From NCBI GenBank assembly GCA_012976225.1, contig JAAVVG010000012.1, positions 744,001 through 808,000 of the forward strand: DNA of 64,000 bases. The letters are read 5' to 3'. Positions 1-64,000 of the stretch are shown in pieces. Numbering within the stretch: position 1 is the first letter of the stretch; every line of letters starts with the position of its first letter. Below the pieces are notes generated by a model, which saw nothing but the letters and a program-made list of their open reading frames with translations, did not search any database and was not told where the DNA came from. A program made the position numbers and the translations under genes. Source of the DNA: Golubevia sp. BC0850 (Eukaryota > Basidiomycota > Exobasidiomycetes > Golubeviales > Golubeviaceae).

Positions 1-1
1 T

Positions 2-1195
2 CCAACCAATTTTCCCATCTTGCAAAACTCTCCTCTGATCTTCACCGCTAAGAGTTCTAACATCCTTTCTCAATTTCTCAATTTCAAAGCCTTTAGAATT
101 GATGAGTTCATGAATTAATGGATTGAATCTAGGAGTTGAATAATGAGGATTTGGTTTAGGTTTAGGTTCCTCATTTCCATTCTCTTGAACTCTAAGATTT
201 GTTTTGATTTCTTCTGGAGTAGCTAACAAATTGATCTTAGAGTCAATTCTCAAGACATGTTCGATTTGTAAAAGTGCTATCTTAGAAAGAGATAAGATCG
301 AAAAGGTTTCAGAAAGACTTAGAATTTTGATTTGTGACCTTGCAAGTTGAAGACTTCCTAAAGTTACTTCATCATTGAATTTCCATGATTTAGCTTCTTC
401 ACCTAATCTGAGAGTTTCTAAATGATTTGAAGATAGAGTTTGAAGAAATTCATGGATTTCTTTCATGGATTTTCCCAGGATTTCAGGACCTAAGTTGATG
501 ACTTTTGAAGGTAGAGGAGAGAATAATCCACCGTTTTCTGATCTTGGAGTTTCTGAAGGACCTAAAACATTGTTCATATAATCTTTCCAAGATGAACGCT
601 TCCCTTTAAGAGACTGTAATTCAGGTAGATCTAAGATTGGAGAATCAGATCTCGAAGATAGGTCTGCGAATGATTCGGCATCGTCCTTTGTGACTAACAA
701 TAAATGATCTCTTCCTTCTTTGAGCTCTGAGAGTGGATCATATCTTGCTAGAATCTGATCTTGATCCCCATTGGACGACCTTCTAAAGAAAGGTAATTGA
801 GAATCTACTGAAAGCCCATATGGCTCCTCTACCTCTGCCTGCTGCAACTGTTGCTCACCACCTTTAAGGTAACACTCATAGACCCCTCCCTCAAACTCAG
901 CTCTAGCATTTTGATATTCGTGTTCATCAGAAGACAGGGCAGGTCTATTGAACAGTTCTAATTGTTGGTGTTGATCTGGATTGGTTGGGATGATTCGATA
1001 GAAAGGTTGATGATTTCCTAAATGTTGAATAACGTTTTCATTTACGTTTGAATTCATTGAGTCAGTTGTTGATTTGAGTTTTGCTACTAATTCTACGCAA
1101 CTTGAAGATGAGGGAGACGTTGCCATTGAAGCTACAACTGAACTGATAAGGCAACTCGTAGCTGCCATCCCAGCTAGACTTGAAAGCTGAACCAT
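2..1195 (-). CDS. Hypothetical protein, 5' part only (runs off the window)
   Basis: An uninterrupted reading frame of 398 codons starts at an ATG at 1195 and is still open at the window edge, so the C-terminus is missing. I do not recognise the family. The N-terminus (MVQLSSLAGMAATSCLISSV) is mildly hydrophobic. The middle is acidic and polar. The second half is leucine-rich and helical-looking, and the last residues are basic and proline-rich. No intron is needed in the visible part. An F-box/LRR-type protein is conceivable from the leucine spacing, but no F-box is visible, so no function is assigned. The gene is supported by length and by absence of stops; its identity is unknown. Confidence 0.6.
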   Translation of the reverse strand, partial: MVQLSSLAGMAATSCLISSVVASMATSPSSSSCVELVAKLKSTTDSMNSNVNENVIQHLGNHQPFYRIIPTNPDQHQQLELFNRPALSSDEHEYQNARAEFEGGVYECYLKGGEQQLQQAEVEEPYGLSVDSQLPFFRRSSNGDQDQILARYDPLSELKEGRDHLLLVTKDDAESFADLSSRSDSPILDLPELQSLKGKRSSWKDYMNNVLGPSETPRSENGGLFSPLPSKVINLGPEILGKSMKEIHEFLQTLSSNHLETLRLGEEAKSWKFNDEVTLGSLQLARSQIKILSLSETFSILSLSKIALLQIEHVLRIDSKINLLATPEEIKTNLRVQENGNEEPKPKPNPHYSTPRFNPLIHELINSKGFEIEKLRKDVRTLSGEDQRRVLQDGKIGW

Positions 1196-1754
1196 AATCG
1201 GATGGGAAGAATAGATTCGATTGAGGATCCAAGCTTCAATCAATCTGGTTGATGATAAGAAAGATAGAGATGAAGATGGAGATTGGGGAGGCTCGTTGCG
1301 GAGAGAAGAACTTTCTAAGAGTAAGAATTATGGGGGACAGAGCGTGCGCGCTAAAAGGATCGGATGGCGCACGCACAAATGGGATGCGCACGCAAATCTT
1401 TTGACCACCTTTTGAACCAAATACCAAGTTTCTCTAATTCATCTTCCAAAAAAGACGATTCACTCTCTTTCAGATACTTGGATAGTACCTAAACATGCAT
1501 TTCAATGCATTCCCGGTGGGAAAATAGATCTCACACTGAAGAATTGGAAATGGCATAAAACTTTTCTTTGACTTTCTTGCAACCTTCTCACCCAAGAGGT
1601 TAGATATCATATCCATTTCTTGAGCCTCCAACCCGCTTTTAACATCTCCTTGAAAGGTTTTTGCTATACTGCAGCTGCCTTGTCCAAGAATCTGGCTTCA
1701 TATCAAGCGAGAGCGTCGATACTTTCGATGGAGTGGACTCTTTCCTCCCTCGAC
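1196..1754. other. Upstream region of the partial gene
   Basis: This stretch lies between the start of the leftward unknown gene and the hAT element. It contains one copy of a GC-rich dispersed repeat (1354-1419) and otherwise no convincing coding sequence. The short open frames present are low in complexity and lack splice or motif support. Confidence 0.4.
1354..1419 (-). repeat. Dispersed repeat copy A (GCGTGCGC motif)
   Basis: Read on the minus strand, this copy matches the plus strand at 3019-3064. The shared parts are a segment like GGTTCAAaAGGTGGTCAAAA, then GATTTGCGTGCGC, then CATCCGATCCTT. Copy A has about 19 extra bases inside, apparently a local duplication of the GTGCGTGCGC part. 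The two copies face each other about 1.6 kb apart and bracket the hAT element. They may be a duplicated promoter fragment or arms of an old inversion. Confidence 0.65.
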
Positions 1755-2479
1755 CAGGGCGGCTGGCAGCAGGTCGGGTCAGGTCAGGTCATGAGGGAAA
1801 TCCGACCTGACCTGACCTGGCGACCTGACCTGAGACCTGACGTTTTGAAGTGAGGGGGGAAGAAGTGGCGGTGGGGAGGAGCATGTCACCCCTTTTTTCT
1901 CTGGGTTGTTAACATTTAACTTCTCTAAGACCTCAAAAATGATGAGAAACTGTTTCTTCAAATGAAATTATTATGGAAGAGATGGAAATCGAGTGTTGAA
2001 GGAAGGATTGTTCAAAGCAAGGGGTAAGGGGTGAGAAACTCTAGATCGAGTCCAGATCTTACCTTTTGCAAGAGAACGAGACACCTTTCAAGTGATTAAA
2101 TTAAACTGAGGTCTCTCTCCTACGACGAAACGGGTTGACGAGTTTGGATACTAGAACTAGGCAAAAAAAACCGTCAGAGAAGGGGAAGCTCGTGTTGTTG
2201 TGACACACTGGTGGTGGAAATTGAAATGTCGTAGTAGCTTTTCAACTCTCAACTATCTCTAATCTTAGTCAAAAATAGATTTAAGGTCACATCTTTGGGA
2301 GTTTTCCATCCTCTTTCGTGACCTCAAAGCCTATACACCTATGTCCACTCGCGGGTCGTCAGGTCAGGTCATCCTGAGAGAAAATCCGACCTGACCTGAC
2401 GACCTGACCGGCCAAATGAGTGAGGTCAGGTCAGGTCACAGGTCGACCTTCGTGTCGACCTGACCTATTGCCAGCCCTG
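1755..2479. mobile_element. Non-autonomous hAT-type DNA transposon (MITE), 725 bp
   Basis: The element is bounded by a perfect 8-bp direct repeat, CCCTCGAC, at 1747-1754 and 2480-2487, the target-duplication length expected of hAT transposases. Its ends are inverted and of hAT type: the left end reads CAGGGCGGCTGGCAGCAGGTC and the right end, on the other strand, CAGGGCTGGCAATAGGTC. They align after a 3-base difference. Both subterminal regions are packed with GGTCA/TGACC pentamers, including hairpins with stems at 1777-1790/1804-1817 and 2358-2370/2388-2400. Subterminal repeats of this kind are typical transposase-binding sites in the family. The interior (about 1850-2340) shows no transposase frame, so the copy would have to be mobilised in trans. 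The intact target duplication suggests a fairly recent insertion. Confidence 0.86.
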
Positions 2480-2487
2480 CCCTCGAC

Positions 2488-3274
2488 CACTGCTCAAAGT
2501 CACATCTCGAGGCTACCGATTCTCAAGAGTGACAATCACACCACCAGAGGATTGAGTAAAGTACTATGTTTGATTTCAAGGGCGATTCGATTCATTCTTA
2601 TAGCATGTAAGGTTGGAGATGAGAAGAAATCGTACTTTGGACTCATTTTGTGGCTTGGAATTTATGGAAATGACCGATGCCAAAAGAGCCGAACTGAATC
2701 GAACATGAGGAAGGTGAGAGTTCCACATCTCATCAACGCTCTACAGTACTCTCATGTTTCTGGGACATTTGAATCACTTTAAACTAGATCAAATCACCTA
2801 CGAAGGACGACAGAGTCAACTTTGAGCCCAGGGAAGGGATTGGAAAGGTGAAAGAAGCAACTAAATTTGGTGGACAAGTCACTGAACACCTCGATCTACT
2901 TACCGATCTACTTTTTTCCCACTCTCTGACTTTGATATTATGTTTTGGAAGAAATTAAAGGCATTGATGGTCGACAGTAGAGATTATGAGGCGAGCCAGA
3001 TTGAGAAAACCTGGGATTGGTTCAAGAAGTGGTCAAAAGATTTGCGTGCGCCATCCGATCCTTAGGGTTAGAACCTTGGTCGGAGAAGCTGTGACAGTCG
3101 TTGACTGTGATTCAGAGCCTGCGTGGGAACTCGTGGTTTGAAGCGCAATCTCGGAGGTGAGTTTGAAAGTTTACTCTCCTGTTTTTTCAAAGACTCTGAG
3201 ATTTCTTGACCTAATCCCGAAGACCTTTCCTTCCTTTTCAGTTTCAGCCGGACCTCGCAGGCTACAGCAGGTGA
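2488..3274. other. Gene-poor stretch beside the hAT element
   Basis: I see no supportable gene here. Short open frames exist but lack motifs and consistent splice signals. The stretch contains dispersed repeat copy B (3019-3064). Confidence 0.4.
3019..3064 (+). repeat. Dispersed repeat copy B (GCGTGCGC motif)
   Basis: This is the partner of the copy at 1354-1419 in inverted orientation. It runs from a GGTTCAAGAAGTGGTCAAAA segment through GATTTGCGTGCGC to CATCCGATCCTT. It lacks the internal 19-base duplication of copy A. The sequence just downstream differs from that next to copy A, so the similarity is local. Confidence 0.65.
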
Positions 3275-3607
3275 AACTTCTTTTCTGCCTTGGTTTTCTT
3301 GAAACCAATAACTTCTTCTCTCGTCAAAGTCAATGGTTCTCCAACCTTTCTTATCGACTTTTCTCCTCATCAAGCCTCTTTTTTCAAATCTTACTCTTCC
3401 ATCATCCAACTTCCAATAGCCAACAAAGAATCAAGAGAAGGCTTCCGTTTCGAAATTTAATTCCTCAGAAGAACCAGCAGTGCAATCCTCGCATTATCAA
3501 AAGGAGAGAATGGAGCCTTCAAAGAGTTAGGCTGGGTTGAAAATGATAAAACACCTGTAACCAACAGCAATCGATTCTCTTCTTTAGATCTCTTCGTTCC
3601 CGTCTGA
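3275..3607 (+). pseudogene. Coding-like remnant, family unknown
   Basis: One frame reads like protein (segments NGSPTFLIDFSPHQASFF, ALSKGENGAFKELGWVEN and NRFSSLDLFVPV). It is interrupted by an in-frame TAA at 3458-3460 and ends at a TGA at 3605-3607. Upstream it is bounded by an in-frame TGA at 3272-3274. No plausible intron removes the internal stop. I do not recognise the family. It may be a decayed gene or chance open sequence in an accessory region. Confidence 0.3.
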
Positions 3608-3824
3608 CGACCCCCTTATCTCGAGATTTCTTTCCCTTTCCGTATGTGTTCTTCAATCTCGAATCACGTTTTAAAATTCCTCTTTCTAGTGATTGTATCC
3701 TTGCCCTTCTCTTCGAGTCTCTAGTTATCTCTCTATCAACCTTCAAACCTCAAGTAAGAGTGATCGACAGAGGAGAACGTCAACTCATGATAGAGGTCGC
3801 AAAAGACATCGACTCTCGACCTGA

Positions 3825-4025
3825 GAAAGTTCTACTTCATCTCCTCTATTTCTCTCGTCCTTAAAGGATCATTCTTCACTTTCAAGGGCGCCCAAATTTT
3901 TCGTCCCTAACAAGTCGAGTTCCAGCATTCGAGAGGTCAACACAGAGCTGATAAGGATCTCTGATGAGTTGGGACTGGACTTATCAACCACCAAAATACG
4001 CGAACCATGTACCCTTGTTGCCTGA
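3825..4025 (+). pseudogene. Fragment resembling the membrane protein at 58.99-59.77 kb
   Basis: A short open frame contains ELIRISDELGLDLSTTK. The small membrane protein encoded near 59.6 kb contains ELIRISNEQGLNISTSQ. Eleven of 17 positions are identical and most others are conservative. The frame stops soon after (TGA at 4023-4025), and the flanking membrane segments of the 59-kb protein are not visible. I infer a gene fragment or decayed paralogue; the match is short. Confidence 0.3.
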
Positions 4026-4285
4026 TCCAGGAGGAGAATGCGGCCATTGTAGCCAGGAAGAGAACGAGAAAGCTCCGTCATTTGAGGACGAGATAAGGAT
4101 TCGAAAGCTTGCAAAAGAGTTCTGTCCAAAACACCTCTGGTCAAGATGGAGGAAACCTTTTATTGGAAAGTGGTGCAGATGGTAGAAGAAAGAGAAGAAA
4201 GAGAAGAAGAAAGAATGATTCGATTGAATACTGATTGGCTGATTCGCTCAATTATTTGAGCGCTTGAGCTAGATTCCTTCAAAAG

Positions 4286-5054
4286 ATGAGATCTTTTTCG
4301 ACTTTTTCTTCTCTTCTCCTTTCTCATTTCTTCAACTCCAAATTCAAACCAATCAAAGATCTCGTTATGAACAGCAACAACTTCTTCTCTTCACCAGACT
4401 TATTGCTTTGGATCTTCAACTTCTTACCTTTTGATTGTATCAAGTCACTCGGTCAAGTCAACAAAGTTTTGAATTCCCTTTACAAGAACATGATCAATCG
4501 AGCCAATATTGGAATTTTCGCAACTTATATTTGGTTCAACCACATCAAGACCTTCCAACGTGTCAATCAAGCCTTAAGAGCCATGACTCTCTCCAAACCT
4601 CTATCGGAAGTCATGCTCCGCTCAGATATCTCTACATCAAAGCTTAAGGAGATTAGAGTGGAGTCAAATTGAGTAAAGAAAGTTATGAGGTAGATCGCAA
4701 AGGTCACATGATTAGAATTCTGCATTCAGGCATTCATCCTTTCTTTGGAGCAATCAGTTACTCTTTAGGTGAGCCTTAAGAAGACGTTTAGATCATGACT
4801 AAAACCACTTTCAATACTATGAAACCTGAGAAGACTCATGGATTAGATTTATATAAAGCAGCTTAGATAATGCAACTGAACCTGCTGTTTCTTCACTGCC
4901 CGTCGAACTCAAAGACCCAAAGCAACACTTTGTCATGTTGGACAGTAGAAGAACAGTCAAGGTAGTCGGAACCGATAGATCACTTTCTGAATCTGATGAG
5001 AAAATTCTCGTTGTCACTGTCGAAGATATCAGGAAAGCTTTCTGTAAAGATTAA
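4286..5054 (+). CDS. Possible small F-box-like gene, first junction unresolved
   Basis: The frame opening at 4286 (an alternative ATG lies near 4369) encodes an F-box-like stretch around LLLWIFNFLPFDCIKSLGQV, matching the usual pattern of a helix, IF..LP and a VNKxL helix. A later coding segment ending at donor 4769 joins in frame across a clean 98-base intron (4769-4866) to the exon 4867-5054. That exon encodes a charged C-terminus (segments KDPKQHFVMLDSRRTVKVV and ILVVTVEDIRKAFCKD) and a TAA. The junction between the F-box part and the middle segment could not be settled: the first frame hits a stop at 4670-4672, and the only in-phase intron I found would be about 40 bases. It is either a short real gene or a decayed F-box gene. 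Confidence 0.4.
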
Positions 5055-5877
5055 GCGAAAGTCAAATGTGAGTGAAGGAAAGATCCGTTTCTCGTTGCTT
5101 CATCTGTTCCCTTCCACTGGTTTAGTTCTGCTGGGATCTGATCTATTTCATTTCTGCTACCTTCTCTTCATACGCTTCTTTCCTATCCGCGAAAACTCGT
5201 TGATACACTTCAGACGAAGGAGATCACGTCCACTTCGAAGGATTCACTTCTCTTGAGAAACCTCCAAAAGGTTTTAGACTTGGACAAGTCAGTTGGGGTA
5301 TTTGATGGTCAAAATTGTGAAGGGATAAGATATTCACTCAGATGAGCTTCATCGTCATTTGAGTCTAGGTCCTGTTCAAAGGATTGGGAAGATGGTTTTG
5401 TTGTATTTTAGGTGCCTGTAAAGACTTATTTTCCCATGTTGCGAGCTCTTTCGATTGTCTTTGCGTTCTTAACTTTGTCGACACCCTGTCTAACAGCACT
5501 GCAGCTCGCTTTCCGATTCTTTCACATGTTCACAAAGCGAATAAAAAAAAGACAACAACATGTAGAAGAGGACTTGTATAGATCATAACATAGGGAACGG
5601 AAAGAGAGACACACACGACTGCTGAAACGTGAAGATGAAGGGAAAAGCTATCAGGGAACACGTTAATAAGGTTTGCGTCATTCGTTCATTTGAAATTCTC
5701 GACATGATTGGGAAAAAAAAGAAGGGAGAGGGAGAGAAGGTTACCAGATTCTTAGAAGTAGAAGGGAGCGAGAGAGAAGGACGAAGAGATTCGAGGTTGC
5801 GAAGCTGCAGAGGAACCTTTAGACTGATTAACCAGTCGAGAAAAAGACTTCCGGGATGTTTCTAATCAACTGCTGTT
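5055..5877. other. Gene-poor spacer
   Basis: I see no supportable gene. Open frames here are short and purine-rich. The right end is presumably the 3' untranslated region of the leftward GNAT-Mss4 gene. Confidence 0.4.
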
Positions 5878-8800
5878 TTAATTTTTCAAAAACCTATATC
5901 TGACTCTGTCAGCAGCGACCAACAATTCCTGTTGACCAACAGCTCTATCTCTATTCCCACCTGCATTGTTAACACCATCGATTTCTCTAGAGACTTGATC
6001 TGCTAAACCACCATTGGCCTGACTTTTATGTAAAAATGTGAAACCAAGTGGACCACAATCACATTCACCACAAGTGATGAATTTTACGATGAGAGGATCT
6101 CTATCAGATTTAGGAAGACTTAAAGTTGGAGGTTCATTATAAACCTTTTCATCTTCAATTGTAGGTTCTTTCTCTTTACTAGAAGGAGAACTTTCAGATT
6201 CAGAACTAGATAAAAAGTTACCAGTGAAACTTCTTTCTCTAACTCTTTCTCTCCAAGTACCTTTTCTGGTAGGTTTCTCTCTTTTAGGTTTCCCATCTAA
6301 ATCTTTTTCTTTCTCATTCCCACTTGAAGGATTTGAGATTGATTCTTGATTGTTAGGTAAATCTCCAGCTCCACCATTTTCAACACTAGTAGCATCTTTA
6401 ACCCAAGGGGGAATCCATTCTTGATCTTTTGAAAACCCAACATTTTCAAAACTCATTGGAGAATTGACTGACCAAAAACCTCTAAGTGGACCAGCACCAC
6501 TTAAATCCTGAGTAGAAATGTTAGCTCTAGGTGCTTTGTCAATTGAACTTGCTGCAGGAACTGGATTTGATAATGGTCCTGAAGGTGGTTTTGGATATTT
6601 CTTTTCTGGCAAACTTAGTTTTGGATCTAGCAGAGGACCCGCTTCACATAAGGTCCAATTTGAGGAACCTTTTTTCAAAAGGATAGAACCGCAATCTTCC
6701 ATAGGACAATAAAGTTCTGCTAAATTCGTTCCTAACTTTTGATTGACTAATCTTGCTTCTAGAGCTGCGAAAGAATCCTCAGCTGGAGTTTTAGCTGCTA
6801 AAGTTGCACCTAAAACTTGAGTATAAGGTTGAGATGGATTCGCAGCTCCTGAATTTTTTCGATTGGATAGAGAAGTAGATCTTAAAGCAGCTAAAATCGA
6901 TTCTTGATTGATTCCAGCTGGGAAGCCTGAATTGTTAGGATTTGAATTCTTGTTGGGTGAAGAAGTTGAACTTGGTAAACCCGAATTTAAAGCAATTGGA
7001 GAAGTCATCATCTCATTATCACCTTTTAAAATCTGATGATCAGAAACATTACCATCACTTTCATTTCCACTTCCTTTATTCTTAGTTTCCAACAACAAAG
7101 AACTAGCTTTCCTTTTCTCTTCTCTTTCTTTTTCTCTTTCCTTTTTACTTTCCTCCATTCTCAACTTATCATCTTCTCTATCTTTCCTTCTAGATTCTTC
7201 CAAACTTTCCAATCTCAATTTTTCCTCGTCTTTGTCTTTCTCGATGATATCTTTTCTCATCTCTAACCAACCACCACTACCATATTGAATATGACTATGA
7301 CCTAAAATCCTAAAACCGTTTTTCAAATAAAGGCCGGTTAATTCTTCATGTGCTAAAAGTGCGAAAGCTTCATATCCTCTTGCGATGTCAGTCTTTGATT
7401 TCTCTTTATTTCGATTGGAAAGCAAACTTGTGATTGGATTTCCACTATTACTATTCATCGAACTTAGGTTCTGAGAACTTGAATTTGAAGATCCAGGAGT
7501 CCCAGTTCCACTAGAAGACTTTGGTCTATCTCCACCACCACCTCTACCACTTTCCTCAGCATTTTTGATTCTTCTGTGAAATTCCTTGAGAAGAGTACTT
7601 GCGATTCCTCGATGTCTCCATTCCTTAGAGACCACCACTGAATGAATACAAACCAATGGAGTGCCTTCTTCAGCGGAATGAACTGACATGGATCTTAAGG
7701 TTAAAGCTGGAGATGCAGTTGCACAGATGAAACCAATCAGCTTCCTAGGAGCACTCGAGAAGGCTGAAACTGTTAATGGACCTGCAACTTTGGTTGGCGC
7801 TTGAGCTAGATAGGCTCCTAGGAATAGATGAGGCGCGTTGGTTTGTCGATATCTGAGGAGATGGCAGAATGAAAAAGAGGAGCGAGAATGGGTTTGAAGG
7901 AGAGAAGGGAAAAAAGAGAGGGATTGACATGAGGGACCACTCATTCGCTGCGTGGGATTTGGCTCTTCCTCCTGCTTCGCTATCACCAAGCTTGTCTATT
8001 CAATGGAAGGAATGACTCAGATCACTCTGAAAGGTGATCACATCGATTCTTTGACTGCACCTTGAGACGAGCGAACATCACCCAATTCATCTCCATGAGG
8101 TATACTCTCTTCTCGACTCTTGGCCACCCTACACAAAGCTCCTCATCGAGCTAAACAGAGACCACCAGCTCAACTCGACTTGGCTCTCGTCGCCCAGTCC
8201 CCTCCTATCTTTGCCGGGCATCATCACATCAGCGGCCACGTTTGCCTTTCCACTCACTTCAACTTCTCAAAGCTAGCAGCGTCTTCAGGAGGATAGCTAT
8301 TCCTCTCAATGACATAAGCCGCATTAATCTCATTAGCTCTTACGAGATCGAAAGTCATTCCAGGAGGTAATTTGCTTCCTCTGCTAGTACTGGTGAGGGT
8401 AGCGTTTGAGGTAGGAGGAGAAGGAGATTCCAAGGGCAGAGTGGAATTTGAAGAGTTACTAGTCTGAACAACCATGTTCGAAGATTGATTTCCGTTTAAA
8501 GAAGAAATGGAATTACTTAAATCTGGAGTGGTCGAACCTGAATTTGGATTGAGACGTTGTTCGGCAGGAGTGATTGAAGCTGATACCTTCTCCTTTTCCT
8601 TCTCCTTTCCTTTTGATGAAGATTTGGTTGTCGCAGAATTGGTTGCTGATCTTTGACTTTTATCTCTTTTAATATGATGACCTGGTTGAGGAGGTAAAGC
8701 GTCTGGATCGTTTGGATTATAAGTTGAGCCGTTGTTAGTGTTAGTTCTACTCAAATTTGGAGAAGTTGAAGGTGAAACTTCTGTTGAATAAGTTGAATTT

Positions 8801-8976
8801 GAATCCTTCACTGAAGTTAAACTTGTTAAATGATTATTCTTTAATAAACTTTGTGAAACTGATGGAGTTCTTGGTCGAGGATTGGAAGAAGAATGAGAAG
8901 ATGAAGATGAAGAAGGTGGGTTACCTTGCCGACTCAACGTCCTAGCTGGAGGTGGGAAGAATGCTAGTGGATTCAT
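5878..8976 (-). CDS. Arylalkylamine N-acetyltransferase (GNAT) fused to an Mss4/Dss4-like domain
   Basis: Two exons (8976-8258 and 7852-5878), joined across a 405-base intron with clean GTGAGT and CAG sites, give 897 residues in frame. The splice restores the AANAT family signature: ERNSYPPEDAASFEKLK in exon 1, then YRQTNAPHLFLGAYL in exon 2. Acetyl-CoA loop RHRGIA is at about 319-324 and the conserved Tyr of YLKNGF at about 415. The fold is split by a Ser/Asn-rich insert at about 339-395. A charged coiled-coil-like stretch (about 438-494) leads to an Mss4-type module: CPMEDC at about 622-627, CGECDCGPLGF at about 834-844 and LLVAADRVRY near the end, giving the expected four zinc-ligand cysteines. 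GNATs of this group acetylate arylalkylamines or polyamines; Mss4/Dss4 proteins bind nucleotide-free Rab GTPases. An upstream non-coding exon is likely, with an acceptor just 5' of the start and a donor near 9155. Confidence 0.88.
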
Positions 8977-9911
8977 CGACTCTGGTAGATTGAACTGCAA
9001 TTAGAATAGACGTTTCTATAGAAGGAAACTGGGAATGGGGATGAAAATGGGGCACCAAGAGGAAGAGAGTCAATTGAGTCTCTTGATAAGACTTCGGCAA
9101 CAAAGCCGAACAAACAAGGATTCTACTTCCCGAATCAGTTCCCTTCTTACTCACCTTGAATTTGTAGGATGGGATGGGATGGAATGGAAAGATAGCGAGA
9201 GAAGATGAGAAGCGAAGAGAAACAGAGAAAGAGAGAGAAATGGTTCTTGTGGGGGAAGAACTTTTTGATAAGGCATGGGTTCGTTCTAGACCACCTTGGC
9301 AGAATTGAATTGAACAGATGACTTGATTCTCAAAATGACATATTTCCAACCATCGGGGGAACTATCTCCTTCGGACTTCTCAATGGAAAGAATATGAGTA
9401 TGGAATAAATATGGGTATGGAAAGAATATGAGTACAAATTTGGGTGAGTAGAAAGAGAGAGAGAGAGAGGATTGATCTGTCCCGCTGTCCCATCGACGGG
9501 AGGGAGTCCAAAAAAGGGGAATGTTCTTTCTCTCAATCTATGCACTGGGACTTTTAGCTAGTCAGTTTTCTACAGTTCTTGGAAACTCAGAGGTAGCCCT
9601 ACAGACCTTGACAGACGGCAGACGGGCGACCTAGCGAGCAGCTGATGTCGACGTGAGCGAGATGCTTTTCCTTCCGGACGTTAGAGAGAATTTCAGACCA
9701 TCTCTTTTCCTTGGAATCAACAGAAGAAATTGAAAAGGAGTGAAGCTTTGAGAATTTATGGAGTAAGAGAAGAAGGGGAAGTGAAAGTGAACAGGTCCAA
9801 GAGAGCAAATTCCAGGAGTGAGGTATGAAAGTTCGAAACAAGGTAAAAGCAACCTACCAAACGTGAGCAAGAGCTCGACGTCTTGAGTGGTAGAAGCGTA
9901 TAAAATGAAAG
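8977..9911. other. Leader of the GNAT-Mss4 gene and intergenic spacer
   Basis: The part nearest the GNAT gene probably holds a 5'-untranslated exon ending near 9156, with the intron ending just before 9000. The rest includes a short GA-rich run near 9450-9470 and lies downstream of the first FAS1 gene. I see no separate gene. Confidence 0.45.
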
Positions 9912-11469
9912 CTAGAATAGAAGAGTAACGCCGCCCATCAAGCCAATCAAAGCAACAGCAGATCTCAAAACCAAAGCACTTGAAGAATTATCTGCTCCAG
10001 CAGTACCATCACTTTCGATTCCATTGTTCCCACCACTGTTACCATCGACTCCTGCGGAAGTTCCGGTAGCCTGAGCAGCTACCGAAGCTGCAGATTCAGC
10101 AGTTTCAGGATCGGCGGTGGTAGTCTGAAGAGAGAGAGGTGAGAGAAAGAAGTTAGTGGCAAGGTTCAAGAGATCAAAGAGTGAGAAACTTCGAAGAGAC
10201 TTACTAGAAGAGCTCTATCGATGACATGTACGACACCTCCTTTGTAGGGATGATCTGACGATATGATTCTAGCCGAGTAATCTCCAGAGGTGATGAATAG
10301 ACCGGTGTCGTTTACCATGAAGGTTAGTTCGTTTCCGGAGGCTGAGATTGCGCTCATGATCCTGCCAGCACTGTTAAATTTGGGAAAAAGAAAGTTAGAG
10401 GGAGAAAGAGAGGAGCTTTTTTAGTTCGAAGATAAAAAGAAGGGGCGGGAGTAACGTGTCGATGTTGGAAGAACACCTTGCCTTCGTTCTCCACTTACTT
10501 ATCTGGATCGCCAACTTCATCATCTGGAAGTTGAGTAGTATAAACTACTTGATTCATAAGAACATGATTTTGAAGAAGATTCTTCTGCTCATCACTTGAA
10601 ATTCCAACAAAAGTTCCCAGAATCATTTCAAAAGCAGCATTTTCTGGAGCGAAGATGGTTAAACCGTTTTCAGTTTGATTCAAAGGATTGATCAAATCAG
10701 TCTGATTAAGAACGAAAGCTAGTTGAGTTAAGTTTAATTGATCGATTGTCGTAGTCAAAGGTCCTGGAACTTTCAAGACTTGAGTGATTGGTTGAATTCG
10801 AAGGTTCTCATAAAGAGGTCCGTCTTCTTTAGAGACGAAAGATACATTTCTACCTGCTTCTTGGATGTAAAAAGTATCATTTCTTTCGAATTCTTTGATT
10901 ACTACTACTTGAGATCGATCGCCTGGGAGGGTGACTTCTGAGCCTGAGAGAAGAGTCGAACGAACTACTAGATCGTCAAATTCTGAATCTGGATCATGCT
11001 GGTTTGCTGGCTTGTTGTCATCGTTTTGAGCTAGAGTTGAGTTGATGATGTGATAACGAATTGCGTTTAGGAGATCATCTCCAGTCGGGGCGTTGTTCCG
11101 AAGAGCTGAGAAGGCCTCGTCAGTTGGGGCGAGAACTAGTGATGTAGAGAGCGTTTGAAAAGATGGAAATAGCGAAAAGCAAATGGTCAGCCCACTGGTC
11201 CTAGATGATGAGAGAGAATGAGACAAATGCCCAAGGATCGTCCAGGTTCAGGGATGGGTGGCAAAAAGAGGCTCCCCTAAGGACTCACCAGTCTTGTTCC
11301 CGTTTTGAAGCTCTGATACCAATGAAGTGCTGTTTCCAACAGCGTTGGCCAATTGATTTAGACCTGCAGTGCGCAGAGCAGCGAGAAGTCCGTCGGCGTA
11401 AGAGTTGTCTTGACCGAGAACTGAGGTGGCAACCGTCAAAGAGAGAAGAAGAGAGGCGAGAAAGTTCAT
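9912..11469 (-). CDS. Secreted GPI-type fasciclin (FAS1) protein, copy A
   Basis: Four exons (11469-11289, 11135-10499, 10370-10205, 10124-9912) total 1197 bases, or 398 residues. A signal peptide (MNFLASLLLSLTVATSVLGQ) is followed by two FAS1 repeats. The first has VLAPTDEAFSAL and the RYHIINS motif. The second has LTIFAPENAAFEM and ends in the typical GVVHVIDRALL. A Ser/Gly/Asn-rich stalk and a hydrophobic tail (ALVLRSAVALIGLMGGVTLL) suggest GPI anchoring. Several N-glycosylation sequons are visible. FAS1 proteins act in cell adhesion at the cell surface. All introns fall at the same codons as in the neighbouring copy B, so the pair arose by tandem duplication. A TATAAAAG box lies about 54 bases before the ATG. 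Confidence 0.92.
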
Positions 11470-12647
11470 GGTTAACTGCAGATTAGGGAGGGAAAGAGGA
11501 TGTCATAAAGGAAATTGGTACGCTTTTATATGTATACCTTTCCGGTTACTTTCGATCGGACTGCCTTGCGATGAATCGTGAGCTTCTCCACACGATCTCT
11601 TTCTGATAGGAGAGCTGGTAGGATACAGACACAATCAACGATGCAGGTCAGATGAGGGTGTTCAGATGACTTACCCGCGGCACATCCCTGGGCGGGGTGA
11701 AACGAAGGTTCCGGATTTTCTCAAGTGCACCTCGTGTGACCATCAGATTTTGTTTTGCCCTGCGCAATCAAGACTTTCCTCTCTGTTTCGAAAAGCTCCG
11801 AACACAGCTTCTTTGGGCCTTTGGCGAGTTGGCACTGGAAATCAGAAATAACAGAATCTAATGGAAGGGTCTCTCCCGCCTGCCCTCCTCCCTGAATTTT
11901 AACACAGCCTTTGATCTCATCGCCTCCTTCTGGATCGTTGCTCTTCTCATCGAGAATGATTGAATGCATGAGCAAGTAGTCCCATTGGGTAGAAGGAGGC
12001 GGTGCGTTTGGATCGTTCTAAGGGTGAACTTGGGAAGGGAAAAAGAGGGGGGGGGTTGCTTCTCAACGAAAGCCGGGTGGGAGATCCATTTCTCCTCCCC
12101 AATTTCATCCTTTTCTTCTCTTGATTTTCAAGAGACCCAAGTTTGTCTCTGATCTGAAAGGGAGATATTTCCTCCAACTTGGACCTTTCAAAAGAGTCTC
12201 TGATCGGCAGACGCTTCGGCTTCTCCTCACCTTGCCGTTCATTCTTCTCCAAAGCCATCCCTTGAACCTGAAGATCAAATCCAATCAGAGCTCTCTAAGA
12301 TGATGGTCCATGGTAGTGCTGTCCTGGATTTTGAAAAAGTCGACCAGCGACTTCACTGGCTGATGGCTTCACGCTTCACTTCAAACCTCTGAGCTCTCTC
12401 AAAATCATCCAACAAAACTCAAGCCACGCTTCAGCATCTCCGAAGTAGAACAGTCGGAGAAAGTTTTGGTTCAGTTAATGTGGGTTAAGATACAAATTTC
12501 AGCTTCCGTAACTAAAGCAGAGAACTAAAGAAAAGAGGGGAGTGTAAAGAGGAGAGTGTTCAAAAGCACCGAAGCGAAGGTCTAAAGCAAAGGTGGAGGA
12601 CAATCTTTTGAGGTGGGAGATTTACAACGGAAAGAAGAGGAAGCTTC
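11470..12647. other. Spacer between the two FAS1 genes
   Basis: Apart from the TATA box of copy A (11523-11530) and the 3' region of copy B, I see no supportable gene. Open frames on both strands near 11.7-12.3 kb lack motifs and proper splice context. Confidence 0.45.
11523..11530 (-). promoter_or_regulatory. TATA box of FAS1 copy A
   Basis: TATAAAAG on the minus strand lies about 54 bases upstream of the start codon. Copy B has TATATAAG in the comparable place, which supports a conserved core promoter for strong, regulated expression. Confidence 0.6.
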
Positions 12648-14362
12648 CTAGATGAGAAGAGCAGCTCCACCGACGAGAGTGAACAAAGCAGCAGCTGAAC
12701 TGAACATCAAAGCGCTTGAAGAATTGTCATCATCAGCGCTGTTGTTCCCATTATTGTTTCCATTGCTGTTTCCGTTGGAGTTTGAGTTGTCATCAGTTCC
12801 TGGTGTTGAAGTTCTGGTGGCTTCAGCAGCGCTAGCACTTGAAGCAGCAGATTCAGCAGCTCCTTGGTTGGCAGTGGTAGTCTGGAGAAAAATAAAAGCA
12901 GACGAAGAGTGATGAGTTAGGGCACAGAATGTCTGATGATGAATGATAGAGACAAGCGAGTCTTCCAAAGCTGGTTGTTCTCCAAGGAGACACTGAGTCG
13001 CAATAGATGAAACAGATACTCACGAGAAGAACTCCGTCGATGACGTGAATGACTCCTCCACTGTAAAGGTTGTCTGAACGGACGATTCTGGCACTAGCTT
13101 GCCCAGAAGTGACGTACAATCCGGTTTCGTTCTTCATGAAGGTGAGCTCGTTTCCGGAAGCAGAAGTGGCGTTCATGATTCTGTTGGAGCTGGAGGAAGG
13201 GGAAACAGAGGATAAAGGGCGAGCTACGTGTTAGAGAACAGTTTCAGAGATCGTCGAGAAAGCAAAGCAGAGACTCGATAAGAGTCGATTATATGCTCAC
13301 TTGTCATTGTCATTGTCGTCATCGTCATCTTCATTGTCTTCTTCTGGAAGTTGAGTGGAGTAAACCACGGTGTTCATGAGAACGTGGTTCCTGAGAACGT
13401 TGGTTTGTTCTTCTGTCGAAGCGGAAGAGATTGCTTGCTGGACTCCTTCGATGGCTGAATTCTGAGGGGCGAAGATAGTCAAACCATTTTCAGCTCCGGC
13501 TAAGGTATCGACCAAGTTGGATCCTTGGAGAAGAGTGGCTAGTTGAGTGAGATCCAAAGCGGTGATGACGCTAGTCAAGTTTCCGGGAGGAGTCAAGACT
13601 TGAGAGATAGGCTGAACTCTGATGTTTTGATATTGAGGTCCGTCGTTCTCGGATGCGAAGGAGACGTTTCTGGTAGGCTCTTGGATGTAGAAAGTATCGT
13701 TTGAGTTGTCACCATCGAATTCTCCAACTACGATAACCTGAGATCTTCCTCCTGGTAGGTTCACGTTGTCAGTGAGTAGAGTTGAGCGGATGATGACATC
13801 GAATTCAGAGTCTGGATTGTTTTGATTGTCTGATTCGTTATCGTCATCTTGGACTAGAGTGGAGTTCACTACGTGGTAACGGATGATGTTCAAAAGATCG
13901 TCTCCAGTTGGAACGTTATCTCCTAAGGCTGCGAAAGCTTCGTCGGTTGGGGCGAGGACTAGGGGGGAGAGAGTGGGAGAGAACAGAAAAGGCAGGGGAG
14001 AAAGGCGAGAAAGAAGAGCTTAGTCAGAACGTGAGTTAAAGTAGGTCGAAGGAATGATTCTCCTCAAACGACGTCTTGAGAGCATGAGTGGAGAGATCGA
14101 ATTGAGACTCTCAAAGCATGAGCGGCAAAAGAGTGAGAACCGCGACAGCACCTTCCGACCTTCAAAAACACTCACCAGTCTTGTTTCCGTTCTGAAGAGC
14201 TGAAACCAACCCAGTGTTGTTTCCGACGATGTTGGCCAACTGGTTCAGGTTGTTGGCTCTGAGAGCAGCGAGAAGACCCTCAGCGTAAGAGTTGGAATCG
14301 TCTTGAGCTAGAACTGCGGTAGCAGCTGTAAGAGAGAGAAGGAGGGAGGATAGAAAGTTCAT
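12648..14362 (-). CDS. Secreted GPI-type fasciclin (FAS1) protein, copy B
   Basis: Four exons (14362-14176, 13958-13301, 13189-13024, 12881-12648) total 1245 bases, or 414 residues. The signal peptide is MNFLSSLLLSLTAATAVLAQ. Two FAS1 repeats follow, with IRYHVVNS in the first, LTIFAPQNSAIEGV in the second and GGVIHVIDGVLL closing the second. The loop before the third exon is a run of Asp/Glu/Asn absent from copy A. An Asn/Ser/Gly-rich stalk and a hydrophobic tail (SSALMFSSAAALFTLVGGAA) suggest a GPI anchor. Exon structure is identical to copy A. Likely an adhesion protein of the outer cell surface. Confidence 0.92.
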
Positions 14363-14443
14363 TCTGATGCTGAGTGTTGAGTTTTGAATGTTGAGAAGAC
14401 AAGTGTGAGGGAAGAAGCCAAAAGGGAAAGGTTTGCAGGTCCC

Positions 14444-14451
14444 CTTATATA
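14444..14451 (-). promoter_or_regulatory. TATA box of FAS1 copy B
   Basis: TATATAAG on the minus strand lies about 82 bases upstream of the start codon of copy B. It pairs with the TATA box of copy A. Confidence 0.6.
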
Positions 14452-14825
14452 CCTTCTTTTTCTCCACTGCCCGTCGCTCCTTCAAGTTCTTGATCTTCTC
14501 TTGGTTTGGTAGCTCGACCCTTGAACTTGAGTATCAAGTCATCACTCATCCCTTGATTCGATGAGGTAAGCTCTTCCTGTGGGAAAGAGATCCGTGCATC
14601 TTGGCGTGGCACAGCATTAGCATTGTAGCGTCTTCAGCAAGAGGGTTTGCTCGTTGGTGTGGGATTAATGGATTCGAGTTTCGACCAAAGCAAAAGAGAA
14701 CCTCCTTCAACAGAAAGGTTTCTAACATCCCCAGAGAAATGATGAGCAGAGACAACCAGAATCAAACCTTCTTCGAGTCCCAACCTCCAACGCCACCATC
14801 CAAGTCTTCGTCTTCCAAAAGAATT

Positions 14826-16642
14826 CTACGCTGGGTCGGATTGAAGATTAGATCCGGAAAGATAGAATCCGATACCGAATTGTGGAGGAGCGGGGGAGAT
14901 AACTTTCTCCGTGGTGAGTCTTTGGAGATTCGATGTGGAGCACAGGAGCTGAGTTTCATCTCTCTCTCTCACCTTCTTTGATTTCTTCTCATCGATTCTC
15001 TTTCCGATTCCACCTTTGGTGTTGTTGGTGGAGAGACCTTGAGTTTTCATACGAAGAACTGTTCTCTCCAAGGGTCCTGGATCTTGAAAAGAACCTGGAA
15101 GGTTTGAGATCTTTTGGCTGATTAGATTTGGCTTGGAAGGCCCTTGCTTGTTACCGCTTCTCTGAAGAAGGGATGGAGTAAGAGAGGAACTAGGGTCTTG
15201 ATTAACCTTGAAGTCTTGATGGCGTTGTCCATTCTTTTTCGCTCTCTGGAAGGAGATCGGGAAAGGTGCAGTTGGGAGATAGTCTTCGTCACCGGATTGA
15301 GTGAGACTCGAAGACGACATACGACTTGAGCGATTGGAGTCCGATTGAGATAAAATAATCTTTAAAGGCACATTTCTCTGTCTTTGAAAGGGTAGAATGC
15401 GACGTTCTTCAATCAGATTAAGGTCTTCTTCACTTTCTACTGGAATGAATTCTTTCCTCTTTCTTTTCCCTTTCCCTTCATTTAAAAGTCTCTGAAGTTG
15501 CATCATCCTCTCAACAGAAGCCTCGGCTTGTAAATTCTTGTGAGCGATGATTTCATCACGCATTCTTTCCAAGTCGCCATCCATCTTGGCTTGTTGAGAT
15601 CCTATTTGTTCAAGACGGCTGGGAACTTGATCCAAAGAACCCACTGTTTTCATCCACGAGTCTTGATTCTGATGAATCTCGAAGACTCTCTAATGGGGAT
15701 CGCGAATTTGGAAGGAAGGTTGGGACGTCAGAAAAAGAAAAATTTGGGTGGCAAAGATTGGACGTTTCATCGAGATGGACTTACACCCGCAGTCGCAGCC
15801 ACTTCTTTTTCCAGCTCCTCGATCTTGGAAAAAACAGAAGCATCTCCACGAATTGCCTCTTGCTCAAGCTGCTCGAATTGCGCGTTCGTTTGGGAAGAGG
15901 ACGCAGCGAGAGAGGTCTCGATGGCAGAGACGAGCTTCTGTTGATGGCATTCTACTGTTGGGGAGCAAATATGAAATGGTTTGTAGGGATTGATGATCAG
16001 TAAATTTGGTCAGAAAACTGAATGTATGCCACTTATTTGCCCCGATAGAAGAAGAAGCGAAGTTAAGTTCTCGCCACTCAATCCTTCGAGCGACTTACAC
16101 AAATTCTCCAGGTGCGATTTTTTCTGGCTCTCGTACTCCTCCAACTGCTTCTTCAGATCATGTCTGGATTCCAAAAGCGTGTCAAGCTTTCCATTGAGAC
16201 CAGTGAAGATGGGTTCTAGACGAGTGATGGAAGCTCCAAGCTCTCCCATCATGAGACGAAGCTGAACGGCAGTAGCAGAGTAGGAGCTTTCTTGAGCTGG
16301 TCCTTGGTTTGATGATTGAGAATGAGGGGGTCTTAGATTCTCTCTCAAAGAATTGAAAACTAGCTGGGTCTCCTCCGCTTTCTTTGCCTGACTCCAAGGA
16401 GGCTGGAGCTCAGGAGATGGAGGGGAGAACTCTAGGGCTCTGCATGTTGAAGTGGGAGGTTCAATGGACGAGCCTGGTTGACTTTGAAGAATTGAACTAC
16501 GATAAGGAGAAGATGAGGAAAGAGCTAGAGCTGTACTCAGCACAGGTATAGAAGGCCTTTGGCCAGCCAGCATGAACCTGACGAGTTGAGTTGGAAGAGT
16601 TGAAGACAGGTGAGAATGTTTGTTTGGACTGAGTTGATTCAT
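14826..16642 (-). CDS. Coiled-coil protein of unknown function
   Basis: Three exons (16642-16099, 15954-15785, 15689-14826) join in frame through good GT-AG sites to give 525 residues. The N-terminal third is Ser/Pro-rich and disordered. Residues of about 125-300 form heptad-like helices (segments RLEPIFTGLNGKLDTLLES, AIETSLAASSSQTNAQFEQL, SKIEELEKEVAA, QQAKMDGDLERMRDEI), suggesting a long coiled coil. A basic patch follows (GKGKRKRKEF), possibly a nuclear localisation signal, and the C-terminal half is polar and disordered. No catalytic motif is seen. It could be a structural or chromosome-associated protein, but the family is not recognised. It shares a 232-bp divergent spacer with the rightward GRAM protein gene. 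Confidence 0.75.
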
Positions 16643-16874
16643 CTCTAGCTGCTGAAATCGTTGAAAGTGTCAGAAGAGAGAGAGAGGAAGAAGTCGAGAG
16701 TCGAGACTTTGGACTGAGTTTAAAAAACCTTGGTCTTCTCGACTTCTCCCAACTGAACTATTCTGAACGTATTTCCCCACCTTTCCCCTTCTCTTCTTCC
16801 TTTTCTTCATCTTCCAATCGTCCATCTATCAAGCTAATTAAAGGTTAACTCTTCAACTCAATCAATCTGCAGAC
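16643..16874. promoter_or_regulatory. Divergent promoter between coiled-coil and GRAM-protein genes
   Basis: Only 232 bases separate the two divergent start codons. The spacer is pyrimidine-rich on the plus strand just before the rightward start. It presumably drives both genes. Confidence 0.5.
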
Positions 16875-19800
16875 ATGGATGGTCCTCGATCTCCAGCCTC
16901 ACCTCCACCAGAAAGACCAAAGAGAGGACTGGGACGGGTCGACTCAGACACCCCTGCCGCTATAGCTGCTTGGGAGCAGGAGATAGTAGAGAGAGCTCAT
17001 AGAGACTTTCAAGAAAGACGATCAAGGCAAGGATCAAGTGGTGGAGTAAGCAACAGCAGTAACGCCAGCATCTCATGGGCAGACAGACCTTCTCCTTCTC
17101 CAAGATCCCCTACCTCCCCAGGTTCAGTCTCCAGAAGAGGTTACATACAAGATCCCGTAACTTCAAATGCTTCAATTCTAAATTGTAATGTCTCTCCAAG
17201 ATCTGGTACATCTGAAAGCGTGAAGCCAAGGAGAAGTGAGAGTATAAATTCAATCGGACAGGCAAGTATAGCTTCTTCTCCTCGTTCTCCTGGAGCGTCA
17301 TCTGGTTTCATCGATTATTCTGGAAAAAGGAGGAGCTCTCTTATCATAGATGGTTCAGGTGGAAGCGGGAGCGTGGGCGGTGGCGTAGCCGGTGCTGCGA
17401 GCTTTATAGAGGAACCTGCTACTATCTCCCTTTCCCCTTCCTCATCTTCATCGACGAAGCCATCTTTCTTGGAAGAATATGGATTGGAACTAGAAGGATC
17501 TTCCCCTGCCAGTAGCAGCAATCGTGGTGCCTCTCGCTTCAAAGGATTTAGGAAGGACAGCAGCAGATCTGGAGCTCTCTCTCCTCCAATTCCTTCTCCG
17601 CTCTCTCCAAATGCTTCCACTCTTAGCATTTCTAACCCGATTCAATTAAGCTCTAAAGCTCCTCTTCCACCCACTCCGGACAATCCAATTCAAGCAGCTC
17701 GTGGATTGAGCACAGACATTCCTTTTCATCCATCTCAAGTCCCTTCAACTCCACCAACTGTTCCTCCTCGCCCTAGATTGGATTCGGATGCAAGTTTCTA
17801 TCCTTCTGAAAAAATGTCCAATTCCAGAGGCAGTAGAGTCTTCTCGAACGATGCTAAAAGTCAAGATTCTCACTGTTATTCTACCCACGCAACCTCTTCA
17901 ATTTCGAATTTAGCGGAAGAAAGCCTTTCATCTCATTCTTCAAGTGAAGCGAAAGTCAGAGGAGCAGCTCTTTCAGTGCCTCAAACAGAGGTGGATATGG
18001 TCAGATCAGCTTTAGCTAGAAGTGCAAGTGGAAGTCAAGAGTTCGATTATTCAGATCTGGTAGCAACAAGTGAATCGGATCATACGAGAGAAAGTCAACC
18101 TTCTAGTTCTTCAAATCTTCCTCCAACTTTGTCTCCTAGAAGTTTTCCCCCAGTGTCTTCAACCTCTTCAGCCACCTCTTCTCCAAACCTAGATCGTGGA
18201 GTCTCGACTGGAGTCGAACCTTCTCAAGGTCCACCTGCCCTTCCGAGACGACCAAATGGAGCTTCAACTTCGAGCGCAAGTCTCAATAATTCTATTCTAT
18301 CTTCTCCTCAAGTGGAAACGAAAGCGGAGAAGAAGGCTCGAGAGGCTTCGGAAAAGATCGATGCTAAGCAAGAAAAGACTAGGTTAAAAGAGGAAGCTGC
18401 TTCAGAGAAACAGAGGGCTAAAGATGAGGCTGCTAGGGTGAAAGAAGAAATTATAATCAAGAAGAAGAACGAACAGGATGAGGCGAAAAAAGAAAAAGAG
18501 AGGGCGAAGTGGAGGAAGGAGAAGAAGAAGAACGAAGAGATCGAGAGGAGCATCTTGGAAGCTAGCGTGGAGGAGTTAGAGATTGCTCAATTCCTCAACA
18601 ACTTTGGGAAGGTGAGTAGGTAGAGACTTCAAAGCCTGCCAATTCGAAGATCTCAAATTGAACTGTTCTGACCAGTCTCTCCTGCGATCTTGCCCATCAC
18701 CTCCCCTTCCTCCAGCACGTCCACGAAGTGAAAGCCGTCGCCCCTTTGGACCCAGATGAAGCCGTAGAAGTCGAATGGCCGAGTCGAGCTGATTGGATGA
18801 GCGGCGGAGGAGGCTTCCTTGCCAACGTAGGCTACTCAGCAGCTGTCTTGACAGCATTAGCTTGCTACCTATCTCCTAGAGGCCCAACTCAAATCACGCT
18901 TCCAGAAGCCAAAACTGCCAGCAGGACCGGAGTTGAAATTCAAGACGAAGATAACGACGATCCCGAATTCAGTCTCGATGCCTTGAAATCTAACGGAGAA
19001 AGGCTTTACCTGACTGCTCTACCGATGTACGAAGGTTTCTTTGGGTCTCTGAATTCTCTCGGTCGATGGGAGAGGCCAATTACGACTCTGATCTCCTTTC
19101 TCATCTACTCTGTCTTGTGGTGGAATGGACTTCTCCTTCCAGGATTCTTTGCAACTCTGATCTTCTACACTCTCAAGCTCAAAGCCTCTCCTCCAAAACC
19201 TGATGCTCTACGCAAGATTATGGCACTTCGCCAGAAGAGGAACGACGAACTAGCGAACTTTGCTGCTGGACTGCAAGACGATTCCGGAAAGGAGATGATG
19301 AAAGAAGCCGAGCACGAGAAGGCTGCTCCGAATTCAGAGTCGGCTCCATCTGAAGCTGAAGCGGAAGTCGAGCCTTTAACTCCAACCTCTGTCAAGCCCG
19401 AGATCCTAAAGAAGGACAAGATCAAGAAGCAAGCAAAGAAGTCCTCCAAGTATGGCCTAGCCGCTGACGCTACTCGGAAATATGGAACAGTTGCAACATT
19501 CCACACTTCGAATCTGGCAGACGTGCATGAGAGGATCAAGAACTTCTTCTTATGGAAATCGCCAGCTGCGACAACAAGAGCAGTCTGCTGGCTATCCATC
19601 CTCATGGCAGCAACCCTTCTGCTCTCTCCGAGAATTCTGATTCGTATCCCAGGTCTGGCTCTAGGAATCTCCTTCTTCTTCGTTCTACCGATCGCTCAAC
19701 GTAAGCCGCACTGGCTACCCGTCATGGCCAATCCGATCGAGTTGTTACTGGCTGGAATTCCAAACGATGCTCAAGTGGCTATTCAGTTGATGAGGAAGAG

Positions 19801-20663
19801 AGCCCTTCTCGGCAAGCCCTTGATCGGAGACCAAAGGTTGCTGGTCAATCCTCAATTCTTGAAGTCTAACGAAATGGCTTTCAAGACTATCGAAGGAGAA
19901 GAGGCTACCAACGAAGAGATCGACATCATGCTATCCGGTGCAAATGGAAATGGAGGTGCAACTGGAAGCAACGGGAAGGTTGATTGGAACAAATGGAGGA
20001 ACAAAATTGAACAAGGTCGAAACTTCGCTATCAAGGGAAGCGAGATCATCTCTGGTCAAAGAGGAATTACTCTTCCACGAATCTCAAATGATCAATCATC
20101 TTCATCTGGACAGCAAGGACTTTCCACTTTTTTGACAAACAGTGTCAATTACGGTTTGGGATACGCTGAGAATCAGCAGGTGAAGAGATTGGGAGGCTCG
20201 AATCCTGGAAGATTGGAAGAGAAGGATCTAATTCAAGCCGATGGAATCTACTGGGCGATTTACAATTCTACCTCTGGTCATCTGGTGGTCAGCGCGGATA
20301 GGATCATCTTCAGATCTACTTTCGCCAAGAAACTGGAGGATGGGAAAGACGGAACGGAAGACAAGAATGGGGGTCAAAAGGTCAGAGACCTCTTCGAGAT
20401 TTCTCTAGATTCGATCTCTAATCTCAGGAAAACTAAGAGTGTCAATCTAGTTGTGTGGAGTACTGATGGTTTGAACATTCAAATCAAGAAGGGAGAGGTG
20501 AGTCAAGGTAGTGAATGGGAGATTCGATCGCTGATCGTCGCTGGAGAATCTGACACCCCCTTTTCCCTTCAATCAGACCCTCGTGCTCTCAAACATGCTT
20601 AAGCGAGACGAAGCTTTCAACAGAATCTTGGCTCTCAGTCCATTCCATTGGTCGAAAGTGTAG
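16875..20663 (+). CDS. Membrane protein with long disordered N-terminus and C-terminal GRAM-like domain
   Basis: Three exons (16875-18611, 18716-20497, 20577-20663), all joined in phase 0, give 1201 residues. The first 480 residues are Ser/Pro-rich and disordered, followed by a charged helix (about 480-575). The second exon starts with HVHEVKAVAPLDPDEAVEVE and has two hydrophobic hairpins: around ITTLISFLIYSVLWW near residue 705, and around AVCWLSILMAATLLL plus the following segment near 870-900. The C-terminus (GHLVVSADRIIFRS, then FEISLDSISNLRK, then the rest in exons 2-3) looks like a GRAM/PH fold, a lipid-binding module of membrane-contact proteins. The layout resembles the fungal DUF3292-type family, an assignment from memory. 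Likely an ER or vacuole membrane protein. Confidence 0.85.
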
Positions 20664-21516
20664 ATTCCTCGTCAAGTTCTCAGACCTAGATTCAATTTCC
20701 GTTTTCTGTCTCCACGATTCTCGACGCTGTCTCGGTCTACTTTCTGAATGCCTCTCGCCTTCTGTATCTACTATCTCCTTACTCTTTCGTTCTCTGCCTC
20801 CCTTCCCTTTTTTTTTTGGCTTGTCTTACTCATATTCCTGCCGTCCTCTTCCGTTCTCATTTCATTTCGTCTTCTTTTGGTCCTCTCTCGAGTGGTCCAA
20901 ATACCTAAAGTTACTTGCCCTTTTACCCTTTCCAAACCTCATTTTCATACTATATCCCCTCACAGTTGATGATTTCCTCGTTGTGATTTTACTCACTGAT
21001 TTGATGACGGAGCGAGAGAGGTTGTAGAACGAGCGCAGGCAGATGTTCATCGAAAGACAAAAATAAAGGCATGGCAGAAATGAGATTAGAAATTCAGTTT
21101 GATAAGAGAGACTTTTGTAAAGAAAACATGAAAGAAGGAGTGGAAAGAAAGATGGATTGATTGAATTCGTTTTTTGTTTCGTGTTGACGATGTTGATGAA
21201 AGTAGGACTGGAAATAGAATTGAAAGCGAAATGAAGTAGAGAGCAGGGACAGAGAAGAAAAGAGGGATCAGAACAAGAGAAGGGACAGAGAAAATGAGAT
21301 GGAAAGATGAATCTGGAAAAAATAAGAAATGGAGAAAAGAGTGGGTAAGAGAGCTTTTTATTGTTGTCACATACTAATTGAAGGTTGAATTGAGATCGGG
21401 AAGCTTAATTTTGGAGAACGTCTGGCAGAAGGCAAAAATGTATTTTGGCTCGACCGCCAGCCGCCATGGGGTTAGAGCTAAGAGTGTGAATTTTGAAATT
21501 CTTCTGTTTGTGAGAT
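20664..21516. other. Convergent 3' regions, no gene seen
   Basis: This lies between the 3' ends of the GRAM-protein and LARP genes. It is pyrimidine-rich on the left and purine-rich on the right. No supportable gene is visible. Confidence 0.5.
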
Positions 21517-24500
21517 TCAGCCGACGAGACCACCTAGACCTTCTGCTGCTACGACACCTAAAGTATCATCCTGCGAGAGAAAAAGGGGAATGAAGAGGAG
21601 AAAAGAAAGACGGCGAGAAGAATGAGAACAGATTACGAAAAGAGTTGAATCGGAGCATTCAGAGTCAATATTTCATTGTATCAACTGTTCCGATGGATGC
21701 TTGAACAAGCTGCAGGAAAAAACTCACCTCATCTTTAGCATCGTCATTGTCGTCCTCTTCGTCCTCAGTGAAGTCTCCCACTTGGTCCTCTTCGGAAGTC
21801 GTACCGAGCGAAAGGGTCGAGGGAGGAGACGAGAAGGTGCTGAGTTTTGAATTGTTGTCTTCCGTAGTTGGAGTTGTAGTCGAAGAGATTCCAGTTCCAG
21901 TCCCCATCGAATAGCTTGAGAGGGAAGTTGGAGTAACGTTGTTGTGAAGGTGGTTGTGCATCGAAGTTGGAACCAAATCTGAGGTTGAATTTGAGTTTGA
22001 ACCAGAGCCCGAGACAGCACTAGAAGAAGAAGAAGGAGGCAGGTGAACACTCGGACTGAAGTGATTATTGATTCGAAGGTTTAAGGTAGGATTGGAAGAG
22101 TGACTTGAACTTGTGTAGCTCGACTCTACGTTTGAGGAGGAGTTCTGACTTCGGTACTGATTTTGAGGGTTTTGGTGGAGTATCGTTGAAGTTGAGGGAT
22201 GATTCAGTTGGTGATTTCCACTATCAGCTTGCAAGTGATCCTCCTTTCCGATTCCAACCTTCTGGTTCTCCAAGACGTATTCTTCCCAGCCCCATTTTTT
22301 CCTAACCCTTCTGCCCTCAAAGTCGACTTCCAAAACTTGACTGAACATCAAAGTGTTTCTAATCAATTCGAAATCATTAGTCAGCTTCTTGACTCTGTTG
22401 AAGGTTGAAACCACCGAGATCATGACCCAGCCTTGAGAATCCATACAGCTTCGCAAGTAAAAGTCTCCTTCCAGATTCCTAGCTGAGAAGTAAAACTCGA
22501 TTTGAACGAGAAGCTGATGGCTTGGGGAAGAAGGTGAAACTGGCTGTTGGACTTGGTTTGGAATTTGATCTGGTTGAAAGGTGGACATCGAAGCCTGAGG
22601 TTGAGATTGCGAGTGGAGATCTGGACGGTGTTGTTGAGGATAAGGTTGAGGTTGCTGGAATTTATCACCGGCTCCAATCGAGCTACGAGCCCTATTTTCT
22701 TCAGTACAAGAGTGCTGAAATCGGTCTTGACCTCGATTTTGATTCTGCTCCAACTGATCACCCTTCCAATGTCCTCTCTGGAAGTTCTTGGGTTTGAACT
22801 CGTAGGTGTTCCTTTCGTTACCTCCGCTTCTAAAGCTGTGTCGTTCTCTGTCTCCTTGAGGATGAGTCTGGTATCTAGAACCACTGGAATCTCTGTCTCT
22901 GCCAACTCTAGACGATGGTCCAGTCGGAGCAAATCTCATAGATGGATTGTTCAACCCGAAGGATCCTTCAGATAGATGAGGAATTAGTGGGAGTTGAGAG
23001 TTCATGTTCATGTTCATGTTCAGATGAGCTGGAACTGAATAGTAAGGATCAACACACTGAGGATGTTGGGGTGGAGGAGATTGAATTTGTTCGAAAGGTG
23101 TCGTTGGGGAAGAGAAATTAGAAGAGAATTGGTCCTGATTTTGAATGTTGAAATATCCGTGTTGCTCGAAGAAAGCTGGATTTGGAGCTTGATTGAAAGT
23201 TGGATTCAAATGTGGATTGAGGTAAGCCGGCCAGGGAGGAGGGTAGTAAACCTTTTCTTCTTCACCTCCTTCGGTCGCCTCTTCCTTCTCTCGTTCGATG
23301 ACTTGACCTGGAACTTCCACTTGACCCTCAGGGATCGAATTTGATCCAACGTGAGAACGTTGCTTCCGGAGCCTGAGGTCTTCAACCAATTTCCTCATCT
23401 GATCTAAGCCAGCGCTGGTTTCTACTTCTTCTTCCAGTCCTCCAGCTGAAAATCCTGGATGTCTCGTTGTTGAAGTTGACGCTCCCTTTCCAGCAGAGTC
23501 GATAGCAGAAGTCTCTCCTCCCTTTCTATTCCTTGCCTCCCAATGATCATGATCACTTGATGCTTCCATCTTGTTCCTTCTGTTCCTGCGCGAAGAAAGA
23601 CCAGTTGAACTTGTATGAGTACCACTGCTACTACTCGTCGTGTTGCTGGTAGTTCCTGAACTGTGAGTAACGTCTGGAACGATAGAAATCCAAATTTTAC
23701 CATTCTTCGTCTTGACTTTCTCATTCTTGTTACCTAGGATTTTGAGATCTAGACCAGCTAATTCAGAATAATTGGTAGCAGTGGAAGGAATGGCTTGAGG
23801 AGTAGGATCCCCACTTCTTTCTGAAACCGTTGTTGAGAGATCTGAAATTGATGCTATTGGCTGAAGAGCTGAAGAGGAAGAAGTAGAGGATGAGAAAGAA
23901 GCCCTCGAGCCTGCGTTTGGCACTTGATTTGAAGATAAAGCTTGGGTCGGGCTTAGAGATGAAGTTGGGTTTGATTCATCTTTGTTCTTTCCTTTGCAAT
24001 TAGAGGAACTGATACTGAGACTTCGATGGGAAGAAGAAGGTGCAGGCCAAAGAGTGGAATAAGCTTCAGTCTCCTTTCCATTTACGACTGGTAAGGTAGG
24101 AATAGTTTCTTCTTCTAGAGTAATCCCTTTAGATTGGAATGGAGGGACTGAACTTGCAGTTCGATTCCTTCCTCTAACCTGACTGGTTGCGTTTCCACTT
24201 GCAGAATTAGAAGAAGTCGAATTGTTAGAGTTTGAATGGTTGGAATTTGAGTTGTTAGAATTAGGATTACCTCCGCTCTTTGACTTTCTGCGACTTCTTG
24301 GAGCTCCAGCTTTTCGACCTCTACTTGCACTAACATTTCCAATGCTACCTGAAGAAACATCAGTTGGATCAGACCTCCTTTCTTCCCTTTCAAGAGAACT
24401 GTCACCTAGACTAAGCTCAGTTCCAGTTGAGGTTCCAGTTGAGACTTTTCGGTTCGTTTGACTAATATTTGAGGCTTTGGTTTCTGCTTTATAATCCGCT

Positions 24501-25399
24501 GACAAATCTCTTAAAGAATCGATCCCTTGATCGGCAGAAGTTGGATCTGAAGACTGAGGTTGATTGATTAATGGTTTGTTTGATGAAGAGGAGGAGGAAG
24601 CTTTTCTCTGTCTTGGAGGTTGAGTTTGAGTTTGAGGCTTAGAAGTGACAATTGAAGAAAGATCAGATATCCCAAAATTTAATTGAGCGACTTCAGAAGA
24701 AATGGAGGGAGTTGAAAGAGAAGTTGAAGTGTTGGAGGTGGCAACTTGTGCAGTCGCTCTCTGATTTCTACCAGCGATATCAGCCCAACTCTTGCTCCCC
24801 TTTTGATTCTTCCCACCAGTTGATGAAGGTTCCTTCATTTCCTTCTTCACTTTGTCATCCCCATTTCCAGTAGCAGCTGCGTCCCTCTCTTTCCCTTTAT
24901 TTATATCCTTTCCCTCTGCGGTCTCTTTCTCACCTTTGCTCCTCCCGTCTCCAAGTCCGCCTCTCTCCTCAGCAATTTCGTCTTTAGACTTTCCAGCATT
25001 TGAAGCTGATGGTTTCGAAGTAGGAGTCTCTTTAGGAACAGAGATCTCAACCTCCTTCTTCATCCTGCTTCTCTCCGCCCAAGGATTCTCCTTTGGAATT
25101 TGAGCCTTAGGTAAAGTTGTTTGCTTTTTCCCGTCTTGAGATTTCTGATTGTTTGATACTGATTGAGGTTCTTTAATTGAAGTTGAAGTGGATATATGCG
25201 TGTTGATTGTTGATTGAGTCGAAGAGGAGGAGAGTGTAGGAACCATAGAGGTAGAAGAGGAAGTGAGATTCTCTCTCCCTTCCGCTTTGACCTTGACTTC
25301 CTTCGTTGAAATTGAAGTTGAGCCGTTTGCTTTCCTTAGTCTTTCAGCATAAGATAAAGAAGAAGAAGAAGAAGAAGATTTCCGACTTGATTGAGACAT
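21517..25399 (-). CDS. La-motif protein of the LARP1/Sro9 type
   Basis: Exon 1 (25399-21728) and a short last exon (21570-21517) join across a 157-base intron in phase 0 to give 1241 residues, ending DDTLGVVAAEGLGGLVG. The La motif sits at about residues 965-1040 (LLVQIEFYFSARNLEGDFYL, GWVMISVVSTFNRVKKL, LIRNTLMFSQVLEVD), a winged helix that binds RNA. No classical RRM follows, as in Sro9/Slf1 and LARP1-type proteins, which associate with polysomes and mRNA 3' ends. The rest is a Ser/Asn/Gln-rich disordered region with an N-terminal WADIAG-type segment common in such proteins. The short terminal exon is easy to miss, because the first exon reads on into a false stop. Confidence 0.9.
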
Positions 25400-26180
25400 T
25401 CTCTGATTTGCTGATTAGGATTGCTATGAGTCCTACTCTTCTATAACCGTTTCTATTGAACCCCGCTCCTCTTTTTCAACGAATCTAGACCTAACAGAAG
25501 TCAGTTCAATCAAACTGAATCCCCCAAGAAAAAGTTTGGAAGAAAGGAAGGAAAGGGTTGATGAGTCTCTAACTGTCTATCACTCCGGAAAGTCAATCCT
25601 GACCAAGCCAACTTGACGCCTGACCAATCTGAAGGGACTCATTAGCTAAAGCTTAAATCCAATGATCAGATGACCTCGACAGCTTTGACCCTTCTCCGTG
25701 CTCCCATGTCGATCTAAATCCCGTCCTGGATCTCAACTCACCGATCTTTCTCAACTTGCTTCTCTTACGAGACTCCCTCTGAATCTTCTCTCTTTCGTCT
25801 AATCACTTGACCCAATTGATGCTCTAGTTGCTAACTATCTAAGAGAATGGAATGGAGCTTGAGAGAGGGTGAAGAATGAATGAGTGGTTCGATGGACAGG
25901 TGAAGGAGACACCGACTGTACGTTCTCTTTAATCTTTCAACGTTCAACTCTAGTCATTGTTGCGACTGATCGTTACTACAGTCAAAGTCAGTGGGAAAGC
26001 AAGGTAATTGGATTCGGTTTTATCAATGTGAAGAGAAATATGAACGGGTCAAAAAGTACATGTTTTGGGTGAAGGAGAAAAGGGGATACGCATACAATCA
26101 ATGGAAGTCTCAGAATCTACACTCCAGCCTCTCGTTTCATTCTTTCTTGATCCTATGGTTCAAGTTCTAAGCTGCGTCGT
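25400..26180. other. Intergenic region between LARP and KIN17 genes
   Basis: Promoter side of the LARP gene and 3' side of the KIN17 gene. No convincing gene is visible on either strand. Confidence 0.5.
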
Positions 26181-27649
26181 CTACCACTTCCCCCTCTTGA
26201 CCCCAGCACTTGGTACAGGGCCCATGGCGCTAGCTTTCCTCTTTCGCTCTTGTTCGTCGGCCATAATTCTCTCAGCTGCCGTCCTGGCACTTGGGGAAGA
26301 AGAAGAGGCAGATCCTGATTTCAGAGAATTTGAAGACTTGAGAGGATTGGGCTTCAAGGGATTGGATTTCAAGGGATTCGAGGTTGAAGGTGTCAGAGGG
26401 TTGGAAGCCTCCAGAGGATTTGTCCCGAGCTTGAGGGGCATAGAAGTTGAGGTAGTAGAAGTGGATGCTGAAGTTGAAGCTGAAGCGGAGGAGGCAGCTG
26501 GTGCAGCAGTTGAAGTCGGACCAGAAGCTGAAGTCTCAGCAACAATCGAACCTTCCGAATTCGTACTCCCAAGCTTAGCTCCATCCTCTTTCTTCTTAAA
26601 GCTAAAACCTAATTTAACCTTCTCTCCTTCCGCTCTATTTAACCCTTCCTTCTTCTCCCCACTATCTTCTCCTGCTTTTCTCTCCCTTTCCTCTTTCTCC
26701 TCCCTAGCTTTTCTGATCATCTCCTCCATCCTTTTCCTTTCCCTCACACCATCACTTTCTTTCTCTCTCTCCATCTTTCTCAATTGATCTTGTTTGGCTA
26801 AAGCAGCAGGAGAATTGTCGATCCAAGAAATGAACCAACCAGTTTCATTCTCCTCGACTTTGACAATGCCTTCTCTACCCAAGTGTTTGATGAAATCAGT
26901 TAGGGATAACCATTTTGTGGCATTCATGTGTAGGTGATGGCGTTCTTGAATGTATTCTTGATAGACTTGATTGGCTTTGATACGACGAGTTCCGAATCTG
27001 TAAAGGAAGGAAGGAAGGAGGGTCAGCTCACGAAAGAGATGAAGTGAATGTGCATCGCTACCTAAAATGACAGATAGCTTCGGAAGCTCTGATTTCAACG
27101 TCACAAACCCCAGTCCTTTAATCGAAAGTAAACCTTCCCTTCTCCCAATCTTCAGCTTTCTGTCTCGACCTCATCTCTCTCTTTCTCCTCTCATGTCTCT
27201 CTATAGTTTCCGTGATTCATCTTCACGGTTACTCACCTTCTACTCAATAGCAGCACAAACTCGTCCCTAAACTCTTTACTGAACCCATCGATAACGTTCC
27301 CAGCGTTTGGACCCAAGACTTGAATCTGTCTCATGTGAGACTCGCTCTCGATGTGACATTTGAACCCGTTAGCATCTCTACATGCTTTCTGACAGATCTG
27401 ACAGTAGAATCGAAGTTGAGTGAGACCTGAGAAAAGGCAGGATAGAGAAGATGGGCAGATGGAAGTGGGAGATAAGAGAAGATGGGGACAAGGCGAGGGA
27501 GAATGGATGTAGATCAGTCAGTAGAAGATTCGATAACTTGGATCTGAAGTCTCCTTTCAACAAAGCTAGATAGACGGAAGCAGAGACTCACCTCTAGCCT
27601 TCATGGCATTTCCCACTGCTTTGGCTGAGCCTGCTTCTGCTTTTGGCAT
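26181..27649 (-). CDS. KIN17: KIN17-family DNA/RNA-binding protein
   Basis: Three exons (27649-27592, 27426-27237, 26997-26181) total 1065 bases, or 354 residues. The protein begins MPKAEAGSAKAVGNAMKARG and continues with a C2H2-type finger (FYCQICQKACRDANGFKCH, then ESESH). The conserved winged-helix region follows (FGTRRIKANQVYQEYIQE, HHLHMNATKWLSLTDFIKHL, GWFISWIDN), then a charged helix. These are hallmarks of KIN17, a nuclear protein of RNA processing and DNA-damage response. The KOW/SH3-like C-terminal part of animal KIN17 is absent. Instead there is a Ser/Thr/Ala-rich tail with NPLKxxNPLK-like repeats and a basic end (PSAGVKRGKW). Confidence 0.93.
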
Positions 27650-28372
27650 CTTCGCTGACTTAGTACTTTGCTATCTGAGTGATAAGGTCACTGGCTTGTT
27701 TGTTTGAAGAAGGATTAAGAAACTGAAAGAATTGCTGTCCGGTAAGATGGAGTTTCTGAAGGAATGGTGCGATGGTTTGGTGGTGAAGCCTTTTAATTGC
27801 TTTGAACGTCCGAACCATCACTGTCAGTTTCGCACTCTTCATCTCTTTCAATCAAACGCACTTAGTTAAGCTATAGAACTGGCTAAGAAGTTAAACCTTA
27901 GATCGTAGAATTATCCGGGACCCAGGTGAGTCTGAAAAGAGGCTGCTTTCGAGTTCGTTCACAGGACTCCTTTATTGGATGTCTCTCCTCCTGCTTCTCA
28001 GTAAGTTTTCTGGCCGAACTCGAAACCATGGAACCCCAACCTTTCTAGTGAGCTGAAAGAACCGAAAAGTTGCAAGTGGATCTGGACGAAGTGAAAAGCT
28101 CTCTCTCTCTCTCTCTTTCCCCTCTCTCCTCGACGAGAACATTGGCGCTGTGGACCAACTCAGAGCTTCAGAAACATTTGGAAGAGCTTTCTATTTAAAG
28201 AAAGAGAGACGATGATAACTAAAGCAAAAGAAAATGCGTTGAAACTGGGGTTGTAAGCCGAAGCAGTGGTAAGATTCAAGAAAGTAGGTATCGAGTAGAA
28301 CGTATGACTCTACTTTGAAGTGGGATAGAAATCGAAAAGAGCCGAAAATCAGAAGAATTGAAAGTGACGACT
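27650..28372. other. Spacer between KIN17 and tannase genes
   Basis: Contains a CT run near 28100 and the 3' flank of the tannase gene. No gene is seen. Confidence 0.5.
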
Positions 28373-31145
28373 TTAAGAAGAATCATCAGAGCACTCGAAA
28401 CTAGATTCTTTGGAAGGGTCTCGTTTCCCGTCGTACACTGCCTGTTGAGGATGAGGACAGAGCTTTCTGGTGATTCTGATACCTGGATGCGGGGCCGCAA
28501 TGTGGTGAAGTAGTCAAAATAAATTTGTCAGAAACAAGGTCAAAGACGGCTAGGAGAAAGAATGAGGTTGAAGGAGAAATAGAACCAGATCGATAGTCAA
28601 CACAACTCACCTTCAGCCAGTCCTCGATTAGCAGTGATAGCAGGAAGCTCACTTGTATCTTCGCTATTATAACCAACACCAACAATATCAGTTGGACCGT
28701 CTCCACCTTCAGTCCATTTGAAAGTGGCTAGAAAGACATCGTGCTTAGGATCATAATCCAAAGGAATAGCTCCAAGATCGTCAGTTTGGGCAGTAGCTCC
28801 AAAATTGATTGGTCCAGCTCCACCTCGACAATGACCCATACCGGGAACAAAATATAATCTATAACCATTGTCTATCAAGTGGCCTTCGACTTCATCCTTA
28901 ACACCATCGTAATAGATCCTCGAGATGCCAGCAGGATTGAGTTGATCTTCGAGACCATGATAGTGCATCAATTTGCCTCCAGCTTTGAGAAATTCAGAGA
29001 TATCTTTCTTGGATTGAATGGTTTGACCTGGGTTCGAATCTTGCCCTTGCTGGATCACTGAAGGCGTGACTTGAGTATAAGGATCGAAGCTTTCATTAGC
29101 ATCAGTGTGATTCAAAACTTGCCATTTGTACCATCCTATTGCTGGAGGAAAAGGCTTTCCGACCCAGCCGTCAGTAACTGGCGGATGAAGCGGATGAAAA
29201 GAGAGAGGAATGTCAGAAAAGGTGACGTCGAGGGACTCCCTTATAGCAGAAAGATGACTCACCACTCCAGGCGTCTTCAGTTCCAGGGAGGAAAGGAGGG
29301 AAGATCTTGGATTTTCAAAGGGCAGATCGAGCGTCGTGTTAGCCTTTGAGAGGTAGCAACAACCTTCTCAGGTCATCGAACTCACCAGCTTATCTCCAAT
29401 AGTATAAGGTTTGAAGGCAGTTTCCAAATTCCCAACTTGGGGTTCCGTCAAGCAACTGAAGTAGCTCGTAAGACTACCATTCTGATTTGATGGATCATCC
29501 CCTCCGCCACAGAGTAATCTCTTTCTGAAGTCAACTTTGCATTCGAAAGCTTTCTGGACGACTTGATCTACTACTCCATCGAGCTCGTCGCAAGCTTGTA
29601 AAACAGCTTTGTGAATCAGAGGATACACATCTTGAGAAATGAAAGTAGGTTCAGTCTTGTTGACAAGAAGTGAGTTGACGTGGATTTGAAAAGCGTTCAG
29701 ATTGTTGTAATCCCAGACTGGCGATCCAGCTATCACTCCATTGAAAAGATCAGGTGAATTCTGAACTAGAGAGAAAGCTTGACGACCTCCTGTCGAACAA
29801 CCTGCGAAGTAAGATGGAAAACCGAGTGGGAAGTAGGATCCATTGTCTGTTCGTTTTTGAAGTGATTTCGAAGACTTCGAAGAAGAGCTTGTAGAGGCAG
29901 AAGATCCGGCTTCAGCTGGAGAGCTTTGAGTATTCGTTGAGCTTGTTGATCTGGAAGTGGCAGAAGCTTCCGCGACGGATTCTTCATCTCCAGCTACTTC
30001 CTGACCTTTGATAGTTCCATAAAATACAGAAGTCGTCAGTTGAGCTGCGATTCCAGACACTCTGACCCCTCTGACTCCAAAGTCTACCTGTCCTTCAGGA
30101 TTAGAAATCGCCCAAGTACTTGCTCCTCCAGATCCAAAATGGCCTCCATTCTGTCCCGTCACTGCTACTTTCATTCTAATCAAAGCTTGTTTCATAGAAT
30201 CGTACTCTGGAATACCTCTTTGACCTCCTGTTCCAATTGATACCATTCTACCGATCCATCCTCTTCTTGAAGCAGGAATAAAGTTTCCAGGACAATATCT
30301 TTCGTCACTTGAACTTGAAGTGGAGTTGGAAGTGAAAAATCGATTGGAACTTGAATCTTGAACCTCACAATCTTCCTCTCCTTCTTCGCATTCCTCGCAT
30401 TGATATCGAGTTTCCTGTTCTTGGAAAGTGAGATGAGATTGGTCGGAAGGTATAGAAGTTGACCTTTTCCTAGAAGTTGAAGAAGAACTTGATCCCACAG
30501 AGACTTCGACCAACTCTTCATCAGGTTCATCAACCGTGTCTTCATCTGGTAAAGGTAGCCAAACTTCGAAATAGGTCTTGGATGTGTCACTTGTTAGAAT
30601 CGTGGCTCCAAATCGACCTTTGGGGTGATTTCGTTATGGGAGAGAGAGATTGAGAGAAAGGGTAAGCGTCGAGGAGCTTCTCTTCGCAATCTCTTCTTCC
30701 ACTCACAAAAAGAAGGTAGTCCACCATCTTCAGCGCCCTGTTTCCATTCTCCATAACCATTCTCTGCCATAACGTGCTGCGTCTGAAAATCTCCGACACT
30801 TTTCACTGCAGCGCTCAAATCATCTCCAGGGCTTAAAGATCCAGTCGGGATGTCCTTTACCAATTGACCGGTTTTGGGATTCTCTCCAGCTTTATAGAAT
30901 CTAGAGAAAGGTTCAATGAGAACGTACTCTTCTTTCGTTGGATGAGAACCTGTTGCTAGTAAAGCTGGGATCGTTAATGGAAGAAGAGAACAAGCGTCGG
31001 AACCAACGGCTTGAGTTGAAGAACATGAAGGAGTTGCATTGAATTGAGGATACTGAAATGTTGAAGATTTGACAGAGTGCGTTAAACTGAAAGGAATCAA
31101 AGTTGAAATGACTAGAAATTGAAGAAGTGTTGTTGAAGAAGACAT
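28373..31145 (-). CDS. Secreted tannase / feruloyl esterase
   Basis: Five exons (31145-30707, 30617-29386, 29305-29263, 29177-28611, 28482-28373) sum to 2391 bases, or 796 residues. The N-terminus has a signal-like segment (LLQFLVISTLIPFSLTHSV). Splicing exon 1 to 2 restores FCR just before the GATILTSDTSKTYFEVWLP core. The nucleophile motif GCSTGGRQAF is at about 419-428, and PGMGHCRGG supplies the catalytic His, consistent with the CS-D-HC arrangement of the family. The C-terminus ends KLCPHPQQAVYDGK and then a Ser/Asp tail. The enzyme would hydrolyse ester bonds of tannins or feruloylated plant polymers outside the cell. It is over 200 residues longer than usual because of an acidic Cys-containing insert (about 170-250, with CEECEEGEEDCE) and a Ser/Thr insert just before the nucleophile (about 351-415). 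Confidence 0.93.
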
Positions 31146-31970
31146 TCTGTTAATTTCCGAGGTTGCGGTAGAAGATCTTCTTCGCTTCGACTCTCTTGGT
31201 TCAGCACTTGAAATGAAAGAGAGATGAAAGGTCTTAAGGGAAGATGGGAGAGGTTCAAAGTTACTTCAAAGAGAAGTGATCAATTTAAAGGGAAGATTCA
31301 AGATCTGTTCTTCTAGGAACATCATCCAAGCGAACCCAAACAGAAGACTTTCGGCACATTAGATTGAAATCTGACAGATTGACAGCTTGGCTTCTTTGTG
31401 GTAAATTCAGTGAAGTCTCCTATCATCTTTTCTTCAACTTGGTCGCTTGAACTCCACGAAAGAGAGAGTTGACTTAATGGGAGGGGAGCGATGGATGGCC
31501 TCATGGGTGGGAGAAGAAGAATTCGAATCTCGGATGAGTCGGATCCAGCCTTTCCTCTCCTCTCTTCTTCGCTGCGTATGGCATAGGCGAAACTCCCACT
31601 AAAGAAAGGTCGAATTCAATGACATTCACACACATCTTCTAAAGGGATGGTTCGACGTCTTCGAGGGTCAGACTTGCCAAAATCCATCTCCCTTCAAGCG
31701 TCCACTCGCTGCGTTTCACTTCCACACGTCTAAAAGCAATTCAAGACATTCCATTTCCTTCTAGACTTTCTTTCTTTTTATTTCTTTCAGATTTGGTTTG
31801 GTCGAATTTCGGGAATTACATCAATGATGGGGGGAAGAGGAAAAGGAGGTGTTCGTGGAGAGAACCTCCTCAAAGAAGGAGCGATCAAAATTCAAGTTGG
31901 GGTGTGATAAGGTAAAGATTGGCAGAAAAGAAGAAACAAAGATCATTCCATTCAATTGTCAACTGATACT
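31146..31970. other. Tannase upstream region and cyclophilin 3' region
   Basis: No supportable gene. The left part is the promoter side of the tannase gene and the right part the 3' untranslated side of the cyclophilin gene. Confidence 0.5.
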
Positions 31971-33081
31971 TTATAAGGTACCAGACTTGGCGATAGTGAT
32001 GGTAGATCTGGTCTTTCCGGAAGAAGTTCCCTCCTTCTCAATGGCCTTAACTAGATCCATGCCTTCGGTGACTTCACCGAAGACGACGTGCTTTCCATCT
32101 AACCAAGAGGTGACGACGGTGGTGATGAAGAATTGAGATCCGTTGGTGTTTGGTCCAGCGTTGGCCATGGAGAGAAGACCTGGCTTGGTGTGACGTAACT
32201 TGAAGTTCTCATCAGCGAACCTGGTATAAAGAAGATGAGAGGGACAAGAAGGAGAGATTAGAATGTGAAGAGTTTGTTGATTGGAGAGGAATAAGTGGAG
32301 ATTGAAAGGCATGGATCGAGCTAGCTGGCCCGAGCGTGCCTAGCACCTTCTCAGACTAGCTCCTTGTCTTCAGGAAATTCCAGAGAAACAGCTTCGAGTT
32401 TCTTTCCACATTCTGAAGACAGGTGTGTGATCCCTCCTTGCCCTAGGTCTCCAGACCCCTTGACCCGTATGCCTCCACACAGACCTCGCTATTTTCTGGC
32501 ACTCACTTGTTTCCGAAGATGGATTTACCTCCAGTTCCGTTACCGGCAGTGAAGTCTCCTCCTTGGAGCATGAAGTCTGCAAGATAATGAAGGAAGCGAA
32601 TGTCAGAAAAGAGAGATAAAGCACAGGAGGAAGGTCTCAAAAAACAAAAACAAAAAAAAGGTTGAACAAGCAATCATCAGGACTCACCTGGGATGACACG
32701 GTGGAAGGAAGAACCCTCGTAACCGAATCCGTGTTGACCAGTGCAGAGCTCACGGAAGTTTCTGGCGGTGTCTGGGACGACACTAAGAGGAGAAGGAAGG
32801 GGCGAAAAGAAGGTGGAGCGAGAACGTGATGATGAGGAATTGGACAAAAGCGAAGAGTGGGAAAGATTTGATGAGTACTTCGAACCTTTGATCAAGAATT
32901 TTCTTTCATCTCTTGAAGTACAGAGGAGGTGGAGGTTGGAGCTTGTCGGTCGCTCATCACCAGCATGCCCTCCTCAAACACTGCCCTTCTCAGAATGATT
33001 CACTCACTCGTCATATAGCTTGAAGGAAATTCTTCCCATTGGGGAACCATTCTTGGTGATATCGAAGAAAACGTTAGACAT
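31971..33081 (-). CDS. CPR1: Cyclophilin A-type peptidyl-prolyl cis-trans isomerase
   Basis: Four exons (33081-33008, 32782-32688, 32576-32507, 32220-31971) total 489 bases, or 162 residues, the usual length of cytosolic cyclophilin A. The protein starts [20 protein letters not shown]. The catalytic segment [19 protein letters not shown] and the NGSQFFITT core are intact. [10 protein letters not shown] keeps the Trp that contacts cyclosporin A. It catalyses proline isomerisation in the cytosol and is the usual cyclosporin target in fungi. The third intron (32221-32506, 286 bases) is longer than most in the window. The gene symbol follows the yeast name. Confidence 0.96.
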
Positions 33082-34209
33082 GATTGAAGCTGTTGAATTG
33101 AATCGACGGGCGAAAGTTGGTGCGAAGGCCATCAAAAGTTAAGAGAGGGGGTCAAGAGTGGAGGAAGAAGAAAAAGAAGCTGGGAGGCGTAAGCATTTCA
33201 GTCAGCTGTGAAGGTGATGGAGAGATTGGATATTGAAGAGAAGGTTGAACATCATGCTTGAATCTCTGTCAGCTATACTCACTTTTATTGGGTGACGAAA
33301 TGTGAGGAGAGAGAAGAAGTTGCTGGGTGAGACGAGAAGGAACTAGAACACTTAAGCTGGAGCTGAGCAAGCACGACCCCAGCCACTCTTCTTCTTCTTC
33401 GAGAAGCTCATCATTTCTGGCTTGAAAAGAAGAGTCTCTGAAGGCCCCAAAGGAAAAAGAAGTCGATGGCCCGGCTAGGTGCAGTACGTGCAGTTGAGCC
33501 AGCATCTCACTCCCACTCAGCTCTCGTATCCTTCAAATCGGCGTTAAGTGGCTCCTGAAATGTTAGTTCCAACCCCGTTATCCTTTTTCAAGTTCAACAT
33601 TGGAAGTACAGAAAGCAAAAGATATTCAAGTCTCCAAGCAAAGTCGCTGTCGTAGGTCGAGGTCTCTCGCCCATGCGCTTCCACGGATTACTTCAGGCGG
33701 AGGCTCTTCAAATCAAAGTCATCTTTCTCTGATCCCAAACCCAAACTGCCCTTAGTATCCATCAGATCGCCATGACGAGCGAATGGCATCAGCTTCGAAA
33801 GTGAGTGACGAGAATAGAGGAGGTCCATGATCTTTCGCTCTACTGGCTCCAAAGTCCAAACCAGTTGGTCAAAAAGCTTTGTTCGGTTTCAAAAAGATCT
33901 ACATAGCTTTTAGAGAGGAACGACTAAACGCCCAACGCCAAAAATCAAGACTGGATTGGTGGCAAGGAATCTCAACTCAGCCAAGCAGATGTTGCGTACC
34001 TACGGCCAACCGCTTCTCTGAAATCTGGGCTGGCCAGGACAAGGGCGACCTCCTTCAGCTAGATCGAAATCTCTAAAGATTGCCCGGAAAAGTCAAACCC
34101 ATTGATCGTGTGGGAGGAGTGGCGAGAGAAGGGGGAGAATAGTGAAGGGCTTCCCTGTTAAATTTCCTTGTCCTTCTCCTCATTTCCTAACCTCACTCTT
34201 CAAAGCAAG
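33082..34209. other. Gene-poor spacer left of the decayed FAS1 copy
   Basis: A rightward stretch near 33.8-34.08 kb has some coding-like text (REERLNAQRQKSRLDWWQG) but no start, phase-compatible intron or known motif. I do not call a gene here. Confidence 0.4.
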
Positions 34210-35808
34210 ATGAAACTCCTCTTCTTTCTCATAATCTCCATGACCGCTGCAATGGCAGGACTGGCTCAATGGCAGGACTGGCTCAATGGCAGGACTGGCT
34301 CAATGGCAGGACTGGCTCAAGACGTCAACTCCTACGGTGAAGGTCTCATCGCTGCTTTCAAAGCTGCAGGCTTGGCCCAAGTAGCCGACCTCGTCGAAGG
34401 CAATGCCGACTTAATCGCAGAGCTACAGAATGGGAGCAAGACTAGGAAGTACCTCGAGCATCCATGGGGGTGGAGGCTCAAGCTCTGCTTTTGCCAGCTA
34501 TTGCCTTTGTATCCCATGCAAGCCTCTGAACCATTCTCGAGTCAATCAGCCAACCAGTCTCTGACTTTTATCGTGTTCGGCTTATCTCTCTCCATCTCCA
34601 ATCATCAATCTGTTGCTCCCTGCGTTTCTAGTTCTCGCCCCAACCGATGAAGCATACTCAGCTCTAGGAAACGATCTTCCCAGCACAGACGAGCTCCCCA
34701 ACGTCATCAGATTCCACATCATCAACTCCACTCTACTTCAAGAAGAGAGTAACCAGCCAGTCGATCAAGACGATAGCCACTCGGACTTCGAGGTCATCAT
34801 TCGTTCGACTCTTCTCAGCGACGACCGTAAGCTACCCGGAGACCACCCTCAGAACATAGTCCTCAGAAGATTCGATAGTAATGGGACGTTATGTGTCTCA
34901 CAACGTCGGGAAAACATCTCTTTAGCTTCTATCAATGACGGACCTCAATATCAAAACCTCAGAATTCAACTCATTACACAAGTCTTGAAACCTCCAGAAA
35001 GTGATTCGAATGTCTTCTACTTTTATGACTTATTTTCTCGCCATTATTGAGCTGATGCAGTAGTTGCTTCTGAGGGCGGTTTAACTCTCTTTGCTCCTCA
35101 GGATCCTACTGTTGATCAATTTCTGGACTTGTACTCTGGGCTTTCAACAGAAGAGGAGAACAACCTCATTCTGAATCATGTGCTCATAAACAAGATTATG
35201 TATTCGACTCAATTTCCAGATAAGGCTGACGATGATGATAACGGGAAGTGAGTTCTGACGATCTGACATCTCATCCCTTTTTTAGATCCGCTGATTTTCC
35301 TCATCATTTCTTTTCTTCTCCTCTTCAACAACTCAGTCCAAACAGAGTTAATAGCGTGACATCTGCCTCCGGAAACGAGCTCACTTTCAAGAAGAATGAG
35401 ACTGGAGTCTACCTCAGTTCTGGGAAAGCTAGTGCCAGAATTCTCCGCTCGGGCATCGTTGGCAACAATGGAGTCATCCACCTCATTGACAGATTTCTTC
35501 CAGTCAGTATCCTCACTTGATAAAACAGCTGCCGACCTTTCAATAAGTTCTGACCCAATCTTTCTCATCTCTTCCTTCAGATCACAACTGCCAATCCGGC
35601 AGCTGCTGAAGCAGCCGCTTCTTCCAACTTGGCTGCTCAAGGAGGCAGTACTTCAGCTCCAGGAGATGATAAAGGGTCTGAGTTCACCAGCAACGATGAG
35701 AAATCTCCCATTGCTTTGAGGGGTGGTTCGGCTGTCGCTGTTGCCACTTTGATGGCTTGTTCAGTCCGTTCCTGGACAATTCGAATTTTCTTCATCTTTT
35801 GTTTTTGA
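34210..35808 (+). pseudogene. Third fasciclin (FAS1) copy, apparently decayed
   Basis: This copy shares exon structure with copies A and B. Exon 2 starts at 34632 (VLAPTDEAYSAL), the intron 35248-35336 joins in frame, exon 3 ends IHLIDRFLP and exon 4 (35581-35808) encodes an Ala/Ser stalk and a hydrophobic tail. Two changes argue against function. The first exon ends KT at about 34442 where the donor seen in copies A and B (G|GTGAGT) has become AGGAAGTAC, with no in-phase GT nearby. An in-frame TGA at 35048-35050 lies just before the ADAVVASEGGLTLFAPQ segment of the second repeat. The signal peptide region holds four perfect copies of a 17-bp repeat. No TATA box comparable to copies A and B is seen. 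Transcription cannot be excluded. Confidence 0.75.
34251..34318 (+). repeat. Perfect 17-bp tandem repeat, four copies, in the signal peptide region
   Basis: The unit AATGGCAGGACTGGCTC occurs four times without a mismatch. A 17-base unit shifts the frame each time, but three extra copies add 51 bases, so the sequence leaves and re-enters the original frame: MAGLAQ, then WQDWLN, GRTGS, and MAGLAQ again before DVNSYGEG. The lack of mismatches suggests a recent expansion. Confidence 0.95.
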
Positions 35809-36386
35809 AAACCACAGCCACGTCCAGGTCTCAGCCAGGAAGAAGTGGGCTCTCTCTCTCTCTTCCCTTTGTTTGCAAAACATCCTCCTTTATAACTTCT
35901 TCCTGGGCGCATCTATTACCCTTGAGTGACCTCCAAGTCTGCCCTTGGAGGGTCATCCGATTCAGTCGTTCACGACTCTCAACCCCTTCTTTGCCATCTT
36001 CTGCTCCTCGTGGATGTGGTGCCATGGTCCCCATTCGCCTTTGAGGGACAAATTCTGTCCTTCAAAGACTACTTTCCAACTTGTTCCCTTGGACGCTTCC
36101 ACAAGAGAAGCACTACGCACCCTCTAGAGAGAGAGCACTCTCGTCTTCGATGACTCAATGCCACCCCTAGTCTTCTCTATGTTCTGCTAACGAATACAGA
36201 AGCGACAAGTTAATGAATCTATCTCAGGAGAGCTTTGGTGTCCAATAGGGAAAGAGTCAAAATAAAGGGGCTGAGAGCTGGGAGTTCGCGTTCTCTTGAC
36301 CTCGAAAAAGAAAAAGACCTCCTCTCTCAGTCTCTCTCCAAACACAACTTATCTTCCTGGGTCTTCACCACAGAAAAATCGTAGTT
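35809..36386. other. Spacer between decayed FAS1 copy and F-box/LRR-like gene
   Basis: I see no supportable gene. Open frames here are short and lack motifs. Confidence 0.4.
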
Positions 36387-37990
36387 ATGGCTAATCTACG
36401 AGCTGACTCTATGAATATCGAGAACACTTGGAGGACTGGTGGCTAAGTCTAATTCCTTTCTCTTCTCTCTCTCGCAGCATTCGAATCGTGAATCAGCAAA
36501 TTCTCATCAAGAACACCAGAAAGGAACCCGCCAACTTGATAGCATGCTAGAAGACGTCATTCCTTCGGTGGTCAATGCTGTTAGGAATTGGGCTGAGAGA
36601 GAGGAGGTTGGGCAAGAATGGAGAGTGGAACGGGAGAACGGAAGAAGGTTAGTTACTGAGTTGGTCCCTTGTTCCATCATGTCGTCATCCTTAACTCGGA
36701 GTCTATCTTTCACTAACTCAGCCAATAGGTTCAGAGGGTTCGGGCTCTTCTCAATCGCATTGACTTCAAGATCGGCCTTTGCGGTATGGTACCCTTCTCT
36801 ACTCCAGGACCTCACCGTGTCAGTTCCAACTCTGCCTTCGATTTTCCATCTACTTCAATAACAACCTCAGCTAGGTCGATACGTCAAATTATTAAAGATA
36901 CGAGAGTCAGTGCTCGCTGCTACGGACGGTAGCACTTCCTTCCCTCATGGAGTTGGCAGGCCTCCTTCGTTCTGGTACAGCCGGGAGAACGCTCACCATA
37001 GTTGAGGTTTTGGAAGCGGCCTTCGCAGAGGTCTTGAGCAAGTGCTATCATCTCCAAACTCTAGTCTTAAACATAGGAATTTACTCATTTAGTCTCACGA
37101 AGTCGGGCCTTCCAATGCCGTTCCTAGCTCAATCCCTGAAGAGAATTTTGGTAGATTATTGTGCCGCCTACATCGAAGTCAGCATGACCGCACGGAACGC
37201 GATCTGGATATTGGTGTTCTGTTCCAACTTACGTGAAGCTACCTTTTCATTTACGATGAATCTTGCAAGCTTCACTTTTCTGCTGGATTACTCTGCCATC
37301 TTCAAGGGTCTCATCAGGGTCATGCAGCTTGCTATCAGGCCGGTGCTTATCTGGGATTTAGGCTCGGTCAACAATTCAGGATGGTCAGAAAGGATAGAGG
37401 GAGATCAGGATATGGTGATGGTGGGAAGCAATCCTGAGACAACAGCAGTTTATCACTTCCTTCAGGTACTCAATCTCTCACTTCTTTGGAAATAGTAGGC
37501 GGTCATGCATCTGGAAATCACTCATCAGAAACCACTGCAGACTGTCTCTTTGGTCGCTCCAGCTCCTCTTCTTCGATCAAGCACCTTCGACTCATCTGTA
37601 TGCTTCCCTCGAAAACAAGCGGGTTGGATCTGGCCAACTTCAAGTCTCTCAAGATCCTGAGTCTAGATAGGATCTTACTGGAAAGTCTGGCGGAAGGGAA
37701 GCTAGGAAACTTAACCAGTGTCGAAGTGTTTCATCTAACGTACTACTGCTTTGACGAATCGTACGACGAAGATAGGAGATGGTCGGTCATTCTCACCAAT
37801 GATGTCTTTCCAAATCTGAGAGAGACAGTGTTCCCGTCTACGCCAATCGATGTTGATGGCATAGAAGCAAGTACTTGACGCTTCTTCGAAGGTTGGGTAG
37901 CGGCGAGGGAAGTCTTGAGGGAGAACGAGATGGTCAAAGGTGGGAAGATAAGGCTGAGGCTCTTAGAGGTAGGAGAATTTGGTGAGAACA
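36387..37990 (+). pseudogene. F-box/LRR-like gene, probably degenerate
   Basis: Coding-like segments appear in order: MLEDVIPSVVNAVRNWAERE near 36543, an intron-like gap with GTTAGT and CCAATAG ends, then a leucine-rich block from about 36947 (AFAEVLSKCYHLQTLVLNIG and on). A second leucine-rich block at about 37530-37878 includes SIKHLRLICMLPS and FKSLKILSLDRILLESL. The spacing is that of leucine-rich repeats in basidiomycete F-box proteins, which choose substrates for SCF ubiquitin ligases. Phases do not fit across the gap near 37466-37500. A TGA at 37876-37878 interrupts a frame that still reads like protein up to 37990 (FFEGWVAAREVLRENEMV). I infer decay, though a missed intron is possible. 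Confidence 0.5.
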
Positions 37991-38722
37991 ACTTGTAAGT
38001 TGAATCGCATTTACCGATCCATCCAGAATCTGACGTTGAACTGTTTCTCTTCTCCTTCCAGTTGGCGATGCATCGAAAGGAGAGAATTGTCTTTCATCCT
38101 TCGAACACCTCTTTCCCGGACCTCAGTGATGACAATTGAATCTGAACTTCAACAAAAATCTTCCGGCAAAGGATTTCATCTTACTTCTGATGGGAAAGAA
38201 AAGGGAATTGAGATGGGGGAAGGGAGTGGGAAGGCTGGGGAGCAGGAGAGAAGCGTAATTCTCGAACTTTTCTGTAGGGAGTGATAGCCTTAGATCCCAT
38301 AGAGTTTCAGACTCCAACAATAATTCGAGCAAAGAAGGTTGGAGGAAAGCTTGCTCTTCGTAGTTCTGTTTCTTCCAATTTTCTTGACCTTTCGTTGAGT
38401 CTGGAGGTAGCTCTTTCTCTTTACCTTGACCTGACTTCAGAACGCATGCGAGCACAAACATCGCATCGCTTCAAGTTTCTTTAGGAGGATGGATGGATCG
38501 GATCACTTCGATTTTGGCTTCAACATGCTTCACTTCTTCATGAGCCAACCGACCAGCAGATGAAATAGGGTGACTCGTTGATTCATGATTTCGTAAGAAG
38601 CTAATAATGCAGAGAAACATCTTGTCTAGTTACAGGACTCGAAATTGAAACACTAAAGCGAGAAACGAAGGCAAAGCTGACCATCTAGTTATCTATCTGC
38701 GACTCTATCCCTAATATTCCCA
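37991..38722. other. Spacer before guanine deaminase 3' end
   Basis: I see no gene. The left part may be the 3' end of the F-box/LRR-like unit and the right part the 3' region of guanine deaminase. Confidence 0.4.
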
Positions 38723-41700
38723 TCATTTGATTGGATGAGCTCCTCCTACGACACGTCCTCTGACGAAAACAGTATGAATGTTACGATCATCGGCACCGAA
38801 TAGGAACTTCTCAAAGACCTCTTCGAGTGTGTCTGTTGAACAGAAAGGGGAGAAAGGTGAAAAAGGAAACGAGTCAACATAAGTATCGCTGATCGAATTT
38901 GCTCGACCTGAGAGAGAAAGACTGACCTTCATTTTCGATGTACATTCCAGGATTACCCGTGTAACCTCTTGGACCCCAGACACTGGTAGTCGAGACTAGC
39001 AGAGCATCGAATTCCTTCCCTTTCTCAAGACTTCCAACTCTAGAAGCCAAGGAACAGACTTCAGCTCCTCCCAAAGTCGCTAGCCAAAAGAGAGTAGCGA
39101 TGCTCAAAGGACCTTGAGTGAAATCGTGTTGAGTCTCTCTTTCATAATCGTATTGACCATGAGAGGTGAGAAGTCCATTCGATCCGTTCCCAACTTTCTT
39201 TTCCTTTCCAGACATGAAGGATCCGCCGACTGCTTCTTGAGGGTATCGACCATCGATAACCTTAGCATCGTCTTGTACGACATCCGGTTGAGGATCCTTC
39301 AAAGCGTTTGGGACTTTGACCTCGATTCCATTTCCATTTCTGTTTCCGCCAGATAAGTCAGGGAAATTGAGGACTTTGGCAACCACGGAGGCTTCTCTGA
39401 TAGCACTCAACATCGACAGTCCGAATCCTCCAGAGACGTCTGTTCCTAAACCAACTTTGATACCTCTGTTCAACATCTCTCCGACTCTTGAGGTTCCAGA
39501 CCTCAAGTTGAAATTGGAGGTAGGACAGTGAGAGACTCCACACTTTCTCTTTCTGATCAGATCCATTTCGTCTGAAGAAAGATGAATGGCGTGAGCGAGC
39601 ACTGTTCTAGGGCCAAGAAGATTGAAGTGTTCGTAGACTTGAGAATAAGAGGCGGCGAAAGGGAAGAGTCTCTTGACCTCATTGATCTCTCCCACTGATT
39701 CCGAGAGATGGGTTTGAATTCGTACTGAGTCGAGAGAGAATGAATAATGGAAGTGGCAGTGAGTAGTAGAACGTGTACGCCAATCTTCAGCCAGAATGGT
39801 TACTCACGACTTGGATCTCTGCTCAACAAGGCAGAAATGCTAGCTAGCATAGCATCGGTACAGCTGATAGCGAACCTTGGAGTCAGGATGGGCTGAACCA
39901 ATTGACTCTCGTGATCTCTGTAGGTACTCCTACTCTTCTGTCTTTGAGCAGCAGAAGAGACAGAAGTAGCATTACTACTTGCACTGGTATGACTAGATCC
40001 AGAAGCACTTGAAGAGATACTCGAGCTAGAACTGGTTCTATGAGCATGCCTTAGACCAGAGGAGGATGGTGTCGGTAAAGCAACAGTCTTGCCCGAAGGA
40101 GATCCAGCCGGAGATCCGAAACTTGAAGCGCTACCACCACTCATCGGATTTTTCTTCTCTTGCGAAGGTGAAGCGTTGGGAGAAGATCCAGCTGAAAGCC
40201 TACCAGAAATAGAACTTTCTTTGTAACCTTTCTTCGTATTCTCCGATCCAGACATCATCTCCTCGACTGTCTTGCTAAGTCTGGCGATGCTGGCATCCAT
40301 TTCAGGACTTCCAGAAGTAGATCCGAAGCTGCCGGAATGAGAATGAAGGTGACTAGAGTTTGAACAACCTTCCTTTTCTCCAGTTCCGACCGAAGCAGAA
40401 GTAGGACCTAGACTTGGACTTGCACTTCCAGAATGTTGATAGCAACTGCCGAAAGGCTTCATCCTTCTGATGTAGATGATGAGCTCCTTGGTGTGCTCCA
40501 TAGAGATCGAGGCGTTCTTCTCTATGTAATCGATGGGAGAATTTCGATCCATCGAGCATCGTCCGATGAAAGCTCGCTGACCTCTCTCGTTACAGATGTC
40601 TGCTAAGATCTTTGAAGCCTCCAAGTGAAGAGTAGCGTAGTAGCAGGCGGTAGTCGTACCACTGTCGATCATCCTCTGAACTACACTAGAGTAGGTTCGA
40701 TGCGCATAGTTGACGTCTTCGAATTTCCTCTCTCTTGGGAAAGTGACGTTCTTCAACCAGTCCAGAAGCTCGTACTGCTGACCTAGACCTAGGGGTGAGA
40801 TTAGAAGAGATGTAGGTCAGAAAGAGAGAGTGAGCAAGCGCAAATCATTCAACAAGAACAAAAGAGAAGGTCAGCATCTCTCTTGGCTGAGTAATTGATT
40901 CTCTTTAACCTCAGCTGCCAGACTAGTTTCAGCAGTCTCTAGATATTATTCGTTCATACTCACCGATATTGGGTACTTGACATGCATGCTATCGAAGGGA
41001 CAGAAGAAGAGAAGAAAGAAGGAGGTTAGCGCTCTGCATAGATAAGAGATTTCTGGGTCCCAGCGTTCTTTTCAACATTAGCTAGTAAGACCAATCGAAC
41101 AAAAGTACTTTGAAACAGATAAAAAGCAGTTATTGCTGATTCTCAGAGGAGATATCGAGGCTACTCCGAGGACGCCACATGGGAGGGCATGAGGCCTTCT
41201 GACCTCTACTTACTCGGATGGGTCTACCCTGAAGTACCTCTCCATTTCCTCTGCACGAGTCTTGAATCTGAACGCGATCATTTAACAGAGCTCTGAATGC
41301 AGTCTGGAGATGTCGTGTGTTGAAGCGATCCCTTATCTCAGACATTTTTTCCTACCCATGAAAAAACTGGAAAGCTCCCTTTTGAACTCACTGTATGCGT
41401 ATCAATGAAACCAGGACAGAGGAAACTTCCTTTCTCCAATCTGACAACCTTCACATCTGCCATTTTCCAACCACATCTCGATACGATTCTTTGAATGGCA
41501 ATCGCTTCTTTTCGTGACTCGAGGGTGGGAGATTGAGGCCTCTCTTGATCACTTTCAGTCCTCGCCCTTGAGAGAGGTGTTGTAGATGATGAGGATGAGG
41601 ATTGCTCAGTAGAAGAAGTAGAAGATGACTGGTTGTCTTGTTGTAGTGGCATGACAGAAGGAGGCATGTCCAGTTTTGGTGGATCTTCAGCAGTTGGACT

Positions 41701-42084
41701 TAAAGGAGTCTCTTCTCTCTCAGCTTGAATCTTTCTATGAAGATCTCTACTTGCATTTCCACCTGGAATTGGAACCGGAGTTGAACTTCTGCCGCCTTCA
41801 TCATCTTCATTTCCATCTTCAGTGCTCTCTCCTTCTTGCTCGATGTCTCGTTCCACCTGGTCTAAATCTTCTACGAATCTAATGATTCCACCGGTTCCTA
41901 CTCCTAGAAGACCTCTTTGAATGATTGTGAGCTCTAAACTTGATTTTGGTGAGATGATGGAACCAACAAAGATCCTTCGAGGTAGAAGATTGGCTGGAAG
42001 AGTTGGGCGCAGAGAAGGTGAAGAGGAACTGAGTGGGGTTGACCTCTTGTTGGTAGAAGAAGTAGAAGAAGAAGAGGATGACAT
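38723..42084 (-). CDS. GUD1: Guanine deaminase with large disordered insertions
   Basis: Five exons (42084-41392, 40988-40964, 40788-39808, 39724-38927, 38832-38723) sum to 2607 bases, or 868 residues. The second exon is only 25 bases and completes the metal motif: CPGFIDTHT joined to HACQVPNIGLGQQYELLDWL. Further family marks are DSGTTTACYYATLH, RAFIGRCSMDRNSP, LTPRFAISCTDAM, THLSES, TVLAHAIHLS and GLGTDVSGG, which supply the zinc-binding His and Asp residues. It converts guanine to xanthine for purine salvage. The usual length is about 450-490 residues. The excess comes from Ser/Glu-rich inserts at about 80-195 and 351-535, plus a shorter one in exon 4, all within the amidohydrolase fold. 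A frame continues upstream without an ATG, so the start at 42084 is the likeliest. Confidence 0.94.
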
Positions 42085-42268
42085 TCCGTGAAGAATGAAC
42101 GACTTCCTATAGAGCGTGTTTGAGGGAGAAGATGATTGGGAGGAAGGAGAGAAAGTTCTAATTCGAGACCAGCTGATAAGGAAGGACGCGTATCGCAGCA
42201 CTGCCGGCCTTTATGAAATTTTGCAACCACCAACCTTCTTTCTCACCACTCCCACCTTTGGAAAAGAA
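42085..42268. promoter_or_regulatory. Divergent promoter of guanine deaminase and DJ-1 genes
   Basis: The divergent start codons are 184 bases apart, so the two genes must share upstream control sequence. No clear TATA box is visible. Confidence 0.55.
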
Positions 42269-43542
42269 ATGAGCAACTGGGACAAATCAATCTACGTCTT
42301 CGTTGCAGATGGAACAGAGGAGATGGAGCTCGTCATCACTTACGACATTCTAGGTCAGTCTCAAACTCTCAATCTCTAATCTTTGCTCTCTCTTCGGAAG
42401 GCTAGTCTTTCTCTTCCCTTCTTCCTTCTATAGACCCACTCTGTTTCGATTATCATGCATATCATGAGTTCTGACCATACTAATCACAAAATTGATCTCT
42501 TCTCTGACCCTCGTCCAAACCCCTCCCTTTCGAAATCGATTCTCAGTCAGAGCAGGTCTAATAGTCAAATCGGTTTCTGTCAACTCAGGAGATAGTTCGT
42601 CACCAAACATGGTTAAATGCAGTAGAGGAGTCACAGTGTTTGCCGACCTCAAGTTGGAAGAGCTTGAAGGTAAGCGAACGAAATGGGAGATGGAAGTTCC
42701 TTGGGTCCTTGCCCATTGCCCGGCTCCCTCCAAGGTCGATCTGTGGTAGATACAATTCGACCAAATCGCTTTTGCAAACGTGGACCAGGCTTGCGCGACT
42801 GCGAGAATGAGATACAGCGAAGCCGTCATCTCTCTCTAGTCTTTTGCCGATGAATATTCTCTAACCCGACCTACTTCTTCTCTCTCTCTCCTCCTCTTTA
42901 CTACTTCTCTCCTCAGATTCGGAGCTACTCTCCTCTGCCTTAGCTTTGATAGTACCTGGTGGACCCGGTTCGGCGGCAATGTCAGAAAATCCTAGAGTTC
43001 AAAAGCTTCTACAGACCGCCCATCAGAAAGGGACTCTCATTGGCTGTATTTGCGCTGGAACTCTTTCGGCGCTGACAGCCGAAATTGGATTTGGTGGAAA
43101 GATTACTAGCCATCCTAGTGTCAGAGAGAAGCTGGAAAAGGGTGGGTAAACCAACGTCTTGATGGCGAAGGTTCTCAGCTTGTGATTCCGCCTTTTCCTA
43201 AAGCTGGGAAGTCTTCTCTCTTTCTTTTTCCTTTTCGCGGATACAGATTACGAATACTCGGAAGATAGAGTAGTAGAATCAGGGAACTTGATCACAAGGT
43301 AAATTCCTCAGCACGCTCACTCCAGTTGGACACGCTTTCTCGCTCTTTGACGAATTTCTTCTGTTCACTTCCCTTTTGGATATTTGCTGATGTCCCTCTT
43401 CCTTTGTGATTAATTCTGCTTCTTTTGTAGTCGTGGACCAGGAACTTCCTTCTTATTCGCATTGACGATCGTTGAAAGACTTTGCGGCAAAGACAAAAGA
43501 AAAGAGATCGAAGGTCCAATGGTAGTTTCTTCTCAGCTTTGA
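42269..43542 (+). CDS. DJ-1/PfpI family protein
   Basis: Five exons (42269-42353, 42547-42669, 42917-43141, 43247-43298, 43431-43542) total 597 bases, or 198 residues, close to human DJ-1. The N-terminus keeps the conserved acidic site (DGTEEMELVITYDIL). The nucleophile elbow GCICAGTLSAL puts the reactive Cys at about 115. EIGFGGKITSHP, YSEDRV and SRGPGTSFLFALTIVERL match the DJ-1 core closely. Family members act as glyoxalase/deglycase enzymes and in oxidative stress protection; which activity applies here is not shown by sequence. Confidence 0.95.
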
Positions 43543-44903
43543 TAGTATCTCCTCTTAAAGATTGATTTGAAATAACGGAAGTCGATGGTGTCTCTAAAAA
43601 TTTAGCAACAAAGCTTGACAAGGATTATCGGACTCAGTGCGAGCGAGCGAGCGAGTTTGCTGGTAGACGATATCTTGGAGAAGCCGGCCTATGAACTCGT
43701 TGTCGATTCATTTCTTTTCCAAAAAAAAAAAAAGTCTTTCAGAAGCGACGGGATCCTTACATCCTGTTAGACCTGACCCCAATCTCAATTCTCAGCCTGT
43801 TTCGTCACCTTTGACTTGATCACGACGATATCTTCTTCGTTGTTTCGTTGAACATCATGATTCTTGAAGAGACATGATATAGAAAAATAAGACAAGGATC
43901 ATTGGGTCGATGAGACTGTCACTGTCGAGTCTGCACGCCAGACAAGAGAAAAAGAGACAGTGGGGCGTGGAAGAGTTATGAAAGATGCCAAAACGCTTAT
44001 ACAGACAGAGAGATAGAGAACTTTGGAGTGGAATGGAAAGTCCAGCAGAAGAAATGCAGACGTTTTCATTCATTCGAGAGGGGGGGGGGAAGAACTCGCT
44101 CTTCCATCTTGCCTCTTTCAGCTCATCTCAGCACCTTTAGCTCCGGAGCATTTATTCGAGTCAGGCTTTGGAACAAGATTCAGAACCTCGAACGATTTGA
44201 TTTCTTTGCTCCTTTTAGTGAATTGGAAAGCTGGTTCTGCGATGAGTGAAAACTTCTCTCTCTCTCTTCGAATAAGACGACGAAGAGATTTTGAATTCCA
44301 ACAGACCAGTCAAACTTCCATCCAAAGTTGACCGAGAGTTGATTTGTATTATTTAAAAGATTTTCAAGAGAAGGATGAGAAAGAGAATACAACAATTTTT
44401 TGTGATGATAAGAGAAGCTAATAGTACATGACGTCGACCGCGACCTATGAGTGTGTGTGTGAGAGAGAGACGAGAAATCAAAAAGAGGAAGAAGAGAAAT
44501 CGAAGAAGGAACAATCGCGGACAGGGGGTGGGGGAGGGAATGAATGCTAAACGGTGATGGATGACTTGAGATGATTGATGACTTGAGTTTTCATGATAGT
44601 TCTTAAAAAAATCATAAGAAGAATAGAGGAGTTTAGAAGTAGAAAATAATAGTATGTAGTAGTTAGGAGTGGGAGGAGAGCAGAGGAGTTTGAGGAAGAA
44701 GGTCGACGTCATGACCTATATAGCTTGAGATTTTTTTCAAGGGTCAGAGAACAAGATAAACTGAGACTTTGATAAACTTAGAAAAAGAAGAAAACTGGAA
44801 CTGGAATCTTTGATCGTTATGAAAAGAAGTTTAAAAGATGAAAAGCTGATTAGCATTTAAGTTCTAAATCTTTGTTAGTAAGGTAAGATGCTTGTGTTTT
44901 AAT
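43543..44903. other. Long spacer, no gene seen
   Basis: Includes a poly-A run near 43722-43734, a poly-G run near 44080 and a GT/GA run near 44450-44470. Only short low-complexity frames are open. The right end is the 3' region of the leftward unknown gene. Confidence 0.5.
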
Positions 44904-46641
44904 TTAAACGGCAATCTCGACTTGATTTCCTTGATCCATTCCAAGAGAAGGAGGAGCTTCTTGTTGCTCCTTATTCTTGTTCAACTTTCTCTCTCTCTTA
45001 GCTTTAGCCTTGACTTCCGCTTCGGTCAATTTGACTTGTTCTTCCCAGACCTTCTCCTTGAAGTCCTTGATGTCTCTAGTGATAGAGCGTGCTGGATCCT
45101 CTGCAGCTGCCAAAGTTGGTTCGTAGCCTTCAGCCAAGATCTTAGTCAAGACCTCGGCGTTACGTTTAAACCAGAATGGTGGTGGTAGAGTTCTAGTGTA
45201 GGACTCGTTGGCTACTTGGGCACGGTGACGGTGGGACATATAGTCTCCATCTTCTCTGATGTCGGTCTCCTTAGTTCCTGGTTGAACAGCTTCTTTACGA
45301 GAAGATTGGAGAGTGACCATTCCTGGTTGAAGGCACATGACCAAGTAGATCCTAAAGGGAGAGGAGAGAGAAGAGGGGGAGAGGGGAAGAGGTTAGAACA
45401 CGGTGCGCGCAACGTCTCGAGGACAATGTGAACTTCCTACTTACAAGTTCTCTAGTCTAAGGTTCGTAAGGTCATGGTTGAGAGAGAGAGAGAGGGAAGA
45501 AGAAGAATTGGATGGCACGAAGTCAGTAAATGCCATTTGGAACGAGTCGGAGAGTCGAACGTGTAATGACACTCACGGTTCAACGACGTCCATCATGACA
45601 CTACAGTCACGACCGACATCCTCAGAGTCAGCACCATCGATCTTGATCTTCCAAACATGTTCGGAATTGATCTCGTAGGTAGGAGCGTTCTCCTTTCTCT
45701 TGGAGATAGCCTTTCTAGCCTTGGATTGAGCAGCGGTTTGTTGTTCGCCTTCCTTAAGCTTCTTTCCTGATCTGTTGAAGTCAATCCATTTCTTTGGACA
45801 TCTGACGTACATGACTGTTGGAAAAGACAGAGAGGGAGAGGAAGGATGGTTAGAGATGGGAACGGAGATGACCGAGAGAGGTAACAGAAGAGTTCCAAGA
45901 AAAAGGCAAGATACTCACATCCGTCGTCGGTGTAGGAACCGTGAGGAGCTGAACGACGCAAGACGAAGAGCTCAGTCTGAGAAGAGTAAAATTGAGATGG
46001 GCGAGAGGAGGTAGGTTAGAGAAGAATGGCCGGGAGGAATGGTTGAATGTTTCTAGTCGGGACCCTCTCCCAAGAGGTCGACCCAGCTTCACTGTCTTTC
46101 CCACATGATGGAAGTGATCTTTACGAGAAGGAATTGTTCCCAATCATCTTCAGGATTGGAATCAATTCCGGAGATGAAAAGTCAGACGACCCTACTGGTC
46201 TAGACCCGATGCAGCTGCGCTATCATCCAAAATCCAATTCCCTCCACTCCCACCATATCCGGATGCGATCCGGATGCGATCTCGAGAGGAACTCACCCTT
46301 TGACCGTCAATGTTGGACCATCCCAATCCTTCCAACTTTTGACGTTGTTCAAGAACAAATGGTCTAGCTCTTTCGTAAGCCTCTCTGGAGAAGACTTTGG
46401 TGATGTGGTCTAACTTGACGTTGGCCATGACTTGGTCAAGATGGAAGTCAGTAGAGTCGAAAGTGACTCCTCCGTCTGGTCCCTATGAGAGGAGTCATAT
46501 GAAAGAAAAGAATGTCAGAATGTGGTGCTTTGGAAGAGATAGGGGTAGAGAAGGGGAGCGGGATGGAAAAGTCGGGCAACTCACATTCTTTACAGTTGGG
46601 CCAACGTCTTCTCCTTGTAGGTTTCTGTTCTTCTTTCCCAT
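44904..46641 (-). CDS. Basic protein of unknown family, conserved-looking
   Basis: Six exons (46641-46585, 46482-46297, 45976-45919, 45814-45577, 45456-45445, 45351-44904) sum to 999 bases, or 332 residues. Exon 5 is a putative 12-nt micro-exon. The protein starts MGKKNRNLQGEDVGPTVKN. Dense, low-gap segments such as TELFVLRRSAPHGSYTDDG, FMYVRCPKKWIDFNRSGKKL, SEHVWKIKIDGADSEDVGRD and RTLPPPFWFKRNAEVLTKIL lack the disorder typical of this genome, so the sequence looks constrained. The C-terminus is a Lys/Glu-rich helix ending in PPSLGMDQGNQVEIAV. The KKxR-rich ends suggest a nuclear or ribosome-associated place. I do not recognise the family and assign no function. Confidence 0.85.
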
Positions 46642-47109
46642 TTTGAGTTAGCTATCGGTGGTTGCAGGTTGTTAAGTGGTTTGAAAAGTGGTTGAAAGTG
46701 GTTGAAAAGAAGGAGGAATCCTTTTTTCTGATGGGGGAGAGAGAAGAGGTCCGATTAGATTCTTATCGCTCCTTTTATAGTTTTGCTGGAGCTTGACGTC
46801 CGGTCGCCTGACCATTCCATTCCATCACTTCCGTGATCTCAGTTCAATCGCCAATCTAATTAGTCCCAAAATTCGGATTTGGGGCTTAACTGCCTTCAAT
46901 CGTAGTTTCATTTCGTTCCTCTCTCTTTTCGGAAAGATCCTTCCCCTTTCCAGAGGAGTCCTTCCCCTCCCTCTCTCCGAGATTTTGGGTCCATCTTTCG
47001 TCATCAAGTTCAATCTACACAAGGTGGAGAAGTTTCTACATCCTCTCATCCATCTTCACAGCCACAAGAGAGAGCGCGATAGAGAACTATGTACAATATG
47101 ATTGACTCC
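46642..47109. other. Spacer between unknown gene and SET-domain gene
   Basis: Upstream region of the leftward unknown gene and 3' region of the SET gene. No gene is seen. Confidence 0.5.
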
Positions 47110-49431
47110 TCACCCTTCCATCTCCTCGTCCCCAACCTCCTCCTCCTCCTCAGCCGGATCCAACTGATCCAACAGCTCATCAACCCTGTCCATCTCCCTC
47201 CTAGTCCAATCGACAGCTCCATCCAAGATCCTCCTCTGCCCATCTCTATAAACCCTGATCATTTCCCAAATCTCCCGTCTAACCCCGTTCTCGCCTCTCA
47301 TCACCTCCTCATTAACCTTTTCGAAACTTTTGAAAGTCTTCCTCTTGGAGCATAACATGATTTCCAAAGTTCGTAGTACTTCCGCTTCCAGCCTGGTCCT
47401 AGCCAATTCTTCTGAAATCTGCTCTTGATCCTCTTGTTCTTGCTGTAAAAGGATCTCTCTCAATTCCTCTAACAAAGAATTCGGAGCTTCATCATCTGAG
47501 ATCGTCCAAAAATGTTTCTTTGCCTCTTGGTTTTCTTGCTTGGACTTGCCACCCAAAACCAAAACCATCGAATCATCTTCACAAGTTGGATTTACAAAAC
47601 CATAACTTCCTAGAAATTCTTCATTGCTTTTCGGTCCGTAGTTGTTAAAGACTTGATGGTTTTTTGGAACTGGTTCGTGGAGGGTCAAAACTACTGTTGG
47701 TTGAGGATCAGGAGCGGAAACGGATTGGGTTTGAGGATCTTGAGAAGGAAAAGGTTCAAGTCGATCAAGTGACCAAGTCACTTTTTTACCTCTGGAATGA
47801 TTGAAAGTATCTAGACCTGGAATCAAGACTGGTCCTATCAAGAAGTTTGAAGTTGGGGTTGAGATTTTGTCTGAAGGATCTGAAAGTCCTAACAATCGAG
47901 GTGGGAAGGCTCGACTACATATCAAAAGAAGCATTCATCGTTTGAGACAGAAGATCAATTTGAAGAAGCCATGCATGATGATAGAGTCCCGATAAAAGGA
48001 AGGAAGATGGGAAGAAAGAGGTGGCAAAGCTGTTAGTCGAACTCATGGAGGGCTTCGCTAGGAACGTGACACTTCGAGCACACTCAAAAAGAGTCAGGTT
48101 AGCATAATTTGGTTATTACTTGAAGGAATCAAAGAGCTCATCTACTCTCAGCTTTGAACTCACCTCCCATAAGAAGTTTCAGCCCATCTCCAAATTCCAA
48201 TCAATCGTTCCATCTCCTCGATACCATTCCCATCTTTCAACTTCCTGGTCAAATCATCAGCCCATCCTTTGATCGCATTTCTCCAGTACACATAACCTCC
48301 AACTTCACCTCCATTAATGTATTCTCCTTCACCTTTACCTTCATCTTCCACTTCCCCTTCTCCCGTTTTCCTCTTTCCACCATTCATCTCATTGACCTCA
48401 GTAACCTCTCCACTCTTCGAAACCATCCCACAAACCCATTCCAAAGCCTCGAAACAAGCTTTACGACAAGCTTCCAGCCTATCAATGGTAGCTGAATAAA
48501 GTGGAGTTCCTTGCAGAAGAGAAAGTTCTGAAGGGAAGAAATGGAGGGGAGTCGAGAATGAAGAGGGAAGTTGAAGGATGTAGGGTAGATGATTAAAGAT
48601 TGAGAGTTGAAGTGGGAGATCGGAGAGGCTGTCAGAGGAGAGGGGAGGAGAGAAGAGGCGAAAAAGGAGAGAAAGTGAGAGAGTTAAAGGGGTAAGTAAG
48701 GGAGGTTGGAGAAGATTAAGGTCAAATTTTCCGTGCGCTAGTTGGGTTGATGGCGAGTTGATTGGCGGTTTGTGTTATTCCAAAATTGCAGAGGAAGCTC
48801 GAATAGACATGAGGCTCTGCGAGAAGAGACTTTATTCACCTTTCTTTCTCCGCGTTCTGATTTTCCGCTTCTCTGGTCGTACTTTTATCCTCTGTGTCCA
48901 TCCTCATCTCATTCTTGAAGTTCTCACTACCTGATGTGAGCCCTTCACTCTGCCATTTGGGTCTCAGAATCTCAACCAGAACTCGATTCAAGAAGAGATA
49001 AAGAACGATCCAATTGTGAGGGGTCATGAGGCTAGTCTTCTCCCTGATCTCATGTGAGATGCTTGTATCCCTTCCTATCTGAAATGGATCTTTTAAACTT
49101 GGAGTGGCGGTATGGTCGTCGTGGAAAAGGAGAAGGAAGTCCAAGATCGAATCCCTTGAAGTTTGAGGTGTGATGGCCAGTTTGGCTGGAATTTTGACTA
49201 CTGAAGAGTCAACTGGTATGTCGGAAGTTGAGAATATTGACATTCCGGTGATTGGATCTGAGAGGAGAGGGAGAAGAAGGAGATTGATGTCAGTTTAGAA
49301 AGGCAAAGAGAGAGAGAAAGAAAAGGTAAGGAAAGCTCACCATTTTTGAAAAAGAGATTTGGATAGAGTTGAACTCGATTCCTTGACAGCCAATCTGAGA
49401 AATCAGTTTGAATTCGATTAGAATTCGACAT
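47110..49431 (-). CDS. SET-domain protein lysine methyltransferase (RKM/SETD-like)
   Basis: Four exons (49431-49341, 49257-48840, 48628-48164, 47914-47110) sum to 1779 bases, or 592 residues. The N-terminus (MSNSNRIQTDFSDWLSRNRV) leads to the N-flank of the SET fold (VVKIPAKLAITPQTS, TPHNWIVLYLFLNRVL). Exon 3 supplies STPLHFFPSELSLLQGTPL and a Gly/Glu insert. The exon 3-4 junction restores SRAFPPRLL. GLDTFNHSRGKKVTW and NNYGPKSNEEFLGSYGFV are the conserved SET motifs that bind S-adenosylmethionine and form the active-site lid. The C-terminal helices match the substrate-binding domain of the Rubisco-methyltransferase-like group. Yeast relatives methylate ribosomal proteins or elongation factors; the substrate here is unknown. 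The gene is divergent from the La gene. Confidence 0.9.
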
Positions 49432-49568
49432 ATGATGTTGATGGTTGGGAAGAAGAAGAGAAGGATCAAAAGGATTGGAAGAAAGTCGAACCACGTGGCT
49501 TTGACTGGTAAAAAAATGTTGAATCTGGAAGTTGAGAAGATTGCATCCAAGACCAACGCTATTCAAAG
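49432..49568. promoter_or_regulatory. Divergent promoter of SET-domain and La genes
   Basis: Only 137 bases lie between the two start codons. This is the tightest divergent pair in the window and leaves room for one shared nucleosome-free region at most. Confidence 0.55.
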
Positions 49569-51660
49569 ATGACTGATTCAACTCCCGTTAACGCTGCTGC
49601 TGCTGGATTAACGAAAGAGGAAGCTATTAGTGAAACTATTAGACAAGGTGAGTCAACAAGTTCACCTGCTGCTGCTCCAGCCTTGCTCACCTTCCCTCTC
49701 TTCTCTCCTCCCTCCCTCCCTCAGTTGAATTCTACTTCGCCGATGCCAATTTGCCCTTTGACAAGTTCTTATGGACTTTAACCAGGAAATCTGATGGTTG
49801 GGTTCCAATCGCAACTTTAGCTTCCTTCAAGAGAATGAAACCAATGAGAGACGTTTTAACAGATGAAGAAATGCTTCAAGCGATCAAATCTTCAACTTCA
49901 GGTCTTTTGGAAGTTGATGACAAGGAAAATAGAGTTAGAAGAGCAAAGGAATTGGTAAAACAGACTGATTCTTTTGATAAAAGTATTTATGCTGTGAGTA
50001 ACATAACAAGAGGAAGAAGCCTAGAAAGGTGGAAAGATGAGAGGAATGGAGAGAGACAGAGTGCACTGGAAGCCAAGCAGGAATCTCGATTGGAACGGAA
50101 AAAGACAACTGGTTGCACTAACGATAGGACCGAAGATCCTAGAGCTAAGGCTCCAGCCAGTCTCAATGTGACTGACTCACTGACCCTTCACCTCCCACCC
50201 ACCCTTTTCGATCCACTCCATTCTATTCTCTCCTTTCTGTCAAACAGAAAGGATTCGCGACCAACGAAACTCCAGAACTTCAACCAGCCCTAGAGAAATT
50301 CTTTGCTCAATTCGGACCAATCGCCTCTGTGAGATTCCGTAGACAAGATCCATCAAAAGTAGCCTCAGATCCTTCAACTTCCACCTCTTCAGAAAGAAAG
50401 CCAGAAGCGAAACCGGAAGGCGTAGCTAAAGTTCATAGAGGAAAATGGCCATTCAAAGGTTCAGTCTTCGTGGAATTCCAAAACAAATCAGATCAAGAAG
50501 CCTTTTTATCAACATCAGTTTCCGAGCCAGATTCTATCAAATATGGAGATACTACCTTGGAGATTCTATCGAAAAAAGATTATTGCGATAAAAAGATTGT
50601 CGAAAAGGGAATTCTACCTGGTGAAGCTTTTAACTCTAATCTTGGGAAAGATGGGGATAAGAAAACTAAAGGTAGATCCAATTTATCTGGTAGAAACACT
50701 TTTAACGCTTTCAAAGAACTGGAAAAAGAAGCTAACATTCCTGGATATTCTGCTACTGGTTCCTCGTCCTCCAAACCAGCTGACGAGAAAAAAAGAAAAA
50801 GAGAAGAAGAATTAGAAGAACTAAAGAAGAAACCTTTGGAATTTGAATTCAATGGTGCTAGTCTGGTCACCAATGAAGAAGGGAAAGTTGATCCTGATTC
50901 AGTCTTGAATCCAGAAAAGACTGTGTTGGCTTTTAAGGGGGTTGGGGATGTCAAGGGAGAAGGTAGTGGAGATTGGAGAACTTTGAAAGATGAATTGAAT
51001 AAACATTTGAAGGTCAAGTTTGTTGAATTCATTGAGGGAAGTAAGGATGGGAAAGTTGCTTTTAATGAAACTGTTGAAGATGAAAAATTGAAGGAAATTG
51101 TGGATTTGAATATCAAGTTGGGTGGAGAGGTTTTACAGTGGGAGAGAGTTCAAGGTGAGTGTTTTCGAGATCTTTCATAAATCACTCAGTGTTCTCCTAG
51201 CTGAAGCAAAACGTTTTGAAAGTTGGGAAGAAACCATTCGCTGGATAGTGAGATCGTTGGCAAATGCAGCGTTGTTTACTGATCGCTTTTCCCAATCCTC
51301 TCTCCTCCCCCCTCGATCAACTCACTCTCTCCTCTCAACTCATTTCTCCCTGTTTCCTTACTTGTTCTCCCAACAGGTGAAGCCGCCAAAACGTTCTACG
51401 TCGATCGTGCCAATTTCCGTGCCAAGTTCATGTTGGACAAGAGACTTGAAGAATTCGGAGGTTCTAGTTCTGGAGGTTCAGGTGGACGCGGACGAGGTGG
51501 AAGAGGTGGAGGTGGAAGGGGACGTGGTGGATCTAGAGGAAGAGGGGATAGAGGTGGTAGAGGTAGAGGAGGTCGTGGAAGGGGAGAGAAGAGAAGTAGA
51601 GATGATAATCGTGGGAATGGGATTCCGGAAGTTGGAGCTAAGAAGATGAAGACTGAGTAG
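49569..51660 (+). CDS. LHP1: La protein (RNA 3' oligo-U chaperone) with RGG tail
   Basis: Four exons (49569-49647, 49725-49993, 50248-51154, 51377-51660) total 1539 bases, or 512 residues. The La motif reads RQVEFYFADANLPFDKFLW and on to residue about 115. RRM1 begins at exon 3 (KGFATNETPELQPALEKFF and FGPIASVRFRRQD, then GSVFVEFQNKSDQEAFL). An xRRM-type second domain follows (TVLAFKGVG, LKDELNKHLKVKFVEFIEGS, AKTFYVDRANFRAKFML). The tail is an RGG box ending in a basic nuclear signal. La binds the UUU-OH ends of RNA polymerase III transcripts, protects them and helps them fold. Yeast Lhp1 lacks the second RRM, so this form is closer to animal La. Gene symbol by analogy. Confidence 0.96.
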
Positions 51661-52101
51661 AGGAAAAACATCTCACCTCAGTTCGTTTATGCTCTTTCGG
51701 TTTGTCTGAGAAGTCAGGGTTCTGATGGCGCATCAACTTTATCCTATTACTTCGAAAGGCCACACCCTCCCTCTGTCTCTCTCTCTCTACTTCTCTCTTT
51801 ATCTCCCTTGAATCGGTTCAGGACTCATTTGACTTTCAAATCTCAATCAAATCAAATTGCAGCAAACTGTCTTTCATTTTTTTTCCTTTATTAATTCAGT
51901 CTTTTCGCATTTTCTTCACCCCCCCCCCCTTCTCATATTCTAAAAGTAAATAGTTCCAAGTAATTTTCAAGCTAGAGTCTTTCTTTGGTATTTCTGTTGC
52001 ACTGTTGATCTGATCTTTGTCTGCAGGGACTGAAAATTGAATCACGAGCCAGACAAACCAAAGTATGTGAGAATCTTGCTTCAGCAACATCACATCGCCA
52101 C
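51661..52101. other. La 3' region
   Basis: Contains a CT run near 51775-51800, a poly-T run and a poly-C run near 51921-51929. No gene is seen. Confidence 0.5.
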
Positions 52102-52386
52102 ATGAATCAAATCCCAGCAGTTGATACAGTTCCTCCAGGTCTAGATACTCTGCCACAAGAGATAGCAGAGCACATAGCCGATGTCGTCAAAAGTTGGACG
52201 AATGTGGAAAAAGAGGACTCTATGGAACAGTTTCGAGCAAGAAAGTAAGATCTACGGTAACCTCTCTCCTCTCCATCCACTAAAAGGCTTCAGAAATACC
52301 TTGCCTCTGAACTTGCGAGCCTTTCATCAGTGGAGCAAGATCATCTCCGTGAAGCTAAAGATCTTCATGATTTGAACTTGAACTAA
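52102..52386 (+). CDS. Possible 80-residue F-box-like mini gene
   Basis: Two segments (52102-52244 and 52287-52386) join in frame through GTAAGA and AAAAG sites to give 80 residues. Near the N-terminus GLDTLPQEIAEHIADVVKSW looks like the first helix pair of an F-box. The rest is a charged helix ending HDLNLN. The proposed intron is only 42 bases, shorter than the rest in the window. Without it the frame stops at 52 residues or fewer. It may be a truncated F-box gene. Confidence 0.35.
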
Positions 52387-53121
52387 GAAACTGACTTCCA
52401 CACCAAGGATCTAATCAAAAAAGCCCAATGTTCATTTCCATTATTCAGAAGCAGTGATATACAGAACTACAGATTTGCAAATCCGAATAGGAAGAAAAGG
52501 AAGTTCAAGAGAGAGAATCGATTTGAAGATGAGCGATATTTGAGGGGAGAATTGAAAGAGTAAGAGCGAAGAAGGAGAGAAGAGGAGGAGAGGAAAGGGG
52601 GGGGGAGAAAAGGGGTTGAAGTTGAGGAAGGTTGACGAGGAAGGTTGAAGTCGAAGAATTGAAGTTGAAAGGGATTGAATGAATTGGGGAGAGAAAAAAA
52701 ATAGAGGAAAGAAATGAAGAAACAGAGTTTGAGAAAATGGAAGGAGAGGGAGAGAGAAAGAGATCAGCAAAGATCTGGGGGTCGAGAGGAAAGCTCTTAG
52801 ATACTTTGGAGAAAGGGAGAAGGAGTCTGAAGAGTGTTTGCCGAAGCTTTCAGAGAATGAGATGTTGAGCTTCTCCGTGTGACTCGAGGATGGGAGAAGG
52901 GAAGGAAAGAAGGAGAAAGAAGAATTCCAAAACCCTCCAAGAGAGATCTCTAACCCTGCTATCTTCCTGTAATTTGGATTGATTCCCTCTTGACTGGTTA
53001 CAATATTCTGTTGAAAATGTTTCCCTCAGAAACACGGTGAAATCTAGAAGGAGAAGCTCCTTGTTGGTGGAGCTTCTCAACTTTTGACAGCCCTTCCGAG
53101 CTTCGTTTCCCCTCTCCTCCG
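52387..53121. other. Purine-rich spacer
   Basis: Strongly G/A-rich on the plus strand (52460-52780), with no supportable gene. Confidence 0.5.
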
Positions 53122-53859
53122 TCAGGTTAGAGAGTGCAATACTTTATAAGTCGAAGATGAGATGATAACTTCTGACGCCTCTCCTTTTCATTTGACTGAG
53201 ATTCTTCAAAGAACCCTGTCCCTCCATAACACCTGCATGCCCTTCCTTCTGCAAAATTGTCTGAGATCAAAACCTTTGTTTCCTTCGAACAAAAGAGTAT
53301 GTCAGGACTCACCGTTATTGCCCCTAATGAAAGCATCCCCGTATTGATTCTTCAAATTCCCATCGACGTATTCTGAAGTTTGCTCCAAAGCAATGTTCAT
53401 ATATCCATCCAGACATGACAGGATTCCTGTGTCAAGTAGTAGAGTGATGATTGAATTGAGATCGAGTGAAAGAAAAGAGTGGCGAGGAAATGAGATGGAT
53501 CTAAAGGAGGAAGTGTTGAATGGAAGTGGAAGTTAGAACTAACCTTTATAATCGATCCCGCTGTTCAATCGGACTGTCACTTGTTTACCGATCACGCCTG
53601 TGGATTAGATTGAAAGTGAATTAGTGAACTGAATCAGTGGAAGTCTGTTGGGGAAGGGTAAGGGGAAGGGAAGGGAAGGGAAGGGAAAGAGAGTGAAAGA
53701 CGTAACAATCACAATACTCTACTGACCTTTCAAGAAATCGTTTGGACTTCCCTTCTTAATCTCTGGAGCTGGCGTAGTTTCTACTGAACCAGTTTCTTCA
53801 GCTTGCCCATCTTGATTTCCATTAGTCAATTCTTGAGCGGGCGGCGTTGAATCTGACAT
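53122..53859 (-). CDS. LSM6: U6 snRNA-associated Sm-like protein LSm6
   Basis: Exons 53859-53727, 53597-53544 and 53426-53313 join cleanly. They encode a 36-residue polar N-terminal extension, then GSPNDFLKGVIGKQVTVRLN, SGIDYKGILSCLDGYMNIAL and YGDAFIRGNN, the Sm1 and Sm2 motifs of LSm6. LSm6 is part of the nuclear Lsm2-8 ring on U6 snRNA and of the cytoplasmic Lsm1-7 decay complex. The last exon is uncertain. An acceptor before 53141 gives NNVLHSLT and a stop (106 residues in all), in fair agreement with the usual NNVLYIS end. Other acceptors would give longer or shorter tails. The first intron contains an AAGGG-type tandem run near 53650-53690. Confidence 0.88.
53655..53690 (+). repeat. AAGGG-type short tandem repeat in an LSm6 intron
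   Basis: Several consecutive GGGAA/AAGGG units lie within the first intron of the LSm6 gene (53598-53726). This is a simple-sequence tract with no evident function. Confidence 0.7.
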
Positions 53860-54026
53860 CTTGATGATCTTGTGGTGAGCTCAGCTTCAAGTGGCAACCA
53901 ACAGCAGGGTTTTTAGCTGACAACTTTTGTCGGCTTCTCCATTCCTTCTGCCAAACCATCACCTCCTTCACAACTACTTCTACTTTCTACTGCTAAACGG
54001 TCAAGGTCACCAATCCAATCATCAAA
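53860..54026. promoter_or_regulatory. Divergent promoter of LSm6 and fatty acid 2-hydroxylase genes
   Basis: The two start codons are 167 bases apart on opposite strands, so control sequences must be shared or interleaved. Confidence 0.55.
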
Positions 54027-56084
54027 ATGTCTGTAGCCTCACCTCCGGCAGTTACACCAGCTACACGCAAAGTTAGGATTCTATCCGCCTCCTCAGTTTC
54101 AACTCACAACACCATCAAAGATTTATGGGTCATTCATAAGAACAACGTTTACGATGTGACCGATTTCGCCTTAGATCATCCAGGTGGTGAAGATTTAATT
54201 CTACGTTATGCAGGAAAAGATATGAATTCAATAATGGAAGATCCATCAGAGCATTCTCATTCCCAATCTGCCTTTGAGTTATTAGAAGAGTATTACATTG
54301 GTCGTCTAGCTTCTTCAGAAGAAGAACAATCCGCCATCGAAGAGGAATCAAAAGGTGGTGCAGGATTAGTCAATGAAGAAGTTAGAGGTCTAATCATCAC
54401 GGACGATTTCAAACCTAATGAAACTCTTACTAATGAAGATTTCAAAAAGTATGGTTTCTTAGATTTGAGTAAACCCTTAATCATGCAAGTTTGGAAAGCC
54501 AAATTCACTAAGGAATATTATTTGAAACAAGTTCATAGTCCTAGACATTTGAAAGAACCTGCTCGATTGTTTGGTCCAGCTTATTTAGAAATCTTTACGA
54601 AGACTAGTTGGTGGGTTGTACCTATGATTTGGTTACCTATTGCTGCTGCTCTCTTTCATAGATCTGCTGTTCAGTTTCAACAGAATCAGAAAGTCAATCA
54701 ATCCATTCTTCAAAAGACTGCTCAAGTCATTAGCAACGCTTTTTCCAATTCTACCTCAACCGCTGCTTCCTCCTCCAATCTGCTCAGTCTTCCAGGTTTA
54801 GAACCGATCTCTCCTCAAGCTTTACTTTACTCAACTCTTTGTTGGGCTTCTGGAATCTTCATCTGGACAGTATTGGAATACACTATGCATAGGTTCTTGT
54901 TTCATTTGGATGATTATTTACCAGATAGACCTGAAGCTTTGACTTTACATTTCTTGTTGCACGGGATTCATCATTATTTACCTATGGATCGGTGAGTCTC
55001 TTTTGTGATCGGATAGATTGGGTCTTAAGCCGAGGGGAGTGGGGTTTGAAGAGAAAGGGGGAAGGGAAATAGATCCGTGAAACAGATTAGAGATCAATGG
55101 TGACGGTGTCACACGAGAAAGAGAGGAGAATCTCATGAGAAGGGAGAATCTCCCTTTTAGGAAAAGAAGATATCTTTTGGTTTTTTTGGATTGTGTTCCT
55201 AAGACTCTGGAGCTTGGAAGAGATGGTTGTTGCGTCGAGAGGATGCTCTCCATCCCTAGATTTCCCTTATTTAATCTATTCTTCCCTTCTCTTACCTTCC
55301 CTCACGCTTCCCTTCTCTCTCTTTCTCTCTCTCTCTCTCCTCTCCTTGCGACTTCCTTTCCTTTCCTTTTCTCTCCTAACCCCTCTCTCACACTCTTCCC
55401 CACCCTCTGCCACACTTAACCTCGAAATCCAATCTTCCTTTCTCCAGTATGAGACTAGTAATGCCACCCCTACTCTTCGCAGCTCTTTCCTATCCTTTCA
55501 CAGTCTTAGGTCATGCTCTTTTCCCTGCTAGTGTGGCTAATGGAATCATTTCTGGAGCTTTTACTATGTGTGAGTTTTGGGGAGAGAAGTGTCGAAAATG
55601 GGGCTTGGAAATCAGATGGGAAGGGTAAAACGGAAGGCTGAAACATGAAGTGGAGGAACTCAGCACTTTTGGAAGGTTCCTTTCATCCTCTGAGAGGAGG
55701 AAACCCCCCCCCCTTTCCATGACGAAGAGAGGAAGTTCGATCCACACCTTGAAGGAGATTTTTCTGACCCCCGCCCTCTTCCTTTGCGTTTTGAACCTGC
55801 CAACAGATGTTGGATATGACACGATGCATTACGCACTTCATCATACTAAGCTACCAACTTACATCAAGAGTATGAAGAAATACCATTTGGAACATCATTG
55901 TGAGGAACCCTTCTTCTTCCCGGCCCCCCCTTCTTTTCCATTGCACTAGATCGTTTCCCTTTTGATTGCTCACCAATTTCTCCTCTTTTTTTATCTGATT
56001 CTGCTCCAAACAGACAAGAACTACGAGTTAGGTTTCGGCGTCACCTCAAGATTCTGGGATTGGGTTTTCGGAACTGAACTTTAG
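54027..56084 (+). CDS. SCS7: Sphingolipid fatty acid 2-hydroxylase
   Basis: Four exons (54027-54991, 55448-55569, 55807-55899, 56014-56084) total 1251 bases, or 416 residues. The N-terminal cytochrome b5 domain has the haem motif HPGGEDLILRYAGKD and a second His near EHSHSQ. The membrane hydroxylase part carries the iron-binding histidine boxes HRFLFH, HFLLHGIHHYLPMD, YALHH and YHLEHHYKNYELGFG, with hydrophobic spans between. The enzyme adds the 2-hydroxyl group to the very-long-chain fatty acid of ceramide in the ER, as yeast Scs7 does. The length is typical. The last three exons are short and all junctions fall inside conserved motifs, which confirms the splicing. Confidence 0.96.
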
Positions 56085-56993
56085 AGGAGAGAGCTTCTGG
56101 AAGTTGCTTTGATCTTTGGTTCTTCTATTCTACTCTTCTTCAACCTCTTTCGGTCTCTACTTTTTCTCTTCAAGTTTCATTAACGTCGGTCAGTGACTGA
56201 TCCCATTTTTCTTCCACTCCAAGTGAGACGGAGATCGTCCACAACACACACCTCATTTCAAAACCCTCTTTCAATTCTCAAGTTCAATCACAAACCACCA
56301 TTCTACTTCAAGATCTTCGTTCCGTCCTCTTTCTTCAGCAGTCAATCAAAGAAGAAGAAAACCCTACTTCATCAATAATAACCCTTTTAATCAATCTTCT
56401 TTCTCTTGTTTCATTTGGGCTTTCTTTTTCTGGTTCATCAATCCCTCTTTTCCTTTGGACTCTCCATTCTGTTTCCTAGAACCCACTCCCTCCTTCCCTT
56501 CGATCATAGCTGTCTATAGCACCTCAGCTCTGTTCACTCTCGCTCGGTTTTTGACCCTCTCTTCAAAACACTTTTCTGTCTACATGTTCTTTTTTTTCTT
56601 GTTCTTTAGCGAACTTTATTTTTCTTAATGACCATTCTTGTTTATGATTCTGAAGGTAGACATGCCAGTGCCAGTTGAACCCGGAGAAGACCACAGAGCG
56701 GATGAGTTGACGCATAAAAAAGGGATGTACAAAAAAAAGGGGTTAGGGTAATCTTCGGTCGATGGATAGTAATCTGACACCAAATTCATGTACGCAGTTT
56801 CTCCTTGGCAGAAGCATAAGCAGAAAGGTTTTCTGTCATCTTACGAATCTCGTCGGGGGTACGAGATCAAGCGTGGGTGAAGATCCCTGAGCGGAGATCT
56901 CATTCGTGACATAGACTATTTAAAGGAACACCTTCTTCTCATCTGAATTTTTCCCTTCCACTTACAAATCTCCTCCATTCTTATTCATTCCAG
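56085..56993. other. Spacer between hydroxylase and aldo/keto reductase genes
   Basis: Likely the 3' region of the hydroxylase gene followed by the promoter of the reductase gene. No gene is seen. Confidence 0.5.
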
Positions 56994-58653
56994 ATGTTAC
57001 AAGTTCAACGCCAATTCGCAAAGTCAGCTGTAAAGGTGAGTTGATCGTTTTAGTCCTAGTCTCATCTCATAGCTGCCCTTCCAAGACTGAGTGACTCACA
57101 TCTCACTCACCCTTTGATCCCCCGCTTTTTTCTTCGATCACTTCAGGTTGGAGCTATCGGATTTGGGGGTGAGTTGAGAATCCTCTTCCCTAGTTTCCAA
57201 CCTGAGCTTTTGATTCTCAACCCATGCCACCCACTCTCTCTCCCCCTCTCTTCTCACACTCTCTCTAAGCAGCCATGGGGGCCGGCTCTAATGCTTATGG
57301 ACAACCTCTACACCAAAATGAGATGGATACCCTTTTGAAAAGAGCTTTGGATCTAGGTTGCAACCATTGGGATACTGTGAGTTTAGTACAACGTTCGAGC
57401 CTTTTCTTCCTTTTTGTTTGGCATATAAGATATCCTGAGGCTTGATTCTCTCTCATACTTCTTCAGTCGGATATCTATACCGTATTCTCTGAGGGAACGC
57501 TGGGATATAGTGAGAAACAGATTGGGTCATTCTTCAAGGTGAGATCAAGCTGCCTTGCTATTAGAACAAAGTCATGTCTCGAGAGCCTTTGAGCGATTCA
57601 AGAGCTGGAGTCATTTATGTCACAATCAAACAAGTCTCTGACGTAGTTTTTTTTCATCTCTACTTTATTTCCTTTGCTCTCGTTCTCTCTTTTCACCTCT
57701 TCCCACTCCCCTAGTCCCACCCAGGCTCTCGAGAAAAAGTCTTTTTAGCGACCAAATTTGGATTCACAATCCGATTCAAGAACAAAGCTGATGCTGCCTA
57801 CGTTAAATCTGCATGTCAAGACTCTTTATCCCGTCTAGGGGTCTCTCACATCGATCTCTATTACCTCCATCGCAAATCTCCAGACACTCCTATAGAGGAA
57901 TCGATCGGAGCCATGAAAGAGCTTCAAGAAGCGGGTCTCATCAAGTTTATCGGAGTATCAGAACTCAATGTTGAAAATCTAGAAAGAGCTGAGAAAGTCG
58001 CACATGTTGATGCTCTTCAGATCGAATTATCTGCCTGGACTCCCCAAATCTTGTCGAATGGAATCATGGACTGGTGTAAGAAGAATGGAACGGCTTTAGT
58101 GGCCTATAGTCCGTTAGGAAGAGGAGGACTAACTGGCGAATTCAAGGCGGAGCAGCTAGATGAGAAGGATTCGAGACGGAGCAGTCCTAGATTTTTGGGG
58201 GAAGCTTTTGAACAGTGAGTAGGATCAAGCATGTATAGAAAGAAGCAAAGACCAAATACAGGTAGCAAGTCTTCCAGATCTTCCAAAGCCGACAAGTCTT
58301 TGGATTCTCATCCCCTACTTCAATTTTGTTTCCTTCGGCTAACTCTCTCCCTTTGCTTGTCGTCTGCCATCCACAGTAACAAGCAACTAGTGAATTCCAT
58401 CAAGTCTCTCGCGGAGGAAAAGTCTTGCTCAGCAGCTCAAATCTCACTTGCTTGGATTCTTGCCCAAGATGTCTTGACTCTTCCAATTCCAGGTACTAGA
58501 CAGGTGAAATATCTTGAAGACAACGTTGGAGCTTCGAAGATTGAGCTATCTCCTGAAGAGCTCAAAGAATTGGATCATTGCATCTATGAGTTCACTCCAA
58601 AGGGTGATAGGTATAAGCTTCCAGCTTCGGGGAAATCAAATGTAGCTTTCTGA
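56994..58653 (+). CDS. Aldo/keto reductase
   Basis: Six exons (56994-57035, 57147-57168, 57273-57376, 57467-57538, 57715-58214, 58377-58653) sum to 1017 bases, or 338 residues. The second exon is only 22 bases. Joined exons give VGAIGFGAMGAGSN, then CNHWDTSDIYTVFSEG with the catalytic Asp and Tyr, ATKFGF with the Lys and YYLHRKSPDTPIEESIGAM with the His. ISLAWILAQ and IPGTRQVKYLEDNVGA form the NADPH-binding end. The pattern is that of the YakC/pyridoxal-reductase-like AKR group, which reduces aldehydes and ketones with NADPH in the cytosol. The substrate cannot be told from sequence. Confidence 0.94.
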
Positions 58654-58989
58654 AGTGAAGACATCTGGAGGGCAGAGGGGCTTATTCAAGAGGTTAAACG
58701 TTGAGAGGCGAGAGTCTAACAGAGCTTAGATTACCGCTTTACTATCAGCTTTTTGAAAAGCATGCCAGGAAACTGTTCAGACAAGCTTTCAACTGAATCC
58801 TTTTCAATCCTAATCTTTGAGTGACGAACTGCCTCCCATCAAAATCCTCTCTGCTTCCGTATAAGTCTTCTCCACTTCTAAAATGTGAAAAATGGCCCTT
58901 TGGTACATAAAGTAAGAACAGAAGATGATCATCAAGTTGGAGAGGACTCCACTCGTTTCTAACGACCGACTTCCACTTCTTCCGCCTCT
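58654..58989. other. Convergent 3' spacer
   Basis: Short spacer between the convergent aldo/keto reductase and membrane protein genes. No gene is seen. Confidence 0.5.
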
Positions 58990-59769
58990 CTACCTGTTAC
59001 GAGGTTCTGTTGAAGTAAACTCCTTAGTGGAAGAAGTGGTTGGGTTTTGATCAGGAGCAGCAGAAGCCCATATTTTTTCACAAAAATCACCTGAGGAGAA
59101 GAAGAGAGAATAAACTCGAAGATGAAGTTAGGGTAGAGACGGTCGATTCATTCGGTCTTTTGTGAACTCACAGAAGAAGAAGAGAATCTGAAGAACAAAG
59201 ATAAGAACCCATATCCGTGGAATGTTTTTATCCTGTGATGAGATTCCAATGTAAGTTGCCTTTCCGGTATCGCTTGTGACTACTAGCTCAAGAGAGTCAT
59301 CGAATCAAAAGTTAGACTAACTCACTTCATACTCCAATCTATGACCTTCAACATCTTTCCCCAAATCCTTCTCGATCCAAATCCAAGCTGGATAAATCTG
59401 ACCCATCATCAAACCAGGGATCGTAGAGCTCAACCAAAAGCCCCAATTTCCGACTGAAGACTTGAAACCTAAACAGAGTACCGAGCTGAGAGTTCCTACG
59501 AGAGTAACCACTCCCCGAGTCAAATACTTCCCAAGCCAAAAAGGGGCACATGATTGGCACAATTGGGAAGTCGATATGTTCAATCCTTGTTCATTAGAGA
59601 TCCTTATCAGCTCCTTGTTGATTTGGATCGTGAGGTTTAAGTCGTAGTACTCCAAACAGTAGTAGATTAGCAGGCGAAGGTAGGCGAGAAGTAGAAAAAG
59701 AGAGAGGTAAACGGTTGGCTTTGTCCGGAATGATGGAACTCGACGAGTTAGAGACTTGAGAGTGACCAT
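58990..59769 (-). CDS. Small multi-pass membrane protein, family unknown
   Basis: Three exons (59769-59326, 59286-59172, 59090-58990) total 660 bases, or 219 residues. The N-terminus is basic (MVTLKSLTRRVPSFRTKP), followed by a hydrophobic span (VYLSLFLLLAYLRLLIYYCL). A polar loop with ELIRISNEQGLNISTS and a Cys pair (CQSC) follows, then further hydrophobic spans (TLVGTLSSVLCLGF, FWLSSTIPGLMMGQIYP) and one in exon 2 (IWVLIFVLQILFFF). The C-terminus is a polar tail ending EPRNR. All junctions are in phase. No family is recognised. A fragment similar to its polar loop appears at 3.9 kb. Confidence 0.75.
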
Positions 59770-60832
59770 CTTTAAAAGTTGAGATAAACCGTTGGAAGAT
59801 GGTAGAAGTAGAGAAGAAGAAGCAGAAAGGTCCTCTCATCGAGAGTTGAAATTTTTTGCGACCTCGTGGTCGATCTCCAGCTCGAAGTTCTAGCTCCTGA
59901 CGATATCTCCCTTCTTTGATTTCCTCTGCATCTTTCTTTCACTAGTGCGAACGCAAGACTAAAGTCATCTCGATTGTGAGGAAAGAAAGGAAGAGTTAGA
60001 TTGATTGATTGATTTGGCTGTTTGAGTGACTTTTGAGAATGAAATAGGAAGTTTGAAATATCGTAATACAGAAGAGCTTTGTTTGTTTTTTATGAGTATG
60101 AGAAGAGAGAGATTTTGACAGGGCAGAGAAGCGAAACTTAAAAGACAAGAAAGGAGAAGGCTGAGAGTAAGAGAAGCGAGAGAACAAGATTTGAAAGTTC
60201 TGGCTCCCGAGGTGTAAGAGGTACGAGGGCGTGACAAGGATTAAGGAGTCTTTTGATGATGGCAAGAATGAGTAGAAAAAAATGGAGAAAGAGAAGAAAG
60301 AGGTGCTGAAGGCTGCAGAAGAGAGCTGAGGAGATGTTGGTTTTGGAGGATTGACAAAGTCTCAAGGGTTTGGTTGATGATGAAATGAGTATGAAAAGTT
60401 GATGTTCTCTATAGGGTATTTTCTTGAATATCTGACTGCATTCAGTGATCAAATGAAATCTTTCTGTGGCTTCTTTCGTTAGGAACTGAAGAAGAATGGT
60501 TCGTGATGGGTCGTAATCTTGTGGGCCTTTAATTGGAGGTCTGTAAGTGAAGAAAGAAGGATTGGAGCTATCTTTGAGGTCTAATGTGGCTGTTCGTAAG
60601 GAAGTGGATCCGAGTTGATCTAAGGGATGGGGAGATAAGGAGCGGAGATGAGGTAGAGAGTCAGTCATTCAGCCGATTCATTGAAGATCCAACGAAGTGA
60701 ATCTAATGCAAAAGTTTCTTTGGTTCAGAGCGCAAACATTCGAGTTGGAGAGTGATAAGAGAGGCATGGCTCTCCAGCCTTTAAGCAAACGCTTCTTTCT
60801 ACGCCTGCATTAGACTCTTTAAAATACTATAT
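59770..60832. other. Unassigned region; one long leftward frame without support
   Basis: A leftward ATG-initiated frame of 176 codons (60668-60138) is open but is Leu/Ser/Phe-rich, with no motif and no sign of selection. I do not call it a gene, though it could be an exon of the neighbouring leftward gene, whose last exon has a good GTGAGT inside it near 60883. Confidence 0.35.
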
Positions 60833-61339
60833 CTATTTCACTTCTTCATGAATCCTACAGAGTCCCCCTTTTTTTTCACTCACCCAATCGCCAATCTCTT
60901 TCTTCAACAACTCTCCCTTCTCTCCCTCAGTCAATTTCCAACCTCCTTCTCTATCTTTCTGCTCTTCAATCTTTTTCAGTATCTCCATTTCCTTCCTTTT
61001 CAATTCCAATCGTTTCTCCAAATCAAAGACTTCCTTCTCGTCGGTTGAATCTGAAGCAGCAGTGTTGTTTGAGCTGGTAGAAGTGCTGGTAGACAGAGAT
61101 GGTGGACCCTGTTGAATCGAATCAGTTGAATCGTCACCTGAGACTTCTGAAGTAGCAGTGTTTGCAAGATTAGAAGAAGAGAGAGACAAAGAATGAAGAT
61201 CCTTCTCTAAAGAGCCTGGTGTTCCTTGTTCAAGTGTCATGACCTCTTCGTCCCAATTTTCCTCTATCGAAAGAGTTGAGTTCGTGGAAGTTGAGATGGT
61301 TGAAGCTGTTGGAGTTAATAGGGAATCTGAGTCTTGCAT
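60833..61339 (-). CDS. Hypothetical acidic protein, possibly the first exon of a longer gene
   Basis: An ATG-initiated frame of 168 codons. The first 110 residues are Ser/Thr-rich and disordered. Residues of about 110-155 form a charged helix (segments FDLEKRLELKRKEMEILKK and WKLTEGEKGELLKKEIGDW). Just after GDW the DNA reads GTGAGT, a perfect donor, and the last residues (SEKKGGLCRIHEEVK) may therefore be intron read-through. I could not place the next exon with confidence. No family is recognised. Confidence 0.5.
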   Translation of the reverse strand: MQDSDSLLTPTASTISTSTNSTLSIEENWDEEVMTLEQGTPGSLEKDLHSLSLSSSNLANTATSEVSGDDSTDSIQQGPPSLSTSTSTSSNNTAASDSTDEKEVFDLEKRLELKRKEMEILKKIEEQKDREGGWKLTEGEKGELLKKEIGDWVSEKKGGLCRIHEEVK

Positions 61340-64000
61340 GGCTGATAAGATTGAGGATGAAGTTGAGAATGAAAGGGAAAGGGAACGGGAGGTCTTGCTG
61401 GCTGATAGTTATCTACAATACACTGTACTTTCGTGAGTTTCAAGGTTGAGTCGTGAAGCTGAAGGTCGTCAATGATCGAGAGAATTATACTTTACGGAAT
61501 GAACGCCTGAACAGCTTGAGAGGATTTGAGTTGTTTGCGGAGGCTTAATTGTTGAAGAGAGAGATGCAACACCTTTCTTTGCCAAACCATCACCCTCTTC
61601 AAGTTTCACAAGGACACTCCTTTGACGTGTTCCTGATTTGCTTTGTAAAGATCCATCATATCGAGTCAGTCAATTCCACAAGAGACAGTGACTCTATCTG
61701 TCTCTTGCTGGTCTCGATGATTCTCTCGTCTAGCTCTGAAGTCTTCTTCTCTCACTTTTTCAAGCCGCCTCAATAACCTTATTCAGAGAGGATACTGACT
61801 AGTTTCTGAAGAGTCTCTGATTCTTTGGTCGCAGGGGAAGAATCAGATGGGTGGAAGGCTGGAAGTGGAATCGGGTAGGACTGCTCGAGTTGGCACGTGA
61901 AACCAGCCGTGAGTCGAAAGCAATTCAGCCTCGCTTTGTACTCAAAATTAGGTTCTCGAATTCGGTTCAGAGGACGCCATGAAGGTAGAGGACAAAGAAT
62001 CGGGAAAGGTTTTCCGATGCTCTCTTTGAACTTCTCTGAAGATCCACTTTTCTCTTGATGATTCAGGCCCTTTTTCCAGGTTTCCTGGTACTCATTTATG
62101 TAGTTTCAAGACTTCCGTGGTCGAGAAAGAGTCTTCAAAGCTTGATCTGAAGATCTAGTTTCAATTCAACGAATCTATAGAAGAAGAGTGGCCAAAGGAA
62201 GAATCTGATGAGATGGTCAGCGAGTCAAGAAGGGAAACAGATTTGATCTTCCTCTTGGTGACCGACCGACCACCCACTCAAACTTCAATCTTTCTGCTTC
62301 TTCTTTGATTCCATTCGACCTTCAGAAAGATCCAGAACCGCATCTCTGTTCTAAGACAGAGAAGAGAGAGAAGTCCATCAGAGGAGTAGATTCAAGTAGC
62401 TATTACTTAAAGTCAAGCTCGCTTCTATCCAGTCCAGCAAATACCGCGTCAGTTTACGCGCAGATCGAGCTCGGGTTCACGATCAGTCAATCAATTCATA
62501 GGGACGTTTCAGGAAAAGAGGTCAAAAGAGGAAGATTTCATGGACTGACAGTTGTGGAGGATAGAGAAGGATCGATGAGACGATTGGTAGTCAAGTTATC
62601 AAGGTCGGAGAGAATGCCCAGACACAATATCAAGTGAAATGAGAGGATGAGAGTGATGAGGAGAAGGATAGGAGGGAGAACAGAGGTGAGTCAAGACAGC
62701 GAAGAGGAGGCTGATGAGAAGTCAGAGGAGAAAGAGTCCTCACCTCTGGAAAACAGCGTCAGGCTATAGATCAGAGATCTAATAGTTCAGATCAAGACCT
62801 CGGTAGGAAGGAGGAAGAAGGTATAGAGGGGGCAGTAGCACTTTAGCTAGCAGTCTTTCTGCTTTGAAGTCTCTGAAGTTGGAGAGGCTTTTGAGTGAGA
62901 TTCTATCAGATCAAGAGTCTGTATTCGTTAGTTTCCCAGTCGTTTCTAGGGACAAGGAAAGGCAACCCTGTCAGAGGGAAACTCGGAGGTCAAGGAAGGA
63001 AGTGAAGGAAAGCAGACACAGAGAGAGATCCACTATCAACATCATTATATGCTGTTGGAAGATGATATTATGGTCTTCTATGTTTCTTGTGAATCTTATT
63101 TCACCCATGGTCTATACAAGTGCTTTTGGAATGACGAGGGAGGAAGGTTGAGAGTCAGATCAGGTTCGGGGAGGTTTGATGTCCTTGTCGCTTGTCTAGC
63201 TTCGATGTCTTTCCTCTTCTCAATCACTCTTTCAAGTCGGCTCGACCAAGACATTTGAAGACGGGCTTTTAGTTGGCGCCAGAACAATCGATAAGTCTCT
63301 GAACACCTTGTTGCCTTGGGAACGAGATGGGCGGACTGTGGGGTTTGGGCAAGTTACTTGAGCTGGACTCTTGATTCATTACTTCCCCGCCATTTCCACA
63401 CCCATAGTTCTATCTTTCGATTCAAGCTCAGATGTGTTATAAGGTGAGACACTCACGAGGTCATTCTTCTTGATACTGTTTCTTCCGCTGGCAGCTGGCA
63501 GACACCATTCTTGCTGGCTTCTCAGAAGGTTCTTCTGCTACTTTGTCTTGAGAGATCATTATCACTTCCTAAAGTTGACTTTGTAGAAGCTAATGTTGGT
63601 ATAGAGCAGTAGTTGGGCTTGAAGAAGCACAGTGGTCTTGGAACAAGACAGTGATAGACTGGTACAGAGGAGACTTGATGTGAGGTGTTGTTGAAGGTGA
63701 ATGAATTGGCAGGAACTGGAAAGGGTGAAGCAGAAAACTCAATGAACAATGATCTCAAAAGTAACCACCTTCCTATCTGAGAAATGGATTGAGATAGGAT
63801 TAATGTCACGACTAATCAGCTTCCTCTCTTTGGAAAGTGTGACTTCACTGCTTCCATCATTCTTCGAATGATTCAGTGGGAAATTGACTCTCATACCGCG
63901 ATTCAAATCTCTTTTCATTTTTCTCTTCTTTGGCCAAGTCTGAGGAAAGCAAAAAGAGATTATCTGGAACCTTCACTTTTTCCCTCCCCCTTTGTGATTC
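61340..64000. other. Gene-poor right end with scattered coding-like segments
   Basis: Two plus-strand segments read somewhat like protein: about 62390-62637 (with SVYAQIELGFTISQSIHRDV) and about 62949-63258 (with HYMLLEDDIMVFYVSCESYF). Neither has a clear start, in-phase intron or known domain. The rest shows only short frames. No gene is called. Confidence 0.35.

Follow-up and report, generated by a model that had tools for sequence, protein, structure and literature searches.

A predicted single-chain fusion of an arylalkylamine-type acetyltransferase and an Mss4/Dss4 module in the basidiomycete Golubevia sp. BC0850

Amine-type acetyltransferases and Mss4 proteins are normally known as separate proteins. 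The Mss4 family, which includes Mss4/RABIF in mammals and Dss4 in yeast, is recognizable by a conserved block of the form W-x-V...FENVGF-S/T-KD...VKF(L/I)xCxxCxxGP-[IL]-G, and its members with solved structures are short chains of 115-123 residues. In mammalian MSS4 the first cysteine pair has the spacing CXXC, and the hexamer FENVGF is what we take to be the Rab-binding turn; the reference list of PMC6767298 includes a title on a helical turn motif. Regarding their function, passages of PMC6767298 describe MSS4/DSS4 chiefly as chaperones for Rabs in the nucleotide-free state, their exchange activity being low, whereas the parts of PMC7604616 dealing with RABIF keep an exchange role for this protein at the cell edge, and also report its binding to RAB13 during translation. 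Among fungi, Monilinia has an MSS4-like protein, and the Mss4 passages of PMC5987419 mention no acetyltransferase fusion.

The arylalkylamine N-acetyltransferases (AANATs) have homologs in both basidiomycetes and ascomycetes and, according to sections of PMC2897805, the non-vertebrate members, fungal ones included, are devoid of characteristic vertebrate features such as the histidine pair. The substrates for which AANATs are known are small amines (passages of PMC2897805 and PMC10220653); for the yeast enzyme Paa1 the main in vivo substrate is given as spermine, and the in vivo substrates of AANAT-type enzymes in yeast are treated as uncertain in the portion of PMC10220653 devoted to them.

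In this work, we analyzed a window of 64,000 nucleotides from Golubevia sp. BC0850 (contig JAAVVG010000012.1, positions 744,001 to 808,000), within which a gene on the minus strand is predicted to encode, in one chain, a GNAT domain of AANAT type followed by a charged helix, a low-complexity linker and an Mss4/Dss4 module; all coordinates given below are those of the window. We favor, with a probability of roughly 0.7, the reading that this gene specifies one bifunctional chain, that is, a Rab chaperone or weak exchange factor bearing an amine acetyltransferase, with the two domains working independently of each other. No GNAT-Mss4 fusion appeared among the matches listed in the open-licence literature (titles, abstracts and term counts), which is weak evidence of absence. 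Both domains belong to known families, and their combination, not seen in those literature matches, may sit in fungal domain databases.

Structure and coding potential of the fusion gene

On the minus strand, the fusion gene starts with an ATG at 8976 and ends with a stop codon at 5878-5880, and these ends coincide exactly with the limits 5878-8976 proposed in the preliminary description. Our gene model, read from the sequence itself, is composed of two exons and gives a spliced product of 897 residues. Exon 1 (8258-8976, minus strand), identified from the spliced translation, encodes a Ser/Asn/Pro-rich low-complexity N-terminus (aa ~1-203) followed by the start of the GNAT domain (aa ~204-239), and displays no Pfam match when taken alone. 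It is followed by a predicted intron of 405 nt (7853-8257, minus strand; GTGAGT...CTCCTCAG, phase 2), placed from the splice sites in the sequence, which interrupts the GNAT domain in its N-terminal portion; no CTRAY branch site was found near its acceptor, and its sole CTRAY sits near the donor. Exon 2 (5878-7852 including the stop, minus strand) encodes the rest of the GNAT domain, the charged helix, the linker and the Mss4 module. The previous claim that one frame encodes both domains thus stands from the GNAT core to the Mss4 module (705 codons), but not for the N-terminal GNAT part, which lies in exon 1.

Directly upstream of the ATG at 8976, a possible 5' UTR intron was read by eye at 8995-9154 of the minus strand, with a GTGAGT donor at 9154 and a TTGCAG acceptor ending at 8995; after such 5' splicing, a short upstream frame starting from an ATG at 9276 would stop at a TGA that overlaps with the main ATG.

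The stop-free frame that contains the GNAT core and the Mss4 module extends from 7995 to 5881 of the minus strand and has 705 codons, compared with a longest frame of 220 codons (mean 124) in 300 dinucleotide shuffles of the region 5000-10000, read in six frames. Furthermore, codon usage was trained on the window's nine other frames of at least 300 codons, 4,551 codons in total. With it, the sense frame scored positive in all 13 non-overlapping 180-nt segments, namely the three of exon 1 and the ten of exon 2, which cover these exons except for the final 179 nt of exon 1 and the final 174 nt of exon 2. In the other five frames, 62 of the 65 scores were negative and three were positive (1.3, 4.6 and 10.8). 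The linker region codes like the remainder of the gene, exon 2 holds no GTRNGY donor, and there are no N letters in the window. The long open frame and the coding scores, together with the lack of such a donor and of N letters, make a split into two genes unlikely. An alternative is that the locus holds two genes or reflects an assembly or gene-model error, with two transcripts read from the one open frame, or with an internal start giving Mss4 alone; Met codons within the linker would allow a shorter isoform. However, besides the 705 codons without a stop and the coding-positive segments, a separate first gene would be left without a stop codon of its own in the shared frame, and we consider this alternative very improbable. 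We regard the GNAT-Mss4 fusion at 5878-8976 as confirmed at the level of the predicted gene.

Other frames of the window were recorded alongside. Upstream of the fusion gene and on the same strand, a frame with a Fasciclin domain is found at 10498-11247 (PF02469, 60.8 bits), and a 1,249-codon LARP-like frame at 21668-25414 (minus strand) carries its La domain (PF05383, aa 970-1022) towards the C-terminus. At 38877-40816 (minus strand), two adjoining frames each show a partial amidohydrolase match (PF01979; best stretches at positions 21-107 in the upstream frame and 149-274 in the downstream one), and they are probably exons of one gene. On the plus strand, a 593-codon frame at 16842-18620 with no Pfam match at E 0.001 adjoins a DUF3292 frame at 18662-20599.

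The acetyltransferase domain, the charged helix and the linker

The exon 2 part of the GNAT domain (aa 241-443; 7243-7851, minus strand), assigned from Pfam, from bacterial relatives and, via profiles, from AANAT structures, includes the motifs IHSVVV (aa 309), RHRGIA (aa 319) and LYLKNGF (aa 414). The domain holds two loop inserts of ~59 aa and ~19 aa, the larger being a Gly/Ser/Asn-rich stretch (aa ~339-397; 7381-7557, minus strand) that stays unmatched between the aligned pieces aa 212-338 and 398-440. With exon 2 as query, PF00583 (Acetyltransf_1) gave 20.7 bits, exactly its cut-off of 20.7, and PF13508 (Acetyltransf_7) gave 23.1 bits, below its cut-off of 27; in the spliced 897-aa protein every GNAT model fell under its cut-off (PF00583, 20.3 vs 20.7; PF13508, 22.3 vs 27). 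The GNAT segment alone passed both (PF13508, 27.2; PF00583, 23.4), and cutting the low-complexity loops by hand gave 32.4 and 24.7 bits for PF13508 and PF00583, respectively. The NCBIfam models returned, for the GNAT core and for three bacterial relatives, only GNAT matches below cut-off, and when the window protein itself was searched against the PDB, no AANAT chain was listed up to E 10.

A tblastn search of 72,556 plasmid records with the loop-cut GNAT core yielded five matches, three from Pantoea, one from Variovorax and one from Treponema, all annotated as GNAT, in which 88-96% of the core was aligned, including the exon 1 part, at ~25% identity. Four of these five were taken into a profile and an alignment, the latter displaying 19 invariant columns; the invariant I20, E21, A30 and A31 fall in the exon 1 part, and R39, P44 and F47 lie directly past the junction. 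When run against the spliced protein, the four-relative profile scored 44.0 bits (E 1.6e-12), compared with 32.9 bits for exon 2 alone, a gain upon joining of the exons that supports the intron. In the PDB, the same profile, built without the window protein, had as its five best matches, over the full length, vertebrate serotonin/arylalkylamine N-acetyltransferases (best E 4.6e-12), and adding the window protein raised the AANAT score from 49 to 60 bits (E 2.2e-15), the vertebrate serotonin N-acetyltransferase chains 1CJW and 1B6B being the best PDB matches of these family profiles. The five-sequence profile also matched protein N-terminal acetyltransferases, more weakly than AANAT. As an observation on the bacterial side, these GNATs from Pantoea, Variovorax and Treponema plasmids, annotated merely as GNAT, belong to a profile whose best solved structure is a vertebrate AANAT.

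The acetyl-CoA-binding motif A of GNAT proteins has the form R/Q-x-x-G-x-G/A. It is present in the predicted protein as RHRGIA (aa 319), which aligns with Q-G-K/R-G-Y-A and R-H-R-G-F-A of the bacterial relatives; similarly, the Tyr of LYLKNGF aligns, through the profile, with FYQRFGF of 1CJW. The paired histidines of vertebrate AANAT are missing, as the protein has CIH where 1CJW has HLH, whose histidines are presumably the catalytic ones of the vertebrate enzyme. AANATs appear as the closest sequence relatives of this domain among GNATs, a relation reached through bacterial intermediates only, and the predicted acetyltransferase groups with the non-vertebrate AANATs. It resembles these in its full-length match to bacterial GNATs whose profile leads to AANAT in the PDB, and differs from non-vertebrate AANATs and Paa1 in its loop inserts, as well as in the charged helix and the Mss4 module that come after it.

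Behind the GNAT domain, a highly charged (E/K/R) single helix is predicted at aa ~434-499 (7075-7272, minus strand; model residues 194-259), where the 10-residue blocks of model residues 201-260 had pLDDT values of 65-93, with no other block exceeding 50. It is followed by a Ser/Asn-rich linker (aa ~500-615; 6727-7074, minus strand) with positive coding score, low model confidence and no Pfam match. The single-sequence models had a mean pLDDT of 47.4 for the piece with GNAT and helix and of 39.3 for the Mss4 piece, values too low to confirm either fold.

The Mss4/Dss4 module and its occurrence in the assembly

The C-terminal module (aa ~616-897; 5881-6726, minus strand) was assigned to Mss4/Dss4 from PF04421 and from MSS4 chains in the PDB. 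Against a cut-off of 22.6, PF04421 scored 31.2 bits in exon 2, 30.1 in the spliced protein and 34.5 in the segment, the match falling in two stretches because of inserts; when these were cut by hand the score rose to 47.5 bits and the best PDB matches were MSS4 chains at E 6e-9. The uncut module again had MSS4 chains on top, at E of only 0.1-0.7. As reckoned from alignments with MSS4 chains, the region ahead of FENVGF is ~30 residues longer than in MSS4 and the region behind it ~109 residues longer (net). The preliminary description was therefore right as to both families, namely an AANAT-type GNAT, as indicated by the profiles of bacterial relatives, and Mss4/Dss4.

The module shares with MSS4 the conserved block mentioned above. 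Its FENVGF motif (aa 708-713; 6433-6450, minus strand) is identical to the hexamer of MSS4 chains, and CGEC (aa 834-837; 6061-6072, minus strand), the second of its zinc cysteine pairs, followed by DCGPLG, aligns with CADCEIGPIG of MSS4. Unlike the free-standing MSS4 chains, the module ends a chain of 897 aa, contains inserts and has as candidate first zinc pair CPMEDC (aa 622-627; 6691-6708, minus strand), found from the sequence, whose spacing is CX4C. The second Cys of CPMEDC aligns with 'qrCGS' of MSS4, in a weak alignment in which this piece alone scores below zero. Considering the CX4C spacing and this weak alignment, we only infer full zinc binding by the module, nor is it assured that the Rab site works, since the inserts split the module. 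The large inserts and the unusual first pair could likewise reflect a degenerate module that has lost Rab binding; yet FENVGF, the second CxxC and GPLG are kept, and no replacement Mss4 was found in the assembly, so that such a loss seems to us quite unlikely.

In the 25.8-Mb assembly, a PF04421 search with E up to 10 matched this gene only, in two pieces reaching 34.1 bits together; the same search at the default E limit matched nothing, not even the fusion gene, and is uninformative. Likewise, the Mss4 module and its own loop-cut core gave, as protein queries, no match in the assembly beyond the fusion gene, and the pattern F-[DE]-N-[VIM]-G-F had one site, within the fusion gene, compared with three for the reversed control. 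The fusion gene is thus the sole Mss4 found in the assembly, where a Dss4 broken by unlucky introns or lying in a gap could still be hidden from these searches. The question of whether the genome has a separate Dss4, already raised before this analysis, is answered by none found with the three approaches, which renders the fusion more meaningful. As the sole Mss4 match in the assembly, this fusion probably serves the organism as its functional Dss4. Its earlier designation as an exchange factor is doubtful where the main function is meant, given the chaperone view in passages of PMC6767298, while the exchange role kept in parts of PMC7604616 leaves room for it.

For the acetyltransferase, the protein's own GNAT domain as query recovered its own two exons plus three weak others (E 0.015, 0.40 and 0.78), the next-best site (E 0.015) having 31% identity; with this query, the assembly thus yielded no further close relative of AANAT type. 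With the four-relative profile, three other GNAT loci scored 13.9, 16.1 and 16.7 bits vs 44.0, in a comparison that took in 8 of the 15 GNAT sites of the assembly, one of these 15 being the fusion gene. A bacterial relative used as query matched nothing in the assembly, the fusion gene included, and this search is no test of AANAT paralogs. Regarding possible Rab partners, 56 exon-level PF00071 matches correspond to Ras-superfamily GTPases, not sorted into Rabs. Finally, no relatives of the exon 2 protein were found among 61 plus 11 pattern stretches in prokaryotic plus viral contig collections, which say nothing on other fungi.

These findings also bear on the notion that two housekeeping proteins were joined in an ancestor, harmlessly, giving a link without gain. 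Such an incidental fusion would fit the long low-complexity linker without a domain, and each half resembles an ordinary member of its own family; against it stands the presence of what are apparently the sole Dss4 and the sole close AANAT of the assembly in one gene, though this is compatible with an incidental join as well. This possibility, which we hold tentatively and as somewhat unlikely, overlaps with the bifunctional chain of independent domains that we favor, the sole difference being whether the join brings a benefit.

Proposed function and meaning of the fusion

If the chain is bifunctional as we propose, its Mss4 module, held by zinc, would bind nucleotide-free exocytic Rabs of the Sec4/Ypt1 type through the FENVGF turn and the CxxC region, stabilizing the bound Rabs and aiding nucleotide release, and the chain would act as the Dss4 of the organism. 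The GNAT domain would acetylate small amines, such as polyamines and arylalkylamines, from acetyl-CoA, as yeast Paa1 does. The helix and the flexible linker would keep the two domains apart, each acting alone, and the fusion would set the ratio of the domains in one chain and carry the acetyltransferase to sites of Rab handling.

Domains in one fused protein often serve one process. The fusion therefore hints at a link between Rabs and acetyl-CoA/polyamine metabolism, and an apparent sole Dss4 bearing an amine acetyltransferase is a hint that Rab supply is tied to that metabolism. Any coupling between the acetyltransferase and Rab jobs is something that we infer. The preliminary description likewise suggested a tie of acetylation to Rab-dependent secretion, or a common place of both domains on vesicles, which we treat as conjecture. 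Under a functional coupling, Mss4 would bring the acetyltransferase to Rabs, possibly nascent ones, so that the Rab or a partner becomes acetylated, or acetyl-CoA would tune Rab stability. The presence of both domains in one chain, together with the finding of a sole Mss4 in the assembly, speaks for this reading, as do the weaker matches of the profile to protein N-terminal acetyltransferases and the binding of RABIF to nascent RAB13 described in part of PMC7604616. However, the nearest solved relatives of the GNAT domain are AANATs, known for small amines, and a disordered-looking linker equally suits independent domains; we thus judge the coupling unlikely. In the same manner, it is improbable, although conceivable, that the sole Dss4 of the organism, and perhaps of its lineage, is functionally wired so that acetyl-CoA or amine status acts on Rab supply, or that Rabs are acetylated during their chaperoning.

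Were the two parts merely joined by accident, the gene would be a modest curiosity. If the functional link is true, the fusion would connect acetyl-CoA/polyamine metabolism directly with polarised secretion. As a natural fusion, it gives a handle on two debates, namely which substrates the AANAT-type enzymes of yeast use, and whether Mss4 proteins are exchange factors or chaperones.
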